A stretch of DNA of 45,440 nucleotides from a bacterium (GTDB taxonomy: Bacteria; Patescibacteriota; Microgenomatia; UBA1400; PJMF01), in the NCBI GenBank assembly GCA_017431625.1, contig JAFRKQ010000017.1:1-45440 (forward strand). The letters run 5' to 3'. Below the pieces are notes generated by a model that saw nothing but the letters and a program-made list of their open reading frames with translations, had not been told where the DNA came from and searched no databases. The translations under genes were made by a program, and so were the position numbers. Shown piece after piece: positions 1-45,440 of the stretch; positions within the stretch are counted from its first letter, which is position 1, and every line of letters begins with the position of its first letter.

Positions 1-2
1 GA

Positions 3-113
3 GGTACAAATGCACGCCTTAAAGAACTAATCCATCGTCATCGTGGCACATCTATGGCAAATAAGCTGGTTCTCACCGCACGCTATTTGAGAAAACAACA
101 AAAACTGCCATGA
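3..113 (+). CDS. C-terminal fragment of an unrecognised protein, cut by the window edge
   Basis: The frame is open from the left edge and encodes 36 residues rich in Lys and Arg, ending in RKQQKLP before a TGA at 111-113. That TGA overlaps an ATG at 110 in the order ATGA, the usual arrangement of translationally coupled genes, which supports this being the real end of a gene. I do not recognise the family from so short a tail. It could also be part of a decayed longer gene together with the frames that follow. Confidence 0.35.
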   Translation, partial: GTNARLKELIHRHRGTSMANKLVLTARYLRKQQKLP

Positions 114-166
114 AAAACCAACGCAAAATGACACTTAACTCAATAAAAAAGTCCAGCAAGAGCTAG
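110..166 (+). other. Probable true 5' end of the glycosidase gene, with an A AAA AAG slip site
   Basis: An ATG at 110 overlaps the upstream TGA and opens an 18-codon frame ending with TAG at 164-166. In this frame the codons at 143-151 read ATA AAA AAG, which places the heptamer A AAA AAG (145-151) in exact zero-frame phase. A -1 shift there continues as VQQELEQIEKE directly into the long frame of the phosphodiester glycosidase. The long frame itself is closed upstream by TAA at 136-138, so residues upstream of its first ATG (184) are reachable only by such a shift. A sequencing or natural indel in the A run is the simpler alternative. Confidence 0.4.
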
Positions 167-183
167 AGCAAATCGAGAAGGAA

Positions 184-1005
184 ATGAGAAATACCATTAA
201 TGAAGCCAGTTTTGACGGCATGCTTGCACAAATCCAAGATTTTGATCGGCAAGTCGTCAAAGCTAAACCCACACCAAAACCCACCCCAGTGCCTCAGTCC
301 AACAGTCAAGAAGCATTAGCCAGCACCCCGATCAACAATACTTCTCCAGGTAGCGGTTATTCCTCACAAGTGGTAGAAGTGGACGGCCAACGGTTTACGG
401 TCAAAATTGTCGCCGCCGACATGGGCAGCACCAAGGTCGTCGTGGACACCGCCACCGATGGCGAGTGCCGAGAAAACTGCCCAGTGTTATCTTTGGGCCA
501 ATACGTGGCGCGCTCGGGCGCTTTTGCTGGAATCAATGGATCGTTTTTCATGCCGTACGACAATACTAATTCTTTTGATGGTTACGTGAAAAATAAAAAC
601 GGTACTTGTATTAATCCCAACTCGGACGGTTGGCGGGCAATTTTTAATGTCGGTAACATGAGCTTTACAGCTGGATCTGAGTGGGGCTGTCAGGGTGATG
701 AAGGTGGAATTGGCAATTATCCGCTGCTTGTTTATGGCGGCACGGCTCGCGGTGAACATAGCGACCCCAAAATTTCAGCTACCAAATCGGCGAGAAGCTT
801 TGTTGGCAATAAAGGCAGCACCGCTTACATTGGCGTCGTCCACAATTCCACTTCTCTTGAAGCCGGCAAAGTTTTGCAGACAATGGGACTAGATAATGCA
901 CTCGGACTTGATGCCGGCGGGTCCACCGCTTTGTGGGCGGCTGGCGGCTACAAAGTTGGCCCCAATCGCGGCTTGCCCAATGCGATTTTGTTTGTAGCAA
1001 GATGA
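184..1005 (+). CDS. Phosphodiester glycosidase family (NAGPA/DUF2233) protein
   Basis: The C-terminal ~210 residues match the phosphodiester glycosidase fold (uncovering-enzyme type, PF09992): AFAGINGSFF near residue 117 and LGLDAGGSTALW near residue 240 are the characteristic blocks, and the chain ends in a typical NAILFVAR strand. The family hydrolyses sugar phosphodiesters or related linkages and in bacteria is normally exported and linked to wall or capsule metabolism. Residues 1-50 are a short helical segment followed by a Pro/Thr/Lys linker (KPTPKPTPVP). No signal peptide is visible, which is odd for this family and suggests the annotated start is internal. Translation may begin at 110 through a -1 shift, giving about 298 residues; the ATG at 184 has no convincing Shine-Dalgarno sequence. 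The domain call is firm, the specific substrate unknown. Confidence 0.75.
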   Translation: MRNTINEASFDGMLAQIQDFDRQVVKAKPTPKPTPVPQSNSQEALASTPINNTSPGSGYSSQVVEVDGQRFTVKIVAADMGSTKVVVDTATDGECRENCPVLSLGQYVARSGAFAGINGSFFMPYDNTNSFDGYVKNKNGTCINPNSDGWRAIFNVGNMSFTAGSEWGCQGDEGGIGNYPLLVYGGTARGEHSDPKISATKSARSFVGNKGSTAYIGVVHNSTSLEAGKVLQTMGLDNALGLDAGGSTALWAAGGYKVGPNRGLPNAILFVAR

Positions 1006-1025
1006 GGCTGGTTTTAAGAGCGAGC

Positions 1026-1445
1026 TTATAGCTGCCACAAATTGAGACCAGTGACGGCATCTTTGCAGCGATCAATTTGGCCGTTGATGAGCCGGACCAC
1101 CATTTCACAAGTCGCGCTTACTCGTGCTTCGGTCAAATGACCGCCAAAAACCCGACCTCGGTCGTCGCCAACGCTGATGTGCAGGTGAACATAAAAGTCA
1201 TCATTCATAGTGTCAATGGTGCCAGTGAGCGAAACGATTTCAAAGTCACCGGTGAAATGATTGGCGTAGTATTTTTGTTCGGCAACTTTGTAAACACCCA
1301 CAGTGAGGTTGTCGACTGCACCCAAAGCGTTAATATGAGCAAGCTTAATGTTTTCAGCGATAGCCAGGGTTTTAATTTGCGTGAGAATTTCTTCACCGCG
1401 ATCAATGCGAACCAAAATGTTATCGTCAAATTTTTTGTATTGCAT
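1026..1445 (-). CDS. PPC/DUF296 domain protein
   Basis: This 139-residue protein is a single PPC (DUF296) domain. The signature HLHISVGDDRGRVFGGHL lies near residues 87-104, preceded by ALGAVDNLTVGVY, and the length is that of bacterial stand-alone PPC proteins. In plants the domain is attached to AT-hooks and mediates trimerisation and nuclear interactions; bacterial versions form trimers with a His cluster that can hold a metal, and their role is unknown. 'DNA-binding protein' is a database convention rather than a demonstrated activity. It is convergent with the glycosidase, only 20 bp away. A TGATATAAT extended -10 and a ~26-nt leader with an AAAGG Shine-Dalgarno precede the ATG, so this gene is leadered. 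Confidence 0.85.
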   Translation of the reverse strand: MQYKKFDDNILVRIDRGEEILTQIKTLAIAENIKLAHINALGAVDNLTVGVYKVAEQKYYANHFTGDFEIVSLTGTIDTMNDDFYVHLHISVGDDRGRVFGGHLTEARVSATCEMVVRLINGQIDRCKDAVTGLNLWQL

Positions 1446-1471
1446 GTGTACCTTTCTTTTCGATCGGGTGT

Positions 1472-1480
1472 ATTATATCA
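1472..1480 (-). promoter_or_regulatory. Extended -10 of the PPC gene
   Basis: TGATATAAT on the minus strand lies 26 nt before the ATG at 1445. A Shine-Dalgarno-like AAAGG sits between them, so this transcript should have a short conventional leader. Confidence 0.6.
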
Positions 1481-1805
1481 CACATGTCGATGGGATTGGG
1501 AATAGTTTTGATGTGTTTTTGGTTTTCTTACGAACAGCCGGTATCTGCATCTTTTAGGTTACTAATACACCCTTGCGTGCGTGCAAAAAATTTGCATCAC
1601 CTCAAACACATTTCAGAATAACTGCCCGATAATTTTCAGGGGAATAGCTAAAATGATAATGGATACATTTCAAATTTGTTCCATTATGCTTACTAGACAA
1701 AAAATATATGATATATCCATGAAAATTAAGCATGAAGATGAAAAATATTTGCAGGTTCAGGAATAGGATTTCTTATTCCAAAATGTACTGAGGTCATACA
1801 AAAAA
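1481..1805. other. Intergenic stretch with no supported gene
   Basis: This AT-rich spacer separates the divergent PPC and alpha-2-macroglobulin genes. A 61-codon open frame at 1581-1766 has no ribosome binding site, no recognisable motif and a random composition. I see no strong hairpin or repeat in it. Confidence 0.5.
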
Positions 1806-1834
1806 TTGACGAAAATAGCTATTTGTGTTAAAAT
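1806..1834 (+). promoter_or_regulatory. Promoter of the first alpha-2-macroglobulin gene (leaderless)
   Basis: TTGACG (1806-1811) and TAAAAT (1829-1834) are separated by 17 bp, with TGT directly before the -10. The ATG at 1842 is 7 nt after the -10, so transcription should start at or next to the A of the start codon. This also shows that the in-frame TTG at 1806 is the -35 box, not a start codon. Confidence 0.75.
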
Positions 1835-1841
1835 AAATAAT

Positions 1842-4800
1842 ATGACTAGAAAGTGGTTACGGTCATTGATTACGAGCATTCTTTTTTGGTTTTTTGCTTT
1901 TTCATCTATTACAGCCAACTATCAACAAGTCAGACAAATTGACTTTAATTTCACTCAAGATTATGGCACTCGATCTATTTTTGTGCCCCTAGGTCTTGAT
2001 GATCAGTTTCAATTTGATCGGCGTGACTTTAACAGTGATGCTGCCACTCTTAGTTTTTACCCTTTGACCCGCGATCAAGTATTGGACGCACTTATCCATC
2101 GTCAATATATGCTTGAGTGGTATTTTGATTTTGATCAATCAACGCCCAACTATCAAACTACTATTGGTCAGTTAGCTGATTATAATTATGTCCTTCCTTC
2201 TTCAGCCGTCAGTGGCAATGCTTGGTGGATACGCGCCCAAGATAATGGACGTGAGCAATATGCTTTAGTCACTAAACCAACTTTTGGTGCCGTTGTCAAA
2301 AACGGTCAAGAAAATCTTACTTTGTGGGTTCAGGACTTAGCTACCGGACAAGCCAGCCTTAGCGGTCGGGTGCAAATTTACAATCTCCAAGAAAAAATTA
2401 ATCTCTTGTATCAAACTGATTTTGTCAACGGCGAAGTTGTCACTTTACCTGATTTTACCAATGCCGATGTAATAGTCGTGACTACAGAAACTGACGCTTG
2501 GACAATAATTCCATTGCAGATTAATGGAGTTTATTTGCCCCGTGATGATGGCCCTTATAATTATGGGGATAATCATCCTTTTGATCCTACCGCTCGCGGC
2601 AGTGATTTGATTTATCACGCCAACAACTATCACTACGCATTTACTGATAAGCCATTATATCAGCGTGGTCAGACGGTTTATTTCAAGGCGTTTTTGCGCC
2701 GCGATGACGACGCCCGTCTCAGCGTAGTCACTGACCCAATCACCGTTAGTATAAAAGATCCAAATGACTACAAAAAAGTTTTGTGGAGCGAAACTTACAC
2801 TCCGGATGAATTCGGTGGTATCGATGGTCACTTCAAAATTCCTGATCATTACGAATACGGTTACTATAGTATTAACTTTGGCAATCAGGCCAGTGCCTAC
2901 TTCCAAATCAGTGAATATGTCAAACCAGAATACGAGCTTACTAGTGAGTGGATTTATGACAACAATGACAAAAAATTTGCTAGCGATTATGGACGCGAGA
3001 TTATTATTACCGGCGATCAACTTCAGGCCGCCATTACTGGTCATAGTCTCGCTGGCCACGCTATGAACGGCGCTTCATTTGAATACTGTTTTGAGAAAGG
3101 TTGGCTTTATGGGTGGGATCAAAATGAACCTGATTGTCAACAATGGCAGTGGGCCATGTTTGATGATGAGGGAAAAGCCACCTTAGAAATTCCTACGAAT
3201 TTACCCAAACAAAAAGAAGACTATGATCATTATCCCACTGACTATGAAGATTATCATTTGATTGTACGTTATGGCGATGGCGTCAGTGAGCCCACAATCA
3301 GTCACCAAAATATTTCTATTCATTACACTCCATTTATTGTCCAACTTGCAACTAATGATAATGAGACTTGGTATTTCCAAGCAAATGACACAATCGCTCT
3401 TAGTGGCCAAATAATTTCTCGCCGACCAAGCGTAGACGTCGCTAATAGACGAGTCACCCTTACGGCCCAAAGATACGAATACCCCCAATCAAATCAAAAA
3501 AAACTTATCGAAGAGATGATTTTTGACACGCGTACCGATAGCAGTGGTGAGTTTAAGTTTAATTTTACTCCAACAGCTTGCGATAGCTATTCATTAACTT
3601 TCCGCGTTTATGACGAGCACGGTTTGTTTAGTGAATCCAGCTCCAGTCGCTGGTGCGACCAAGAGAATAATGATTGGTATCAGTATGCGCGAAATCCTTT
3701 CACTACGGATACTGACAGCAGTTTACAGCTTGACCTTAACAAAAAACACCGTTATGTTCCTGGGGAAACTATCACTATTGGCTATAATGTGGGCAAAAAT
3801 CTAATTGGACGCCGTTTTTGGGCCAATTTTGGTCGCCAAAGACTTGATCGTTATCAAGTGGGCACTTTCACCAATGCCAAAAATGAAGTTACTTACACCA
3901 TAACTGATACTGATCAACCCAACACCTATCATGAAGTTTCCACTTTTGACCGCAATAACTATTTATCACGAACAGCAGAAATTAATATGGAATCTGATCT
4001 GAAAAAAATAAAAGTCGAAATCACCACTGATCGCGCTATTTATAACCCTGGCGATACTGTTAAAGTTACCGTCAAAACTCACAATCAAAAAACAGGTGCC
4101 CCCGTGCGCTCCAGCGTCACTTTATGGACTATTGACAAAGCTTTACTACAATTGGCCAGTAATAATCGCAGAGAGATTTTTGATTATTTTTGGTTTACAC
4201 GTTATCACGGCTTGCGCACTTATCATTCACTGCAGACTATTAGTACCTATGGCGCTGAGGGTGGCGGCGGAGGCGGTGATGATTTGCGTGAAATTTTTAA
4301 AGACACTGCTTTTTGGCAACCAAAACTTTTAACTGATGCCAATGGTCAAGCCCACGCCGAATTTACTTTGCCAGACAATCTTACCACTTGGGTATTGACT
4401 GGTGTAGCTGTTGGACCAGAGACTGTTGTTGGCGAAAGCACGTATGAATTTGTTGTTCAAAAAGATGTGGTGGCAAGATTGATTGCTCCCGAAAGATTGC
4501 GTGTTGGCGATGTTTCTCGCTTAGGGTTTATGATCACCAATTATACTGACTACACTCAGAGTTTGACTCCAGTGTGGGAAGCTGGTGAAGGCTTACAAAC
4601 AGGTGATACTTTTCCTAGTGTCATCACTCTCAATCCTGGTGAAACACAAACATTTACCGTACCCGTCAAGGCTATTGCTCCTATGAATGAGACCAGAATT
4701 ACTACTGGCGTGCGCAACATCAGTGCCAATGGTCCCGGCGATGTACTCACCAAAACTATAAGTATACTCCCTTTTGGCTATCAACAAAAAACCAGTCAGT

Positions 4801-6608
4801 TCTCTATGCATGCGGGTGAATACAATATTGGTCTGCACACTGATAGTGATTTGAGTCGTTCCACGCTTGTAGTTAGTATAGCTGGTGATATTTTTGCCAG
4901 TCTCAAAACTGCCATGAATGAGTTGCTTGATTATCCGCGCGGTTGTGTCGAGCAAACTGCCAGCCGTTTGTTACCAGCCCTGATGGCTCGTGAGCAAAAA
5001 TTATTTGCTGATACCAAACTCGTTAATGATCCCAACGAATTGATTAGTGCCGGCATTAAGAATCTTACCAAACTGCAAAATAGCAATGGCGGTTGGGGTT
5101 TTTGGGAACCAAACGGTCAAGCTGATCCGTTCAAAACCACTTATGCTCTCAAGATTTTACTTCAAGCCAATAGTGATGCCACTCCAGTTGATCAGCAGGT
5201 TTTGCAAAAGGCTGCCGAGTATCTTACTGGTGTTTTGACAGGTGATATCAAAGATGAAGATAATCAAGAACTCAATCGCGATGACGCTAATATCGTTGCC
5301 AGCGTCTATGGCTTACTCCTCTATCTTAACGCTACACCAGTACAAACAACTAATGCCATCACCAACCGTTTAACTCCACAAGTAGCGGCTAATACCTATT
5401 ACTCGCGACTCAACTCTCTGCAATTAAACGACGTTGATTTGTTGTCTTGGGCGGTACAAGCCAATCTCCTTAAAGGAGATCAGATTAGCGCCAAGCGTCA
5501 CCTCGAACAAATGTTACAGGCGTTGGATCAAAATCAACTTGTTGATAGCAGTGAGAATTTAAATCGCTATCGCAGTGCCGATGCCGACATGGCTTTAGCT
5601 TTACAAGCCTTAGTGGCTTACCAAAAAACCTATGGTGGCTATGATAATTTACTAGAAAAATATGTCACCCAACTTTTGGGTTATCGTCAGAACGCCGGTT
5701 GGCGTAATACTTATGCCACTGCCGCCGCCATTGAGGCACTCGCTTCGTGGGCTGATTTGCAACCAACACTCAATCACAACAGTGGCGCCAGCTATGCTTT
5801 GCGTTTAGGCTCGCAAACTTTGGGTTCAGTTGACTTTAGTTCAAGCACACGCGAAAAAACTTTTCATATTCCCCTCGATGGTGTTCACCCGGGAGATGTG
5901 CTGACACTTATACGCACCGATAGGGGTGAAGATACACCCGTGTATGTCACGATCACCACTGATCAATGGCGCACAGCTATCAATGACCCACTGACAAGCG
6001 ATAAGCTCAAAATCCACAAAGCTTTTGTGCGTTCGAACAGTTACCGCGGTCAACCATTAACTCCTGGCGAGATCGTGACGGTATATTTAGGGATTGAAAA
6101 TTACGGTCGAACTCAATATTTTGTTAATATTGATGATTATTTGCCCAGCAATTTACGTCCACTTTCCCGCAACAATGATACTTGGGCCCATCGTAATTTT
6201 ACTTTTACTGGTTTCAATGGTGCGTTATACCAGTTGCCACCAGGAATGACGATTGTATCCTATCAAGCCATGCTCACCAATGTCGCCGATCAAGTCAGCA
6301 ATCAACCTACACTAGTGGCCTCTATGTATGATAGTGATTTTGTGGCACAAACAGCACTCACCGATCAAGTTACCTTCCTGGATAAACAGCCAGCTTGGAT
6401 TCTTAAGGGCAATACTGACTATGCTGACACCGTGATTGAAAAGCCGCACTCGACTATCAATTGGGGAGTGATTGTCGCGCTCTTGGTGGTGAGTGGTGTT
6501 GGTGCTGGTTGGTGGTATTATCGTCATCACTCCTCTCGGCATCAACAGCCACCGCTATCATCCACTGACAATAATCAAGATACACCACAAAGAGTAGACT
6601 TGTGGTAA
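1842..6608 (+). CDS. Surface alpha-2-macroglobulin with intact thioester motif (paralogue 1)
   Basis: The 1,588-residue protein has an N-terminal signal or anchor segment (about 8-25), a long run of MG-type beta domains, a glycine run at about 806-811 followed by DDLREIFKDTAFW in the region that carries the bait segment, the thioester motif GCVEQ with the reactive Cys at about 1035, an alpha-toroid with GGWGFWEPNG, a C-terminal MG domain, a transmembrane helix at about 1540-1560 and a short basic tail. In this family protease cleavage of the bait exposes the Cys-Gln thioester, which covalently traps the protease. Gram-negative homologues such as YfhM are periplasmic lipoproteins partnered with PBP1C; this one carries a C-terminal membrane anchor and has no PBP1C gene nearby. 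I chose ATG 1842 because the upstream in-frame TTG lies in the -35 box. A close paralogue lies 1.9 kb downstream. Confidence 0.93.
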   Translation: MTRKWLRSLITSILFWFFAFSSITANYQQVRQIDFNFTQDYGTRSIFVPLGLDDQFQFDRRDFNSDAATLSFYPLTRDQVLDALIHRQYMLEWYFDFDQSTPNYQTTIGQLADYNYVLPSSAVSGNAWWIRAQDNGREQYALVTKPTFGAVVKNGQENLTLWVQDLATGQASLSGRVQIYNLQEKINLLYQTDFVNGEVVTLPDFTNADVIVVTTETDAWTIIPLQINGVYLPRDDGPYNYGDNHPFDPTARGSDLIYHANNYHYAFTDKPLYQRGQTVYFKAFLRRDDDARLSVVTDPITVSIKDPNDYKKVLWSETYTPDEFGGIDGHFKIPDHYEYGYYSINFGNQASAYFQISEYVKPEYELTSEWIYDNNDKKFASDYGREIIITGDQLQAAITGHSLAGHAMNGASFEYCFEKGWLYGWDQNEPDCQQWQWAMFDDEGKATLEIPTNLPKQKEDYDHYPTDYEDYHLIVRYGDGVSEPTISHQNISIHYTPFIVQLATNDNETWYFQANDTIALSGQIISRRPSVDVANRRVTLTAQRYEYPQSNQKKLIEEMIFDTRTDSSGEFKFNFTPTACDSYSLTFRVYDEHGLFSESSSSRWCDQENNDWYQYARNPFTTDTDSSLQLDLNKKHRYVPGETITIGYNVGKNLIGRRFWANFGRQRLDRYQVGTFTNAKNEVTYTITDTDQPNTYHEVSTFDRNNYLSRTAEINMESDLKKIKVEITTDRAIYNPGDTVKVTVKTHNQKTGAPVRSSVTLWTIDKALLQLASNNRREIFDYFWFTRYHGLRTYHSLQTISTYGAEGGGGGGDDLREIFKDTAFWQPKLLTDANGQAHAEFTLPDNLTTWVLTGVAVGPETVVGESTYEFVVQKDVVARLIAPERLRVGDVSRLGFMITNYTDYTQSLTPVWEAGEGLQTGDTFPSVITLNPGETQTFTVPVKAIAPMNETRITTGVRNISANGPGDVLTKTISILPFGYQQKTSQFSMHAGEYNIGLHTDSDLSRSTLVVSIAGDIFASLKTAMNELLDYPRGCVEQTASRLLPALMAREQKLFADTKLVNDPNELISAGIKNLTKLQNSNGGWGFWEPNGQADPFKTTYALKILLQANSDATPVDQQVLQKAAEYLTGVLTGDIKDEDNQELNRDDANIVASVYGLLLYLNATPVQTTNAITNRLTPQVAANTYYSRLNSLQLNDVDLLSWAVQANLLKGDQISAKRHLEQMLQALDQNQLVDSSENLNRYRSADADMALALQALVAYQKTYGGYDNLLEKYVTQLLGYRQNAGWRNTYATAAAIEALASWADLQPTLNHNSGASYALRLGSQTLGSVDFSSSTREKTFHIPLDGVHPGDVLTLIRTDRGEDTPVYVTITTDQWRTAINDPLTSDKLKIHKAFVRSNSYRGQPLTPGEIVTVYLGIENYGRTQYFVNIDDYLPSNLRPLSRNNDTWAHRNFTFTGFNGALYQLPPGMTIVSYQAMLTNVADQVSNQPTLVASMYDSDFVAQTALTDQVTFLDKQPAWILKGNTDYADTVIEKPHSTINWGVIVALLVVSGVGAGWWYYRHHSSRHQQPPLSSTDNNQDTPQRVDLW

Positions 6609-6670
6609 ATAAATTATCACAATTGCTTTAAGTATTACTTTGATCAAAGTGCCGCAGCTGTGTAGTACAC

Positions 6671-6696
6671 TGCCGAGCTCGGTGCGGAGCTCGGCA
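6671..6696 (+). terminator. Hairpin after the first alpha-2-macroglobulin gene
   Basis: A perfect 10-bp stem, TGCCGAGCTC/GAGCTCGGCA, closes the 6-nt loop GGTGCG. The downstream sequence ATCGTTTC is a poor U-tract, so termination may be inefficient. The inner stem and loop are identical to the terminator at 27444-27475. Confidence 0.6.
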
Positions 6697-6715
6697 ATCG
6701 TTTCATCCAGTTTTG

Positions 6716-6724
6716 TGTTATAAT
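6716..6724 (+). promoter_or_regulatory. Extended -10 of recJ (leaderless)
   Basis: TGTTATAAT ends 6 nt before the ATG at 6731. The in-frame ATG at 6713 lies upstream of this box and would not be in the transcript. Confidence 0.7.
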
Positions 6725-6730
6725 CGAGTT

Positions 6731-8398
6731 ATGCGACAAAAATACCACTGGCATTATCTACAAAAAGACACGATTTGCTCTGCCGAAGATTTCTACCAAG
6801 TGGTACTGAAGAATCGCAATTGGGATCTTGAGACTTACAAGGCCGTTTTTTCCTGGGACAAAATCACTCCATCATCTTTGGGTATCGACGAATCCCAACT
6901 GCAAAAGGCCATGACTCGGCTAGAAAAAGCGCGTGACAGCGGCGAGCAGGTGTTGATTTTTGGTGATTATGACGTTGATGGCAATTGTGCCACCGCGATT
7001 ATGTGGCAAGGATTGCAAGCTTTTGGTATTCATGCTACTCCTTTCATCCCCAACCGTTTTACTCATGGTTATGGCATGTCAATAAAAGCTTTGCAAGAAA
7101 TAATTGCCACACAAAAACCCGATCTTATTATCACTGTAGACAATGGTATCACGGCTCATCCTGCACTAGAGTTTTGTCATCAACAACAAATAGATGTCAT
7201 TGTTACCGATCATCATCAACCAGAAAAAGATAAAACTCTTCCCGTAGTAGCTACAGTTCACACCCAAAAATTATGTGGTGCTGGTGTGGCTTGGTATTTA
7301 ATTTATCGTCTTCTAGCTCAAGCCCAAGATCTCGAGCAAGCCCAAAAAGTTAGTACGGAAAATCTTGATTTAGTCGCTTTAGCAACTATTGTCGATCAAG
7401 TGCCATTGACAAATATCAATCGTACTTTAGTCAAAAAAGGAATTACACAGCTGCAAAAAAGTTGTCGTCCTGGTATTATTGCTTTGTGTCAAGCTGCCAA
7501 ACTCCAGCAAGAAAAAATTAATACTCGCGATATTGGATTTAGCCTCGGTCCACGGATTAATGCCATTGGTCGACTCACAAACACTTTAGATGCCTTGCGA
7601 CTTTTGTGCACTCGCAAACTTGGTTTTGCCCGCAAGCTGGCTACTACTTTGAGCGATATCAATCGTTCCCGTCAAGAACTCACCAGCGATATGTTGGAGT
7701 TAGCACAAGCAAGCATTGATCCTGAAAATCTTGATAAAATCACTATTGTCGCTAGTGATAGTTTTCATGAAGGTATTATTGGTTTGATTGCCAGTAAGCT
7801 GGTAGACACTTATCACCGACCAGCGATTGTTATTGCTCAAAGTGACCAACTAGCCAAAGGTTCGGCTCGTTCTATTCCGGGATTTAATATTACCAATTTT
7901 ATTCGTCACTTTCGCCAACAACTGATTGATGCTGGTGGTCACGAACAAGCCGCGGGCTTAAGTATTGCCTCCGAGAAACTCAATGATGTGATTGCTGCTA
8001 TGCGACACTACGCCAATGAAACTATCACTGATGAGCAATTGGTGGCCACGCTCACTCTCGAAGCACCAGTATCACCCGACATTCTCCATCATCCTTTGTT
8101 ACCGTCATTACTTGTTGACCTCGAGCCATATGGTCCTGACAATCCAGAATTAATGATGAGCGTGCAGGCACCAGTGATTAATGTCACTACAATGGGCAAA
8201 CAAAAAGAGCATTTGAAAGTGACTCTTGTTGATCGTACTCGTCATTACTTAGATATTTTGGTATGGCAATATGAACAAGTGGGTTTACCCCTGCCAGCTA
8301 TCGGACAGGAGTTACTCGTAGCCGGCCAACTGCAATTTAACTTATGGCAAGGACGCAATCGGCCACAAATTCTTGCGCGAGATTGGCGGATTTGTTAA
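6731..8398 (+). CDS. recJ: Single-stranded-DNA-specific exonuclease RecJ
   Basis: A 555-residue DHH/DHHA1 phosphoesterase that degrades single-stranded DNA 5'-3' in recombination and repair. The order of motifs is that of RecJ: FGDYDVDG (Asp cluster at 79-84), TVDNGI (about 138), VTDHHQP (DHH, about 160), a helical core, HEGIIGLIASKL and KGSARSIPGFNI, GGHEQAAG (DHHA1 GGH motif, about 403), and a C-terminal OB-like domain ending in WQGRNRPQILARDW. The length is usual. The start at 6731 follows a -10 box by 6 nt, so the message is probably leaderless. The last codon (Cys) and the TAA stop lie inside copy 1 of the dispersed GTTAAACG element, so that element appears to have replaced the original 3' end. 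The gene sits between two alpha-2-macroglobulin paralogues but is functionally unrelated to them. Confidence 0.95.
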   Translation: MRQKYHWHYLQKDTICSAEDFYQVVLKNRNWDLETYKAVFSWDKITPSSLGIDESQLQKAMTRLEKARDSGEQVLIFGDYDVDGNCATAIMWQGLQAFGIHATPFIPNRFTHGYGMSIKALQEIIATQKPDLIITVDNGITAHPALEFCHQQQIDVIVTDHHQPEKDKTLPVVATVHTQKLCGAGVAWYLIYRLLAQAQDLEQAQKVSTENLDLVALATIVDQVPLTNINRTLVKKGITQLQKSCRPGIIALCQAAKLQQEKINTRDIGFSLGPRINAIGRLTNTLDALRLLCTRKLGFARKLATTLSDINRSRQELTSDMLELAQASIDPENLDKITIVASDSFHEGIIGLIASKLVDTYHRPAIVIAQSDQLAKGSARSIPGFNITNFIRHFRQQLIDAGGHEQAAGLSIASEKLNDVIAAMRHYANETITDEQLVATLTLEAPVSPDILHHPLLPSLLVDLEPYGPDNPELMMSVQAPVINVTTMGKQKEHLKVTLVDRTRHYLDILVWQYEQVGLPLPAIGQELLVAGQLQFNLWQGRNRPQILARDWRIC

Positions 8399-8448
8399 AC
8401 GCGTGTTAAACGTTTGTTTAACAAAAATGCCTGGTTTTTGATGACAAA
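8391..8448 (+). repeat. Dispersed GTTAAACG element, copy 1
   Basis: The element contains TTTGTTAAACG, a second GTTAAACG 11 bp later, CTGGTTTTT and TGACAAA. It is about 10 bp longer than the other copies because a third, inverted GTTTAAC unit is inserted. The recJ stop codon lies within it. Confidence 0.85.
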
Positions 8449-8484
8449 AAATTACAGACGCGTGACACAAATGTTATCAGCTAG

Positions 8485-8514
8485 TTGACACAGCGATATA
8501 AATTGTGCTACAAT
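8485..8514 (+). promoter_or_regulatory. Promoter of the second alpha-2-macroglobulin gene (leaderless)
   Basis: TTGACA (8485-8490) and TACAAT (8509-8514) are 18 bp apart, with TGC giving an extended -10. The ATG at 8522 is 7 nt after the -10. Confidence 0.8.
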
Positions 8515-8521
8515 TGTAAGT

Positions 8522-11500
8522 ATGATGCGCAACTGGAGCAGCAAATTATTTTTAGCGATGGTCTTTTTGTTTTTGGCTCTCGCTCATAGTCGAGCTGCCA
8601 CTCAAACCAAAACTGTCGCTTTTAATTTCGGCGCCAATTGGTCTCGCTCTTTACTAGTGCCTTTTGGTTTGGATGAGAATTTAAAATTTGATCCGGAAGA
8701 TTTTCGCACCTGCATTAATCCCGAAAAATCTTGTCATCAGGATAATTACCGCGAGCATCCCGAAGCACAATTAACTATTTATGCGCTCACAAAAGACCAA
8801 CTCTTACAGACACTCGTTCATGATGAAAATTGGAATGCCCGCCCTTGTGGCGACTATGCCAATAATTATCAGCAGATAGTAACTACCACTCTGGGCGCTC
8901 TCGCTCATGACAACTACGAGCTGAAAGTCGATGGCTTTGGCGCTTGGTGCGTGGTGGCTCAAGTGGATAGTCACATTCAGAGTGCGCTTTTTACTCGCTC
9001 GCCGATTGGTGCGATGCTTAAAAACACTGACGATGCTTTGGTCTTATGGTCTCAGGATTTGGCGACAGGCAACCAAATTTTTCATGGCAGCGGCAAGTAT
9101 TATTCTCTTTTGGGACAAGTGAATTTATTGGGTGAGTATAGCTTTGGTGATGATCAACTAACAGTTGTTCCTTACCTGGAAAATGCGGATATTATGTTGG
9201 TGGAGACTGATCGCGGCTACGCTTTGATTCCTTTGGGACTTTATGATTTGGGCTATCAAAACAGTGACGATCACTGCCGTTACAGCCGCTGTCGCGCTAG
9301 AGAAATCTATCGCCCTAGTGAGCGTGACTACGTTTTTACTGACAAGCCGCTTTATCAGAGAGGACAAAAAATATATTTCAAAGCTATCGTGCGTACTGAT
9401 GATGACGCTCGCTATCAACCGCGTCAAGAAGCAATTCCTGTGAAAATTTTTCGTGGTTATTGGGGCGAAAACGATGAAGATCTAGTGTGGCAGCAAAACA
9501 TGACTCCAGATGGATATGGGACGATAGCCGGCGAGTATACAATTCCTCAAGACTGGGATTTTGATTACTATCGTTTGGTGCTTCCAGGAGGTAGCCGTAG
9601 CTTTAACGTGAGTGAATATGTCAAACCGGAATATACGCTGACAATTGACGCACCTACCACCCACACTGTTTCTGGTGATCCACTTGGCGCCACTATCAAT
9701 GGCGAAAACTATTCTGGTCAACCTATGATTGGCTATCAAATCGATTGGTGTTGGCAGTCTGGTTATGAAGGGGGTTATGGTGTTCCTAGTTGTAATAACT
9801 GGCAAAGCACTATTTTGAATTCGCAAGGCCAAGCCCAGCTCACCCTCCCAGGAACACTAGAGCGACGCGACAACGACTATTACAATAGTGCTCGCTATTA
9901 TTTGCTCATTCGTCATAGTGATGGCGCTAGTGAACCCACCTATGAAAGTAGGAATTTTACCATTGATTACACACCTTTTTCTTTTGTGTGGGATAGTCAG
10001 GACAGCAAATGGCAAATAGGACAGCCAAGCAAAATCAGTGGGCACATCGAGTCTAGTCGAGCCAATGTTAGCCCTGCCAATCGACAAGTCAAAATGCACG
10101 TTGATGTCCACGACCATGTTGGTAAAGAATATAAACTAATATCAACTGCTGATTTGCAAACTACCACTGACACTCAGGGTCATTTTAGTTTTGACTTTAC
10201 CCCGAAAAATTATGGTAATTATCACTTATCATTTAGTGTTTATACCAATGACTACCTGTATACTACTAGCAGCCTTTATCGTACCATCTCTCATCAAGCT
10301 GCCCCAACTCCTACGCCAATTAGTAGTCAACAAGATGATGACCATAGTCGAGATTTAGCTCTAGATCTTGAAGGAACACAATTAACCAGTGATGATCAAA
10401 TAACTGCTAATTTTGCAGTGGGCACAGAGCTAGAAAAGCGTAATTACTTTCTTGGGTTTGGCCGTCAAAGATTGGATCGCTGGGCTATAGACAATTTCAC
10501 CAGCGCCACCACAACACGCCGCTATGATCTTGATGACGCCGACTATCCTAATACTTATGCCGAGGTTTCACTTTTTAATCGTAATGCTTATCAATCCACG
10601 AGTAGTGAGATAGAAATGGATAAACGCGCCAAAAAAATAGCTTTGCAAATTAGCACTGATCGTGATGTCTATCACCCCGGTGAGCAAGTCAAAGTCAAAA
10701 TACAAACTCGCAATGAACTTACTGGACAACCAATGTCTGCCCAAGTAACACTTTGGACTATTGATGAGGCACTTTTGGCTCTCGAAAGCGATAGACGACC
10801 AGAAATTTCTGAGTTTTTCTGGTTTGAGCGTTATCATTGGATTCAAACTTTCCACTCACTCGAATCCCTCGGTCTCTATGGTGCTGAAAGGGGCGGTGGG
10901 GGCGGTGGCGATGATCTGCGCGATATTTTCAAGGACACTGCTTATTGGAATCCCAATATTGTCACTGATGACAATGGTATAGCTGAGATTGAGTTTACGC
11001 TACCAGACAATCTCACCAGTTGGATTCTTACTGGTGTGGCTACCACCGCGCAAACTGAAGTTGGTGAGGCGCAAACGCGTTTACAAGTGAAAAAAGATAT
11101 TGTGGCGCGCATTTTGGCTCCAGAAAAACTGCGTGTCGGCGATCATTTTGACCTGGGTATTATTGCTAGCAATTTCACCGATCAAGCAGAAACTTTTCGC
11201 TTGACATGGCATGCCGACTCTGCTTTGCAAACTCTCAGCAGTCTTCCAGAACCCTTTGTGATCCAACCTCACAGTAGCGTAACTATCACTCTGCCCACCA
11301 AAGCCGTAAGTGAGAACACGCAAGTAAAAATCACGGCTGGAGTGGAAAATTTGTTTCATCCAGAATTGAGTGATAGTTTGATCAAAACAGTGGAAATATT
11401 ACCTTATGGTTATGAACAAAAAACTTCACACTTTGCACTACGTCCCACTACCATACCTTTGGAGATCAAACCCGATACCCAAGCTAAGCGTTCACATTTG

Positions 11501-13330
11501 GAAGTGGACATTGCCACTGATATTCTTTCAAGCCTGCGTACAGCCATGAAAGATCTACTTGTTTATCCTCACGGTTGCGTAGAACAAATAACTAGCAAAT
11601 TAATCCCGATTTTAATGGTACGCAATTATGAGCTATTTGCAGCCAATGATTTTGAGGTGAATTTAGATGACCTTACCCAACAAGGAATTAAAAATTTAGC
11701 TAAATTACAAAATTACAATGGCGGTTGGGGATTCTGGGAACCAAAAGGCAATAGTCACACTTTCAAAACAACCTATGTTGTCAAATACTTATTGCAAGCT
11801 AATAATGAACAAACACCAGTTGACAGTGCGATCTTTACAAATGCAGCCGCTTATCTTCGCGACCAACTCAAACAGTTTAATCAAGTCAGTGATGTTCGCC
11901 GGCTTACCCCTAGTCAAATCAGCAAACTTACAAGCAGTCTTTACGGACTCCAATTGATCGATCAAGCACTCGCCGACGATAATTGGGAACCATGGCAGCT
12001 CGATACTTCTGGTCTTAAACAACCAAGTTTTTATCATCAATTGCTCAAAGATACACAAATTCAAGACACTGATATTTTATCATGGTTGGTAGAGAGTGAT
12101 TTGTTATTTAATGATCAGACGGCCGCTAGCCAACATTTACAACAGATGTTAGCCAGTTTGGACGTGCCACGTGAATATAGCGATGAAAACTCGGCCCGTT
12201 ACCGTAGCGATGAGAGCGATTTAGCTCTAGCCGTACAAGCACTCGTTGCCTACAGTCAAGCTTACGGCGAGCGGCCGGAACTTGACACCCTCGTGACTCA
12301 ACTTTTGGCTGTGAGAAAGCATGCTGGCTGGTTGAGTACTTTTGCCACCGCTCAAGCCATCGAAGCTCTGACCAAATGGCGTCAATATCGTCCCGAAAAC
12401 ATTATCCTCGATCACTATCAAATATTACTAGATAACCAAGTTATTGGTGACATAGATTTTGCCAAAACTAATAAACAATACCAACATTTTAGTTTTGATT
12501 TAGACAAACTAAAATATAAACAAGGACAACTGGAAATCAAAAGTGTCAATGCTAGCAGTAGTCCTGTTTTTACCACCGTAAATTTAAGTCAGTGGCGCAC
12601 TAGCAGCAACGACGCTCTCACCAATGATCAACTCATAATTCACAAAGCTTATGTGCGTGAAGGTCAAAATGCAAATCAGGCTCTCAAAAATGGTGACGTT
12701 ATTACCATCTATGTGGGATTGGAAAATAAAGGTCGCAAGCGTCATTATGTTACCTTTCAGGACTATCTACCTGCCAATTTGCGCCCCTTATATGCCAATA
12801 ACCACAATTGGCATGGACAAATTTTTAGTTTTACTGGCGTGAGTGGTACTTTTAACATTTTACCAACTGGTATGACTCTTGTCTCTTACAAAGCAGTGGT
12901 AACCAATACTCATCAACAAGTCTCAGTATTACCAACCAGTGCCAGTGCTATGTACGAACCCAATTTTGCCGCGCGAACTGGAATGACCGAAAATTGGCAA
13001 TTTGTGAGCGAACGCCCCTCTTGGGCATATCAAAAGCATCCAACTGACAACCAGGTAATAACCAGTGTCACTGTTGACGACATTGATTTAATGTCAGAAA
13101 TCGAGTCAACTCAAACGCCAAAGACGACATCCACTTGGTGGTTGTTTGTCGCCACATTAATCATGATCACTGTCATTACCATAATAATAGCAATGCGTCT
13201 CTATCCTTTAGCTATCCGACGTCTGTGGCTGCGACTAAAAATTGCAGCGCTGACAGTTAGACAAAAAATGAATCACCAGCAGTCGAATAAAAATACGCCA
13301 GAAAGTCATCATGAACAAGAATCCAATTAA
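8522..13330 (+). CDS. Surface alpha-2-macroglobulin with intact thioester motif (paralogue 2)
   Basis: This 1,602-residue paralogue is collinear with the first. It has an N-terminal signal segment ending near HSRAATQT, MG domains, YVFTDKPLYQRGQ near residue 275, a glycine run with DDLRDIFKDTAYW near residue 790, the thioester motif GCVEQ with Cys at about 1019, GGWGFWEPKG in the toroid, and a C-terminal transmembrane helix (about 1537-1558) followed by a ~44-residue basic tail. The expected role is covalent trapping of attacking proteases at the outer face of the membrane. The bait-containing region and the N-terminus differ most from paralogue 1, consistent with different protease targets, but that is inference. 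The last 20 bp overlap the Memo-family gene, indicating co-translation. No serine-protease or PBP1C gene is adjacent. Confidence 0.93.
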   Translation: MMRNWSSKLFLAMVFLFLALAHSRAATQTKTVAFNFGANWSRSLLVPFGLDENLKFDPEDFRTCINPEKSCHQDNYREHPEAQLTIYALTKDQLLQTLVHDENWNARPCGDYANNYQQIVTTTLGALAHDNYELKVDGFGAWCVVAQVDSHIQSALFTRSPIGAMLKNTDDALVLWSQDLATGNQIFHGSGKYYSLLGQVNLLGEYSFGDDQLTVVPYLENADIMLVETDRGYALIPLGLYDLGYQNSDDHCRYSRCRAREIYRPSERDYVFTDKPLYQRGQKIYFKAIVRTDDDARYQPRQEAIPVKIFRGYWGENDEDLVWQQNMTPDGYGTIAGEYTIPQDWDFDYYRLVLPGGSRSFNVSEYVKPEYTLTIDAPTTHTVSGDPLGATINGENYSGQPMIGYQIDWCWQSGYEGGYGVPSCNNWQSTILNSQGQAQLTLPGTLERRDNDYYNSARYYLLIRHSDGASEPTYESRNFTIDYTPFSFVWDSQDSKWQIGQPSKISGHIESSRANVSPANRQVKMHVDVHDHVGKEYKLISTADLQTTTDTQGHFSFDFTPKNYGNYHLSFSVYTNDYLYTTSSLYRTISHQAAPTPTPISSQQDDDHSRDLALDLEGTQLTSDDQITANFAVGTELEKRNYFLGFGRQRLDRWAIDNFTSATTTRRYDLDDADYPNTYAEVSLFNRNAYQSTSSEIEMDKRAKKIALQISTDRDVYHPGEQVKVKIQTRNELTGQPMSAQVTLWTIDEALLALESDRRPEISEFFWFERYHWIQTFHSLESLGLYGAERGGGGGGDDLRDIFKDTAYWNPNIVTDDNGIAEIEFTLPDNLTSWILTGVATTAQTEVGEAQTRLQVKKDIVARILAPEKLRVGDHFDLGIIASNFTDQAETFRLTWHADSALQTLSSLPEPFVIQPHSSVTITLPTKAVSENTQVKITAGVENLFHPELSDSLIKTVEILPYGYEQKTSHFALRPTTIPLEIKPDTQAKRSHLEVDIATDILSSLRTAMKDLLVYPHGCVEQITSKLIPILMVRNYELFAANDFEVNLDDLTQQGIKNLAKLQNYNGGWGFWEPKGNSHTFKTTYVVKYLLQANNEQTPVDSAIFTNAAAYLRDQLKQFNQVSDVRRLTPSQISKLTSSLYGLQLIDQALADDNWEPWQLDTSGLKQPSFYHQLLKDTQIQDTDILSWLVESDLLFNDQTAASQHLQQMLASLDVPREYSDENSARYRSDESDLALAVQALVAYSQAYGERPELDTLVTQLLAVRKHAGWLSTFATAQAIEALTKWRQYRPENIILDHYQILLDNQVIGDIDFAKTNKQYQHFSFDLDKLKYKQGQLEIKSVNASSSPVFTTVNLSQWRTSSNDALTNDQLIIHKAYVREGQNANQALKNGDVITIYVGLENKGRKRHYVTFQDYLPANLRPLYANNHNWHGQIFSFTGVSGTFNILPTGMTLVSYKAVVTNTHQQVSVLPTSASAMYEPNFAARTGMTENWQFVSERPSWAYQKHPTDNQVITSVTVDDIDLMSEIESTQTPKTTSTWWLFVATLIMITVITIIIAMRLYPLAIRRLWLRLKIAALTVRQKMNHQQSNKNTPESHHEQESN

Positions 13331-14174
13331 CCAAAAAGCCAAAATTCGGTTTTTAACTGATAAAGTTTTGTGGTTTTGGAGCGGTTTGTGGTTAATTTGT
13401 GTAACTGCCAGCATTCATTTGTACACCCAACTGTATGTACCTACACCCGCAGTGTTGTCAGCCGTCGATCAACCGGTTGCTGACACACCGACATCTTCTA
13501 ATTCTCACCAGCGTTTAGTCGGTGGTATTGTTCCGCATCATCTTTTGATCAAAAGCCAAATTATCCAATTCTTAGTTGAACTTCAGGCCGATCAGCCGCA
13601 GGCCAAACACCTAGTAGTCCTTTTACCCAATCATCATGAGCATGGTGGCATCAAACCCGTGGTCACTACCAAAGATCAAGAATTTTGGTCAAAATATGCT
13701 ATTAATAGCAATGTTGCTTATAATGATAATACTATCACCCAAGAAGAAAGTGTTGATACGTGGCAAACACTTTTACACGATGGCCAACTTGATTGGCAAT
13801 TACATCCGATTCTTGTGAGCGCCAGTACCAGCGATGATGATTGGTTGGCTTTACAAAATTTGATTCATGAGCTGATTTCACAAAATATTTTGGTCATTAC
13901 TAGTGTCGATTTTTCCCACTATCGCAGTTTGCAAGACGCTGAACAATTTGATCAGCAAACTCAAAAAGCGATGGTAGCTTATAATTTGAGTGAGATTTTG
14001 ACTTATAATAATGATCATGTCGACTCGCCAAAAATTCTCGCACTGGCCGTTAGCCTCGCACGTGATCATGAATTTGAATTTGATTGGCGCTGGCATGGCA
14101 ACTCGCAAAACGCTCAACCGCTAGTTGATGAGCATAATACTACTAGTTACTTTATAGTTGGTTTTGTACAATAG
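13311..14174 (+). CDS. Membrane-anchored AmmeMemoRadiSam system protein B (Memo family)
   Basis: The 287-residue protein begins with a basic segment and one transmembrane helix (about 22-42), then a short linker and a Memo-like domain: VGGIVPHHLLI near residue 70, VVLLPNHHEHGG near 100, and ITSVDFSHY near 198. Memo proteins share the fold of class III extradiol dioxygenases; bacterial members often occur with AMMECR1 and radical-SAM partners, and their reaction is unknown. Here neither partner is visible in the window, and the N-terminal anchor would place the domain outside the cell. The start overlaps the end of the alpha-2-macroglobulin gene by 20 bp, and a Shine-Dalgarno-like GAAAG lies upstream inside that gene. 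The family call is fairly sure; the function is open. Confidence 0.8.
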   Translation: MNKNPINQKAKIRFLTDKVLWFWSGLWLICVTASIHLYTQLYVPTPAVLSAVDQPVADTPTSSNSHQRLVGGIVPHHLLIKSQIIQFLVELQADQPQAKHLVVLLPNHHEHGGIKPVVTTKDQEFWSKYAINSNVAYNDNTITQEESVDTWQTLLHDGQLDWQLHPILVSASTSDDDWLALQNLIHELISQNILVITSVDFSHYRSLQDAEQFDQQTQKAMVAYNLSEILTYNNDHVDSPKILALAVSLARDHEFEFDWRWHGNSQNAQPLVDEHNTTSYFIVGFVQ

Positions 14175-14244
14175 GAGTTACACTGCTTAACCACATATGG
14201 AAAATGCTTAAATAAATTAGTATCAGCAACTACTTATCAAGTAG

Positions 14245-14622
14245 CTAATTATGTTGTTCACGTAAAAAGTTTTCCAAAATCACTGCTGCCGCATAATGAT
14301 CAATCGGTTCGCGTCTTTTTTTAGCTGAAGCAGTTTTTAGCCACTCGTGCACTTGAAAACTTGTTAGTGTCTCATCAATAAAAGTAATTGGCAAAGATGT
14401 TACTGATTGTAGTTGTTGCACAAAATTTTGAGTTTTTTTGGCCATCTCATTTTCGCTCAAGCCTACAACAATTTGTTGGATGTGATGTTGGCTGATTAGA
14501 TCCTCAATCTTAGCAATTAAGTATATGTCATTAGGAAGAATCATCAGCGGTTGTGCCAAACTCGCATACGACACTGCCACACCGACTCGTTTAGTACCAT
14601 AATCAAGACTCAAGACTTTCAT
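14245..14622 (-). CDS. ruvX: Putative Holliday junction resolvase / pre-16S rRNA nuclease YqgF
   Basis: A 125-residue RNase H-fold protein with all expected motifs: LSLDYGTKRVGVA at the N-terminus (first catalytic Asp), IVVGLS near residue 50, FIDETLTS near residue 82 (Glu), and IDHYAAAVIL near residue 107 (last Asp). The length is typical. YqgF/RuvX matures the 5' end of 16S rRNA in E. coli and has been linked to Holliday junction processing; which activity matters here cannot be told from sequence. It is the last gene of a minus-strand operon, starting 1 nt after the sortase stop (TGAgATG). Confidence 0.92.
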   Translation of the reverse strand: MKVLSLDYGTKRVGVAVSYASLAQPLMILPNDIYLIAKIEDLISQHHIQQIVVGLSENEMAKKTQNFVQQLQSVTSLPITFIDETLTSFQVHEWLKTASAKKRREPIDHYAAAVILENFLREQHN

Positions 14623-14623
14623 C

Positions 14624-15364
14624 TCAAACTTTAAGCTCCGCTGTGACTACACCTCGCCGCAAACGTGTTCCCTCAGGTGTACATGTTACCAGTTTAATTT
14701 GTTTTTTACTTTTATCCTGACTCATAATAAAATCATCATCGGGCTGTACTACCTGCAAATCTGTGACTAAAAAAGTATAGGTGACTTCTGCAATAGTTAC
14801 CTGAATCTCATCACCAGGTTCTAAAGTCATGATAGTCGAAAAAAGTCCTTTATATCGCTCTTTATTTGACTCCTTGGGATTATAGAATTGTCGCAGCATT
14901 GAATGGCCAAAAATCACCGGTGCCCCATAGTCACCAATAGCCACATCGGTATTAAATTGTACCAAATTATAATCAATATTTGTACCACCAACCTTAACAA
15001 GAGCATTGTGAATATTGAGTTTATCTATGTCGAGGCGATAGCTTTGTGATGTTTGTTTTTGAGCGTGAAACTTGCCGTTGCTAAACCAGTTTTCAATGTT
15101 GCCATAGTCAATTTCATCAACAATGAGCGGATCGCGGGTAGTGACACTATTAAAATCAGCCAAGATTTTAGGATTGGACTCAAGCTTGGATAAAAACTCA
15201 TCAATTTCAACTGGATACACTATTGATTCTGCTTGAACATCCAACCAGTTTTGCCACCATCCCTGCAAAAAAGGTAAACTCGCTGTCACCATCAAAACGG
15301 CACCGAGTAGCATCGTTAGATAAAGCGGCCATTTAATCTTTTTCACGCTCCTGTCAGCCAACAT
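14624..15364 (-). CDS. Sortase family transpeptidase
   Basis: With the start at 15364 the protein has 246 residues: a basic N-terminus, one membrane helix (about 13-33), a ~95-residue spacer and a sortase beta-barrel. The catalytic residues are visible as His in VIFGHSMLRQFY, Cys in KLVTCTPEG and Arg in TRLRRGVV. Sortases cleave a sorting signal and join surface proteins to wall peptide or to each other. I chose ATG 15364 because it follows the upstream stop by 1 nt and has GGAG about 8 nt upstream; the longer frame to 15412 would overlap the preceding gene. No LPxTG-like protein is seen in the window, so the substrate is elsewhere or uses a non-canonical motif. It is co-transcribed with the preceding membrane protein and with ruvX. 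Confidence 0.9.
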   Translation of the reverse strand: MLADRSVKKIKWPLYLTMLLGAVLMVTASLPFLQGWWQNWLDVQAESIVYPVEIDEFLSKLESNPKILADFNSVTTRDPLIVDEIDYGNIENWFSNGKFHAQKQTSQSYRLDIDKLNIHNALVKVGGTNIDYNLVQFNTDVAIGDYGAPVIFGHSMLRQFYNPKESNKERYKGLFSTIMTLEPGDEIQVTIAEVTYTFLVTDLQVVQPDDDFIMSQDKSKKQIKLVTCTPEGTRLRRGVVTAELKV

Positions 15365-15365
15365 T

Positions 15366-17513
15366 TTACTCTCCGATCTCCTCCGCACTGACAACTTTAA
15401 GCTTGTTGGCATCTTTGGGTAAATTACCAGTTACTGTTGGCGTCAGTTGCGTACTCCAAGTTATCTTGTACTGATCTACTCCGGGATAATTATTCAAAAT
15501 ATTGGTAACTTTATTGATACTCTGACCCAAAAGTGCTTGCTTGATAGCATCCAAATCGATCACACTGACGGTATTTTGTGTTAAATCGAGTTTGACATAA
15601 ATCTGACCATCACTGCGAGCTGTCTTTTTGTCATCCAACGTTGACATCAGTACAAGGTCGCCATCCAGAGCATAGCCCTCTGGCAAAAGCTTTTCCACAG
15701 TGGCTTCACCCACTGGTAAAAAATCATCTTGACTAAAAGCAATCACTGGCACAGTTGCTTGCACATTTAAAAGGACTTCTTCCACTTCATCATCAACCTC
15801 GGCATCAAATTTCATCGAAGTAATCTCAACTTCGTCGACTTGAGGTACTTGATAATTTTTACCTTTCTTTTCCTCAATCTGTTCACGAGCCGCTGATATT
15901 AGTTCATCCTGAGCTAGCTTAACTGCATTGTCATAATCCTCTTGCGAGAAAACATTAATAGTTTTATCTGTGCCGCCACTAAAATCTTCCTTGGAAAAAG
16001 CCTCAATATCATCCTTCACATTGCTCCCGACACGCAAGGACACACCTTTTTTAATATTGCCCGCTGTCCCCATGGTCACGGCTACCACATCTACATCTTT
16101 TTTGGCAAAATCTCGACCGCTATGATCATCTTTTTCTTTGGCAGCCTCAATCGTTATTTCATCTTTAGTTACAAAACTAACGACCCCATTTTCCAATTCA
16201 GTGCCGGCAGGAATTTTACGTTCTTTATCAGTCTTATTGACAATCTCAACTTTACCAGTTGCTTTCTCACCAACATTCTTTTTGCCAGTAGCATTAATAT
16301 GGACATCAACGGAGATTTCACCAGCTTTCACAGTGCCCGGCAACACTAGTTTGTCATAGTCCGCTTGCTTGGCATCGGGATCAATTGTAACATCCAGTGT
16401 TTTAGTAATAAAATCATGCTTGGTGGTAACACTGACTGTCGCTGTACCACTTTGCACTAACCACCAAAAAATTCCTCCAGCCAGACCAAGTAAAATCACA
16501 ATGGCAATCATAATAATCACACCCATCTTGGCACCATGAGACAAAGATTTTTTAGGCTTGTCGGTGGTTATAGGTGTCAAATCATTTGGTTCTACCGAGG
16601 CAACCATTGCCTGGGTTTGTGCTTGTGCTAAACGCTGACGCGACAAAACAGGCATTTCCTCTTTGGCTTCTACTGGTTCTTCTGGAGGTACGCTCGCTTG
16701 ATCGGTTATCTCTGGTTGTGGCGGTTTAATCCATCCGTATGAGCGAGCAATAATTGTCGCGCTAGGCAACAGAATATATGATAATAGAATTTCGCTTCCC
16801 AAAGTTTCGGCTTTAAGCGGCAAGTTAGCAGGCAAAGTATCAAGTTTCATTTGCAATTCCTCAGTAGAAATCTGACCAGAAATGAGATTGACCACCAAAG
16901 GTTCGCTGGGAGCAGTGGCGGGCGTTTGCATCTCGGTTTCAAAAAAAACAGTGTAATCACTACCGAGTTTGCCGGCTAATTGCACCAAAACACTCTTGAA
17001 TTGCTGCGCAAAACCCTCTTCAACTTCTTGAGTGATAGTCTCTACCAGCGTTTTGCCATCATACAGTGAGTAGATAGTTTTTTGTGGGGTAAACTCAATT
17101 ACCAACTGGTGTGTTAATTCCGGAGCGATTTCAATTTTGGCATTAATAACACTTTCAGTATTAGCAACAAAACCTAATGATTCCAGTTGTAAAGCTTCAG
17201 TCATTTTTTGGAACAAATCTTTACGCGTGGGATCAATATCATTGCCAACAATAAAAGATGAGTCAAGGTGAAACAAAGTCTGATGAACTGATTCGCCCTC
17301 TGGCCCCAAATCTTGTAAGCATTGATCGAGTTTTACCAGCAGATCATTATCATTAAAATACGGTCTGGTTGTTGACTTACCCAGTATTTTCACGACTTCA
17401 TCCGCCTCCCACATGGCTGCTTGCACCAAATTGGGCGAAAGCAAAACGCTAAAAAAGCGCTTTGTTACTGGCGTTGTTGACTGTTGGTTATTTTTCTTAA
17501 ATATATTAAACAT
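15366..17513 (-). CDS. PilM-like/baseplate J-like bitopic membrane protein
   Basis: The 715 residues divide into a cytoplasmic domain (about 15-265), an acidic/proline linker (265-325), one transmembrane helix (about 329-354) and a beta-rich extracellular part (356-715). The extracellular part contains GTVKAGEISVDVHINATG and a block with KIPAGTELENGVVSFVT, which resembles the repeats of baseplate J/gp47-like proteins. The N-terminal part, with HLDSSFIVGNDIDPTRKDL and a terminal segment SATIIARSYGW, looks like a degenerate FtsA/PilM-type actin fold, but the ATP-binding motifs are not clear. The protein heads an operon with sortase and ruvX, which suggests a surface assembly or pilus-like role; this is inference. 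Start ATG 17513 has a weak AGAAG ribosome site and is divergent from the YtxH-like gene. Confidence 0.6.
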   Translation of the reverse strand: MFNIFKKNNQQSTTPVTKRFFSVLLSPNLVQAAMWEADEVVKILGKSTTRPYFNDNDLLVKLDQCLQDLGPEGESVHQTLFHLDSSFIVGNDIDPTRKDLFQKMTEALQLESLGFVANTESVINAKIEIAPELTHQLVIEFTPQKTIYSLYDGKTLVETITQEVEEGFAQQFKSVLVQLAGKLGSDYTVFFETEMQTPATAPSEPLVVNLISGQISTEELQMKLDTLPANLPLKAETLGSEILLSYILLPSATIIARSYGWIKPPQPEITDQASVPPEEPVEAKEEMPVLSRQRLAQAQTQAMVASVEPNDLTPITTDKPKKSLSHGAKMGVIIMIAIVILLGLAGGIFWWLVQSGTATVSVTTKHDFITKTLDVTIDPDAKQADYDKLVLPGTVKAGEISVDVHINATGKKNVGEKATGKVEIVNKTDKERKIPAGTELENGVVSFVTKDEITIEAAKEKDDHSGRDFAKKDVDVVAVTMGTAGNIKKGVSLRVGSNVKDDIEAFSKEDFSGGTDKTINVFSQEDYDNAVKLAQDELISAAREQIEEKKGKNYQVPQVDEVEITSMKFDAEVDDEVEEVLLNVQATVPVIAFSQDDFLPVGEATVEKLLPEGYALDGDLVLMSTLDDKKTARSDGQIYVKLDLTQNTVSVIDLDAIKQALLGQSINKVTNILNNYPGVDQYKITWSTQLTPTVTGNLPKDANKLKVVSAEEIGE

Positions 17514-17529
17514 AGTCTATTTTCTTCTA

Positions 17530-17558
17530 TTGACATTTCTTTGTCCATGGGTTACAAT
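17530..17558 (+). promoter_or_regulatory. Promoter of the YtxH-like gene
   Basis: TTGACA (17530-17535) and TACAAT (17553-17558) are 17 bp apart. The ATG at 17604 gives a leader of about 39 nt carrying GAAAGGA, so this is a conventional leadered transcript. Confidence 0.75.
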
Positions 17559-17603
17559 CATACCACATTTTGTAAAAATATACAAGTCATAGAAAGGACT
17601 AAT

Positions 17604-18041
17604 ATGAGTGAAAGACAAAGTAGTTTTTGGCCGGCACTTGCTGGTATGACCATTGGTGCCGCAGCTGGTGCTGTAGCCATGTTTTTTCTCTCCCCTCGCT
17701 CTGGACGTGCTAACAGACGACTTGTGGCCGATAAGTGGGATGAATTTAACGACTATTTAGATGCTGAACGCGATGCCATTACCGATCGCGTTTATGACAT
17801 TTTTGGTGAAGTAAGTGCAATTACCACTTCTCTTTATGACGATGCTCGTCGTTTGTGGGAGTCACAGGTAAAAGCTTTTGAAAAATCACTTGATAAAATT
17901 GACAAAAAATCATATCAAGAAATGGTTGACAATGTGATTGAAAAATTACAAGCCAGCAAGAAATACGAAAGTGATGATTTATCAAAAATCAAGCGTTACT
18001 TAAATTCACAATGGCGCAAACTCGCTGAAGAAATTGGCTAA
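17604..18041 (+). CDS. YtxH-like membrane-anchored protein
   Basis: The 145-residue protein has an N-terminal hydrophobic Gly/Ala segment (ALAGMTIGAAAGAVAMFFL, about 10-29) followed at once by SPRSGRANRR and a long charged helical region. This is the layout of YtxH-domain proteins, which are small membrane proteins of unknown, sometimes stress-related, function. The longer frame to 17484 would cover the promoter; the ATG at 17604 has GAAAGGA about 6 nt upstream. It stands alone between a divergent promoter and a terminator. Confidence 0.7.
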   Translation: MSERQSSFWPALAGMTIGAAAGAVAMFFLSPRSGRANRRLVADKWDEFNDYLDAERDAITDRVYDIFGEVSAITTSLYDDARRLWESQVKAFEKSLDKIDKKSYQEMVDNVIEKLQASKKYESDDLSKIKRYLNSQWRKLAEEIG

Positions 18042-18056
18042 AAATCTTATTGTCTC

Positions 18057-18085
18057 AACTGCTCTCCAACTGGGGAGCAGTTTTT
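18057..18085 (+). terminator. Rho-independent terminator after the YtxH-like gene
   Basis: An 8-bp stem, AACTGCTC/GAGCAGTT, closes a short loop and is followed by TTTGG; the stem end plus tail give a five-T run. It lies 16 bp after the stop codon. Confidence 0.8.
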
Positions 18086-18144
18086 GGGGTCTAGTTTTAA
18101 GTTTTTACCAAGTTGATATTAACGCGTCAAAACAACACACTTTG

Positions 18145-18153
18145 TGGTATAAT
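18145..18153 (+). promoter_or_regulatory. Extended -10 of the YdbC/PC4 gene
   Basis: TGGTATAAT precedes the ATG at 18187 by 33 nt. AGGAAGGGA at 18176-18184 is the ribosome binding site. Confidence 0.65.
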
Positions 18154-18186
18154 AAGGATAGTTTGACAAACAAGTAGGAAGGGATC

Positions 18187-18402
18187 ATGAATGATTTTCA
18201 TTTTGAAGTAGTAGAAGAATTGGGGGTTTTATCCAGCAGTCAAAGTGGTTGGAGTCGAGAACTCAATCGCGTTTCTTGGAATGGTGCCCCCGCGAAGCTT
18301 GATATCCGCGATTGGTCTCCAGATCACTCCAAAATGGGTAAAGGTATTTCTTTAAATGAGGCCGAGGTAGCCAAACTTAAAGAACTGCTCGCCAAAATTT
18401 AA
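18187..18402 (+). CDS. YdbC-family PC4-like ssDNA-binding protein
   Basis: This 71-residue protein matches the YdbC/PC4 family over its whole length. FEVVEELGVLSSS leads into GWSRELNRVSWNG, then KLDIRDWSPDHSKMGKG and a C-terminal helix KLKELLAKI. PC4-fold dimers bind single-stranded DNA; the Lactococcus YdbC structure shows sequence-independent ssDNA/RNA binding. It probably assists repair or transcription. It has its own promoter and a strong Shine-Dalgarno AGGAAGGGA, and is isolated between two terminators. Confidence 0.9.
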   Translation: MNDFHFEVVEELGVLSSSQSGWSRELNRVSWNGAPAKLDIRDWSPDHSKMGKGISLNEAEVAKLKELLAKI

Positions 18403-18420
18403 AAGTTACGTCATAGTTCA

Positions 18421-18455
18421 AACGCTTGAAGATCTATAGTCTACAAGCGTTTTTA
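18421..18455. terminator. Terminator between the convergent YdbC and cls genes
   Basis: The stem AACGCTTG/CAAGCGTT (18421-18428 / 18444-18451) is followed by a T run on the plus strand. The cls stop codon is at 18453, so the hairpin lies immediately downstream of cls as well and may act in both directions. Confidence 0.75.
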
Positions 18456-20033
18456 TACCAAAGGTGCAATTAAACGCAAAAAACTGCGGATGATTTTAGT
18501 GGTCCAATGAGTCTCTTTGATATCCGATAATTCTACACGTCGGCATTTTTTGAGAGTCTGAATAAAATCTGTTTGCAATTGTTCCACGGCTTGCGAGTGA
18601 TATGTATACACCGATGCTTCATAGAGCATATAGAGACTACGATAATCAAGATTGACGGAACCAATAACTGCTTGTTCACCATCAACTAGCATAGTTTTGG
18701 AGTGCATAAAGCCAGGAGAATACTCGTATACTTGGCAGCCGGCCTCCAATAGCGGCAAACAGCAAGCTTGTGATAATACATGTACATACCAATGATCACC
18801 AATCGTGGGAATAATTAGACGCACATCCACTCCGTTTTTGGCTGCTAGTGTCAGACAGGTGACAAGATCATCGTCAGGTACTAGATATGGGGTGGTAATA
18901 TAGATTGATTCACGCGCTTTATTAATCATATTTAAATAGACATTTTTACCCACATTTTCGTGAGTCGTCGGATCATCGGCATACGGAATGACCACACCAT
19001 CGTCTTTTGTTTCGTCTTGGGTGTGACACAAATATTGATTAAAATCAAGATCCGTAATGTGTACTAAATTCCACATCTGCAAAAACGTCATCGTGAGAGT
19101 GTTGACAGCTGTACCTTCAAGCCTAATTGCCGTATCCTTCCAGTGACCATAACGATTGATTAGATTGATATATTCGTCAGCTAAATTGAGCCCGCCAGTA
19201 TAACCAATTTTACCGTCAACAATAGCAATTTTACGATGGTCGCGATTATTCATTTGAAAAGCAATCAAAGGACGAAAGCGATTATTAACAATAGTTTTAA
19301 TACCCATTGCCTGTAGCTGTCGAGCATAATTTGTTGGCAAAGAAAAAAGGCAGCCAACGTCATCATACATTACTCGCACTTCTACGCCAGCAGATGCTTT
19401 AGCACACAAAATATCCAAAATTTCTTGCCACATGACTCCAGGAGTAATAATATAGTACTCCAAAAAAATAAATTTTTGTGCTGTATGCAGATCTTTTTTG
19501 AGCTGAGCAAAAAAATCCTCCCCCAAAGGAAAATAGTGGGTGCTTGTCCGTTCATATACAGGAAAACCGACAACTCGGCTCAAATAATGAGCCTGTTGGC
19601 GCGGACCCTGGGGTAATTTGGCGATTTTTTTTGACATACTAGTATTTGCACGCAAAAAATTAGTCCAAATCTCTTGCCACTTTTGCCTATTGCCGCGGTG
19701 CTGAGTCAAACGTCCCATAAGCTCATAGGTTAAATAAATAATCGCTCCCGTGGGAGGCGTTAATAGAATAAAAATAGCCCATGAGAGTTTAAATGATGAA
19801 TTCAATGGTTGACTGAGTAAGTATACCACTGCAATCACACTGAAGGCCAAAACACCAATATAAACACCCACAGTACTAGTATCAAAAAGATTATTGATTA
19901 ATGCGAGAATCAACAAGGCTTCACCTACCAGCAAGAGCCCGACTAAAAAACCGCGCGTAAAAACCAGCGAGAAAAAACTACGCCAAAACTGTCGCCAATT
20001 CTGTCTAGCATCTAACTGCGATGACTCGATCAT
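18453..20033 (-). CDS. cls: Cardiolipin synthase (phospholipase D family)
   Basis: A 526-residue protein with two N-terminal membrane helices (about 20-65) plus a third hydrophobic segment, and two phospholipase D catalytic motifs: HRKIAIVD (about residue 265) and HSKTMLVD (about residue 440), each followed by the GG/GS-x-N segment (GYTGGLN and AVIGSVN). It joins two phosphatidylglycerols, or a related pair, into cardiolipin at the inner membrane. Length and domain order are standard. The minus-strand -10 TGGTATAAT ends 8 nt before the ATG, so the mRNA is probably leaderless and independent of the neighbouring gpmI. Confidence 0.93.
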   Translation of the reverse strand: MIESSQLDARQNWRQFWRSFFSLVFTRGFLVGLLLVGEALLILALINNLFDTSTVGVYIGVLAFSVIAVVYLLSQPLNSSFKLSWAIFILLTPPTGAIIYLTYELMGRLTQHRGNRQKWQEIWTNFLRANTSMSKKIAKLPQGPRQQAHYLSRVVGFPVYERTSTHYFPLGEDFFAQLKKDLHTAQKFIFLEYYIITPGVMWQEILDILCAKASAGVEVRVMYDDVGCLFSLPTNYARQLQAMGIKTIVNNRFRPLIAFQMNNRDHRKIAIVDGKIGYTGGLNLADEYINLINRYGHWKDTAIRLEGTAVNTLTMTFLQMWNLVHITDLDFNQYLCHTQDETKDDGVVIPYADDPTTHENVGKNVYLNMINKARESIYITTPYLVPDDDLVTCLTLAAKNGVDVRLIIPTIGDHWYVHVLSQACCLPLLEAGCQVYEYSPGFMHSKTMLVDGEQAVIGSVNLDYRSLYMLYEASVYTYHSQAVEQLQTDFIQTLKKCRRVELSDIKETHWTTKIIRSFLRLIAPLV

Positions 20034-20041
20034 ACTCGTAT

Positions 20042-20050
20042 ATTATACCA
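20042..20050 (-). promoter_or_regulatory. Extended -10 of cls (leaderless)
   Basis: TGGTATAAT on the minus strand ends 8 nt before the ATG at 20033. There is no room for a ribosome binding site. Confidence 0.7.
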
Positions 20051-20091
20051 AATTTTCGCTTTATTTTCAACTACCTTAAAAGCAAATGGCT

Positions 20092-21621
20092 CTAAATCAA
20101 TGGCTGTCCCGTCATTTCCTCTGGTATTGGTAACGTCATCAGTTTGAGTATTGTTGGTGCTACATCAGAAAGTAGACCATTGTGGTGTGTGAGACTGTCA
20201 ATGGTTTTATCAGGAGTTACCAAAATGAATGGCACAGGATTGGTCGTGTGCGAAGTTTTTGGTGTACCCGTTTGTTCATCAATCAGCTCTTCAGCATTGC
20301 CATGATCAGCAGTAATAATCACGTGATAGCCATTATTCACCGCTGTTGGCACAATCTCGCTTAAACTTTTATCAATCGTCTCAATACCTTCGATTGTTGG
20401 CGCTAGTTTGCCCGAATGGCCCACCATGTCGGCATTGCACAAATTGGTCGCAATAAAATCATATTCACCTGCCTTAACTTCATTGACCAAACGTCTGGTA
20501 ATTTCTGGCGCTCGCATATATGGTTTTTCATCATGAGTCTTAATATCCGAATAGGAATCGATCATCATCCGATCTTCACCTTCAAAGGCCTCCTCGCGCT
20601 TAGCATTAAAGAAAAATGTCAAATGAGCAAACTTTTCAGTTTCCGTCACCCGTAACTGGCGCTTACCAGCCTGCGAAATCACTTCACCCAAGGTGTGACG
20701 CAAGTTTTCTGGTTCAAAAGCCACTAGCACCTGATAATCAGGCTTATAATTTGTCATCGTCACAAAATCCAAATCTTCCTGCTGCTGCACATCAATGATT
20801 CGTTCCGTTAGTTGACGAGTGCGATCATTGCGGAAATTAGCAAAAATCACCGCGTCGTGAGTAGAAATTGCACCAATCTCACCCGCGTCATTGATCTCGA
20901 TCAAAGCTGGTTCAATAAACTCATCAGTAATCCCCTGTGCATACGCGGCGTCAATGGCTTCCTCAATTGAGTGAAAGCGGTGCTGACTATCAGCTCTTCC
21001 TTGCAAGACATCAAATGTCCTATCAGTGCGCTCCCAATTATGATCACGGTCCATGGCATAATAACGACCAGAAATAGAAGCAATTTGCCCCACACCAATT
21101 TGGGCGATAAAGTCTTCCAATTCTTTCACATATTGTTTGGCAGTTTGGGGCAAAGTGTCGCGACCATCAGTGAAGACATGAAGATAAACCCTCTCAAGAC
21201 CATACTCTTTAGCGGCCTCCAAAAGTGAAAAAATATGATTTTCATGTGAATGAACACCACCAGGAGATAGCAAGCCTTGAATATGCAAAGTCGAGTGATT
21301 TTTTTTGACGTGTTCAAAAGCATGAATAAAAGCTTGATTGCGAAAAAAACTTTTATCGTTGATAGCACGATTAATTTTCACTAGATCCTGAAAGACTACT
21401 CGCCCCGCACCAATTGTTAGATGATTGACTTCTGAAGTACCCATTTGTCCTGACGGCAGCCCCACTGCTTCGCCAGCGGCTTGCAATTGTGTCGCTAAAG
21501 GCGAAGACATCAATTGATCATAATAAGGTGTGTGAGCCTGACTAATCGCATTATAAGGACCATCGGGCGCTATTCCCCACCCGTCCAAAATTATTAACAA
21601 AACTTTTTGTGCTGATGTCAT
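20092..21621 (-). CDS. gpmI: 2,3-bisphosphoglycerate-independent phosphoglycerate mutase
   Basis: The 509-residue enzyme interconverts 3- and 2-phosphoglycerate in lower glycolysis. It is a member of the alkaline-phosphatase superfamily with ILDGWGIAP at the N-terminus, the catalytic Ser block MGTSEVNHLTIGAGR (usually MGNSEVGHLNIGAGR), HVFTDGRDTLP, NFRNDRTRQL, NADMVGHSG, TADHGNAEEL and KTSHTTNPVPF. All metal-binding Asp and His residues appear present. It lies 120 bp downstream of enolase, the next enzyme in the pathway, on the same strand. Copy 2 of the dispersed element separates them. No clear -10 was found, so it may be co-transcribed with eno. Confidence 0.96.
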   Translation of the reverse strand: MTSAQKVLLIILDGWGIAPDGPYNAISQAHTPYYDQLMSSPLATQLQAAGEAVGLPSGQMGTSEVNHLTIGAGRVVFQDLVKINRAINDKSFFRNQAFIHAFEHVKKNHSTLHIQGLLSPGGVHSHENHIFSLLEAAKEYGLERVYLHVFTDGRDTLPQTAKQYVKELEDFIAQIGVGQIASISGRYYAMDRDHNWERTDRTFDVLQGRADSQHRFHSIEEAIDAAYAQGITDEFIEPALIEINDAGEIGAISTHDAVIFANFRNDRTRQLTERIIDVQQQEDLDFVTMTNYKPDYQVLVAFEPENLRHTLGEVISQAGKRQLRVTETEKFAHLTFFFNAKREEAFEGEDRMMIDSYSDIKTHDEKPYMRAPEITRRLVNEVKAGEYDFIATNLCNADMVGHSGKLAPTIEGIETIDKSLSEIVPTAVNNGYHVIITADHGNAEELIDEQTGTPKTSHTTNPVPFILVTPDKTIDSLTHHNGLLSDVAPTILKLMTLPIPEEMTGQPLI

Positions 21622-21660
21622 TTCTCTACTTTCAGTTATTTTTTGCTACTTTATTCACAC

Positions 21661-21708
21661 TTTTGTTAAACGCGTGTTAAACGCTCACATCTGGTTTTTT
21701 GTAACAAA
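21661..21708 (+). repeat. Dispersed GTTAAACG element, copy 2
   Basis: This 48-bp core lies between eno and gpmI, antisense to both. The terminal arms TTTGTTA and TAACAAA are perfectly complementary here, while in the other copies the right arm is TGACAAA or TGACAGA. Confidence 0.85.
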
Positions 21709-21741
21709 AATGGCATTTCTGTAATTTCAACCTTTTATTAT

Positions 21742-23034
21742 CTAGCGTTTAAAAGGGAAAGTTGCATACTCGGCCCGCTCACCCAATTCTCGCTCAATCA
21801 TCATTAAACGATTGTACTTAGCAATTCGTTCACTGCGACTAGCAGAACCAGTCTTAATCTGACCAGTCCCAGCGCCGACTACGAAATCAGCAATAAATGT
21901 ATCCGCCGTTTCGCCACTGCGATGCGAGACCACTGCGGTATAACCATGAGCGCGGGCAAGATTGATAGCTTCAATAGTCTCGCTCACACTACCGATTTGA
22001 TTGAGTTTAATTAGGATTGAATTACCAGCCCGCAATTCAATTCCACGCTGTAAACGTTCAGGGTTGGTGACAAAAAGATCATCACCGACAATTTGCAAAT
22101 GCTCTCCTAAACGCGCCGTCTTGGTTACAAAGCCATCCCAGTCATCCTCGGCCAAGCCATCCTCAATTGAAACAATGGGATAGCGTTTCAGCCAATCAGC
22201 ATACTTATCAATCATCTGCTCACTTGTCAAGTGAATATTTTCAGTAGCTAAGTGATACTTACCAGCGGTCGAGTCATAAAATTCAGTAGCTGCAGGATCC
22301 AAAGCAATACCAATGTCGATACCTGGTCGATAGCCGGCACCTTGTATAGCCTCCACCATCAATTGTAAAGGTGCTTCATTATTGCCTAGCGAAGGCGCAT
22401 AACCACCTTCATCGCCAACAGTGGTGGCAAAGCCTTTATCCTTGAGAATTTTCCCTAAAGCGTGAAAGGTTTCTGCTCCAGCGCGAACCGCCTCACAAAT
22501 GCTACCACGCCCCAGCGGAAAAAGCATAAACTCCTGCATATCGGAGGATTTAATTGCATGTTTGCCGCCATTGAGGACATTCATCATGGGAATCGGCATA
22601 ACATAGCGATCAGTTGGACGACCAAAAAGTTCCGCTACGTGCTGATAAAGCGGGATGTTTTTTTGCGCCGCTACCGCTTTAGTGATCGCCATTGAGACCG
22701 ACAAAATCGCATTGGCACCTAATTTGCCTTTATTGGCAGTACCGTCAAGCGCCAGCATTTTGCGATCCAAAAACTGTTGATTGTCCACTTCCTCGCCAAT
22801 TAAAGCTGGCGCTATCACAGCATTAACATTGGCCACTGCTTGCAGCACGCCTTTGCCGCCAAAGCGCTTTTGATCACCATCGCGCAACTCGACTGCTTCG
22901 TGCGATCCCGTCGATGCCCCTGAAGGCACTGCCGACTGGACACGAGTCCCATCTTCCAGTGTTAAAGTTGTCAATACTGTGGGATTTCCGCGCGAATCCA
23001 AAATCTCTTGAGCAACAATTTGTGCAATTTTCAT
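21742..23034 (-). CDS. eno: Enolase
   Basis: The 430-residue enzyme dehydrates 2-phosphoglycerate to phosphoenolpyruvate. It begins MKIAQIVAQEILDSRGNPTV and contains PSGASTGSHEA, the metal-binding region VGDEGGYAPS, SIEDGLAEDDWDG, the catalytic Lys in LIKLNQIGS, SHRSGETADT and the C-terminal IKTGSASRSERIAKYN. The start at 23034 is preceded by a perfect AAAGGAG; the longer frame to 23097 covers the promoter. Length and motifs are standard. It is followed on the same strand by gpmI. Confidence 0.97.
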   Translation of the reverse strand: MKIAQIVAQEILDSRGNPTVLTTLTLEDGTRVQSAVPSGASTGSHEAVELRDGDQKRFGGKGVLQAVANVNAVIAPALIGEEVDNQQFLDRKMLALDGTANKGKLGANAILSVSMAITKAVAAQKNIPLYQHVAELFGRPTDRYVMPIPMMNVLNGGKHAIKSSDMQEFMLFPLGRGSICEAVRAGAETFHALGKILKDKGFATTVGDEGGYAPSLGNNEAPLQLMVEAIQGAGYRPGIDIGIALDPAATEFYDSTAGKYHLATENIHLTSEQMIDKYADWLKRYPIVSIEDGLAEDDWDGFVTKTARLGEHLQIVGDDLFVTNPERLQRGIELRAGNSILIKLNQIGSVSETIEAINLARAHGYTAVVSHRSGETADTFIADFVVGAGTGQIKTGSASRSERIAKYNRLMMIERELGERAEYATFPFKR

Positions 23035-23067
23035 GATCACTCCTTTGCTTGTTTTTCGTGTAGTCGT

Positions 23068-23076
23068 ATTGTACCA
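23068..23076 (-). promoter_or_regulatory. Extended -10 of eno
   Basis: TGGTACAAT on the minus strand lies 33 nt before the ATG at 23034. The short leader carries AAAGGAG. Confidence 0.65.
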
Positions 23077-23146
23077 CCAATGGCGGCAATTATTCACGCA
23101 CTTTTTGCTTGTTTAGATTTTACTTGATACAAAGTTAATTATTGCC

Positions 23147-23180
23147 AAATGCCACCGCTTAATATCAAGCAGTGGCATTT
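23147..23180. terminator. Hairpin downstream of the response regulator
   Basis: AAATGCCAC and GTGGCATTT pair over 9 bp, and GCTT/AAGC extends the stem around an AATATC loop after one mismatch. The plus-strand side is T-rich (TTTTATTTTA); on the minus strand, where the upstream gene is read, the tail is only ATTTGG. It separates the response regulator gene from the eno promoter. Confidence 0.6.
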
Positions 23181-23198
23181 TATTTTAGCTGATCATTG

Positions 23199-23582
23199 TT
23201 ACACAAACTCAGCAATAGCTTCCAGTAATTGCTCTGGATTATAATCGCTCTTAACCATGTAGCCGCGTACTCCATATTCCAGACCTTTGGCAATAGTTTG
23301 GTCTTGAGCTAAATTAGTGAGCAAAACAACGCTACTGTTTGACTGTTTGGTCTCGCTTTTGCTTTTGCTATTACGCTCCAAGACATCCAGCCCATCAATA
23401 AATGGTAGCATAATATCCAAAAGGACAAGATCATAACCACCGCGTTCCATGGCTTCTAGCCCTGCTTTACCGTCAGCCACCGCGTCCACTTGATATCCTT
23501 CACCTGTCAGTAATATTTGATACAATTCGCGCAATTCAGTTTCATCTTCTACTAGTAAAATCTTTTTATCGCTATTTGCCAT
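23199..23582 (-). CDS. Single-domain response regulator
   Basis: The 127-residue protein is a receiver domain only. It has the acidic pair in LLVEDETEL, the phospho-acceptor Asp in LVLLDIMLP (about residue 56), the conserved Thr in VVLLTNL and the Lys in YMVKSDY. No output domain and no histidine kinase gene lie in the window. It is 42 bp downstream of the acyl-CoA ligase gene on the same strand, so the two may be co-transcribed. A segment KSKSETKQSNSS replaces the usual short loop after beta-4 and lengthens it slightly. Confidence 0.93.
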   Translation of the reverse strand: MANSDKKILLVEDETELRELYQILLTGEGYQVDAVADGKAGLEAMERGGYDLVLLDIMLPFIDGLDVLERNSKSKSETKQSNSSVVLLTNLAQDQTIAKGLEYGVRGYMVKSDYNPEQLLEAIAEFV

Positions 23583-23624
23583 TTTGCCTTTCTGGTTGAC
23601 TCGCTCACTATTATAAACTATTTT

Positions 23625-25295
23625 CTAGCTAGTCGCAAGTGAACGCTTGACTTTGCCAGTACTGGTACGTGGTAGCGAGTCCACCAATTGCCAATCCACA
23701 ATCGCTTTATACTTTATGTTTGTTGCATTGACTTTATCTACCACTGCACCAATAAGTTTTTCCAGTTTACCGGCAGCTGGCTTAGTACCGAGTTCTGGAT
23801 GCCTTTTGCTAATTGCTGCCTGGTCAGCTACAATCAAAGCCGCCACTTTGGTATCATCATCAATGACTTTGCCGTACACTAAAGCTTCACGAATTTCCGG
23901 TTGGCAGCTAAGATGATATTCCACTTCTTCTGGGTATATCTTTTTGGCGTTTTTGCCCACAATGACATTTTTCTTGCGCCCTACGATATACAAAAATCCA
24001 TCTTCATCAAAACGACCATAATCACCAGTGTGCAACCAATTATCGATAATGGCTTTGTCAGTCTGACGTTCATCTTTATAATAACCCAACATCACATTGG
24101 GACCACGGACGATCACTTCGCCAATACCATCGCCATCAGCTTCAAATATTTTGACGCGCACATTGGGCAGGGGCATACCAACACTGCGCGGTTTGTAGTA
24201 ACAATCAGGATTCATCGATACCACTGGCGCACACTCAGAAATACCATAGCCTTGTAGCAACTTAATACCCGCTTGATCATAAGCCTCAGCAATGTCACTA
24301 TTAAGCGGCGCTCCACCATCAATAATTCGTGTGAGACGACCCCCAAAATATTCACGCAAAGCGCTACCAACTGCGGCTTGATCTTTAGGATCAGTAACGC
24401 TGGCGCAAACTCGTTTGTAAGTTTCCTCCACAATCAAGGGCACAAGCACCAATACACTGGGGCGTACCTTTTGTAAATTCTCATGAAACTTGGGCAAACC
24501 ACCGGTCATATAGTATATAGTACTGCCCACGTAGATTTGAAAAAGTAAACCCACCATGAATTCATACGAATGATAAAGTGGCAACATTGACAGTAAAGTC
24601 TCATGGTCAAATTCATTCAGTTGTTTCATGCCAAAGACATCTGCTGTTAAATTTTTGTGCGTAAGCATCACTGCTTTTGGTGTAGAAGTCGTTCCCGAGG
24701 TAAAAATCAAGGTTGATAATGTTTCTGGGAAAACTTTGACGTCATCATACATGCCCGCATTTTTCCGCAATTGTTTGACTCCCAATTGTTGGATTTTTTC
24801 CAAACTAATAGATGCTTGCTGACTGTGATCAATACTAATATAGTGTTTAATTTTGGCCAATTGCGTTTTGAGCTGCTTGATTTTATCATCAATATCACTG
24901 GTGAAAATCAGTGAACTCACACCAGCCCGCTGCATAAAAGCCAAAAGGTCTGCTGTTGGCAAATTGGGGTCAAGCGGTACGATGATGTGATTGATCGTTG
25001 TGACAGCCAAGTAACAAACTGACCACCAATAACTATTGGGCGCCAAAAGAGCAATTCGTTTGCTGTCGCGCCGACCAAGATCAATTTTAAGTGCATTAAC
25101 CAAACCACAGGCAACCTCTTGAATATCTTGGCGGTAGCGGGCATACGAAATGCGCCGAGTTTCCTCCCCCATTGCTTCTTGATAAATAAAAGCTGGACGT
25201 TCACCATACTGGACAGCGGCGAAATCAACTAGCGATTTCAAATCCGCTACTGGCGTGGCGTGATAAAGTCCGAAATCGTATTTAGTCCTTGACAT
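23625..25295 (-). CDS. AMP-forming acyl-CoA ligase (FadD-like)
   Basis: The 556-residue protein belongs to the ANL superfamily. It has the P-loop IFTSGTTSTPKAVMLTHKN (about 190), GYGISECAPVVS (about 330), the ATP-binding HTGDYGRFDEDGFLYIVGR (about 410), and the catalytic C-terminal Lys region TSTGKVKRS. It activates a carboxylic acid, most likely a fatty acid, as an acyl-adenylate and passes it to CoA or another thiol. The start at 25295 (MSRTKYDFG) has GAGG upstream, preferable to the longer frame to 25322. It is divergent from an acyltransferase/E1-like pair with 76 bp between the starts. No fatty-acid synthesis genes are in the window, so scavenged fatty acids are a plausible substrate. 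Confidence 0.88.
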   Translation of the reverse strand: MSRTKYDFGLYHATPVADLKSLVDFAAVQYGERPAFIYQEAMGEETRRISYARYRQDIQEVACGLVNALKIDLGRRDSKRIALLAPNSYWWSVCYLAVTTINHIIVPLDPNLPTADLLAFMQRAGVSSLIFTSDIDDKIKQLKTQLAKIKHYISIDHSQQASISLEKIQQLGVKQLRKNAGMYDDVKVFPETLSTLIFTSGTTSTPKAVMLTHKNLTADVFGMKQLNEFDHETLLSMLPLYHSYEFMVGLLFQIYVGSTIYYMTGGLPKFHENLQKVRPSVLVLVPLIVEETYKRVCASVTDPKDQAAVGSALREYFGGRLTRIIDGGAPLNSDIAEAYDQAGIKLLQGYGISECAPVVSMNPDCYYKPRSVGMPLPNVRVKIFEADGDGIGEVIVRGPNVMLGYYKDERQTDKAIIDNWLHTGDYGRFDEDGFLYIVGRKKNVIVGKNAKKIYPEEVEYHLSCQPEIREALVYGKVIDDDTKVAALIVADQAAISKRHPELGTKPAAGKLEKLIGAVVDKVNATNIKYKAIVDWQLVDSLPRTSTGKVKRSLATS

Positions 25296-25371
25296 ATTAC
25301 GTTCCTCGTTTATAATCACCAATAATTTATAACTGTTAAAGTTGTACTACAAAAATAATAGAAAGTCAAAT

Positions 25372-26121
25372 ATGAATTTTGCACCCAATATGACTCAAAT
25401 ATATCTAAATAATATAAAATCACGAATTCATGATGAGCAAATTATATTGATAGCAAGGGAATTAATTCACCAGATACCACCAGATTTTAATTGGCAAAAA
25501 ACTGCTGTGACATTTCGGACACCAATTGACAGCGATTGGCCCCAATTGCAAAAAATCATCACTCTGGCCTATCAAGGACGTTATGCCAATCCTCACGAGA
25601 AACACACTTTTAGTTTGGGGGAAATTGACGTTAGTTCACACATTCGTACCATCATTGCCGCTCACCCTTTAGTGGCTCACCAAAAGCATCAGCCTGCAGA
25701 AATCATTTTGGGCACCGTCAGATTGGTACCAGAACGACTTGAACTTTTTGATTTTTTTGACATTGATGGTGGTTGGCCGGCTCAATACCAAAACCAGACT
25801 CCATATGAATTTGAGCGACTCGCTTTTCATCCACTTTTTGATGTGCTGCGCGATAATGATTGGCGCGCATTTATTTTGCGTGGTCTCATTCATCAAGCAC
25901 TCGAGACTCTCAATTTGGAAACGGCGTGGCTAGCTTGTACCATGAATCCTCATGTCAAAAAATTTATGGATCGGCTTGGGATTAAAACTCAAGAAATTAC
26001 CGCTGCTACCATGCGCGATAATGATATTATTCGCTACCAAAAACAACATTGGCCCGATTACTTTGCTGTCGCCCGGCCTTATGTGATTGACAAAGAAAGT
26101 TTGTATGTCAAAACCAAGTGA
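25372..26121 (+). CDS. GNAT-fold acyltransferase, possibly N-acyl amino acid synthase-like
   Basis: The 249-residue protein has a GNAT-type core with ILGTVRLVPERLELF near residue 105, YEFERLAFHPLFD near 145 and IHQALETLNLETAWLAC near 175, then CTMNPHVKKFMDRLG, the usual end-of-fold strand and helix. The 'FERLAFHP' strand and the long N-terminal helix recall the FeeM/autoinducer-synthase branch, which transfers long acyl chains from ACP or CoA to amino groups; an ordinary acetyltransferase is the alternative. ATG 25372 has GAAAG about 7 nt upstream and is preferred over the TTG at 25342. The stop overlaps the next gene by about 17 bp. Confidence 0.6.
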   Translation: MNFAPNMTQIYLNNIKSRIHDEQIILIARELIHQIPPDFNWQKTAVTFRTPIDSDWPQLQKIITLAYQGRYANPHEKHTFSLGEIDVSSHIRTIIAAHPLVAHQKHQPAEIILGTVRLVPERLELFDFFDIDGGWPAQYQNQTPYEFERLAFHPLFDVLRDNDWRAFILRGLIHQALETLNLETAWLACTMNPHVKKFMDRLGIKTQEITAATMRDNDIIRYQKQHWPDYFAVARPYVIDKESLYVKTK

Positions 26122-27439
26122 TGAGCAAATTTGGCAGGAACTCATTGATCAAGACTGGAATTTGCAGCATCTGCGCCAGCGACTCACCCATCCGCTGACC
26201 CACTATCCCTATCAGCCACTCTTGCTTACTCACGAAGAACTTAAAAATACTCGTCTTTTTGATTTGACAGATGAATACCTGGATATTCAAATCAATAGTC
26301 ACGAGCTCCATTTCACCACCAAAAAATTCTATTCTCTTATTGAGTCTACTCATGCCAAACTCAAAGAAAATCTGTCAGCAACTAACGGTCCTGTTTTTGA
26401 TTACTTGCAACATGAGTTTGCCACTTATGAAACGCTCGCCGATAAAAGAGATTATGGTTTTTATGCTTTTTATTTTACGAGAAGCGGCGAGTTAGAAGCA
26501 CTAGTGCAATTCCCACCAGTGCCCACCTGGAAATTAGCACTGTGTTCCAGTCCTGGTCAACTCTTACAAAATCAAGACTACACTTGTTCGTGGTTGCAAG
26601 CGCGCTTACTTTTTGCCCGCAGTCATATCTTAGTTGCCGGAGCCAGTGTCGCTAGTGCCACGGCCGAAAATCTCATTCGCGATGGTCGAGTAGGTAGCAT
26701 TACTATCAGCGATCCTAAGTCGCCCAATGCTACTAATTTCAATCGTACCAATTATGACGTGATGGATATCGGCAGTGACGAGCCTAAAGCTATTAGTTTT
26801 GCCAGACGCATGCACCGTCAGGATCCCACACAAATTATTTACATTTATCGCGAAAGTATTAATGAACATAATTTTGCGAACATACTTGCAGGTGACCAGA
26901 AACGGCCAGCAGTAAATGTTTGCGTGGAGGCGATTGACACTTTGGCCGACAAACTGGCGATCTTGCAAATTGCTGGGCAAGCACAAGTACCAGTGGTGCA
27001 AATTTCCGATGTGGGTTCTATTGCTCAAATCTCTTTTCAAAATGCTTTATCGCGAGCGCGAGGCGAGAGTTTGATTTTTGGTCTGTCCGACCAAAAACTC
27101 CGCACGCTCTTACAACAAGATTTTGTTCAAGTAGCAGCACGCATGGTGGGTTTGGAAAATGCGATTAAAGACGAATTGGGCCGCTGGGTCGCGGGCAGAA
27201 AAAATACTCCCTTTGGTATCGCTATGCCGCAAATGGGCAGCACTGCTAGTGTAGCTGCCGGTATTGCCAGCGAAAAAATTCTCCGTTTCTTGCTTGATTG
27301 TGGGCGAGGACAAGAATTTCCTTACAAGCGTATCACTATTGACAAAAAAAACAATCGCTTTCACTCGTATCATGTTCCTAGTTTGCAAGAGCGAGCTTTG
27401 GGATTGGTAATGACTATTAAAAACAGAAAGAAACATTGA
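26105..27439 (+). CDS. ThiF/E1-like adenylyltransferase with an unassigned N-terminal domain
   Basis: The 444-residue protein has about 165 residues of unassigned sequence followed by a ThiF/E1-type Rossmann domain. The nucleotide loop ILVAGASVASATAENLI lies near residue 178, then ITISDPKSPNATNFNR (the Asp and the NxxR segment that contact ATP in this family), a Lys in DEPKA and an acidic VCVEAID. Family members adenylate the C-terminus of ubiquitin-like proteins or a small carboxylate. No CxxC zinc pair and no obvious catalytic Cys position are visible, so simple adenylation fits better than full E1 chemistry. The Rv1355c-like group is the closest I can recall. It is translationally coupled to the upstream acyltransferase and followed by a strong terminator, so the two form a bicistronic unit. 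Confidence 0.68.
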   Translation: MSKPSDEQIWQELIDQDWNLQHLRQRLTHPLTHYPYQPLLLTHEELKNTRLFDLTDEYLDIQINSHELHFTTKKFYSLIESTHAKLKENLSATNGPVFDYLQHEFATYETLADKRDYGFYAFYFTRSGELEALVQFPPVPTWKLALCSSPGQLLQNQDYTCSWLQARLLFARSHILVAGASVASATAENLIRDGRVGSITISDPKSPNATNFNRTNYDVMDIGSDEPKAISFARRMHRQDPTQIIYIYRESINEHNFANILAGDQKRPAVNVCVEAIDTLADKLAILQIAGQAQVPVVQISDVGSIAQISFQNALSRARGESLIFGLSDQKLRTLLQQDFVQVAARMVGLENAIKDELGRWVAGRKNTPFGIAMPQMGSTASVAAGIASEKILRFLLDCGRGQEFPYKRITIDKKNNRFHSYHVPSLQERALGLVMTIKNRKKH

Positions 27440-27443
27440 TCTT

Positions 27444-27480
27444 GACTGCGGAGCTCGGTGCGGAGCTCCGCAGTCTTTTT
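27444..27480 (+). terminator. Strong rho-independent terminator after the E1-like gene
   Basis: A perfect 13-bp stem, GACTGCGGAGCTC/GAGCTCCGCAGTC, closes the loop GGTGCG and is followed by five T. Its inner GAGCTC stem and GGTGCG loop are identical to the hairpin at 6671-6696. Confidence 0.92.
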
Positions 27481-27596
27481 GTACTAAAAAGTTAATAAAA
27501 GTAATATTTATTTAGAATAAATAATTTTTGGTATGTTTAAATAATAGTGATACAATAAAACTACAATCAAACTCCCCTGCCATGATTATATTCTTG

Positions 27597-27605
27597 TGAT
27601 AAAAT
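27597..27605 (+). promoter_or_regulatory. Extended -10 of the SpoIID-like gene (leaderless)
   Basis: TGATAAAAT ends 6 nt before the ATG at 27612. Confidence 0.65.
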
Positions 27606-27611
27606 ATACAT

Positions 27612-29345
27612 ATGCGACGTTTGTTCGTTTGTCTATTACTAGTTGGATATATATTAAACCTCAGTAGTATCAATGTCTGGGCAGTAGATCCAGTGGATGA
27701 GCTCCAGACACAAATTGATGAGCTGGGCAAACTCAAAAAAATGTCGGAAGACGCGACTGCCAATTTGGAATCCGAAGTGAAAAATATTGCTGCCCGCGTG
27801 GCCTCAGCCCAAAGACAAGTAGCTAATATCAAAGTGCAACTTAAAGACTTGGAAGCAAGCATTCAAGAACGAGAAGAAACACAAGCAGAAAAAACTAAAC
27901 TTCTTGAATCGGTGGTGGCAAAAAACTACAAAGCTTCACGCCAGAGTTCACCACTTTTGGTCTTGCTTAAACCCAATCAGGCTCATTCTTCACTTCTCAA
28001 TGCTTTGGGTATGCGGCGCGCACAAGAACGCAACCACGAACAAATCACTACCATTGCTAGTGAGATTGCGACACTTCAATCAGATAAAGTCACCTTAGAG
28101 CAAACCAGCACCAGACTCGTAGCTTTAGAAGCGCAATTAAGCGAGCAGGAGAAATTTTTTGAACATGAAATTACAGAGGCAAAAAAATACCAGCAAGTCT
28201 TGGGTAGTAAAATCGAAGAACTCTCGGCCCGACAAAAAGAAATTATCAATGCCCGCTCTGGTACCTCTATTACTGCTGTTGGTGATGTGCCCGCTGCTGA
28301 CGATCCTAAAGCCTCCATTGAATGGAAAGCATCCGCGCCGGCCAATCATTTTGCAGTGTTTTCTTTTGGTGCTTATACTCATCGCAATGGCATGAGTCAA
28401 TACGGCGCCAAAGCCCGGGCTGATGCCGGACAAAATGTCGAAGAAATTTTGGCTCACTATTATCCTGGGACTCATTTGGAAAAAAACTATAATGAGATGG
28501 ACGAAATTAATGTCCAAGGCTATGGACGGATGTCGTTTGAGGGCCAATACTTACAAAGTATATACGAGATGCCAGGTGGCTGGCCACTAGAAGCTCTCAA
28601 AGCCCAAGCAATTGCCGCACGCACTTTTGCCATTCGTCACACCAACAATGGCAATGGGTCGATATGTACCACCGAGGCTTGTCAAGTCTACAAAAACGGC
28701 AAAAAAGGTGGGGCTTGGGAACAAGCAGTCAACGAAACTCGCGGCTGGGTACTAGTGGACGATAGCGGTAACCCTGTCTCTACTCAATATGCTTCTACAC
28801 ATGGTGGCTATGCTAATACTAGTGGTTGGGACACCACTGACGGTAGTGGTGAGAACAACTGGTCTGAGCGAGCTTGGGAGACAAAAGCCGGTTCGCCATG
28901 GTTTTACAAGGCTTGGTGGCGTTCTGGCTATTCATCCAGTGGCGATAGCTGCGGGCGCGAAAGCCCGTGGTTGTCACAAGAGGAAATGTGCGATATTCTT
29001 AATGCTTACATTGTTCGTTCTGGTGGTACTAATGCTGACATTGGTCGTATTCAGCCAATTACGATCAACTCTTGCCATATTGGTGGCAGTGGTGGCAACC
29101 CCTACTCAATGGAGGAACTTAAGACATTTGCCAATCAAGCAGGTGGTGCAGTTACTCACATTGATGGTGTCAGCGTTAGTCACGGTGACAATGGCCAAAC
29201 AGCGCAAGTGCGTTTTGAAACCAATCGTGGCACAATGACTTTAAGTGGTAGTGAGTTTAAGCAAATTTTTAATCTCCGTGCTCCTGGCTATTTACGTATT
29301 CCTCAAAGTAGTTTTGCTAGTTTTAATATCGAATTTAAGCAGTAA
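27612..29345 (+). CDS. Secreted coiled-coil/SpoIID-type peptidoglycan lytic enzyme
   Basis: The 577-residue protein has a signal peptide (about 1-26, ending VWAVDP), a long coiled-coil region (about 30-220) with a central LLVLLKPNQAHSSLLNALGM resembling the hinge of PcsB/CwlO coiled coils, then a SpoIID catalytic domain. The catalytic Glu lies in YEMPGGWPLEALKAQAIAA near residue 320, followed by STQYASTHGGYA and SPWFYKAWW. SpoIID enzymes are lytic transglycosylases that cut glycan strands lacking stem peptides. The coiled coil suggests control by an FtsEX-type complex during division, which is inference. The ATG follows the -10 box by 6 nt, so the message is probably leaderless. It is followed by the DNA ligase, which has its own promoter. 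Confidence 0.9.
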   Translation: MRRLFVCLLLVGYILNLSSINVWAVDPVDELQTQIDELGKLKKMSEDATANLESEVKNIAARVASAQRQVANIKVQLKDLEASIQEREETQAEKTKLLESVVAKNYKASRQSSPLLVLLKPNQAHSSLLNALGMRRAQERNHEQITTIASEIATLQSDKVTLEQTSTRLVALEAQLSEQEKFFEHEITEAKKYQQVLGSKIEELSARQKEIINARSGTSITAVGDVPAADDPKASIEWKASAPANHFAVFSFGAYTHRNGMSQYGAKARADAGQNVEEILAHYYPGTHLEKNYNEMDEINVQGYGRMSFEGQYLQSIYEMPGGWPLEALKAQAIAARTFAIRHTNNGNGSICTTEACQVYKNGKKGGAWEQAVNETRGWVLVDDSGNPVSTQYASTHGGYANTSGWDTTDGSGENNWSERAWETKAGSPWFYKAWWRSGYSSSGDSCGRESPWLSQEEMCDILNAYIVRSGGTNADIGRIQPITINSCHIGGSGGNPYSMEELKTFANQAGGAVTHIDGVSVSHGDNGQTAQVRFETNRGTMTLSGSEFKQIFNLRAPGYLRIPQSSFASFNIEFKQ

Positions 29346-29400
29346 TCATTGTTGTGATACTATTATAATAGTATCTACCGGTGGAAAATTCCCGTTTTTG

Positions 29401-29409
29401 TGGTACAAT
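29401..29409 (+). promoter_or_regulatory. Extended -10 of the DNA ligase gene (leaderless)
   Basis: TGGTACAAT ends 7 nt before the ATG at 29417. The ATG at 29381 in the same frame is upstream of the box and is not used if this promoter is right. Confidence 0.7.
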
Positions 29410-29416
29410 CAGCAAT

Positions 29417-31228
29417 ATGCAATTCAGTCAACTTAGTCAGATACTAGCCAAAATTGAAAAAATCAATTCGCGACTACAGATTACTCAGTTACTCAGTCAG
29501 CTTTGGGGTCAATTAGATGAGCGTGAAGCCTGGCAGACAGCCAATCTCATTCAGGGACAATTGCGACCTCCATATGATCAGCTCGTGTTTAATTTGTCAG
29601 AAAAACTCATCGCCAGAGGTTTAGCTCAGCTGGCTTTAAGCGAGGGCGGACTTGAAGGAGGGGTGAGTGTGGATCTTTTTGGTCAAGCCGATGAAGAAAG
29701 TCTACTGGAGCAGGTCAAAAAAATCCACCGTCAATATGGTGATTGGGGTGAAACAGCCGCCGACATCCATCGTCAACTTTTTGGCAAAGTTACCAGTCAC
29801 TTGACTATCAATGATGTTTACCAAAAGTTGGTCATGATTGCCCAGCTTTCCGGTGATGGTTCACAACAAGCCAAAATTGCCGAACTAATTGCACTTTTGC
29901 GTGTGGTAGATGCTGAAAGTACTAAGATTATCGTCCGCATGGTCATTAGTAAATTGCGTCTGGGGTTTGCGACGATGACCATTCTCGATAGTCTTTCGTG
30001 GGCGGTATGTGGTGATAAATCTGAAAGCAAATTCCTTGAAAGTATCTGGCAAAAAAAAGCTGATGTGGGTCTTTTGGCCAAAAGCTATTTGCCGCTCAAG
30101 AATCTCACCTCAACTGAGCGTCGCCAGCAACTCAACAATGACTATCACGCCCAAATTGGGATACCTATTGTGCCGGCGTTGTGTCAACGTCTCAACTCGA
30201 GTACTGACATTATTGAAAAAATGAACACTGTCATCGCCGAACCTAAATATGATGGCTTGCGGATCCAAATTCATATTCACCGTATTGACCATGAGTCAGT
30301 GCGAGTAATGGATTTTACTCGCAGTCTAGAAAATGTTTCAGCGATGTTTCCTGAGTTGTGGCAATTTGCACGATCTGTTAAAATCAAAGAAGCAATCTTT
30401 GACTCTGAAGCCGTGGGTTTTAATGCTCAAACTGGCAAAATGTTGCCTTTTCAAGAGACGATGAGCCGACGACGAATTCACAATATTGAATCAGCCTCGC
30501 AAGAGATTATCATGAAATTTTTTATTTTCGATATTCTGTTACTTGATGGTCAAGAGCTGCTCACAACACCGCTAGCCGAGCGTAAAAAACTCTTGCGCCA
30601 AACATTAACTACTGCCCAACAAGCGCAAATGACTACTTTTATCACCACCGACAATCCCGATACTTTGCATGCGTATCACCAAAGCCAACTCCAAGCAGGC
30701 CTGGAAGGCATGGTGGCTAAGGGCGAGACAACTTATTATCAAAGCGGACGTAAAGGCTGGAATTGGGTTAAAATTAAAGAACCCGAAGGGAGCCGAGGCA
30801 AACTTAATGACACCCTGGATTTACTGGTGATGGGTTATTATTACGGACAAGGACGCCGCCACGAAATGGGCATCGGTGCGATTCTCACGGGCTTGCGAGA
30901 CGGGCGTGGCCACTTTGTGACTATTAGTAAAATTGGCACGGGTTTTACTGACGACAATCTGCGCGAACTTAAGGAGATGGCAAGCGATTGGCGCAGTGAT
31001 GCTCAGCCAGAGGTATACCAAGTAGAAAACGGCTTGACACCCGATGTCTGGTTGATACCACATTTGGTGGCCGAAATTGCTGCTGACGAAATCACTCGCT
31101 CAAGTTTGCACACTAGTGGTTTTGGTTTACGCTTTCCGCGGATTTTACACTGGCGACCCGATAAGACTCCTGATCAAGTGACCAATCTTGACGAGCTGGC
31201 TCAAATTAGCATTGATACCGGAGATTAA
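29417..31228 (+). CDS. lig: ATP-dependent DNA ligase, archaeal LIG1-like
   Basis: The 603-residue ligase has the archaeal/eukaryotic order: an N-terminal DNA-binding domain (FSQLSQILAKIEKINSRLQ at the start), the nucleotidyltransferase domain with the AMP-accepting Lys in EPKYDGLRIQI (about residue 275), LLDGQELL, EGMVAKGETTYY, the motif V Lys pair in WNWVKIK, and an OB domain ending GFGLRFPRILHW. It seals nicks with ATP rather than NAD. Bacteria normally rely on NAD-dependent LigA; whether one exists elsewhere in this genome cannot be judged here. The following glycosyltransferase begins 2 nt after the stop, so the two are co-transcribed. Confidence 0.93.
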   Translation: MQFSQLSQILAKIEKINSRLQITQLLSQLWGQLDEREAWQTANLIQGQLRPPYDQLVFNLSEKLIARGLAQLALSEGGLEGGVSVDLFGQADEESLLEQVKKIHRQYGDWGETAADIHRQLFGKVTSHLTINDVYQKLVMIAQLSGDGSQQAKIAELIALLRVVDAESTKIIVRMVISKLRLGFATMTILDSLSWAVCGDKSESKFLESIWQKKADVGLLAKSYLPLKNLTSTERRQQLNNDYHAQIGIPIVPALCQRLNSSTDIIEKMNTVIAEPKYDGLRIQIHIHRIDHESVRVMDFTRSLENVSAMFPELWQFARSVKIKEAIFDSEAVGFNAQTGKMLPFQETMSRRRIHNIESASQEIIMKFFIFDILLLDGQELLTTPLAERKKLLRQTLTTAQQAQMTTFITTDNPDTLHAYHQSQLQAGLEGMVAKGETTYYQSGRKGWNWVKIKEPEGSRGKLNDTLDLLVMGYYYGQGRRHEMGIGAILTGLRDGRGHFVTISKIGTGFTDDNLRELKEMASDWRSDAQPEVYQVENGLTPDVWLIPHLVAEIAADEITRSSLHTSGFGLRFPRILHWRPDKTPDQVTNLDELAQISIDTGD

Positions 31229-31230
31229 TT

Positions 31231-32412
31231 ATGCGCATCGCTATGTTTACCGATACCTTTTACCCCAAAAATGATGGGATGTCAACCAGCACTCAGCACC
31301 TGGCCGCTAGTCTCGCCGAGCATGGTCATCAGGTCATGGTGATCGCACCCAAAATCCATCGCAGTACCAAAAAGTTTTCTATTCCCGGAGTCAAGATTGT
31401 TTGGTTGCGCTCGATCCCGGCTGGCTTTTATCCCGATTTACGTCTCGCTTCATGGTCGCCACTACTACACAAAGCATTGCAAGATTTTGCCCCTGAGATT
31501 GTGCACGTGATGTCACCCATGCCCGTGAGTCTTACCGGGATTGCTTATGCCAAAATGAAGCATTTGCCAATTGTGATGACTTTTCACACTTATTTTATGG
31601 ATCCAGAATATCTCAAAGTAGTTCACATTGAGCGTACTAGCAAATTTGTAGAAGAGCTTGGTTGGGATCTGGCCAAAACTGTTCATGCTCGCGCTGATGT
31701 CACGATCGCTCCCACCGATTATGTGGCGCGTGATCTACACGCCCATCATTTTAAACAACCAATTCTAATTATCCCCAGCGGCATGCGTATCCAAAAGTCT
31801 CCCACGCCGGCTGAAAAAATTATGAGTCTTAGCAAAAAACTACAATTACCAGCCGATAAACGTTTTGTTGTCACGATTGGTCGTGTCAGTCAAGAAAAAA
31901 ACTTGCGTGGACTTTTGCGAGTTTGGCAGCAAGTTGTCGCTCAACACCCAGAAGCTCACTTGGTGGCTATTGGTGGCGGCCCAGATTTAATGGCAATTAA
32001 GGCCTATGCCCATGATTTGGAATTAGACAATGCAGTCACCTTTGTTGGTGATGTGCCCCACGAAAATATTTTAAGCGATGGTTATTATGAACTGGGTGAT
32101 TTTTTTGTCACTGCTAGCTTGAGTGAGACGCAAGGAATGACTAGTGTTGAAGCACAAATCTACGGCCTACCTGTAGTTGCTTATCACTCCAAAGGCCTAC
32201 CGTTTGTTGTCGGCGAAGCCGGTGTGATGGTGCCAGAAAACGATGAAACGTCAATGGTTAAAGCCATTATTGATTTGTTAGAAGATGAAAACCACTTGCA
32301 AACTCTGCGGGAAAAACTATTGTTAAATCTGGCTCGATTTGACATTAACACCACAACTGAAAGAATGCTCAATGCCTATCAACTGGCAATCACTATCAAT
32401 CAGGATCAATAA
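31231..32412 (+). CDS. GT4 glycosyltransferase, diacylglycerol glucosyltransferase-like
   Basis: The 393-residue GT-B enzyme has MRIAMFTDTFYPKNDGMST at the start (sugar acceptor side), HVMSPMPVSLTGIAYAK and VMTFHTYF in the N-terminal domain, VTIGRVSQEKNLRGLLRVW in the hinge, and the retaining GT4 E-x7-E block in SLSETQGMTSVEAQIYGLP. The pattern resembles the MgdA/1,2-diacylglycerol 3-glucosyltransferase group that makes membrane glycolipids, although capsule or lipid-carrier sugar transfer is also possible. It starts 2 nt after the ligase stop with GGAG upstream in the ligase gene. Confidence 0.85.
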   Translation: MRIAMFTDTFYPKNDGMSTSTQHLAASLAEHGHQVMVIAPKIHRSTKKFSIPGVKIVWLRSIPAGFYPDLRLASWSPLLHKALQDFAPEIVHVMSPMPVSLTGIAYAKMKHLPIVMTFHTYFMDPEYLKVVHIERTSKFVEELGWDLAKTVHARADVTIAPTDYVARDLHAHHFKQPILIIPSGMRIQKSPTPAEKIMSLSKKLQLPADKRFVVTIGRVSQEKNLRGLLRVWQQVVAQHPEAHLVAIGGGPDLMAIKAYAHDLELDNAVTFVGDVPHENILSDGYYELGDFFVTASLSETQGMTSVEAQIYGLPVVAYHSKGLPFVVGEAGVMVPENDETSMVKAIIDLLEDENHLQTLREKLLLNLARFDINTTTERMLNAYQLAITINQDQ

Positions 32413-32590
32413 ACGCAAAAAATTTTTTGTAGTGCCGTCAGCATCATTAACTCCCGCATTGAGCTTGGTATCAATACTGAAGGCATTCTAACCAGTATCT
32501 CTCAGACCACAAAACTTTTATTACGCGCGAGCAATTTCACTGTCAGTTGTCCTTTCTGAAAATGTTCACAAAATGTGTTCAATTTCCAGA
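32413..32590. other. Intergenic stretch downstream of the GT4 gene
   Basis: The reading frame of the GT4 gene stays open for 46 codons after its TAA, ending at a TGA near 32551, but no start codon with a ribosome site serves it. The start of the stretch contains GCAAAAAATTTTTTGT, an AT-only inverted repeat of doubtful terminator strength. I do not call a gene. Confidence 0.4.
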
Positions 32591-32638
32591 TTTTGTTAAA
32601 CGCGTGTTAAACGCTCACCTCTGGTTTTTCGTGACAGA
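32591..32638 (+). repeat. Dispersed GTTAAACG element, copy 3
   Basis: The 48-bp core lies between the convergent GT4 and putative lipoprotein genes. Its right arm is TGACAGA, the only copy with a mismatch at that position. Confidence 0.85.
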
Positions 32639-32681
32639 AATGGCCTTTTTGTTTTTTTGGCTTACCGGCATTTTGTCGCAC

Positions 32682-33446
32682 TCAAATCTCAAAAGGCACA
32701 GCGTTAGCCACAATATCTGCTGGTACTTCTGTGACTACTGGCTCATTGAGCAAAACATAAATATCAGTGTCATTGGTATCAGGATTGTACCACTCCACGC
32801 GCTCCAATTGATGATCGGCATCAAAATAAAAAGTGTAAGTGCTGTTACCTGGCTCATAATCTGCCGCTTGATAAACCCCCTCGCTGATTTTAGTCGGGCG
32901 CTCGCGCACTGTCCAGGTGTGAGCAATCCGATGCTCCGCGTCTAGGCCATAATAAACATCGTCACTCTCGCCCACATACCACTGTTTAGTATCTTCAATG
33001 CCATAAGCGTAATTAGTAGTGGTGCCATCATCATGATAAATCGTGTAGTTGGGCGTATCTTTACCTGGCTCATCAATCACTCCATCTTGGCTATTGTTGC
33101 CAGTCATCCCCTCAAAAAAAGTCACTTGTAGCGTTGGCGTTACGCTGATTTTATGAATAACGTCGCGCACAATTGCCACTTGCTGGCCATCCTCGTCCTC
33201 ATAACCATAGTCGCTATGGTAAGTGATTCGATAAACCATTTCGTCAATGGCATACAGATTGGCAAGATTCTCGTCTTCACTGGCCACAGTCGCACCAACA
33301 TCTTGAGACTTCTCAACGCCTGCCACTGAACTAGCATTTGGGTCGTGAGGGACGGTTTTTTTGACCAATAAATATCCGCACCCGATCACCGCAATGACTG
33401 CAAGTGTCGCGCCGCAAAAGATTTTTTGTTTGTTCGTGATTGTCAT
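32682..33446 (-). CDS. Putative lipoprotein or membrane-anchored protein of unknown function
   Basis: I do not recognise the family. The 254 residues begin with a short basic segment and a hydrophobic stretch (about 11-27) that includes AVIAVIGCG, compatible with a lipobox cleaved before Cys23; a single-pass anchor is the alternative. The rest is acidic and beta-rich, with repeated short strands such as YRITYHSDYGYEDEDG and TYTFYFDADHQLERVEWY, as in LolA/LppX-like or other small extracellular beta folds. The gene has its own TATAAT about 32 nt upstream and an AGAAAG ribosome site. The gene is single, convergent with GT4. Confidence 0.6.
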   Translation of the reverse strand: MTITNKQKIFCGATLAVIAVIGCGYLLVKKTVPHDPNASSVAGVEKSQDVGATVASEDENLANLYAIDEMVYRITYHSDYGYEDEDGQQVAIVRDVIHKISVTPTLQVTFFEGMTGNNSQDGVIDEPGKDTPNYTIYHDDGTTTNYAYGIEDTKQWYVGESDDVYYGLDAEHRIAHTWTVRERPTKISEGVYQAADYEPGNSTYTFYFDADHQLERVEWYNPDTNDTDIYVLLNEPVVTEVPADIVANAVPFEI

Positions 33447-33478
33447 GAGTTCGCTTTCTGTCTACTTAGTTTTGATGT

Positions 33479-33484
33479 ATTATA
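33479..33484 (-). promoter_or_regulatory. -10 box of the putative lipoprotein gene
   Basis: TATAAT on the minus strand lies 32 nt before the ATG at 33446. The leader contains CAGAAAGCG, a plausible ribosome site. Confidence 0.5.
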
Positions 33485-33525
33485 CAACAGAAAATAAATT
33501 CTTGGTGGGTCATGCAATCACCACG

Positions 33526-34995
33526 CTAAAGGGATAGTTTTTCATAAATGCGAACTTGACCGAGATTGTGATAGGTGTAGATTTTACCAGCCACAAAGTG
33601 ATGATCTTCAAGCCAATGAAGGACTTTATCTTCACGATCAGTGAGCTCGCGCAAATAATCAAAAACAATAATGTGAGAGTAATCATCCAATAATGAGATC
33701 GCATTGAGATCGACGAGTGTGCTGGTGTCATAGGTACCCGTACTAAAAGTGGGAAAGGGAGAACTCACTGTTTGCTCGTACCACACCCAAGGAGAAAACG
33801 GAGCTTGATAAGCAAAAACAGCAGCTGTATCCGTCACGTCCCAATCTCGGTGAAGGGTAGCAAGCAAATCACGCCAGTTTTCTCGTTGCAGACGAGCATC
33901 TGTATAATAACAGAAAGTGGAAAAAAGATTAATGATCAGTAGCAGAATTGGCAGAGCGAAAGCAACTGGTGAAACGCGATGACGATGCTGGCGCGTGCCA
34001 AAAACCAAAATCGCAATAGTAAGATAGAAGAAAGGCAAAAGAAAGATGACTCGTTTGGGTTGAACGACAGGTACAAAAAGAGAGATCAGGCTAGCGGCCA
34101 GAAATGGGAGTATCAGAATAATAGTCAGCTGAAACCAAATGCGTTTTTGTTTGACGAGTAAGTGAAATTGGGTAAAAATAGCCATACACATGAGGACGAC
34201 AATTAGAAGTGTGCCTGCGACAAAGAAAAAATTAACTTCGACATCTAAAACGCCATAGATAAATTTGGCCACAGTGAGCAGTGATGAGCGAACAAAAGTA
34301 AAACTGACAATATTTTCCCAACCAGGAAAGGTCAGGCGAAGCGTTTGGCCGGCTTGCAGTTGATCCAAAAAAGCAGGCAACCAAGGAAGAAAAGCAATGA
34401 TAGCACTACTGAAGGCATAACTACATTGGCGATAATGACGGCAAACAAGCAAATAAACTAACTGAGCACCAAAGACAAATGGATAAAGATATGAGGAATA
34501 GAGACCAGCGATTGTGGTCAGCAGAAAACACCAAAACAAACGGGAACGAGAGGAAGACGCACGCAAAAGAAAATACCATGACCAAACTACCCAAACCGCA
34601 GAAAGAGAATAAGGACGGAGTTCTTGCGAATAGAAAATGTGAAACGAACTAGTGGCCAAAAGCGCGGCAGCCGCAATGGCTGCACGACGAGTGGAAAAAT
34701 GACGAGTGAGACAATAAGTGCCAGCAATAGTGAAAAGACCAGGCAAAAGCGCACCCCAAAAACGCAACCACCACTCTTGATGAGAAAGATGAATAGTCAT
34801 ATAAGTGAGTAGATGAAGCAGTGGCGGCTGGAAATCATCAGTGATCTGCAGTTGTTGGTGCCAGGGGCGAGCAGACTCGAGGGCTTGGGCAGCTTCATCA
34901 AGCCAAAAAGAGCCGGCCAGTAAAGGAAGACGCAAGAGAAATGCCAACCCAAGTATAACAAACAATGGCCAATGTCGTCGCAACAGTTTTTTCAT
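33526..34995 (-). CDS. GT39-like polytopic membrane glycosyltransferase
   Basis: The 489-residue protein has about ten to eleven predicted membrane helices and the typical first loop of the PMT/ArnT-like GT-C group: an acidic LDEA after helix 1 (about residues 33-36), then DFQPPLLHLLTYM near 55. Later YSQELRPYSL near 125 is another family hallmark. Such enzymes transfer a sugar from a polyprenyl-phosphate carrier to a protein or lipid at the outer face of the membrane. A short soluble C-terminal domain follows the last helix. The -10 box TGATATAAT ends 6 nt before the ATG, so the gene is probably leaderless. Confidence 0.82.
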   Translation of the reverse strand: MKKLLRRHWPLFVILGLAFLLRLPLLAGSFWLDEAAQALESARPWHQQLQITDDFQPPLLHLLTYMTIHLSHQEWWLRFWGALLPGLFTIAGTYCLTRHFSTRRAAIAAAALLATSSFHIFYSQELRPYSLSAVWVVWSWYFLLRASSSRSRLFWCFLLTTIAGLYSSYLYPFVFGAQLVYLLVCRHYRQCSYAFSSAIIAFLPWLPAFLDQLQAGQTLRLTFPGWENIVSFTFVRSSLLTVAKFIYGVLDVEVNFFFVAGTLLIVVLMCMAIFTQFHLLVKQKRIWFQLTIILILPFLAASLISLFVPVVQPKRVIFLLPFFYLTIAILVFGTRQHRHRVSPVAFALPILLLIINLFSTFCYYTDARLQRENWRDLLATLHRDWDVTDTAAVFAYQAPFSPWVWYEQTVSSPFPTFSTGTYDTSTLVDLNAISLLDDYSHIIVFDYLRELTDREDKVLHWLEDHHFVAGKIYTYHNLGQVRIYEKLSL

Positions 34996-35001
34996 GTGGG
35001 T

Positions 35002-35010
35002 ATTATATCA
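35002..35010 (-). promoter_or_regulatory. Extended -10 of the GT39-like gene (leaderless)
   Basis: TGATATAAT on the minus strand ends 6 nt before the ATG at 34995. Confidence 0.7.
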
Positions 35011-35079
35011 TAGTTGGTGCGTTTTAAGCGGTAAATTTAACAGACGGCAAAACAGTTGCTAGCCTTTGCCAACAAAATT

Positions 35080-35126
35080 CTTCCCTCACTTTTAAAGCGA
35101 GGGAAGACGAAACGAAATAAGGAAAA
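35080..35126 (-). terminator. Terminator of the glycine-rich protein gene, with a conserved upstream block
   Basis: CTTCCCTC and GAGGGAAG (35080-35087 / 35099-35106) form an 8-bp stem; read on the minus strand it is followed by AATTTTG. The adjoining 19 bp at 35108-35126 (CGAAACGAAATAAGGAAAA on the plus strand) recur exactly at 38588-38606 beside a second hairpin. Confidence 0.65.
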
Positions 35127-35142
35127 TAAGTAGACTGCAAAG

Positions 35143-36267
35143 CTAATTTAGACGCGTAATTCTAGCAGCGCCATCTCCGATTTTGGCACAATCACTAATT
35201 GGATCTTCTTGCGCGCAAGTATTGGAAAGAGTCAGGGTGGCACTCTCACTTGATTCTGGACAATTGTAGCAAGTCATGTGCTTAACATTATTTTCAAGAC
35301 CAACAAGGTAAGATGATGAAATATATCCAGTGCCGCCACTCGCCATTGAGTAATTTGCACCGCCGCCGCCATACCAGCCGCCGCCACCGCCGGCACCATC
35401 ACTAACTGGCGGATTACCACCACGTCCGAAAATACCAGATTTGGTGCCAGCTTTTTCGCAACTCCATGGATTGCCGGCTAAACCACCAGTTGTCTGCGTA
35501 GCGCCTGTTGCTGCACATTCCGAATAACCTGTAGTGATAACGAGATTGGTTTGAAAGCCACCTCCATCACCACCATAGCCACTATAGCCCATGCCATTAC
35601 CACCGCCACCACCAGCTGCAATTACAATTGCATCGCGTTGGTTACTGTAATTTGCCAACACTCCCAAATCAATATCTATACCAATATGAGTGGCTCCACC
35701 TCCAGAACCGCTTATTCTTTTACGGTTTGTGGTATCTGCTCCTGTGCCAACACTTTGCCCACCGCCATTATAAGTTGCCGGTGTGGTAAAATATCCGCCA
35801 GGTACATTGCCACCAATAGACTTACCGCCTTCACCAACAACTATATAAAGATTATGATTCCTTCGAGGTGAAATAAAGCCAACAGCATAACCACCATAGC
35901 CACCACGACCAGCACCGCCGTTACCACCGCTAGCTCCCCACACCTCAAGTCTATAAGTGCTACCAACACATGTCAAAAATTCTTCTGGCGCGCCAGTGTA
36001 AGTAAAAGTTTTACTTTCACCTATGCTTAATTCTTCCACGCAAGTGGGAGCAAGAGCTAGATATTGATTAGCGGCCACCTTGACAAACTTCAACTCTCCT
36101 ACTTGCACCACTTTGCCTACCGCCACATCTTTAAGTTTCATGGTCTTATTGCCACTAGCCGCATACACAGATTGTGTGTACATATGATATACATATAGTA
36201 TATGTACACATGTTATACATACACTAGTAATAGCCGCCAAAAAGATTCGCCCATAATATCTGAACAT
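35143..36267 (-). CDS. Secreted glycine-rich (ALK/LTK-type Gly_rich) protein
   Basis: The 374-residue protein has an N-terminal signal or anchor (about 7-38, ending near SVYAASG), a ~60-residue segment with VQVGELKFVKVAANQYLAL, and a glycine-rich domain (about 100-345). The domain shows YRLEVWGASGGNGGAGRGG, IVIAAGGGGGNG and GGGGGWYGGGG, the pattern of PF12810. It is closed by a Cys-containing strand ATLTLSNTCA. Glycine-rich domains of this type form polyglycine-II-like helical bundles used in adhesion or ligand binding. The signal segment is unusual in being Tyr/Cys/His-rich and its DNA holds an inverted repeat. A ~280-nt leader precedes it. A shortened relative lies at 38522-38668. Confidence 0.78.
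   Translation of the reverse strand: MFRYYGRIFLAAITSVCITCVHILYVYHMYTQSVYAASGNKTMKLKDVAVGKVVQVGELKFVKVAANQYLALAPTCVEELSIGESKTFTYTGAPEEFLTCVGSTYRLEVWGASGGNGGAGRGGYGGYAVGFISPRRNHNLYIVVGEGGKSIGGNVPGGYFTTPATYNGGGQSVGTGADTTNRKRISGSGGGATHIGIDIDLGVLANYSNQRDAIVIAAGGGGGNGMGYSGYGGDGGGFQTNLVITTGYSECAATGATQTTGGLAGNPWSCEKAGTKSGIFGRGGNPPVSDGAGGGGGWYGGGGANYSMASGGTGYISSSYLVGLENNVKHMTCYNCPESSESATLTLSNTCAQEDPISDCAKIGDGAARITRLN
36177..36208. repeat. Inverted repeat inside the signal-peptide coding region
   Basis: TGTACATAT (36177-36185) and ATATGTACA (36200-36208) are perfect inverted repeats in an alternating AT-rich stretch. It encodes the Tyr-rich part of the glycine-rich protein's signal segment. Confidence 0.6.
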
Positions 36268-36552
36268 GGTTTCCTTTCGTTTAGTATTTAGTTGTCCGGG
36301 CGCCTACAACTACTAAAGGTAGGCGATACAGAGCTCTCGCCCTCCCGGTTGGAAAACTCAATGCTGGCTTGGAAAGGAAAACTAACGCATTAAGACCGGG
36401 GAATATCACCTACCTTATCGCATGCGCTAGCCCAAAGTTTTTGCACCTTTGCCCCGTTGTCTACAGAATCAGCCTCCAGCTCTTGCTTCGTCTTCATCTT
36501 AGAATTTCACTCAAGCTCCTTTCCTTTACCATTACTGAGTTTTCCAAAAGTT
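36268..36552 (-). promoter_or_regulatory. Long structured 5' leader of the glycine-rich protein gene
   Basis: From the extended -10 the expected transcript carries about 280 nt before the ATG at 36267, far more than any other gene here. On the minus strand it holds CGGGG pairing with CCCCG (36452-36456 / 36397-36401) around a CAAAG/CTTTG hairpin. Nearer the start there are alternative pairings: TCGCC (36326-36322) can pair with GGCGA (36341-36337), or, as part of CGCCTAC (36325-36319), with GTAGGCG (36307-36301). CCGGG/CCCGG can close the whole. Such mutually exclusive stems are what a regulatory leader would show. I could not match it to a known riboswitch class. Confidence 0.45.
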
Positions 36553-36561
36553 ATTATACCA
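36553..36561 (-). promoter_or_regulatory. Extended -10 of the glycine-rich protein gene
   Basis: TGGTATAAT on the minus strand, about 285 nt upstream of the ATG. It is the best promoter match in the intergenic region. Confidence 0.6.
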
Positions 36562-36753
36562 CAATTTGAGAAAAATTAGCATGCAATTTAAAATTATGAA
36601 AATTGGACTTAAGTAAAAAAACGCTGAGGTTTTTGGCGATGCATACGTAAAATAATTATTACTTTACACTTTTGAAGCGCTAAAATACGCCTATCAAACA
36701 TATTAGTTGTGTAAAATTAAATCCATAAATCACAAAAAGCAGCCAAGACAAAG
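36562..36753. other. Intergenic stretch without a supported gene
   Basis: AT-rich spacer between the ABC exporter stop and the leader of the glycine-rich protein gene. No good terminator hairpin for the ABC gene was found. Confidence 0.4.
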
Positions 36754-38514
36754 TCAGGAACAGACAGATGTATTTCCTCCACGAAGCATTTGAGCAAAAA
36801 GACCAGACTGATGACTCAACTCTTCATAGCTACCCCGTTCGGCAATGCGCCCATTAGCGATAACCAAAATTTCATCACAATGTCGCAAAGTTGATAGACG
36901 ATGAGCAATTGAAATCACAGTTACGCCCGTTTCCGCTTGTAATTTTTCGATTTGTTCTTGGATGAATTTTTCACTAGTATTATCGAGAGCCGAAGTCGCT
37001 TCATCCAGAATTAAAATCTTGGGCTGCCGCAAAAAGATTCGTGCTAGCGCTATCCGCTGACGCTGGCCTCCAGACAAATTGCGCCCACCTTCGGCTACCA
37101 TGAAATCATAGCCATCGGGTAACTCAGCAATAGTTGTAGTCAAATATGCGCGTTCGGCAGCTGCAGTCAATTGTTGACGACTCACTTTCTGACTCAAACC
37201 ATAAGTAATATTGTGAGCAATGGTATCAGCAATTAAAAATGGTTGTTGTGGAATCAACACGACATCACGTGCCAATTCACTGCGGTCAAGTTTACCTATG
37301 TCTACTCCACCTAGTTTTATATGTCCTACTATTGGTTCAAGTTTAGTTAATGCTTTGATGAATGAAGATTTACCGCCCCCACTAGGTCCGGCGATACCAA
37401 TAAAACGTCCACTCTCGATTGTCAAATCTAAATCGTTAATAATTCTTTCTTCTGGTTTTTCAGGATAGCTAAGCGATAAATGTTGTATGTCCACCTGTCC
37501 ATTGTGCAATCGTTGTTTTTTGTCATCTATCACTCGATAAGAAAAGTCAGGCTCTAAATCACTAATAGCAAAATAATCAGCCGCTAACACTCGACTTTCA
37601 CTCAACTCATCTAAAATCCGATGCAATTCACGCAGCGGCCCTAGCAGTTGAGTAAAACAAATATAAGCGGTCAATACCGCCCCTACGGAAATCTCGCCAC
37701 TCGCTGCCAACCACACCGACCACGCAATAACCACGACACTAAAAACCGCTTCATTAATAAATTTCAGACAATCATAAAAAGCCATCGCTCGATGGTGAAT
37801 CATTTCGCGCCGACGCAATTTTTCGGACTGATCTTGTTGTCTCTTGGTCTCCATAGCTGCCATATCAAAAACTCTGATACTTTCAATCCCACCCAAAAGC
37901 TCCACCAAACTTCCATCCATGGTTGCTTTATGTGCCAAAAGATCCACCCGAATACCCGCTTGCGTCGTGATTTGTCGCCACACCAAAAGCAAACCAATTG
38001 GAATCACCAATAAACTCAAAGTCGCTAGTGTCCATGGCAACTGCGCAAATAAAACCACGATTGCGGCCAAGCCACTACAGATCGCGGGTGCAAAATCCAT
38101 AAACATCAACTTCACCAAACGCACCACACCTTCAAGTGCGCGATTAAGGCGTCCATGAATGTTACCGGTCAAATGTGTACGAAAATATGAAAGCGGGGCT
38201 CGCAATAAAGCCTCTGTCGCCCGTGTCCTTGCATGACTCTCCAAACTCGTAGCCACACTTTCCACCAATAATCGTCGGCTGACTTTCAGAACTTCATTGA
38301 CAATATTGACAAGTAAAATCCATGCCAGAATCGGAATGATTTCCACAAAAACAATTTCCGGACGGCTCAAAACACTATCGGTAAGATAGCCAATCGCTAA
38401 GGGTGTGAGTTGACTCAAACCCGCACAAACAACTAAAATCAAACCAATGAAAACAAAAGTCCATTTTTGTCGGCTCGTAAGCATTGAGATGAGATGTTTT
38501 GTCAAATGTTGCAT
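36754..38514 (-). CDS. ABC exporter, fused permease and ATPase half-transporter
   Basis: The 586-residue protein has about six membrane helices (residues 15-310) and a C-terminal ATPase domain with Walker A GPSGGGKSS, Q-loop VLIPQQPF, signature LSGGQRQRIALARI, Walker B ILILDEATSALD and the switch His in ISIAHRLSTL. It is an MsbA/multidrug-type exporter half that works as a homodimer or with a partner not seen here. The cargo is unknown; neighbouring glycosyltransferase and secreted proteins make lipids, peptides or glycolipids plausible. The -10 TGATATAAT ends 6 nt before the ATG and overlaps the stop codon of the upstream small ORF. Confidence 0.93.
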   Translation of the reverse strand: MQHLTKHLISMLTSRQKWTFVFIGLILVVCAGLSQLTPLAIGYLTDSVLSRPEIVFVEIIPILAWILLVNIVNEVLKVSRRLLVESVATSLESHARTRATEALLRAPLSYFRTHLTGNIHGRLNRALEGVVRLVKLMFMDFAPAICSGLAAIVVLFAQLPWTLATLSLLVIPIGLLLVWRQITTQAGIRVDLLAHKATMDGSLVELLGGIESIRVFDMAAMETKRQQDQSEKLRRREMIHHRAMAFYDCLKFINEAVFSVVVIAWSVWLAASGEISVGAVLTAYICFTQLLGPLRELHRILDELSESRVLAADYFAISDLEPDFSYRVIDDKKQRLHNGQVDIQHLSLSYPEKPEERIINDLDLTIESGRFIGIAGPSGGGKSSFIKALTKLEPIVGHIKLGGVDIGKLDRSELARDVVLIPQQPFLIADTIAHNITYGLSQKVSRQQLTAAAERAYLTTTIAELPDGYDFMVAEGGRNLSGGQRQRIALARIFLRQPKILILDEATSALDNTSEKFIQEQIEKLQAETGVTVISIAHRLSTLRHCDEILVIANGRIAERGSYEELSHQSGLFAQMLRGGNTSVCS

Positions 38515-38520
38515 GCGTTT

Positions 38521-38529
38521 ATTATATCA
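38521..38529 (-). promoter_or_regulatory. Extended -10 of the ABC exporter (leaderless)
   Basis: TGATATAAT on the minus strand ends 6 nt before the ATG at 38514 and overlaps the TAA of the small ORF at 38522-38524. Confidence 0.7.
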
Positions 38530-38668
38530 GATAATAAGAATCATTGTAAAATTCCCTCTCTTGCTCATATGATTGAGTAAGAGAGGGCGAAACGAAATAA
38601 GGAAAACTAACCAGAAAATATATGCTTATAGCCGCCAAAAAACACTGCCGAATATACCGACTTTTCAT
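38522..38668 (-). pseudogene. Deletion relic of a glycine-rich protein gene (signal peptide joined to terminator region)
   Basis: The 48-codon frame starts MKSRYIRQCFLAAISIYFL, aligned with MFRYYGRIFLAAITSV of the glycine-rich protein at 36267. The 14 bp encoding LAAI are identical in the two genes, and both have a GAAAG-type ribosome site. After about 20 residues the frame runs directly into the 19-bp block and hairpin that in the intact gene lie beyond the stop codon. The simplest reading is an internal deletion that removed the mature protein. Translation of the remaining small hydrophobic peptide is possible, as the Shine-Dalgarno GGAAAGAG is good. Confidence 0.5.
38554..38606 (-). terminator. 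Second copy of the 19-bp block plus hairpin
   Basis: CCCTCTCTT/AAGAGAGGG (38554-38562 / 38579-38587) forms a 9-bp stem extended inward by CTCA/TGAG. On the minus strand it is followed by AATTTTA. The flanking 19 bp (38588-38606) are identical to 35108-35126. Confidence 0.6.
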
Positions 38669-38926
38669 AGTCTCTTTCCGCGATGAAAGTTTTTGGCCAA
38701 AAGAAACGAGCGACTCTCCGACCAGAACCAACACAAACTATCTCAGGAGTAGCCTAAACAGCTACTTCAATTGACAATCGCATTAGGCCGAAATACGTCC
38801 CTCGCTTCTTTTCACTGTCAATTGTCATCCATTTTCTTTCATGTTGATTCGGTTGATAATTCTCTGTTTACTCTTAACTACTCCCTTCATCAATAATTTG
38901 TACACAAAATTTACTCAATTAATATT
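38669..38926 (-). other. Leader-like intergenic region upstream of the relic ORF
   Basis: No gene is supported. The stretch holds CAATTGACA and TGTCAATTG (38768-38776 / 38816-38824) as a perfect 9-bp inverted repeat, and a hairpin AGTAGC/GCTACT (38748-38753 / 38761-38766). The minus strand reads GGCCTAATGCG here, close to GGTCTTAATGCG in the leader at 36.4 kb, a weak hint that the leaders are related. Confidence 0.4.
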
Positions 38927-38974
38927 TTTTGTTAAACGTTTGTTAAACGCTCACCTCTGGTTTTTCGTGACAAA
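38927..38974 (+). repeat. Dispersed GTTAAACG element, copy 4
   Basis: 48-bp core followed by the extended tail GTACAAAAAATATTATAGGA that copies 5 and 6 share. It lies about 70 bp from the mmcQ-like stop codon and antisense to that gene. Confidence 0.85.
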
Positions 38975-39042
38975 TAAAGTACAAAAAATATTATAGGACA
39001 ATGTCTTTTTGCTCGTCGATCGTTTATGCATTCTCGCCCAAT

Positions 39043-39435
39043 TTATTTTTTACTCCCAGCAATTTCGCGACTATTATCAATTAGAGTTTTGATGTTATCA
39101 GTCGTCAATGTTTCGTCCAGAATCACACTAATCCAATTATCCTTGTTCATATGCCAACCGGGATAAACACCTTTTTGATGACGAACAAAATCTGGCAAAA
39201 GCTCGCGTTGATAGCGCAAATCCAAAACATCTACTTTATCATTACCCTGCCCTGTAATTTTGTGCCGTGACACGCGCATCAGCACTGCATACCAAAGTTG
39301 ATTCCCGGCATGTCGCCACACGGCACAATCAGGAAGACGCTCCCACAAGAATTCCAGTCGTTCACCATATTGACTCGCTACCCAATCAATGAGTACCTTG
39401 GTTTGCATGTTGCTAAAAATATCTGCTTTACTCAT
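39043..39435 (-). CDS. MmcQ/YjbR family protein
   Basis: The 130-residue protein shows the family core: WERLPDCAVWRHAGNQLWYAV near residues 33-53, LDLRYQRELLPDFV near 72, and the C-terminal KDNWISVILDETLTTDNIKTL. MmcQ/YjbR proteins have a CyaY-like double-wing fold and have been called DNA-binding; their role is unknown. I chose ATG 39435 rather than 39459 because a promoter (TTGACA/TGTTACAAT, 39446-39473) ends 10 nt before it. A short open spacer with copy 4 of the dispersed element follows. Confidence 0.85.
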   Translation of the reverse strand: MSKADIFSNMQTKVLIDWVASQYGERLEFLWERLPDCAVWRHAGNQLWYAVLMRVSRHKITGQGNDKVDVLDLRYQRELLPDFVRHQKGVYPGWHMNKDNWISVILDETLTTDNIKTLIDNSREIAGSKK

Positions 39436-39445
39436 AATGATAGTG

Positions 39446-39473
39446 ATTGTAACACTCAAAGAGTTTTTGTCAA
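39446..39473 (-). promoter_or_regulatory. Promoter of the MmcQ/YjbR gene
   Basis: TTGACA (39468-39473) and TACAAT (39446-39451), 16 bp apart, with TGT in front of the -10. The ATG is 10 nt downstream, leaving a leader of only about 3-4 nt. Confidence 0.7.
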
Positions 39474-39504
39474 TGCTTTGAGTTTGCAGACGATATTTGA
39501 TTCA

Positions 39505-40272
39505 TCACTCATTATGATTTGCGTCTATTTTATCTATTCTTGTGCCCACCAAAAACCGTCCCCGGCCAAATTCGTCAGTGACCTTTTGCCATTGATACTG
39601 GCTATAGTCGCGCACAAAATCCAAACTATGGCTGGGATCCACTTCCAAAAAAATCCCCAGTGGTTTATTTTCCAATGGAGCAACTTGTTTTAACAAGTGC
39701 CTTATGACCTCAAAACCATCCGCCCCACCATCAAGTGCTAACCGCGGCTCATACTCACGCACACATGTATCTAGCTTTTGGTAGTCGCGAGTAGGAATAT
39801 ATGGTAAATTGGCCACCAAAAAATAGTTGTCCGCTGGCGGTAATTGTGAATGAATTAGTAAATCTGCCCACAAAAGTTTAATTCTCTCGTCCAAAAAGTA
39901 GTGATGAACATTAGCTCGCGCGCAGCTGAGTGCTCCCTCACTGATGTCTGTAGCGACAATTGTCACTGAGGGCAAAGCCCGCGCCAAAGCAATCGCTATC
40001 GCCCCGCTGCCTGTGCCCACCTCCACGATGCTATTAATAGTAGTTCCTGATTGCCACACCGCTTGTTTGACCAACTCTATCAATTGTTCTGTTTCCACCC
40101 GCGGTATGAGCACTTGTCTGTTGACCTGCAAAATCAAATCAATAAAACGCGCGCGACCAGTCAAATACTCCACTGGTGTTTGATCATTACTGACACTTAA
40201 AGCTGCTATCTGTTCGCTACTCCAGCCACACTGACGCAACCAGTTTTGTTCCCACACCAAAAGCTCACGCAC
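39505..40272 (-). CDS. prmC: Peptide chain release factor N5-glutamine methyltransferase
   Basis: The 255-residue enzyme methylates the Gln of the GGQ loop of release factors. It shows PVEYLTGRARF, VLIPRVETEQLIE, the SAM site IVEVGTGSGAIAIALA, and the substrate motif as VANLPYIP where E. coli has NPPY. The segment before TPVEYLTG is only about 31 residues, half the usual N-terminal helical domain, so the release-factor-binding domain is reduced. The start is GTG at 40272 with GGGAG 8 nt upstream, inside the end of nnrD, with which it overlaps by 8 bp. Confidence 0.92.
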   Translation of the reverse strand: MRELLVWEQNWLRQCGWSSEQIAALSVSNDQTPVEYLTGRARFIDLILQVNRQVLIPRVETEQLIELVKQAVWQSGTTINSIVEVGTGSGAIAIALARALPSVTIVATDISEGALSCARANVHHYFLDERIKLLWADLLIHSQLPPADNYFLVANLPYIPTRDYQKLDTCVREYEPRLALDGGADGFEVIRHLLKQVAPLENKPLGIFLEVDPSHSLDFVRDYSQYQWQKVTDEFGRGRFLVGTRIDKIDANHNE

Positions 40273-41107
40273 GATATAACTCCCAAAGAGTTTTGCCTAC
40301 CCGTTCACAAAGTTGAGTGGTAGTATAAAAAGGTCCCCAATCACGATACAAAATATCACCGGTAGTTTTGATGGTCTGGCTGGCCCACTCGCAAGCGGTC
40401 AGGGTATCATTGTAGCAATAAAGACCTGCCACCACACCCGCCAAGACATCACCACTCCCACCTTTGGTCAACCCTTCATTGCCGCCGCTAATGCGAGCCT
40501 GGACTCGTCCATCACGCCAGACTTCATCGACGATATTTTTACTCAAAATTGTGGCTTGATTAAGTTTGTCCATTTGCCCACGCTCGCGAGCATTGTGAAT
40601 CAGTACTTCCAGCTCCAATTGGTGGGGCGTTAAAATGCAACGCGGCGTCAAATACTGTGTCTCCAACATTTGCAAGGCACCAGCATCGAGGACATATTTT
40701 TTCTCTGGCAAACGCGCTAGCAACCAATTGGTCACCAGATAAGTATCATCCTGCCATTGTTCACTCGTGAGCGTTTGTTCGCTGGCCAAAAGCGTTTGTA
40801 GCAATTGTGTTTTTGGCTCCCCTCGCGCCAACCCTGGCCCTAATAAAATGACATCGGCCTCGCGGGCATAATCCCAAACATTTTCCCGCTCCACCACGAT
40901 CCCATCGGCAAAATTAGCCTTAGCCGTCTTGACAAAGTTATTATTCTCACTGGTGCTGGCATAAAAAACCATATCCACCAGATGTGCTGCCGCCCCAGCA
41001 CTCCAAAGAGAGGCTGCGTGAAAAAGACGCGAACCACCAATAATTAATAGTTTTCCATTTTGACCTTTATGGAGGCTACTGCTTGGCAATTTCAATTGAG
41101 TTTGCAT
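40265..41107 (-). CDS. nnrD: ADP/ATP-dependent NAD(P)H-hydrate dehydratase
   Basis: The 280-residue protein is the ribokinase-like YjeF C-terminal domain as a stand-alone enzyme. It has GKLLIIGGSRLFHAASLWSA near residue 18, VILLGPGLARGEP near 85, YVLDAGALQML, ILTPHQLELEVL and the nucleotide/catalytic block GLTKGGSGDVLAGVVAG near 220. It repairs hydrated NAD(P)H. The usual epimerase partner (YjeF N-terminal domain) is missing from the protein and from the window. The -10 box TATAAT ends 7 nt before the ATG, so the message is probably leaderless; prmC overlaps its 3' end. Confidence 0.92.
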   Translation of the reverse strand: MQTQLKLPSSSLHKGQNGKLLIIGGSRLFHAASLWSAGAAAHLVDMVFYASTSENNNFVKTAKANFADGIVVERENVWDYAREADVILLGPGLARGEPKTQLLQTLLASEQTLTSEQWQDDTYLVTNWLLARLPEKKYVLDAGALQMLETQYLTPRCILTPHQLELEVLIHNARERGQMDKLNQATILSKNIVDEVWRDGRVQARISGGNEGLTKGGSGDVLAGVVAGLYCYNDTLTACEWASQTIKTTGDILYRDWGPFYTTTQLCERVGKTLWELYRA

Positions 41108-41114
41108 TTGTTAT

Positions 41115-41142
41115 ATTATAAACCCAAATCTTGAGGTATAAT
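41115..41142. promoter_or_regulatory. Divergent promoters of nnrD (-) and RNase J (+)
   Basis: TATAAT at 41115-41120 (minus strand) serves nnrD, 7 nt from its ATG. TATAAT at 41137-41142 (plus strand) serves RNase J, 30 nt from its ATG, with AAGGT as ribosome site. The two -10 boxes are only 16 bp apart, so the polymerases must compete for the same DNA. Confidence 0.65.
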
Positions 41143-41172
41143 AGAGGAAATTGACAAAAAAATAAGGTAAAT

Positions 41173-42891
41173 ATGACACATAACAAAAAACAAGACGGAG
41201 GCTTAAAGATTTTTCCCATTGGCGGTATTGAGCACGTGACCCAAAATATGTATCTTTATATCTACGGTCAAGAAATTTTGATCGTTGATTGTGGCATTGG
41301 CTTTCCTGATTTACAAATGCCAGGGGTGGATATTGTCATTCCCGACATTAGCTATCTACAAGAGCTCCTTGAGCGCGGTTACAAAATCGCTGGCATGATG
41401 CTCACCCACGGTCATGACGATCATATTGGTGCGCTTCCTTATCTAATTCCTCACTTGCCAGATTTTCCCATCTACGCCTCCAAACTTACAGCTGGTTTTG
41501 CCATGAATCGACTCATGGATATAGGTAGTACCAAACACATCATAGCAACTACCAATCGCGAGCCCGTCCAAATCGGCCAATATTTCCGGGTCACTCCTTT
41601 TGCTATCACCCACTCAGTACCCGACACCAAACACTTTCTGATCGAAACACCGGTGGGCAATATCTATCACGGTTCTGACTTCAAATTTGATGACACTCCG
41701 GTAGATGGTGTTTTGCCCGACTATGCTTTTATGGATCAGCTCAAAGAGCGTGGGATTGCCTTGATGCTCACTGATTGTCTGGGCGTGGAAAAACCAGAGC
41801 GTGTTGGTTCAGAAAGCAGTGTTGGCCCCGTCCTTGAGCGCGCCATGACTGGAGCTCGCGGTAAAATTCTCGTCACTTTGATGAGTTCTCATATCCACCG
41901 GATCGTACAAGTGATGAAAGTCGCCGCCAAAATGCACCGCAAGGTGGCACTGGTGGGACGTAGTGTCGAGCAAAACGTGGTCACGGCTCAAGAGCTAGGT
42001 TTTTTACATGATGACGATCACGTCTTGATTAATAAAAAAGATATTCCTGACTACCGTGAAGACGAACTCGTGCTGATTATTGCTGGCTCACAAGGACAAG
42101 AAGGTTCATCACTGGTGCGAGCCATTTATGGTGAGCATCGTGAAATTGTTTTGCAAGCTACCGACCGCGTCATTTTTTCTGCTGACGCCATCCCTGGGAA
42201 TGAGCTCACTTATTTTGGCGCCATTGATGCCCTGAGCATGAATAAAATCCAAACAATGTATCCTGCTGTCAATGAAGGTATTCACCAGTCTGGTCACGCT
42301 CGCCGACCAGAGTTAATTGAACTTGTCGAGCGTATTCGTCCCCACAAGATTTTGCCCATTGGTGGTAACAATCGCCACCGCGCCAAATATCGTGAGCTGG
42401 TAGCTGAGCCGCTTGGTTATAGTGAGCAAGATGTGATCACGCCCAGCGAGGGAGATATTTTAAGTCTCTTGCCTGATGGTCGGATCCACAAGGTTGCCAA
42501 TGTTTCTTTGCGTCCACAAGTGGTTGATGGTCTGGGCATTGGTGATGTCGGACCTGTGGTCCTATCTGATCGCCGCGTCTTGGGCCAGTCGGGCATTATC
42601 ATTGTCCTAATCAAGCGCTATCGTGACCAAAGACAAGCCGGCAAAGTCCGGATTAATAAATATGGTTTTGCTCTGCACGATATGATTATTATCTCTCGTG
42701 GTTTTGTCTTTATGAAAGATGCTGACGATGTCATTGAATTTATTCAACAACGTGCGGGTGAACTACTCATGGAACATCACCGTGAAAAACGTGATCGCTG
42801 CGAGCGGCTCATTGAGCGAGGTTTGGGTCGCTCACTCTACAAAATCATCCAGCGTGAGCCCATGATCGAGGTAGAAATCGTTGATGTCTAA
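41173..42891 (+). CDS. rnj: Ribonuclease J with altered motif C
   Basis: The 572-residue beta-CASP metallo-beta-lactamase degrades and matures RNA with 5'-exonuclease and endonuclease activity. The metal motifs are LTHGHDDHIGA (about residue 78), AITHSVPDTKH (motif 3), HGSDFKFDDTPVDG (motif 4 Asp), MSSHIHRI, GSQGQEGSS and motif B HQSGHARRPEL. Motif C, normally PxHGE with a metal-proximal His, reads ILPIGGNNRHRAKY, so the His is replaced by Gly. The C-terminal dimerisation domain is present. Length is standard. A Shine-Dalgarno-like AAGGT precedes the ATG. Copy 5 of the dispersed element begins within a few bp of the stop. Confidence 0.94.
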   Translation: MTHNKKQDGGLKIFPIGGIEHVTQNMYLYIYGQEILIVDCGIGFPDLQMPGVDIVIPDISYLQELLERGYKIAGMMLTHGHDDHIGALPYLIPHLPDFPIYASKLTAGFAMNRLMDIGSTKHIIATTNREPVQIGQYFRVTPFAITHSVPDTKHFLIETPVGNIYHGSDFKFDDTPVDGVLPDYAFMDQLKERGIALMLTDCLGVEKPERVGSESSVGPVLERAMTGARGKILVTLMSSHIHRIVQVMKVAAKMHRKVALVGRSVEQNVVTAQELGFLHDDDHVLINKKDIPDYREDELVLIIAGSQGQEGSSLVRAIYGEHREIVLQATDRVIFSADAIPGNELTYFGAIDALSMNKIQTMYPAVNEGIHQSGHARRPELIELVERIRPHKILPIGGNNRHRAKYRELVAEPLGYSEQDVITPSEGDILSLLPDGRIHKVANVSLRPQVVDGLGIGDVGPVVLSDRRVLGQSGIIIVLIKRYRDQRQAGKVRINKYGFALHDMIIISRGFVFMKDADDVIEFIQQRAGELLMEHHREKRDRCERLIERGLGRSLYKIIQREPMIEVEIVDV

Positions 42892-42897
42892 AATATA

Positions 42898-43010
42898 GAC
42901 AAAATGTGAACAATTGTTCATTTTTGTTAAACGTTTGTTAAACGTATACCTCTGGTTTTTGGTGACAAACTGAGTACAGAAAATATTATAGGATATTATA
43001 TTTTTTCTTT
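42898..43010 (+). repeat. Dispersed GTTAAACG element, copy 5 (long form)
   Basis: The core is 42922-42969. It is preceded by AGACAAAATGTGAAC and a perfect TGAACAATTGTTCA palindrome (42907-42920), and followed by CTGAGTACAGAAAATATTAT and an AT-rich tail. It fills the whole gap between the convergent RNase J and arginase genes and closely matches copy 6 along its full length. Confidence 0.88.
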
Positions 43011-43884
43011 AACTTTGGGCATTAATATCAATAATCGTCTGCAAAATGCGCTCAGCCAGCGTCAATGTCTGATGATCGCGGTCCAATCGAGGATTGTACT
43101 CCACCAAATCAAAACTTTGAATGTCTTCCCAATGCCGCTTGAAAAAATCTAGAGTCACTGACAAATCTTTTGTCCGCAAGCCATCGGGTACCGGTACTGA
43201 TACACCCGGAGCAATTTGGGGATCAAGCACATCGAGGTCAAAACTAAAATGCAAACCGCGAGTGTCATTGGTGGCATAATTCCACGCCCGTTCCAAAACA
43301 GAAATCAGCCCTTGCTCGCGAATCGCCTGATTGGTAAAAATATGCACCCCGGCCGCACACAAATTATCCCACTCAGGATCATCAACACTACGCGCGCCCA
43401 CGATCACGACTTTGCTCGGATCATAATAATGACAATCATCAAAAGTTGTCAATTGTTTTTCTGCACCACACAAGCATGCCAAAGGCAGTCCGTGGAGATT
43501 ACCTGTAATTGTTGTTTTGAGGGTGTGAAAATCAGTGTGAGCATCCAACCAAATCAGTCCTAGATTTTGATGATAATCAAGACTCGCCAAACCCGAAGCA
43601 ATCGATAATGAGTGATCGCCACCGATCATGATTGGCTTGTAACCAGAACTCAAGGCAGTGGCTATAATTTTATAAAGCTGGAGATTGTACTCCAATACCC
43701 CGACAAGATTTTTGGCCTTATCATGTGTGGCTCGATGTTTTTTATAAATTGCTGGTGGCAAAAGTAGTCGCGGCAGTTGACTGTCTTTGACACGTGATAA
43801 AATTGTTGCTGGCCCCAAACGCGCACCATCAACATGAACGCCCAAATCGCTGCTCGCCCCAATAGCCATTAATGATCTTGGCAT
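43009..43884 (-). CDS. Arginase/agmatinase family ureohydrolase
   Basis: With the start at 43884 the protein has 291 residues. The dinuclear manganese site is intact: GGDHSLS, WLDAHTDFH and SFDLDVLDP, with NLHGLPLA and a C-terminal DLVEYNPRLD. The family hydrolyses arginine, agmatine or formiminoglutamate; the motif set fits arginase (cf. RocF) slightly better than agmatinase, but substrate cannot be fixed. ATG 43884 overlaps the stop of the upstream membrane protein gene by one base (TGATG) and has GGAG 8 nt upstream, so the longer frame to 43920 is unlikely. It may supply ornithine or recover nitrogen from scavenged arginine. Confidence 0.9.
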   Translation of the reverse strand: MPRSLMAIGASSDLGVHVDGARLGPATILSRVKDSQLPRLLLPPAIYKKHRATHDKAKNLVGVLEYNLQLYKIIATALSSGYKPIMIGGDHSLSIASGLASLDYHQNLGLIWLDAHTDFHTLKTTITGNLHGLPLACLCGAEKQLTTFDDCHYYDPSKVVIVGARSVDDPEWDNLCAAGVHIFTNQAIREQGLISVLERAWNYATNDTRGLHFSFDLDVLDPQIAPGVSVPVPDGLRTKDLSVTLDFFKRHWEDIQSFDLVEYNPRLDRDHQTLTLAERILQTIIDINAQS

Positions 43885-44573
43885 CAAACAATCTCCGTTT
43901 GCCACTGCCAATAAAGACAAAAGCTGCTCAAACTAATCCAATTGAGAGCCGCAAAAATACCAATCACTGGCAACAGGCTCATCACGATAAGTAGTGAGAT
44001 ATCGACCGATAAAATCTTGAGACTGAGCCACCAGTGGTTTTTGACCGCCAAGGCACTAGCTTGCATAGCTTGAGCGATAGAAAATCGCCGATCAAGCAAA
44101 ATTGGGACGGTGAGACCAAAAAACCATTGCCACAGCGCAAAAAACGCTGTCACCCCTACCAATATCAATGGCCAATGAGGAAAAGTACCATTAAGCAAGA
44201 CAAAAACAAAGGCAATCACAATCATCAACGGTACCACATTAATCAACAAATAAATCAACAGTGGCGGCAAACCCAGACGCAAATAGCTAGTATGGAAAAC
44301 TGGATATTTACCCGGGCCACGTCCTCGAGCCAGCCCCATGAGATTCTTGTTGACACCCGTGAGGGCGATATTAAAAAAACTCACGCACACAAGCCCCAGT
44401 AGCAACGTTAATGGCCAAGGAGCATTACCAAAGTAAAGCAGCAATAAGCCACCGCCAAACAAAATAATTTGCAACAACAAGACAAAATCCAAACTTGCCA
44501 AATACAAAATTTGCCAGCGGACAATTTCCCAAACTTGTTGTAAATGTTGACGGACAGATGCGCTTTCTCCCAT
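43884..44573 (-). CDS. Polytopic membrane protein of unknown function
   Basis: The 229 residues contain about five to six hydrophobic helices: around 20-50, 52-72, 105-135, 138-158 and 182-215. A basic cytoplasmic loop (LMGLARGRGPGKYPVFHTS) precedes the third. I recall a similar outline in DUF624-like and other small integral proteins but see no diagnostic motif. The minus-strand TATAAT (44580-44585) ends 6 nt before ATG 44573, so the longer frame to 44588 covers the promoter. The gene is translationally coupled to arginase through TGATG, hinting at a transport or accessory role for it. Confidence 0.65.
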   Translation of the reverse strand: MGESASVRQHLQQVWEIVRWQILYLASLDFVLLLQIILFGGGLLLLYFGNAPWPLTLLLGLVCVSFFNIALTGVNKNLMGLARGRGPGKYPVFHTSYLRLGLPPLLIYLLINVVPLMIVIAFVFVLLNGTFPHWPLILVGVTAFFALWQWFFGLTVPILLDRRFSIAQAMQASALAVKNHWWLSLKILSVDISLLIVMSLLPVIGIFAALNWISLSSFCLYWQWQTEIV

Positions 44574-44579
44574 GCAGGT

Positions 44580-44585
44580 ATTATA
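44580..44585 (-). promoter_or_regulatory. -10 box of the membrane protein/arginase operon (leaderless)
   Basis: TATAAT on the minus strand ends 6 nt before the ATG at 44573. Confidence 0.65.
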
Positions 44586-44662
44586 CACCTAATTTCGCCT
44601 TTTTTACGGGGTAATTTTCGGGAAATCTCTCGTAAATTGCCAAAAGCAAGTTGTTAATCATA

Positions 44663-44671
44663 TGGTATAAT
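44663..44671 (+). promoter_or_regulatory. Extended -10 of the tRNA gene
   Basis: TGGTATAAT ends 10 nt before the first base of the tRNA, close to the expected transcription start for a short 5' leader. Confidence 0.65.
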
Positions 44672-44681
44672 ATCATCACTT

Positions 44682-44754
44682 GCCAACTTAGCTCAGCTGG
44701 TAGAGCGGCGGTATCGTAAACCGCAGGTCAAGGGTTCGATCCCCTTAGTTGGCT
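44682..44754 (+). tRNA. tRNA-Thr (anticodon CGT)
   Basis: The sequence folds as a cloverleaf. The acceptor stem is GCCAACT/AGTTGGC, the D arm GCTC/GAGC, the anticodon stem GCGGT/ACCGC with loop ATCGTAA, and the T arm AAGGG/CCCTT with TTCGATC. The anticodon CGT reads ACG, threonine. The discriminator base is T and no CCA follows in the DNA, so CCA must be added by the nucleotidyltransferase. Confidence 0.95.
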
Positions 44755-44764
44755 CAGCAAAATG

Positions 44765-44877
44765 TAGACAAAATGTGAACATTTATTTATTTTTGTTAAA
44801 CATTTGTTAAACGCTTACCTCTGGTTTTTGATGACAAACTGAGTACAGAAAATATTATAGGATATTATATTTTTGTC
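44765..44877 (+). repeat. Dispersed GTTAAACG element, copy 6 (long form)
   Basis: The core is 44791-44838, with the same left flank (AGACAAAATGTGAAC) and right flank (CTGAGTACAGAAAATATTAT) as copy 5. It lies 10 bp after the tRNA 3' end and upstream of the next gene's promoter. Confidence 0.88.
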
Positions 44878-44910
44878 TTGCAAACTCACTCTCACAAATC
44901 CTCATTTTTG

Positions 44911-44919
44911 TGTTATAAT
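44911..44919 (+). promoter_or_regulatory. Extended -10 of the last gene (leaderless)
   Basis: TGTTATAAT ends 7 nt before the ATG at 44927. Confidence 0.65.
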
Positions 44920-44926
44920 CATCCAT

Positions 44927-45440
44927 ATGAAAGACATAATAAAACGAATTCAAGGTTTTTGGCAGCGACTCAGCGGCTGGCAGCGTTATTTTTTAATGAT
45001 TGCTGTCATTTATGCTATTTACACTCTCATTGTTGTGGGCATTAAATTCCGCTTTGATCATCCACATGTAATGCCCAAAATCGAGTACGGCAAAATTGAT
45101 GATTGGCAATATGACCCCACAGGCTTTAATGCTCAGGTAGGAAATAGTGCTCCACAACCTTTTAGTGGTGAAAGTGTCTCGCGTCAGTGGCGGCGTTATT
45201 TATTGGTCGGTCTGCTAATAGAGCTTTTTGTCAGTCTACCCTTGCTCCTAGTGATTAAAGCCGTCAAGAATCTTTTGGCTGGTCTACACCAAATCCACAA
45301 AGACGCACGGCGCCTGCGACAAGTGGGTTGGGCGAATATTATGATCTCATTGCCGACTTTGATTGTGCTGGCTGTTTTCCTTTTGGCTTTGGCTGATGCA
45401 TTTGGTGACTTTTATATTGACAGTGATTTGGGGGCATTTA
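44927..45440 (+). CDS. Membrane protein of unknown function, 3' end beyond the window
   Basis: The frame is open for 171 codons to the right edge. It begins MKDIIKRIQGFWQRLSGW, then a membrane helix (about 20-40), a ~55-residue segment outside or inside (with YGKIDDWQYDPTGFNAQVG), a second helix (about 93-112), a charged loop KDARRLRQ and a third helix (about 135-155). No family is recognised. It has its own extended -10 box and, like many genes here, no room for a ribosome site. Confidence 0.65.
   Translation, partial: MKDIIKRIQGFWQRLSGWQRYFLMIAVIYAIYTLIVVGIKFRFDHPHVMPKIEYGKIDDWQYDPTGFNAQVGNSAPQPFSGESVSRQWRRYLLVGLLIELFVSLPLLLVIKAVKNLLAGLHQIHKDARRLRQVGWANIMISLPTLIVLAVFLLALADAFGDFYIDSDLGAF

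Follow-up and report, generated by a model that had tools for sequence, protein, structure and literature searches.

FadD-, GNAT- and ThiF-like genes of a patescibacterium as a putative lipid-amino-acid biosynthesis module

What might a bacterium make with an acyl-CoA ligase, a GNAT-fold acyltransferase and a ThiF/E1-like adenylating enzyme encoded together? The question is raised by the window, a stretch of 45,440 nucleotides (contig JAFRKQ010000017.1), and our answer is that the three genes probably make up a biosynthetic module for a lipid-amino-acid product, in which the chemistry follows the two opening steps of acyl-oxazolone formation.

Layout of the locus and its recurrence in relatives

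The GNAT (P0001) and ThiF-like (P0002) reading frames overlap by 17 bp (26105-26121), the gene for the FadD-like ligase (P0003) diverges from this pair, and the gene of a single-domain receiver lies 42 bp behind FadD on the same strand (Table 1). The initial annotation had drawn the three enzyme genes, the overlap of about 17 bp and a strong terminator as we find them; the span it gave to the module, 25295-27439, covers GNAT and ThiF and omits FadD and the receiver regulator. With up to two mismatches tolerated, the leader across the GNAT start is matched once in the window, which is within the chance expectation of 0.8.

Table 1. Features of the FadD/GNAT/ThiF locus, in window coordinates
Feature	Position	Strand	Remarks
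Single-domain receiver (response regulator)	23199..23582	-	127 aa; PF00072 E=1.4e-21
FadD-like acyl-CoA ligase / acyl-adenylate-forming enzyme	23625..25295	-	556 aa
Sigma70-type promoter-like site TTGACA-16-TATAAT of the GNAT-ThiF operon	25289..25316	+	consensus match 12/12; predicted only
Leader GAAAGTCAAATATG across GNAT start	25361..25374	+	same stretch before GNAT in G003, near-identical in G001
GNAT-fold acyltransferase (P0001), proposed N-acyl amino acid synthase	25372..26121	+	249 aa
ThiF/E1-like adenylating enzyme (P0002), proposed carboxylate-activating cyclase	26105..27439	+	444 aa
Intrinsic terminator	27444..27475	+	13-pair stem, then TTTTT

Co-occurrence in relatives had been proposed as a check, and the arrangement proves to be conserved. 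Among 89 relatives searched, GNAT is present in three genomes—that of the window (G000) and those of two relatives, G001 and G003—and in all three it has an adjacent ThiF and a divergent FadD, in the same gene order. The three belong to one family and two genera, and recurrence of this kind makes the linkage more than chance. GNAT and ThiF overlap in two of the genomes and are fused in one frame in the third, G001, where the ThiF frame contains an in-frame TAA; the gene may be decaying there, or the assembly may be wrong. In G003 (locus L013), a homologous receiver likewise adjoins FadD.

That the three genes were retained independently, with no pathway in common, we find very hard to credit. 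The triad was indeed found in just three species: it has two matches besides the window in a named collection of 84,980 species, and within the phylum GNAT occurs in one of 379 genomes, the window's own. Against coincidence, the order has been kept across two genera although the ThiF proteins share only 43-54% identity with one another, and GNAT and ThiF are either overlapping or fused. The ligase speaks against it, too. Besides FadD, no AMP-binding gene was found in any of the three genomes (the G001 assembly is 76% complete, which bears on this count), and just 4 of the 39 other genomes of the family have any such gene.

The three enzymes and the reactions proposed for them

The FadD-like protein is the most readily assigned. 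It matches PF00501 (AMP-binding) with E=1.1e-68 and 232 bits, well over the cut-off of 29.9, and its C-terminal domain scores 21.3 bits for PF13193, just under the cut-off of 24.5. The acyltransferase is more elusive. No Pfam family matches P0001 above its cut-off, the best being T_hemolysin (18.2 bits; cut-off 27), and PF21926 (FeeM), which exceeds its cut-off in proteins near ThiF at five other loci (L106, L121, L124, L126 and L128), does so neither in P0001 nor in P0005. GNAT motifs are conserved, however, and the predicted model has a GNAT fold (pLDDT 65) that aligns with FeeM (2g0b_C; Z 9.7, rmsd 4.4, 140 residues aligned), in a tie with other GNATs and ordinary acetyltransferases. When compared by HHalign with FeeM-type proteins pooled from other loci, the GNAT profile gave E=1.3e-4 over 199 columns at a probability of only 27%; the proteins of L014, L104 and L135 taken singly, and two FeeM subsets, gave nothing. 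Among solved structures searched by sequence, P0001 had no match and its profile only two rows, both at chance level.

P0002 matches PF00899 (ThiF) with E=2.6e-12 and 46.9 bits, above the cut-off of 28.1. Its best NCBIfam match is NF005901, the Rv1355c/TrzS family, at 45 bits, far under the cut-off of 476; against solved structures its sequence matches TcdA, weakly. Residues of the E1 ATP site (G179, D203, N211, N213, R214, K228 and D278) are invariant across seven sequences, as the initial annotation's suggestion that the protein adenylates would predict, and D278 aligns with the TrzS-family Asp. The N-terminal part, about residues 1-165, exceeds in length its counterpart in TrzS relatives, and a structure model made from three sequences reached a pLDDT of 38. 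In the tree, P0002 occupies a long branch, with the ThiF of another genome, G056, as its sister (support 99); a group of ThiF proteins of 270 aa forms a separate branch (support 97). No relatives of P0002 were found in plasmids or in viral contigs.

From these assignments a sequence of reactions can be proposed. FadD would convert a scavenged fatty acid to acyl-CoA or acyl-AMP, GNAT would use the acyl group to N-acylate an amino acid, and the ThiF-like enzyme would adenylate the free carboxylate of the N-acyl amino acid. The amide oxygen could then attack the activated carboxylate to give a saturated 5-oxazolone, or the carboxylate could be passed to another nucleophile. In outline this is the three-step scheme first suggested for the locus (acyl-CoA, N-acyl amino acid, ATP-dependent carboxylate activation), and it agrees with the acyl-oxazolone logic of an N-acyltransferase followed by an ATP-dependent ThiF-like cyclase, the steps of which have been shown biochemically (PMC10404671, PMC12856293). 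The scheme ended in 'a further coupling', for which intramolecular cyclisation is the simpler reading, and the module was called a candidate undescribed one; the logic of acyltransferase plus ThiF has already been published for Actinomycetota, Pseudomonadota and Planctomycetota.

The desaturation step of the known pathways appears to be missing from the module. A profile built from nine cassette oxidases (A6) found at least one flavin oxidase in 6 of 12 genomes searched and none in G000, G001 or G003. PF00881, too, found none in these three; it was too insensitive, having missed the oxidase of G056, and A6 was used for that reason. The product therefore cannot be a standard desaturated oxazolone, and the module is a variant of the acyl-oxazolone pathways (OxzAB, TyzACB, TrzAS) rather than a member.

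Could the ThiF-like enzyme instead activate the N-acyl amino acid so that it is joined, by an amide, ester or thioester bond, to an envelope lipid, a peptide or a polyamine, the outcome being an envelope lipid and no signal? The missing oxidase would suit such a role, and the long N-terminal part of P0002 could hold the second substrate, but the ThiF homologues that have been characterised next to N-acyltransferases cyclise (PMC10404671, PMC12856293), and the conserved set includes no acceptor or export gene. On balance we consider coupling unlikely.

The E1/ThiF/MoeB fold is classically used for conjugation and sulfur transfer, and there are GNATs that modify peptides. In a pathway of this kind, the E1-like enzyme would adenylate a small protein or peptide at its C-terminus, and GNAT would modify that peptide. 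Yet no small carrier ORF is conserved in the trio (ORFs of at least 80-100 aa were compared), the cysteine that precedes D278 in P0002 is not conserved in the trio either, the best family match is TrzS rather than MoeB or ThiF, and FadD is left unexplained; we rate this role as decidedly improbable. On the same three grounds (carrier, conserved cysteine and MoeB-type match all lacking) we discarded a sulfur-carrier role of the MoeB/ThiF kind.

A sensor kinase linked to ThiF genes across the phylum

If the lipid-amino-acid module makes a signal, what might receive it? No histidine kinase lies beside the FadD, GNAT and ThiF genes of the window, where a two-component quorum-sensing cassette would have its sensor kinase next to the synthase gene. 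The kinases with 7TM-type sensors in G000, G001 and G003 are mutual best matches at 44-52% identity: that of G000 is on another contig (C24), outside the window, that of G001 is not beside ThiF, and that of G003 comes right after it. The ThiF that is sister to P0002, in G056, is accompanied by such a kinase together with a flavin oxidase, a receiver and a small gene read as GNAT-like. Across the order, co-occurrence of ThiF and the 7TM-type kinase stands at 9/10 against 6/78 (Fisher 8e-8, kinship ignored).

The association extends further. In the window's phylum, TrzS-like ThiF genes, one of which, of 397 aa at L060, scores 352 bits to the Rv1355c/TrzS family, lie in a recurring cassette (44 loci) with a PaaK-like ligase (39 of 44), the 7TM-type kinase (37), a flavin oxidase (33) and, at 22, a Trp-dehydrogenase-like or Tyr-ammonia-lyase-like gene. 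The kinase is absent within 7 kb at 7 of the 44 strong loci, some of which are on short contigs. Other loci combine a FeeM-type acyltransferase and ThiF with a kinase of the same type. A PF16927 kinase occurs within 6 kb of ThiF at no fewer than 30 of 45 strong places and at least 12 of 21 weaker ones. The 270-aa ThiF group served as support for the kinase linkage, and not for P0002 itself. A rough estimate of chance, P ~6e-52, ignores kinship by assuming independent genomes, with 1.5 such kinases per 0.95 Mb. As a control, FeeM-type neighbours were found at 2 of 20 PF16927-kinase loci in genomes without an A1 ThiF match, and this type of kinase is thus not tied to ThiF alone.

What is new here is the genomic context: a ThiF cassette joined to a 7TM-type kinase. 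We infer from it that the kinase reads a self-made signal. In the window's genome, the unlinked kinase might plausibly sense the product, together with the receiver beside FadD. Signalling to a host had been put forward at the outset; kinase linkage in relatives lends this idea support, and the signal itself is only inferred. More broadly, and tentatively—the odds are somewhat against us—the phylum may carry a family of oxazolone-type communication systems. In these, a ThiF/TrzS-like cyclase would be served by interchangeable acyl suppliers (FadD plus GNAT, FeeM, or a PaaK-like ligase with Trp dehydrogenase or Tyr ammonia-lyase), and the N-acyl amino acid-derived signal would be sensed by the co-encoded kinase and relayed to a receiver, possibly to control surface pili or contact with the host. 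Were this so, oxazolones would gain a defined signalling function, and the linkage of one cyclase family to one kinase class would supply a candidate receptor for oxazolone-type products. It would mean, too, that tiny, dependent bacteria, bereft of most biosynthesis, nonetheless invest in a dedicated lipid-amino-acid product, which would hint at contact with hosts or kin, or at communication with them.

Comparison with known systems

The closest parallel is TrzAS (Rv1356c/Rv1355c), which makes N-acyl tryptazolone in Mycobacterium and Rhodococcus (PMC12856293). There, an N-acyltransferase gene adjoins that of a ThiF-like, ATP-dependent cyclase, as in the window the gene of the proposed N-acyl amino acid synthase adjoins that of the putative cyclase; the adenylation Asp, Asp217 of TrzS and required by it (PMC12856293), is common to both, and P0002's best NCBIfam match is to the TrzS family. 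In TrzS the cyclase and a flavin oxidase form one protein, whereas no such oxidase was found in the window's genome; the window has FadD and the receiver in addition, and its ThiF is distant from TrzS. TyzACB (Rv2336/Rv2337c/Rv2338c), the tyrazolone system, resembles the window in that acyltransferase and ThiF protein are separate: TyzA, of FeeM/AHL-synthase fold by AlphaFold model, N-acylates, and TyzB (ThiF) cyclises with ATP (PMC10404671). It differs in having a flavin oxidase as its third gene, and the described set includes no ligase. The discoverers left the role of acyl-oxazolones open, and pointed out their likeness to cell-cell signals; the ring is opened by acid and by alcohols (PMC12856293).

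In the clusters of NasY, ThiF and nitroreductase genes of stieleriacine, thalassotalic and kyonggic acid producers, the N-acyl amino acid synthase adjoins ThiF, and in some producers the two genes overlap, as GNAT and ThiF do in the window; unlike the window, these clusters include a nitroreductase, and no oxazolone was observed from the producers (PMC12479983). The word 'ligase' does not occur in the main text of that paper. In CPR genomes, too, a LuxI-like acyltransferase has been predicted beside a sensor kinase, and such pairs were proposed to be signal synthase and receptor (mSystems 2020, PMC7567580); the word ThiF does not occur in the main text of that paper. FeeM-type enzymes with ThiF point to a product derived from an N-acyl amino acid, and not to a homoserine lactone.

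A conserved and rare gene triad

The FadD-like, GNAT and ThiF/E1-like genes of the initial annotation, and the 17-bp overlap between the last two, are all confirmed at the positions listed below. They lie on contig C19 of a genome (G000) 1.14 Mb in size and 96% complete. The small genomes of its relatives suggest, in line with the initial annotation, that the organism belongs to the CPR/Patescibacteria. The window also holds two very long plus-strand ORFs, 1806–6608 and 8522–13330, of 1600 and 1602 aa.

Genes and signals of the triad region in the window
Feature	Position	Strand	Remarks
Receiver-domain protein	23199-23582	-	42 bp behind FadD
FadD-like ligase (P0003)	23625-25295	-	ORF; AMP-binding, 232 bits
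Promoter match, 12/12	25289-25316	+	upstream of GNAT gene
GNAT (P0001)	25372-26121	+	ORF; GNAT fold in AlphaFold model
ThiF/E1-like (P0002)	26105-27439	+	ORF; ThiF, 46.9 bits, over cut-off
Terminator, 13-pair stem	27444-27475	+	downstream of ThiF gene

The three genes make up a real module, which is both conserved and rare. ThiF matches occur in seven of the 89 relatives searched and GNAT matches in three: G000 itself, G001 of the same genus and G003 of the same family. Co-occurrence in relatives, the neighbourhood check proposed with the initial annotation, is borne out in 3/3 GNAT-bearing genomes, in each of which GNAT adjoins ThiF and both diverge from FadD. The two genes overlap by 23 bp in G003; in G001 (L003/L012) they are joined in a single frame whose ThiF part is interrupted once by an in-frame TAA, either a sequencing error or a sign of gene decay. 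Among the 84,980 named species searched there are just two relatives, a goat jejunum isolate record and the metagenome-assembled S4R_St_52, and a GNAT profile run against 379 genomes of the phylum matched the window only, G001 and G003 being absent from the matches listed. An AMP-binding gene is present in 21/88 genomes of the order and in 7/42 of the family: 3/3 with the triad and 4/39 without it, two of these four weak. A profile search of the three triad genomes found no flavin oxidase.

The GNAT and ThiF-like proteins

The sole Pfam match of the GNAT protein is T_hemolysin, at 18.2 bits (cut-off 27). Its AlphaFold model, built from three sequences (pLDDT 65), has a GNAT fold; against it FeeM (2g0b_C) ranks third (Z 9.7, rmsd 4.4, 140 residues aligned), tied with ordinary acetyltransferases. 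All three triad GNATs keep G-T-x-R-L and P-Y-E-x-x-R-L-A-x-H-P, motifs that we take to resemble the LuxI/FeeM core.

Among NCBIfam families the ThiF-like protein scores highest against Rv1355c (TrzS), with 45 bits, a value well short of the 476-bit cut-off. The Asp, N-x-N-R, Lys and Asp that we presume, after MoeB, to serve ATP binding and adenylation are invariant across seven ThiF homologues. D278 aligns with Asp 212 and Asp 199 of two TrzS-family proteins, and by position in these relatives, rather than by alignment with the protein itself, we take it as the likely counterpart of Asp217 of Mycobacterium smegmatis TrzS, a residue reported to be required for cyclisation (PMC12856293). A quick tree, in which branches are long, groups the ThiF proteins of the triad in one clade (support 99), with the ThiF of G056 as sister (support 99). 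The G056 locus comprises a receiver, a small protein, an oxidase, ThiF and a kinase; the small protein, which has no Pfam match, reads as GNAT-like.

ThiF cassettes and 7TM-type kinases in the phylum

A profile of seven ThiF proteins matches 67 of the 379 phylum genomes. Besides the window there are 45 strong matches (E up to 5.3e-39), of which 44 loci were read (L059–L102), a contig-edge fragment in G184 being excluded. Within 7 kb of ThiF these loci encode a PaaK-like ligase (39/44), a histidine kinase (37/44), a nitroreductase-like oxidase (33/44), a receiver (15/44), and either a Trp-dehydrogenase-like protein (13/44) or a Tyr-ammonia-lyase-like protein (9/44); half have the dehydrogenase or the lyase, and none has both (hypergeometric, 0.025). 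All under curated equivalog cut-offs, the L060 ThiF scores 352 bits against the TrzS family, its oxidase 201 bits against the TrzS C-terminal part and its dehydrogenase 257 bits against the tryptophan dehydrogenase ScyB, and the L062 lyase scores 599 bits against the tyrosine ammonia-lyase FlxA. The L060 protein also has matches in two ThiF genes on Streptomyces plasmids; in the stretch around one of them (L113), where no oxidase is annotated, the TrzS-like ThiF gene overlaps a GNAT gene by 4 bp.

A second branch of shorter ThiF proteins, about 260–345 aa (support 97; about 270 aa in L120–L136), lies near FeeM/LuxI-type acyltransferases and PF16927-type kinases, histidine kinases with an N-terminal 7TM region. 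FeeM matches over cut-off occur near ThiF in L106, L121, L124, L126 and L128, and the L124 enzyme also exceeds the autoinducer-synthase cut-off. In L123, L125, L127 and L130 the protein between ThiF and kinase reads as methyltransferase-like. Among 20 control PF16927 loci, from genomes without a match to the ThiF family profile, two have a FeeM-type neighbour.

PF16927 is over cut-off in the kinases of L060 and G003, and in G003 the kinase gene directly follows ThiF. The kinases of G000 (contig C24) and G001 (C12) are mutual best matches (52% identity); that of G003 comes next, at 44%, and the next cassette kinase listed is at 31% or less. Order-wide, PF16927 matches occur in 9/10 genomes with a ThiF family match versus 6/78 others (Fisher 8e-8, kinship not corrected). 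The surprise lies in this link to a sensor, through which a signalling role, advanced here tentatively, becomes testable. Near the kinase or receiver of three cassettes (L014, L016 and L017) are proteins that cluster as pilus PilB and PilC, a hint that pilus control may be an output. In L154, one of the control loci, a 7TM-type kinase lies directly behind a protein that may be a CqsA-type ketosynthase. An mSystems 2020 survey describes 18 CPR LuxI homologues that adjoin a sensory kinase, and its main text does not contain the term 'ThiF' (PMC7567580). The titles and abstract openings of the papers listed, with subscription papers and preprints mostly out of scope, yielded no published ThiF-kinase cassette for this phylum.

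Relation to acyl-oxazolone pathways

In Mycobacterium tuberculosis, TyzA is reported to N-acylate Tyr or Phe, the ThiF protein TyzB to carry out ATP-dependent cyclisation, and TyzC, an oxidase of nitroreductase fold, to desaturate (PMC10404671). Tryptazolones are made by TrzA and TrzS, a ThiF-oxidase fusion, with cyclisation before desaturation; their authors leave the role unresolved and point out a resemblance to AHL signals (PMC12856293). Similar NasY-ThiF-nitroreductase clusters are described in stieleriacine producers and their relatives (PMC12479983). Given this chemistry, the scheme of the initial annotation—ligase to acyl-CoA, acyltransferase to N-acyl product, ThiF-like protein to activated carboxylate—follows known pathway logic; the three steps stand as a proposal, and the suggestion that the module is undescribed is not supported. 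Because the oxidase was not found and the product is not visible, we do not class the module as an acyl-oxazolone member. It has a FadD that those pathways do not, and their oxidase was not found in its genome; it probably works much as they do, as an acyl-oxazolone pathway without the oxidase.
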